This document shows, in pieces, positions 1 through 10,974 of a stretch of DNA of 10,974 bases. Numbering within the stretch: the stretch's first letter is position 1; each line of letters begins with the position of its first letter. A program made the translations under genes and the position numbers. The notes below the pieces were generated by a model. It saw only the letters and a list, made by a program, of their open reading frames with translations. It made no database searches and was not told where the DNA came from. This stretch comes from Streptococcus oralis (GTDB taxonomy: Bacteria > Bacillota > Bacilli > Lactobacillales > Streptococcaceae), in the NCBI GenBank assembly GCA_937930605.1, contig CALHBZ010000168.1, positions 1 through 10,974 on the forward strand, read 5' to 3'.

Positions 1-338
1 CTCACATGTCAGGATGGAACACTGGTAACAACTGGATCCTTTACATCAACGAAAATGTAACAGATGAGCAAATTGCACAATCTAAGAAAGACTTGGAAAC
101 TGCAAAAGAATCTCCAGCGCTTGGATTTATCTTTAACACTGACAACGTGAAATCTGACATCTCAGCTATCACTAACACTATGCAACAATTCGATACAGCT
201 ATCAACACTGGTACTCTAGACCCAGAAAAAGCTATTCCAGAATTGATGGCAAAACTTAAATCTGAAGGTGCTTACCAAAAAGTATTGGATGAAATGCAAA
301 AACAATACGACGAGTTCTTGAAAAACAAAAAATCATAA
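1..338 (+). CDS. ABC transporter sugar-binding lipoprotein, C-terminal end (partial)
   Basis: Only the last 112 codons are visible. The frame is open to the left edge (bases 1-2 finish an earlier codon), so the first Met in view is internal. The fragment is hydrophilic, Lys/Glu/Asp-rich and predicted helical. It has the Trp-Asn-Thr-Gly-Asn-Asn-Trp stretch and the Lys-rich tail (ending KNKKS) expected at the C-terminus of extracellular binding lipoproteins of the CUT1 sugar ABC family (LplA-like). Synteny recalled from TIGR4 places it as the SP_0092 equivalent. I remember that protein as NgtS, binding component of an N-glycan oligosaccharide importer, but I cannot verify this from so short a fragment. 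Its permeases would lie upstream, outside the window. A strong terminator follows 45 bases after the stop, so it ends its operon. Confidence 0.75.
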   Translation, partial: HMSGWNTGNNWILYINENVTDEQIAQSKKDLETAKESPALGFIFNTDNVKSDISAITNTMQQFDTAINTGTLDPEKAIPELMAKLKSEGAYQKVLDEMQKQYDEFLKNKKS

Positions 339-368
339 GATTGATTGATTTCGTGTATTCATTCCTAA

Positions 369-429
369 ATCCTAAAAATGTGATCACTGCCTTCCCTAGT
401 TCTCTAGGGGAGGTAGTGATTTTTAGGAT
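369..429 (+). terminator. Strong rho-independent terminator after the binding-protein gene
   Basis: A 17-bp stem pairs 383-399 with 404-420 (two G.U pairs) around a TTCT loop and is followed by TTTT at 421-424. Outside it, 369-377 pairs with 421-429 across a 5-base bulge, extending the helix. The left arm is preceded by an A-run, so it could also stop minus-strand transcription. It isolates the transporter operon from trhO. Confidence 0.9.
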
Positions 430-525
430 GTAAATCAAAAAATTGAGAGAATTATCTGCGATTCGGTATAGTTACTGATGAAGTGTAGGGACAGGGCGTT
501 TTCTATAAATTTCCGGTCAAATAAA

Positions 526-554
526 TTGCAATCACTTTCCCAAGTGGGTATACT
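526..554 (+). promoter_or_regulatory. Sigma-70-type promoter of trhO
   Basis: TTGCAA (526-531), a 17-base spacer and TATACT (549-554) form a good vegetative promoter. Transcription should start near 561. That makes the in-frame ATG at 566 nearly leaderless and without a ribosome site, and supports the ATG at 611 as the real start. The -10 lies inside a perfect 12-base palindrome, TATACTAGTATA (549-560), which may be chance or a regulator site. The stretch from 430 to 525 shows nothing else I can name. Confidence 0.75.
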
Positions 555-610
555 AGTATAGTTAGATGAAAAATTCTGAAAATTTAAGAATAGAAAAGAG
601 AACAAATCTT

Positions 611-1597
611 ATGGCAAAAGATATTCGTGTCTTACTTTACTACCTCTATACTCCAATTGAAAATGCAGAGCAATTTGCGGCAGATCACTTGGCTTTCTGT
701 AAATCAATCGGCCTCAAAGGTCGTATCCTAGTCGCTGACGAGGGAATCAACGGAACCGTTTCGGGTGACTACGAAACAACTCAAAAATACATGGACTACG
801 TTCACAGCCTCCCAGGAATGGAAGACCTCTGGTTCAAGATTGACGAAGAAAATGAACAAGCCTTCAAGAAGATGTTTGTTCGCTACAAGAAAGAAATTGT
901 CCACCTTGGTTTGGAAGACAACGACTTTGACAACGACATCAACCCACTTGAAACAACAGGTGCTTACTTGTCTCCAAAAGAGTTCAAAGAAGCCCTTCTT
1001 GACGAAGATACAGTTGTCCTTGACACACGTAACGATTATGAGTACGACCTAGGACACTTCCGCGGAGCTATTCGCCCAGACATCCGCAACTTCCGTGAGT
1101 TGCCACAATGGGTTCGTGACAACAAGGAAAAATTCATGGACAAGCGCGTGGTTGTTTACTGTACTGGTGGTGTTCGCTGTGAGAAATTCTCAGGCTGGAT
1201 GGTGCGTGAAGGCTACAAAGATGTCGGTCAGCTTCATGGCGGTATCGCAACTTACGGTAAAGATCCAGAAGTTCAAGGTGAGCTTTGGGATGGGAAAATG
1301 TACGTCTTTGACGAGCGTATCGCAGTTGATGTCAACCATGTCAACCCAACCATCGTAGGGAAAGACTGGTTTGATGGAACACCATGTGAACGTTATGTCA
1401 ACTGTGGAAATCCCTTCTGTAACCGTCGTATCCTAACATCAGAAGAAAATGAAGACAAGTACCTTCGTGGATGCTCACACGAGTGTCGTGTTCACCCACG
1501 TAACCGCTATGTTTCAGAAAATGAATTGACACAAGCAGAAGTTGTTGAGCGCCTAGCAGCTATCGGTGAAAGCTTGGATCAAGTCGCCTCAGTATAA
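611..1597 (+). CDS. trhO: tRNA uridine(34) hydroxylase TrhO (UPF0176, rhodanese family)
   Basis: The 328-residue product belongs to the TrhO/YceA/YbfQ family. By family knowledge these enzymes make 5-hydroxyuridine at wobble position 34 of certain tRNAs using oxygen, the precursor of mo5U in Gram-positives. An N-terminal alpha/beta domain (about 1-95) contains the conserved segment [16 protein letters not shown] rhodanese domain (about 115-220) carries the active-site loop CTGGVRC, with catalytic Cys184 and Cys190. The C-terminal tail has several cysteines ([12 protein letters not shown] and RGCSHEC) typical of the longer members and possibly structural. An in-frame ATG lies 45 bases upstream, but it falls about 5 bases after the predicted transcription start and lacks a ribosome site. 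The chosen start gives the usual [11 protein letters not shown] beginning and the length I recall for the pneumococcal protein. It is monocistronic, with its own promoter and terminator. Confidence 0.95.
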
Positions 1598-1600
1598 AGT

Positions 1601-1625
1601 AAACAGCCTTCAGGGGCTGTTTTTC
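1601..1625 (+). terminator. Rho-independent terminator of trhO
   Basis: AAACAGCC (1601-1608) pairs with GGCTGTTT (1615-1622) around a 6-base loop, and the T-run continues to 1624. It begins 3 bases after the trhO stop codon. Confidence 0.9.
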
Positions 1626-1681
1626 TATGCTTTTTATCTAAAAATCTAAAGTTTGTTTCTGTATCTTTCAGGAAAATAGGT

Positions 1682-1687
1682 TATACT
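1682..1687 (+). promoter_or_regulatory. Likely -10 element for the 286-residue hypothetical gene
   Basis: TATACT at 1682-1687 lies 31 bases before the start codon at 1718, leaving room for a short leader with the AAAGGAGG ribosome site (1704-1711). No good -35 is seen at 16-18 bases; the TTGTTT at 1653-1658 is too far. The preceding terminator makes a separate promoter necessary, so the call rests on the -10 and on position. Confidence 0.5.
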
Positions 1688-1717
1688 ATATGTAAACGAT
1701 TTCAAAGGAGGCCAGTT

Positions 1718-2578
1718 ATGGCGAAAACATTTTTTATCCCAAATAAAGAAAGCATTCTAGGACAACAGGAGATTTTGACTGCCAAGTCCATCTTGTCCTT
1801 GGTGGAGGACTTGGAGTCACACAGTTATGATGCGGTCTATCTCCGTCAGCCTCTTAACCGTCTCGAGTATATCGAGTGTGGGATTGTAGGCCAGTCGCAA
1901 TTTCTCTTCAAGGTCAACTATGCGGATAGTCGAAAAGGTTATCAAGTGGTGATCCCAGATTTCCTTACTAGAGCGGACTGGGAGATTGTAGAAACTCTCC
2001 TCCAGGCCCTATCTGGCAAGTTGGGGCAAGCGGTAGAAGGGCTAGAAGGCTTTGACTTTGAAGCTTATTTCCGACAAACGGTCAAGCATTATCTAGCTGA
2101 TAAGGCGATTCGTTTAGTATATTGCCAAGGGCTCTTGTCCCCGATCTATCTCAACAAGGACTACCTAGAGAGCTTTTTAGCAGAGGATGGATTGGCACGT
2201 TTTGAAGAGCTGGTCAAGAAGGTCCAAGGCTCTGATGCCTACCTTGCCAGTGTGAAATTTTACCCAGATGCTCAAGGCAAGGTGTACGGTATCTATCACC
2301 TGGCCCAGGGAGTCAAGACGATTTTGCCAAAGGAACCCTTTGTACCAGCTCCTTATACCGAGCAGCTGGCGGGCAAGGAGCTTGTTTGGGAGATTGACCT
2401 GGTGAAGATTTCTGGTGATGGCTCAAAAGCAGAAGACTATGAAGCCATTGCTCGCTTGGACTATGCAAAATTCCTAGAGTCACTACCAAAAGAATTTTAC
2501 CAGCAATTAGATGCTAATCAATTAGAAGTACAATCCATCCTAGGACAAGACTTTGAAGGATTGGCAATCATCAAGTAG
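1718..2578 (+). CDS. Conserved hypothetical protein, possibly DUF4299 family
   Basis: This encodes 286 residues with no signal peptide, no membrane segment and no motif I can tie to an enzyme, so it is probably a soluble cytoplasmic protein. It begins MAKTFFIPNKESILGQQEIL and mixes acidic helices with short beta-like segments. An N-terminal half (about 1-110) resembles a substrate-like fold with LNRLEYIECGIVGQSQF; the C-terminal half includes a KFYPDAQGKVYGIYHLAQG segment. From memory it corresponds to SP_0096 and may be annotated DUF4299; I am not certain of the family name. The start is supported by a perfect AAAGGAGG ribosome site seven bases ahead. It stands alone between the trhO terminator and a bidirectional terminator, so the context gives no functional hint. 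Its base composition is higher in GC than average for the window (32 of 60 at 1801-1860, counted by hand). Confidence 0.85.
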   Translation: MAKTFFIPNKESILGQQEILTAKSILSLVEDLESHSYDAVYLRQPLNRLEYIECGIVGQSQFLFKVNYADSRKGYQVVIPDFLTRADWEIVETLLQALSGKLGQAVEGLEGFDFEAYFRQTVKHYLADKAIRLVYCQGLLSPIYLNKDYLESFLAEDGLARFEELVKKVQGSDAYLASVKFYPDAQGKVYGIYHLAQGVKTILPKEPFVPAPYTEQLAGKELVWEIDLVKISGDGSKAEDYEAIARLDYAKFLESLPKEFYQQLDANQLEVQSILGQDFEGLAIIK

Positions 2579-2603
2579 ACACTGTTCAAAAAAGAGTAAG
2601 CAT

Positions 2604-2638
2604 AAAAATCCCTGTCATTAACAAATGACAGGGATTTT
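2604..2638. terminator. Bidirectional terminator between convergent genes
   Basis: A perfect 15-bp stem (2605-2619 with 2624-2638) surrounds a 4-base loop. It has an A-run on the left (2604-2608) and a T-run on the right (2635-2638), so it can stop transcription from either side. It fills most of the 62-base gap between the + strand gene ending at 2578 and the - strand gene ending at 2641. Confidence 0.93.
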
Positions 2639-2640
2639 GG

Positions 2641-3603
2641 TTAAAAGAATGTCAGGATGCGAAGGTAGTCCACTGTCAGCGCGAGCTCTGCAATGAAGAA
2701 GGGTAAGAGAATGGCACCATCAAGTAAGACAGTTAGCAGGAATCGATAAAATGGGTCGAGGCTACTGGTCTTACTTGGCTTGCTAATCACAAAGAGATTG
2801 CCAAGGGCAAAGATGGCCATGCTTAGAAGAGTGAGGATGCCAGCAAATCGTAAGCCACCAAAGAGTGCAAAGAAACTTGCTAGAGCTGTTAGGACAAGTG
2901 GGATAGCAAAGAGTCTGCTATACCGATCAAAGGCTTCTTGGAATGTAAAGTCGCTTTCCTGGTCCAGCACACGTCGGACAGTAAAGCCTCCCAAAATGAT
3001 GGAAAAGTAAAATAGAGCGCTAGCGACCAGAATCGAAAGTCCAGCAAAGAGATCTAAAGGTGGGAGCTGGTTAGGAGAACTATTAGCAATAGAGACCATA
3101 TAGCCATAGTAGAGGCGCTTGATATGATAGATACTAAAGAAAAGGTTGATTGACGACAGCAAGGTGAGTAGGGCAAAGACACTATAACGATGCTTTTGGT
3201 CCCTAGTCTTGCTGGCAGTTGGTTCTTGGATAGCGTCCAGCAGCCAAGTCCAAAATAGTGCGATTTCTTCTTTGAATTGAGCAGTTTTGCGGGGGTCAAT
3301 GTCTGGGATATAGGGACTATCTAAAGCTTTGCTGAGGATGCTTTTCTCTTTTACAGAGTTTTCTTGGTTGCGTTCCTCTTCAGCTTTCCCTTCTCCCTCT
3401 TCCTCGGTTTGGTCTTCTTCTATCGTTTCTGGAGCTTCCTCCTCATGCCTTTCCGACTCTTTAGGTGAGACAGGTGTTTCTTGGCTTGCTTGTGGTTCGG
3501 TCTCTACAGTATCCGAAGTCTCTGGTTGGTCGGGCTGGATTTCCGATTTCGTCTGAGCTGATTTCTTCTCAAGATCGGCGCTTTCAAACCATTCTTGTGT
3601 CAT
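2641..3603 (-). CDS. Multi-pass membrane protein with long acidic N-terminal tail
   Basis: The 320-residue product has two parts. Residues 1 to about 100 are rich in Glu, Gln, Ser, Thr and Pro, with runs such as EEAPETIEEDQTEEEGEGKA, and should be disordered and probably cytoplasmic. From about residue 145 there are roughly five hydrophobic segments (for example YSVFALLTLLSSINLFF and LFAGLSILVASALFYFSIIL) ending near the C-terminus. I do not recognise a named family. The start was placed at ATG 3601-3603 because AAGGAGG lies seven bases ahead; a 22-codon in-frame extension upstream has no ribosome site. It follows the DUF4097 gene by 62 bases and shares its strand, so it can be read as the last gene of the padR operon. 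A separate promoter candidate lies in the gap. A role in the envelope is inferred from neighbours only. Confidence 0.85.
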   Translation of the reverse strand: MTQEWFESADLEKKSAQTKSEIQPDQPETSDTVETEPQASQETPVSPKESERHEEEAPETIEEDQTEEEGEGKAEEERNQENSVKEKSILSKALDSPYIPDIDPRKTAQFKEEIALFWTWLLDAIQEPTASKTRDQKHRYSVFALLTLLSSINLFFSIYHIKRLYYGYMVSIANSSPNQLPPLDLFAGLSILVASALFYFSIILGGFTVRRVLDQESDFTFQEAFDRYSRLFAIPLVLTALASFFALFGGLRFAGILTLLSMAIFALGNLFVISKPSKTSSLDPFYRFLLTVLLDGAILLPFFIAELALTVDYLRILTFF

Positions 3604-3640
3604 GGTGGAACCTCCTTTTTTATGATCGTTTTCTATTTTT

Positions 3641-3669
3641 AGATTAGCAGATGAAAGCGTTTTTGTCAA
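3641..3669 (-). promoter_or_regulatory. Candidate internal promoter for the acidic-tail membrane protein
   Basis: On the minus strand a perfect TTGACA (3664-3669) overlaps the stop codon of the upstream gene. After 17 bases comes TAATCT (3641-3646), which keeps the key T-A....T positions of a -10. A further 37 bases, including AAGGAGG, lead to the start codon. It would let the last gene be expressed apart from padR control. Confidence 0.45.
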
Positions 3670-4595
3670 TGGTTTCTAGATGGAGAAGAGTACTCTTCTT
3701 TTGGTAGGTAGATATCTTGGTTGGCTTTTGCAATGAGTAGGTCCTTGATATCTGCTTTTTCCGTTTTATAAGGGTTGGCAAGTACATTCTCTTTTTGTCC
3801 ACGATGTTCTTCTTTGGGTTGACGATAGATACCACCATGTTGAGAAGAAATTTCTAGATTGATACGGTCGGTCTCTTTCTGGGAGAGAATGAGTTGTAGA
3901 GTTGAATAAGCCTCTAGCTCGACCTTGCCGTGAACTTGGATATTTTCAGCATAGATGTGTGCTCCCTCCGTCTTGACCTGACTATCTGTCAATTCGGTAT
4001 CAAAGATATTGATGATATGAGGTGCCGTTAATGTGCTGTTCTTGATAGAACTTTCTGTTAGTCTTAAGAGATAGCCTTTTGTTTTGATGGTTGCATTTTC
4101 AAGGTTGGCTTGACGAATATTAGTTTGTCCACGATTGGCTGAGACGGTGATAGCTTGCAGCTTTCTTCCTTTGGGTAGGGAGAGAACGACTTCGTCAAAA
4201 CGATTAGAATAGTTGCTGGCGATACGAAGTAGGCTTTCGATTCCTGAACCGAGAAAACGATGTTGGGAGGCTTGTTTGTCAGTGACGCTCAGTGTTTTGT
4301 CACTCATTCCAGTAGTTAGATCGTGACGGCCAGACACTGACGGATGATAGGTGATATGGATCTTGTCATCTACAGACTCTGTGATGGTTAGGCTATGTTC
4401 CTCAAGGGTCAAATCAAGTTTTTCCACTTCACTTCCAAAGGTTACTTCTTCGGTGCGATTGTCATAGACGGGGTCTTTTGACATGGCAAGCAAACTTTGA
4501 ATACCATTGGACTGGGCACCTGCAACTATCATGATAAAACCAAGGATTGTAGAAACCACACCAAAAATGAGAAATCCTTTCGTCAATTTACGCAT
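3666..4595 (-). CDS. Membrane-anchored DUF4097-type beta-repeat protein
   Basis: A 309-residue protein with one N-terminal hydrophobic segment (about 7-27) and no lipobox, so an uncleaved anchor or signal. An extracellular region follows. It contains many short beta strands with alternating hydrophobic residues (SLTITESVDDKIHITY, LQAITVSANRGQTNIRQANL, IYAENIQVHGKVELEAY), the pattern of the DUF4097 putative-adhesin beta-helix fold. The C-terminal 60 residues are charged and less regular. A GTG three codons upstream is in frame, but the ribosome site GAGGTG (4602-4607) contains that GTG and is spaced six bases from ATG 4593-4595, which I took as the start. The start overlaps the DUF1700 stop by 8 bases, implying translational coupling. 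PadR, DUF1700 and DUF4097 genes commonly occur together in Firmicutes; the molecular activity is unknown. Confidence 0.85.
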   Translation of the reverse strand: MRKLTKGFLIFGVVSTILGFIMIVAGAQSNGIQSLLAMSKDPVYDNRTEEVTFGSEVEKLDLTLEEHSLTITESVDDKIHITYHPSVSGRHDLTTGMSDKTLSVTDKQASQHRFLGSGIESLLRIASNYSNRFDEVVLSLPKGRKLQAITVSANRGQTNIRQANLENATIKTKGYLLRLTESSIKNSTLTAPHIINIFDTELTDSQVKTEGAHIYAENIQVHGKVELEAYSTLQLILSQKETDRINLEISSQHGGIYRQPKEEHRGQKENVLANPYKTEKADIKDLLIAKANQDIYLPKEEYSSPSRNH

Positions 4596-5181
4596 GTCTG
4601 TCACCTCTCTTTCCTTTTTTAAGAATCCATTGTACCAAGCGGACGATTAGGAGGCCAAAGAAACGAGCTACATAGGAGATACCTAGTAGAACAAGAGAAG
4701 AAGCACCGATAGCAAGCAAACCAGCCCCGAAAATCAAGATAAAGGCAGATTTGGCTTCGACTAGGACACTAAAGCTCTCTACGATAAAGAGTCCGCCCAG
4801 CAGGATACCTGTCACAGAGACGGTAAAGAAGGCTAGAATGACGGAGGCAGCTGCGATAAAAAGCCCGATAATGGTTAAGATAATTGCAATTCCCACAGGG
4901 ATTCCGATAGGGGCTGCTAGTAAGGCAAGTAGGGCAATGTGTAGCAGTTGGCGGTCATTCTTTTGAGCTGGTGTCTCATTAACTTTTTTGTCGAGGAGGT
5001 TAGAGAGGACATCATGAGCCGCTTCTTTTGGTGTTCCCAGACTAGCAATGAGCTCCTCTTCGCCCTCTGGACCTGCATCGTCAAATAGTTCCTTAAAGTA
5101 GTCCATGGCTTCAATGCGGTCGACTTCAGGTAGTTTATGGAGATAGGTTTCTAACTGAGTCAGATAGTCAGTTCTTGTCAT
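4588..5181 (-). CDS. DUF1700 (HAAS-type) membrane protein
   Basis: This 197-residue protein begins with a soluble helical domain of about 65 residues carrying the family signature: YLTQLETYLHKLP, then EAMDYFKELFDDAG, then SLGTPKEAAHDVLS. This matches DUF1700, also called HAAS, which is typically encoded beside PadR regulators. Residues 78-190 hold about four strongly hydrophobic segments, and the C-terminus is basic (KKGKRGDRHA), so the tail probably stays inside. The start codon overlaps the end of padR by 14 bases and the stop overlaps the DUF4097 start by 8, so the three genes are very likely co-transcribed and coupled. From the family I infer a membrane sensor or scaffold working with the DUF4097 partner. 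No catalytic residues are evident. Confidence 0.9.
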   Translation of the reverse strand: MTRTDYLTQLETYLHKLPEVDRIEAMDYFKELFDDAGPEGEEELIASLGTPKEAAHDVLSNLLDKKVNETPAQKNDRQLLHIALLALLAAPIGIPVGIAIILTIIGLFIAAASVILAFFTVSVTGILLGGLFIVESFSVLVEAKSAFILIFGAGLLAIGASSLVLLGISYVARFFGLLIVRLVQWILKKGKRGDRHA

Positions 5182-5494
5182 GGCGGATACTCCCTTCTAT
5201 GATGCCGTTGACGGTGTCGGTATAGAGCGTCCACTCTTCCTTTAGAGTAATGAGCTGCTCTACGCCCCGATTGGTCAAGGAGTAGTATTTGCGCATACGC
5301 CCCTGAAACTCTCTAGAGTAGGTGGTTAGAAAGCCACTGGCTTCCAATTTTTTGAGAATGGGATAGAGCGTAGATTCTTTTATATTGGCGATGAGCTTAA
5401 TGGTTTGGCTAATCTCATAACCATAAGAATCCCCCTGCTCCAGTACAGCCAAGATGAGAAACTCGATCAAGGCAGAGGATGTTGGGAAGTACAT
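5168..5494 (-). CDS. PadR-family transcriptional regulator
   Basis: A 108-residue protein, the usual size of the short PadR subfamily. The winged helix covers about residues 8-80: LILAVLEQGDSYGYEI, then ESTLYPILKKLEASGFLTTY for the recognition helix and the start of the wing, then RKYYSLTNRG. A short C-terminal helix (about 80-105) would serve dimerisation. By family it should be a repressor that binds an AT-rich dyad and responds to an envelope signal or a small ligand, which cannot be told from sequence. The start is fixed by AAAGGAGG six bases ahead. It is first in the operon, and its stop region overlaps the DUF1700 start by 14 bases. A perfect 19-base dyad lies just upstream of the ribosome site, consistent with autorepression of the whole operon. 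Confidence 0.92.
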   Translation of the reverse strand: MYFPTSSALIEFLILAVLEQGDSYGYEISQTIKLIANIKESTLYPILKKLEASGFLTTYSREFQGRMRKYYSLTNRGVEQLITLKEEWTLYTDTVNGIIEGSIRHDKN

Positions 5495-5512
5495 GGGAAA
5501 CCTCCTTTATAT

Positions 5513-5531
5513 TATATAAAAATTTTATATA
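5513..5531 (-). promoter_or_regulatory. Putative PadR operator 1 (perfect 19-base dyad)
   Basis: TATATAAAA-A-TTTTATATA has two perfect 9-base arms around a central A. On the minus strand it lies about 10-28 bases downstream of the predicted transcription start and just before the padR ribosome site, a classic roadblock position. Assignment to PadR is inference from location. Confidence 0.55.
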
Positions 5532-5547
5532 TACTCTTTTCAAATAT

Positions 5548-5576
5548 ATTGTATCTCAATATGAAAGCCCTGTCAA
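5548..5576 (-). promoter_or_regulatory. Promoter of the padR operon
   Basis: On the minus strand TTGACA (5571-5576), a 17-base spacer and TACAAT (5548-5553) give a near-consensus vegetative promoter. Transcription should begin near 5541, leaving a leader of about 47 bases that contains the dyad. Such a strong promoter flanked by AT-rich motifs fits a normally repressed operon. Confidence 0.85.
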
Positions 5577-5586
5577 GAAATATGTG

Positions 5587-5603
5587 TAAAAATTTTATAT
5601 ATA
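5587..5603 (-). promoter_or_regulatory. Putative PadR operator 2 (17-base copy upstream of the promoter)
   Basis: TAAAAATTTTATATATA at 5587-5603 repeats 5517-5533 exactly, exactly 70 bases apart, and brackets the promoter on the other side (about -46 to -62). Here the left arm of the dyad is imperfect (TGTGTAAAA instead of TATATAAAA), so it may be a weaker site. The end of this motif also forms part of the U-tract of the neighbouring terminator. Confidence 0.4.
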
Positions 5604-5632
5604 AAAAAACTCCTAGTAAAAACTAGAAGTTT
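5603..5632 (-). terminator. Rho-independent terminator of the repeat/DUF2971 gene
   Basis: Read on the minus strand, 5622-5632 pairs with 5607-5617 (one mismatch in 11) around a 4-base loop and is followed by a T-run (5603-5609). It starts 18 bases after the stop codon. It insulates the padR promoter from the accessory gene. Confidence 0.85.
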
Positions 5633-5650
5633 AGAGGATGTTGTCAGCCT

Positions 5651-7879
5651 TTATCTAAATTTTATCGTAGATTTCTTATACTTAATTTCCTTATTTAAAA
5701 GTTTTAATAGAGGAGTCACGTACTCAGGATTCGGAAACTTAGGACCGAAAATGACTTCACCGATTTGGATTGAATTTTCACGTTCTATATAAAGTTTACC
5801 TACTCCAGAAGTTTTATCAATTTTAATTTCCTTATTGCTAGGATCTAGGTTGGCATAGCGTAAGATACGAAGTTCGTTTTCATATTTGTAATCAACAGAT
5901 TTAAATAAGTAGCGAATTTCTTCTATACATTCAGCAATAGCATTTTGATAGTTCTCCTCCGTAATTTTTGAACCGATATCTAGCTTTTCTTTTAAACTAT
6001 TCAACAATTTTTCTAATTCTTCTATTTCCGACTTCTCAAATAGTTCAGTTCGTTCTAGTTTTAAATTTTCCTTTATATGCTTAACATAGGCAATTCGGTA
6101 GAGATAATCACTATTCCCTTTTGAATCACTATCTTTTTCTACAGAATTCGGTTCAGTTCCTTCATCATTAACAGTATCGACTGAATTTTCACTTTCACTC
6201 CGAAAGATAGATTTTTCAAAACTACTATTTAATTCAGATTTCAGTAAATACATCTTATCAGAGAATTCTAAAAAGTTTTTTTCTTGACGCCACGAAACAT
6301 CATTGAAGGAAGTAAATCTAGAAAAATCATCTTCACGAAGTACTAGACAAACACCTTTGGCATCATCACCATACTGGGACCACATGGCCAAATCATCCGT
6401 TTTGTTTGTAAAACTCATTAAAAACCATGAGCTTGGTTCCAAAACATCTCGTCTATCTAAGCCCAATATCTGTTCTATGACGATTCCTTCTTCAGGATCA
6501 TTCATATAATTAGCATTATACAAACGAGTTTTCCCAGATACCGAAAAAGTACTTTTCTTCTTTTCATTCTCCTCTTGATCTAACATAATTTGGAGAGTGC
6601 TCCCCTTGGTGTAGTGGCCGAATTTAAGCACCTGATTTTTATATTCGTCTTTTAGTCCCAGTTGATACTTGATTTTCTGAACAATTTGATAAATTGATAG
6701 CAAGTTCTTTAGTTCACTGGAGTCTTCTTTATAACGAACTGTCCATTTTTGTAAAATAGCATATTTAGTATTCTTTAAAAGCCCTTCCCTTAGGATAAAG
6801 TTGAATAGCATGTACTTCTTACTGTCACAAACATTATCATTACTAAAAAATAAATCATCAAAATTTTGTAACATAAAGTTGGAGAATTGTTCATAGAGTT
6901 TTTTAATTATTTTTGTGGTTTGAAGACGTTCGTCTACCTCCGTTTGATAATCAAATAAGCTTGCTAAGAACACACTATATATAAAAGCAATTTCTTCGGA
7001 TTTTGGAAATTTTTGCTGCAATTTTTCTAATTTTTCGACAGTAGCCTTCCGCTCCTTCAACTCAGTCTGTATGGTTGACAAATTAACCAAAATCATGGCA
7101 TACTTCGAAGCTATATCAGGCGAATCCTGGAATTGTTGCTGTAATTTCTCTAATTTTTCAGCAGTGGTCTCTAGTTCCTTCAACTCAGTTTGCTTGGTTG
7201 ACAAATTGAACAAAATCATGGCATACGGCAAAGCTATATCAGGCGAATCCTGGAATTGTTGCTGTAATTTCTCTAATTTTTCAGCAGTAGCCTTCCGCTC
7301 CTTCAACTCAGTCTGTTCGGTTGACAAATTGAACAGAATCCTAGCATAACGTAAAGCTATATTAGGTGAATCCTGGAATTGTTGCTGTAGTTTCTCTAAT
7401 TTTTCAGCAGTGGTCTCTAGTTCCTTCAACTCAGTTTGCTTGGTTGACAAATTGAACAAAATCATGGCATACGGCAAAGCTATATCAGGCGAATCCTGGA
7501 ATTGTTGCTGTAATTTCTCTAATTTTTCAGCAGTAGCCTTCCGCTCCTTCAACTCAGTCTGTTCGGTTGACAAATTGAACAAAATCCTGACATAACGTAA
7601 AGCTATATCAGGTGAATCCTGGAATTGTTGCTGTAATTTCTCTAATTTTTCAGCAGTAGCCTTCCGCTCCTTCAACTCAGTTTGTTCGGTTGACAAATTG
7701 AACAAAATCCTAGCATAGAGTAAAGCAATGTCTTCTGATTCAGGATATTGTTCATAAATTATTCTTGCTTTTTCTGCCAGAGCTTCACAGGCAGTCTTAT
7801 CTGTCTCCTTGGCTGATAAGTAAAAGAGCTGATCTAACTCTGCTAAACTTTCTTCCAAATTGTATTTCAGTTCATCCAT
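5651..7879 (-). CDS. TPR-like repeat protein with C-terminal DUF2971-type domain
   Basis: The 742-residue product is probably cytoplasmic, with no signal peptide or membrane segment. Residues 26-312 are seven consecutive 41-residue helical repeats of TPR type. Units at 67-271 are nearly identical; the first and last have diverged. A helical linker follows to about 415. The C-terminal region matches my memory of DUF2971: FGHYTKG near 420, LYNANYMNDPEEG (453-465), FLMSFT (486-491), LAMWSQYGDDAKGVCLVL (497-514), YRIAYV near 597 and ENELRILRY (667-675). An acidic low-complexity insert (about 560-592) interrupts it. I chose ATG 7877-7879, which follows GAGGTG by six bases; a TTG 14 codons upstream lacks a ribosome site. 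The gene has its own promoter and terminator, is AT-richer than its neighbours and lies between genes I recall as adjacent in TIGR4. This suggests acquired cargo. DUF2971 activity is not established to my knowledge; a stress or phage-defence role is speculative. Confidence 0.85.
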   Translation of the reverse strand: MDELKYNLEESLAELDQLFYLSAKETDKTACEALAEKARIIYEQYPESEDIALLYARILFNLSTEQTELKERKATAEKLEKLQQQFQDSPDIALRYVRILFNLSTEQTELKERKATAEKLEKLQQQFQDSPDIALPYAMILFNLSTKQTELKELETTAEKLEKLQQQFQDSPNIALRYARILFNLSTEQTELKERKATAEKLEKLQQQFQDSPDIALPYAMILFNLSTKQTELKELETTAEKLEKLQQQFQDSPDIASKYAMILVNLSTIQTELKERKATVEKLEKLQQKFPKSEEIAFIYSVFLASLFDYQTEVDERLQTTKIIKKLYEQFSNFMLQNFDDLFFSNDNVCDSKKYMLFNFILREGLLKNTKYAILQKWTVRYKEDSSELKNLLSIYQIVQKIKYQLGLKDEYKNQVLKFGHYTKGSTLQIMLDQEENEKKKSTFSVSGKTRLYNANYMNDPEEGIVIEQILGLDRRDVLEPSSWFLMSFTNKTDDLAMWSQYGDDAKGVCLVLREDDFSRFTSFNDVSWRQEKNFLEFSDKMYLLKSELNSSFEKSIFRSESENSVDTVNDEGTEPNSVEKDSDSKGNSDYLYRIAYVKHIKENLKLERTELFEKSEIEELEKLLNSLKEKLDIGSKITEENYQNAIAECIEEIRYLFKSVDYKYENELRILRYANLDPSNKEIKIDKTSGVGKLYIERENSIQIGEVIFGPKFPNPEYVTPLLKLLNKEIKYKKSTIKFR
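6944..7804 (-). repeat. Tandem 123-bp repeat array coding for TPR-like units
   Basis: Five near-identical 123-base units occupy 7559-7681, 7436-7558, 7313-7435, 7190-7312 and 7067-7189. Diverged units flank them at 7682-7804 and 6944-7066. The period was checked on the CGAATCCTGG motif, which recurs at 7121, 7244, 7367, 7490 and 7613. A higher-order period of 246 bases is also present: 7145-7335 and 7391-7581 are identical over 191 bases. Every unit keeps the reading frame, since 123 is divisible by three, so gain or loss of units would leave the protein intact. Confidence 0.97.
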
Positions 7880-7958
7880 CCTGTGCACCTCACTTAAAAT
7901 AGTAGCTATTTTATAAACCAATTTATTTTTCGTATGATAATTAGTTTCTATACATCTT

Positions 7959-7988
7959 ATTATATCAAAAATGCCATCTTTCTGCTAA
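7959..7988 (-). promoter_or_regulatory. Promoter candidate for the repeat/DUF2971 gene
   Basis: On the minus strand a perfect TATAAT (7959-7964) follows TTAGCA (7983-7988) with an 18-base spacer. The leader to the ATG at 7879 would be about 70 bases. It lies downstream of the terminator of the transporter gene, as an independent unit requires. Confidence 0.6.
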
Positions 7989-8016
7989 TAGATGGATGGT
8001 GCCTTTTCTTGATATA
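7961..8016. repeat. Imperfect inverted repeat overlapping the repeat-gene promoter
   Basis: TATATCAA (7961-7968) and TTGATATA (8009-8016) form perfect 8-base outer arms. Inside, TGCCATC (7972-7978) can pair with GATGGTG (7995-8001) using two wobble pairs. The structure covers both the -10 and the -35 of the gene that follows. It may be a regulator site or a decayed small repeat element; I cannot assign it to a named family. Confidence 0.5.
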
Positions 8017-8022
8017 AGCACC

Positions 8023-8044
8023 AAAAAAACCAGACAGAGTCTGG
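8023..8044 (-). terminator. Rho-independent terminator of the MFS transporter gene
   Basis: Read on the minus strand, CCAGAC (8039-8044), a 3-base loop and GTCTGG (8030-8035) form a compact hairpin followed by seven T (8023-8029). It lies about 40 bases after the transporter stop codon. Confidence 0.9.
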
Positions 8045-8082
8045 CTTTGCATTGTTTATATCTGAGAAGTGTTTTAGAATAA

Positions 8083-9249
8083 TTAGAGTATCTTATCCGC
8101 GCGATTCACCATAAAGAGTGAGATAGTCATGATGATATCAATGGCTAGAAGGGCAAGGACAGCTGGAATCCAAGATTGGAAAAGGTCAAAGCTATAACCA
8201 AACAAGGTAGGACCAAAGGCTGCCAAGATGTAGCCCCCTGTTTGCGACAGACCTGAGAGTTGCGCAGTCTTTTCAGGCGAACTTGTCTTAAGTGAGAAGC
8301 AAACCATGAGATAAGGAAAGAGAGCACTGCAGGCTGTCCCAATCAAGAGGTGAACTACTAGCCAGTAGAGGAAGTTATTGCTTGGATATAAGAGCATGGC
8401 AATTCCTATCATGCCAGCGATAGAGATTATTGCCAGCATGATTTGACGGTGACCGTCTGACAGATGAGTTGTCAGACTTGGGATGGTCATGGAAAAAGGA
8501 ATGCTGATCAGCGAGAAGATAGAAGCTAGAAGAGCCGCATCACTATTAGAAAGACCAGCACTAATAGCCATAGTTGGCAACCAGGTAATACTTGTATAAA
8601 AGAGCAAGGACTGAAGACCGCCAAAGACAATGATGGCCCAGACAGATTTGCTTTTTAGAATATTATCTTTCGATTTCTTTTCTTGCTGCCCTTCTAGATA
8701 GTGGTTGTGGCGATGATTTGGCAACCAGATTAGCAGAGTGACCAGACAGAGAAAGCTGAGAACAAGGATCAAGCCCTTCCAAGAACTAGCTTGGATGATA
8801 GGGACAGATAGATACGAGGCAATAGCTGTGGAAATCCCCATAGAAGTGACATAGAGTGTCGTTAGGAGACTGATTTTTTGAGGCTGATTTGCCTGAATCA
8901 TACTTGGGAGAAGAACATTAAAAATAGCAATGCTCGCTCCGACAATCAAGGTCCCTAGATAGAGAAGGGGAAGGCTGAAGATACGAATGACAGAACCAAT
9001 AGTTAAGAGAAGGAGACAGTAGGTAAAGAGATGCTCTAGTCCAATCTTTTGCGCCAAGCGACTTGCAAAAGCAGAGAAAAGAGCAAACATTAAGAGAGGG
9101 AGACTGGTTAAAATACCGAGAGAACTAACCTCGACTCCTAGCCCCTGAGCGATATCTCCTAAAATAGTTGGAAGAGCAGTAAAAGGAGAGCGCAAAACAG
9201 TCCCGATTAAGACAATCCCTAGGATAAAAAAGAGTGATTGTTTTTTCAT
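8083..9249 (-). CDS. CynX/NimT-family MFS transporter
   Basis: A 388-residue protein that is hydrophobic throughout, with about twelve predicted membrane helices and a charged central loop (around 187-200, HRHNHYLEGQQEKKSKDN) separating the two six-helix halves. This is the standard major facilitator layout and length. The N-terminal helix with LRSPFTALPTILGDIAQGLG resembles the CynX/NimT/YycB group, whose characterised members move cyanate or 2-nitroimidazole; the substrate here is unknown. Later helices carry the expected Gly-rich segments (SGLSQTGGYILAAFGPTLFG). The start is supported by GAGG five bases ahead. It is monocistronic, with a consensus promoter at 9284-9312 and a terminator at 8023-8044, and is divergent from the glycosyltransferase gene. 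It probably corresponds to SP_0101. Confidence 0.9.
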   Translation of the reverse strand: MKKQSLFFILGIVLIGTVLRSPFTALPTILGDIAQGLGVEVSSLGILTSLPLLMFALFSAFASRLAQKIGLEHLFTYCLLLLTIGSVIRIFSLPLLYLGTLIVGASIAIFNVLLPSMIQANQPQKISLLTTLYVTSMGISTAIASYLSVPIIQASSWKGLILVLSFLCLVTLLIWLPNHRHNHYLEGQQEKKSKDNILKSKSVWAIIVFGGLQSLLFYTSITWLPTMAISAGLSNSDAALLASIFSLISIPFSMTIPSLTTHLSDGHRQIMLAIISIAGMIGIAMLLYPSNNFLYWLVVHLLIGTACSALFPYLMVCFSLKTSSPEKTAQLSGLSQTGGYILAAFGPTLFGYSFDLFQSWIPAVLALLAIDIIMTISLFMVNRADKIL

Positions 9250-9283
9250 GAAAACCTCGATAAGATGATTTTAATAACAGCTT

Positions 9284-9312
9284 ATTTTAAGGTTTTTTCC
9301 TTATAATGTCAA
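9284..9312 (-). promoter_or_regulatory. Promoter of the MFS transporter gene
   Basis: On the minus strand TTGACA (9307-9312), a 17-base spacer and TAAAAT (9284-9289) form a near-consensus promoter. The spacer region contains a small dyad, TAAGG-N6-CCTTA (plus-strand reading, 9288-9303). It could be an operator, although the arms are only five bases. Confidence 0.8.
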
Positions 9313-9415
9313 GAAGAGGACTAGAAAGTCCAGCCCATCTTGCTTGAAAATATACAGACTCTTTTACTAAGTTTTTCATAGAATTAAAATAAAAATAGGA
9401 AACTAGGAAATTTTG

Positions 9416-9424
9416 TGATAAAAT
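9416..9424 (+). promoter_or_regulatory. Extended -10 promoter of the glycosyltransferase gene
   Basis: TG at 9416-9417, one base and TAAAAT at 9419-9424 make an extended -10 element; the -35 region is poor, as is usual for this class. The start codon is 33 bases downstream. The 9313-9415 stretch holds nothing else I can name. Confidence 0.65.
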
Positions 9425-9457
9425 AGTGGAAGGAAATCTATAAATTGGAGAAAAACT

Positions 9458-10288
9458 GTGTCTGAAAAGCAAAAAATCAGCGTCTTGATGTCGGTCTATG
9501 TAAAGGAAAATCCGACATTTTTGAGAGATGCCATCAAAAGTGTTCAAAACCAGACCTTGAAACCAAGTGAGATTGTTCTCGTAGAGGATGGGCCCCTCAC
9601 ACCCGAACTCTATCAGGTGCTAGATGAAGTGGAAGCTCAGTCAGACATTCCAGTTAAACGGTGCCCCTTAGAAGAAAATCAAGGTTTAGGTTTGGCTCTT
9701 CGATACGGTGTTTTACAGTGTCAGTACGATATCATCGCTCGCATGGATACAGATGATATAGCGGTAGCTGACCGCTTCGAAAAGCAAGTCCAACTAATGG
9801 AAGAGGAAAATCTGGATCTCTTAGGTGGACACATTGCAGAATTTATTGACAATCCTGATGAGATTGTTTCTTACCGTCGTGTTCCAACTCAGCACGCAGA
9901 CATTGTGGCTTACCAAAGGATGAGAAGTGCCTTCAATCACATGACTGTCATGTTCAAGAAGGATATGGTTCTCAAGGCAGGCAACTACGAAGACGGACTT
10001 TATATGGAAGATGACCTTCTCTGGCTCAATATGATTGCCGCAGGAGCCAAGACTGGAAACCTCGATCAGATCTTGTGTAAGGTTCGTGTCGGTGCAGGAA
10101 TGTTTGAACGTCGAGGTGGTTTGCGCTACCTCAAACTCTATCGTCAGGCTCGTCAACGCATGCTTGAAAGAGGCCAAATTTCCTACATGGAATATGCGAA
10201 AAGCATTGCTATTCAGGCGGTCGTCGCACTTTGTCCAGGTTTTGTACGTCAGTTTATTTTTGTGAAATTATTAAGAAAAAATAAGTAG
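9458..10288 (+). CDS. Family 2 (GT-A) glycosyltransferase
   Basis: The 276-residue protein is a GT2 enzyme that transfers a sugar from a nucleotide donor onto a lipid- or glycan-linked acceptor at the cytoplasmic membrane. Visible motifs are ISVLMSVYVKENP at the start of the Rossmann-like fold, LVEDG (41-45) for nucleotide binding, MDTDD (96-100) as the metal-binding DXD, and MEDDLLW (183-189), where the catalytic-base ED is expected. There are no clear membrane helices, but the basic hydrophobic C-terminus (FVRQFIFVKLLRKNK) could touch the membrane. Translation starts at GTG 9458, with GGAG seven bases ahead; no upstream ATG fits. It is followed 81 bases later by a CapD-like gene with its own promoter. 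Together they suggest surface polysaccharide synthesis. Donor and acceptor cannot be read from the sequence. Likely equivalent of SP_0102. Confidence 0.92.
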   Translation: MSEKQKISVLMSVYVKENPTFLRDAIKSVQNQTLKPSEIVLVEDGPLTPELYQVLDEVEAQSDIPVKRCPLEENQGLGLALRYGVLQCQYDIIARMDTDDIAVADRFEKQVQLMEEENLDLLGGHIAEFIDNPDEIVSYRRVPTQHADIVAYQRMRSAFNHMTVMFKKDMVLKAGNYEDGLYMEDDLLWLNMIAAGAKTGNLDQILCKVRVGAGMFERRGGLRYLKLYRQARQRMLERGQISYMEYAKSIAIQAVVALCPGFVRQFIFVKLLRKNK

Positions 10289-10316
10289 GCTTGTAAAAGA
10301 TAAAACAGCCAAAAAA

Positions 10317-10325
10317 TGTTATAAT
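10317..10325 (+). promoter_or_regulatory. Extended -10 promoter of the capD-like gene
   Basis: TG, one base and a perfect TATAAT (10317-10325) form a consensus extended -10; no good -35 is at normal distance. The leader to the ATG at 10370 is about 38 bases. No terminator is seen after the glycosyltransferase, so read-through can also supply this gene. Confidence 0.75.
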
Positions 10326-10369
10326 GACAATATATTTATTTGCATTCTTTTAAGGGAGAGTAAATTCCT

Positions 10370-10974
10370 ATGAATAAAAAACTAACAGATTACGTGATTG
10401 ATCTGGTTGAAATTTTAAATAAACAGCAAAAACAGGTGTTTTGGGGTGTATTTGACATTGTTAGTATGGTGGTTTCCATCATTGTGTCCTACATTCTCTT
10501 TTATGGCTTGATTAACCCAGCGCCTGTGGACTATGTTATCTATACTGGTTTGGCCTTCCTCTTCTATCAAATCATGATTGGATTTTGGGGGCTTAATGCT
10601 AGTATTAGTCGCTATAGTAAGATTACGGATTTCATGAAAATCTTTTTCGGAGTGACACTTAGTAGTGTTCTTTCCTATGGGATTTGCTACGCCTTTCTTC
10701 CACTATTTTCTATCCGTTTCATCGTGCTCTTTATCTTGTTGAGTACCTTCCTCATCTTGCTTCCTCGTATCACTTGGCAGTTGATTTACTCCAAACGCAA
10801 GCAAGGTAGTGGGGATGGCGAGCACCGTCGTACCTTCTTGATTGGTGCTGGCGATGGTGGCGCCCTCTTTATGAATAGCTACCAACATCCGACTAGCGAT
10901 CTTGAGCTAGTGGGGATTCTGGACAACGATGAAAAGAAAAAAGGGCAAAAACTAGGTGGAATCCCAGTTTTGGG
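10370..10974 (+). CDS. CapD/EpsC-like membrane nucleotide-sugar dehydratase/epimerase (N-terminal part)
   Basis: 201 codons are visible before the window ends. The protein starts MNKKLTDYVIDLVEILNKQQ and has four hydrophobic segments (about 23-47, 54-75, 87-110 and 112-135). A soluble domain follows with FLIGAGDGGALF (about 153-164), a Gly-rich nucleotide-binding turn, and then LVGILDNDEKKKGQKLGGIPVLG. This layout is that of the large bacterial CapD/WbpM/EpsC-like proteins, membrane-anchored UDP-sugar 4,6-dehydratases or epimerases of about 600 residues. The catalytic short-chain dehydrogenase half would lie beyond the edge. The start was chosen at ATG 10370-10372 after AAGGGAGAG, with somewhat long spacing. 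It probably works with the preceding GT2 enzyme to make or assemble a surface glycan. Likely equivalent of SP_0103. Confidence 0.88.
   Translation, partial: MNKKLTDYVIDLVEILNKQQKQVFWGVFDIVSMVVSIIVSYILFYGLINPAPVDYVIYTGLAFLFYQIMIGFWGLNASISRYSKITDFMKIFFGVTLSSVLSYGICYAFLPLFSIRFIVLFILLSTFLILLPRITWQLIYSKRKQGSGDGEHRRTFLIGAGDGGALFMNSYQHPTSDLELVGILDNDEKKKGQKLGGIPVL

Follow-up and report, generated by a model that had tools for sequence, protein, structure and literature searches.

The window, a stretch of 10,974 nucleotides from a Streptococcus oralis contig (CALHBZ010000168.1), carries on its minus strand a gene flanked by an MFS transporter gene on one side and a PadR-led operon on the other. The gene encodes a cap, about seven TPR-like units of 41 amino acids, a helical stretch and, at its C-terminus, a DUF2971 domain (Table 1). 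The flanking genes match S. oralis, S. mitis and their kin. GC content drops to 0.28-0.39 over positions 5501-8000, whereas the neighbouring 500-bp blocks have 0.464 and 0.436, and two other blocks of the window are also low in GC (0.36-0.37). Neither a signal peptide at the N-terminus nor a wall anchor at the C-terminus was seen by eye. No solved structure was matched by the sequence of the window protein, and the search of phage records gave no match.

Table 1 Features of the gene and of its chromosomal site (positions in the window)
Feature	Position	Strand	Basis or remark
TPR-like repeat / DUF2971 gene	5651..7879	-	ATG start at 7879, one open frame, 742 aa; protein P0002
N-terminal cap unit	7748..7870	-	48-56 of 123 bases shared with other units; 42 with the post-array segment
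Six similar 41-aa (123-bp) units	7010..7747	-	Pairwise identity 95-122 of 123 bases
Diverged seventh unit, end of array	6887..7009	-	Unit comparison
191-bp exact repeat, copy 1 in coding order	7391..7581	-	Base-by-base identity
191-bp exact repeat, copy 2, 246 bp further along the gene; likely donor	7145..7335	-	
Conversion-like tract	7454..7544	-	At each of the 10 bases that differ from L077, the window agrees with its lag-246 copy
Helical linker, array to DUF2971 domain	6659..6886	-	Helices at model residues 2-77
Predicted ADP-ribosyltransferase-like domain DUF2971 (PF11185)	5654..6658	-	Pfam, alignment and structure model
Promoter-like site upstream of the gene	7959..7988	-	Consensus match only
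Terminator-like hairpin after the gene	5607..5632	-	L097, where the site is empty, has a similar stretch
PadR regulator gene bounding the variable site on the right, outside the gene	5168..5494	-	
MFS transporter gene bounding the variable site on the left, outside the gene	8083..9249	-	

When the whole protein was compared with Pfam, TPR_19 scored 29.4 bits against a threshold of 25. "TPR-like" is the apt word because no individual stretch passes this model and two unrelated models, PEX6 and OSCP, also pass on the repeats. The unit period is 41 residues and not the 34 of the classical TPR. Matches on the repeats to hydroxytetrahydrobiopterin dehydratase, ATP synthase delta and PEX6 (NCBIfam/Pfam) were dismissed as repetitive-helix matches. 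Two DUF2971 relatives from the same order carry repeats of other kinds. One of them (L182:1-2088, outside the 284 genomes of the genus) has its own near-identical units, with a period of 40 residues and in two alternating kinds, and the other (L185) has, by eye, 34-residue TPR-like repeats ahead of DUF2971.

In the window, the DUF2971 domain scored 22.5 bits against the Pfam gathering score of 22. Scores at other loci were 29.6 (L087), 39.4 (L095), 23.1 (L082) and, just under 22, 21.1 (L091). The motifs HYT, NDPxEG, MWxQY, RxLFK and ExExR are invariant in an alignment of 22 rows, and HFT of DarT lines up with HYT. The best matches of a structure model of the domain were the Tpt1/KptA (PF01885) and DarT (PF14487) ADP-ribosyltransferases, both weak. 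With the first model, built on the window's own DUF2971, Foldseek returned nothing at E 0.001 or better among PDB and viral structures. The DUF2971 profile found no relative among solved structures (four matches with E-values of 0.035 to 5.5, to designed proteins and one IscU), and profile homology with DarT was not found (hhalign probability 1.1 %; 28 DUF2971 and 6 DarT sequences). The PADLOC candidate PDC-S31 matched partially in the DUF2971 region (E 2e-8); it is a candidate family only, about half of the model is covered (97 of 208 positions) and the matched stretch lacks the repeat array. DUF2971 proteins that lack a repeat array were also observed in streptococci or their relatives (L092, L093, L094, L095, L181, L187 and L195). 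They measure about 520-630 aa, and the paralogues L092-L095 about 520-560 aa. The N-terminal part of L095, the sole one of L092-L095 that was scanned, matches the PADLOC candidate PDC-M01A.

A search of 284 genomes of the genus found the C-terminal half of the gene in 48, and in 28 of these the match was strong (E 5e-49 or better). Among these 28, 23 lie at the MFS-PadR site (8 and a further 10 with both borders, and 5 on broken contigs that show a single border) and five elsewhere. Two of these five, in S. sinensis and S. sanguinis (L006:6001-8832 and L008:6147-8750), occupy a second insertion site, whose flanking genes we take to be rnmV and ksgA. The site was also read in 80 further genomes, taken from the list of PadR matches with sites outside the earlier set, plus G111. 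It was empty in 54 of them, with only 138-142 bp between MFS and PadR, and the borders are the same in filled and empty sites. The remaining sites held a two-gene module (13), an RT-Toprim gene (5), other genes (2) or the present gene at a contig end (1), and 5 sites were left without assignment. The gene is thus a low-GC accessory islet, and its site in relatives is mostly empty or occupied by other cassettes.

The RT-Toprim protein of L098 matched PADLOC RT-Toprim_I-C (E 3e-210) and passes the NCBIfam model of retron Ec67; the other four sites were assigned by similarity to L098 (L105 is split into two frames). The two-gene module (e.g. L116:3676-5639; about 498 and 141 aa), which is the commonest other cassette, has no defence annotation. 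Its two proteins (L116a/b) gave no family in Pfam, PADLOC or NCBIfam, and the extra gene of L144 gave none in NCBIfam. In L082 and L088, the module stands side by side with the TPR-DUF2971 gene. In the case of L136:572-4401, the occupant consists of two secreted-looking proteins (304 and 967 aa) and is not defence-like.

Tandem Repeats Finder reported 5.8 copies of 123 bp, or 2.9 copies of 246 bp, at 7008-7717. An earlier note on this DNA had described five almost identical units at 7067-7681; these are indeed in-frame repeats, and they belong to a longer array in which "almost identical" fits only some units. The mean nucleotide identity of the core units is 88 % in the window, and other genes average 70-90 %. 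The identity of 7145-7335 and 7391-7581 holds over exactly 191 bp and is not extendable. An exact repeat of this length within a six-fold in-frame array is, in our judgement, far beyond chance.

Units were counted with a unit profile in 17 genes with regular units; the distant L089 and L091, with irregular spacing, were left out. The number ranged from 6 to 23 and the spacing was 41 residues almost without exception. Seven of the 17 genes lie on single-contig chromosomes (1.93-2.18 Mb) and have 7, 12, 20, 11, 23, 12 and 12 units. As these seven strains differ elsewhere too, the variation is shown between strains and not within one. Closer pairs were found in the protein database, where all counts refer to the best 120 of 1347 passing proteins. 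In 89 of these 120 the length equals 742 modulo 41 within -2, 0 or +2, and five pairs differ solely by a block of exactly 1, 2 or 3 units; one such pair is P0002 of the window (742 aa) and P0078 (619 aa). When the 120 proteins were clustered by their last 330 residues at 98 %, 19 groups with at least two members were obtained, and length differs in 16 of them. The near-isogenic evidence is weakened above all by the origin of many of the 120 in metagenome contigs, from which the assembler may have dropped units. Taken together, the counts and the whole-unit pairs bear out the earlier expectation that unit number varies without breaking the frame.

The warning that assemblies may fail at the array also proved justified. 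The genome scan yielded 16 loci, which amount to 15 genes since L007 and L016 each carry half of the gene of one strain. At five of these loci the contig stops within the gene, and at four more the array contains runs of N. Two copies look broken (L011:5905-9208 and L080:4467-5936; a frame change in the C-terminal half, the N-terminal side cut short), and intact copies of the gene are present in other strains.

The nearest relative of each unit was then determined in 16 genes, with L077 dropped as a near-duplicate of the window and the first and last units dropped. It lay within the same gene for 113 of the 162 units, whereas 1000 label shuffles gave 11 on average and 29 at most; the share varies by gene from 0/4 to 21/21. 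Such same-gene nearest relatives are the mark of concerted evolution. In the same 16 genes, three repeat dialects about 50 % alike in DNA are found on clearly related C-terminal domains. The array gains, loses and overwrites units by recombination in frame, and the downstream DUF2971 domain is conserved. It is because of these gains, losses and overwrites that units within a gene stay alike and arrays differ between strains. The near-identity of the units had been ascribed to recent duplication or ongoing homogenisation; homogenisation is what was found, and a fresh 246-bp duplication gained no support.

The origin of the 191-bp identity was examined against L077, the closest single-contig relative, which has the same unit number and differs from the window at 38 of 2229 bases. 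In units 1-2 there are 10 differences, all of them in coding positions 336-426 (a 91-bp patch, window 7454-7544), and in every case the base in the window is that of its own copy, 246 bp further on in the gene. The longest exact lag-246 repeat of L077 is 63 bp, as opposed to 191 bp in the window. The nested 246-bp duplication proposed earlier is hence not supported by this comparison. A single tract, 91 to 191 bp long, was thus overwritten with sequence from elsewhere in the gene, either through conversion or through an error of assembly, which makes a fresh 246-bp duplication unnecessary; a short conversion tract or an assembly chimera appears to explain the identity better.

The two origins of the tract are to be weighed against each other. 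In an assembly artefact, units 3-4 would have been pasted over units 1-2 and the true array would be of the L077 type. The differences between P0002 and P0004 are confined to residues 113-142, the two being otherwise identical, and the other version of the patch is common to P0004, P0006, P0081 and L077. The array breaks assemblies of relatives, and common short reads are shorter than the 191-bp repeat. Against an artefact, P0002 is listed on two contigs, and longer exact repeats occur in other genes (221 bp in L079, 225 bp in L087 and 296 bp in L082; L079 and L082 on single-contig chromosomes), so that long identity in itself is natural in such arrays. We regard the artefact as a serious possibility which falls short of an even chance.

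Within genes, variation gathers at few positions of the unit. Positions 10, 13, 16 and 20 stand out in dialect A, and all four are raised in dialect B as well. The TPR numbering that we assumed (W4-L7-G8-Y11), with its concave positions, pointed to helix A. Variability profiles of the dialects correlate (A-B 0.48, p 0.001; A-C 0.45, p 0.003; B-C 0.29, p 0.07). When the four positions were tested outside the set in which they had been chosen, their mean exceeded that of every other shift in L087 (P 0.0016) and L182 (P 0.0003); these P values are optimistic, since the units of L087 and L182 alternate between two kinds and are not independent. Four different repeat types thus vary at the same four helix positions. 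At these positions, the ratio of non-synonymous to synonymous rate was 0.74-2.42 in 16 genes and above 1 in nine, compared with 0.19-0.59 at the other positions; non-synonymous change at the four positions reached 2.4 times pS in the most homogenised arrays. Overall pN/pS was 0.44-0.60, and helical periodicity of unit variability was not significant. The pattern is consistent with a variable face on a conserved helix and falls short of proving positive selection.

Three lines of evidence point to a recognition surface: the recurrent hypervariable positions, the effector-like domain, and the site common to a retron. The retron at the same site and the partial PADLOC match are the sole, and indirect, pointers to a defence role. 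The best reading, which we hold to be somewhat likelier right than wrong, is that of a single-gene phage-defence receptor in which a recombining TPR sensor is joined to an ADP-ribosyltransferase-like effector. The units would stack into an alpha-solenoid whose helix-A positions 10, 13, 16 and 20 form the binding surface for a phage product. Binding would free the DarT/KptA-like ADP-ribosyltransferase domain (DUF2971), which would modify nucleic acid or protein and so stop the infected cell. Shuffling of units would renew recognition, and the 191-bp identity of the window may be a product of such shuffling, a tract of 91 to 191 bp taken from the block 246 bp further along (or an assembly chimera).

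Neutral repeat dynamics could produce the same array by slippage and unequal crossing-over, with an unrelated function and without selection for variability. Any array of near-copies should recombine in this way, and the overall pN/pS is below 1, yet non-synonymous change is gathered at the four positions in every dialect, at up to 2.4 times pS, and we consider this explanation unlikely. Equally improbable in our judgement is a toxin-antitoxin or inter-bacterial conflict protein with the same architecture and a trigger other than phage. ADP-ribosyltransferase-like folds are used in such systems (e.g. DarT), and the site holds a two-gene module in 13 of the 80 further genomes; however, one gene lies between the same two borders in most strains, without a conserved partner gene, and no export signal was seen by eye. 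The length-tuned helical scaffold of the earlier note, in which the array sets the reach of the protein and unit number is the trait, agrees with variation by whole units in frame and is nevertheless very improbable, as neither the recurrence of the four hypervariable positions across repeat types nor the presence of a conserved effector-like domain, at a cassette site that a retron also uses, would follow from it, and the lack of a signal peptide or wall anchor by eye argues against a surface ruler.

The phage-defence receptor can be compared with known systems. CmdTAC is reportedly a phage defence with an mRNA ADP-ribosyltransferase, organised as a three-part toxin-antitoxin-chaperone system. 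It offers a precedent for an ADP-ribosyltransferase as phage-defence effector and is likened by effector type alone. Unlike DarT and KptA, the present gene has a large TPR-like sensor, and it has no DarG-like partner. The retron Ec67 family (RT-Toprim I-C) has the location alone in common, the MFS-PadR site in 5 of the 80 further genomes, and its protein is unrelated. Among the matches listed in literature searches on phage-defence TPR arrays, none dealt with this gene.

A close likeness is with fungal NLR receptors such as het-d/het-e of Podospora. As two papers describe them, these have WD40, ANK or TPR repeats with high internal conservation, concerted evolution, number polymorphism and hypervariable concave TPR positions (PMC12222747, PMC4986451). 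With these receptors, the present gene shares near-identical sensor repeats, number polymorphism, concerted evolution, few hypervariable helix positions, an effector domain on the same chain and difficult short-read assembly. Repeats more than 85 % alike together with number polymorphism, which define the fungal type, are found here (88 % in the window). In contrast to the fungal receptors, the gene is bacterial, its effector is DUF2971 and no NACHT or NB-ARC domain occurs among the Pfam matches of the window protein at E 1 or better; any recognition of non-self is putative. As the NACHT/NB-ARC part is missing, the gene is not a fungal-type NLR; it appears to resemble the fungal internally-conserved-repeat receptors in working and is not one of them. 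More tentatively, it may be, in streptococci and their relatives, a bacterial counterpart of fungal incompatibility receptors, with a one-gene TPR array, unit exchange and hypervariable recognition positions, in which DUF2971, as a DarT/KptA-like ADP-ribosyltransferase that had escaped recognition, would kill or arrest the infected cell.

Short-read assemblies of the locus are untrustworthy for unit number or order. If the receptor reading is true, a recombination-renewed recognition domain of the fungal-receptor sort would exist in bacteria too, within one compact gene of fixed chromosomal position, which would allow a direct comparison of allele, unit content and phage range. DUF2971, a name that a full-text search of a limited library met in one paper only, would gain a function, and natural strains would have a range of specificities available at a single place in the chromosome.
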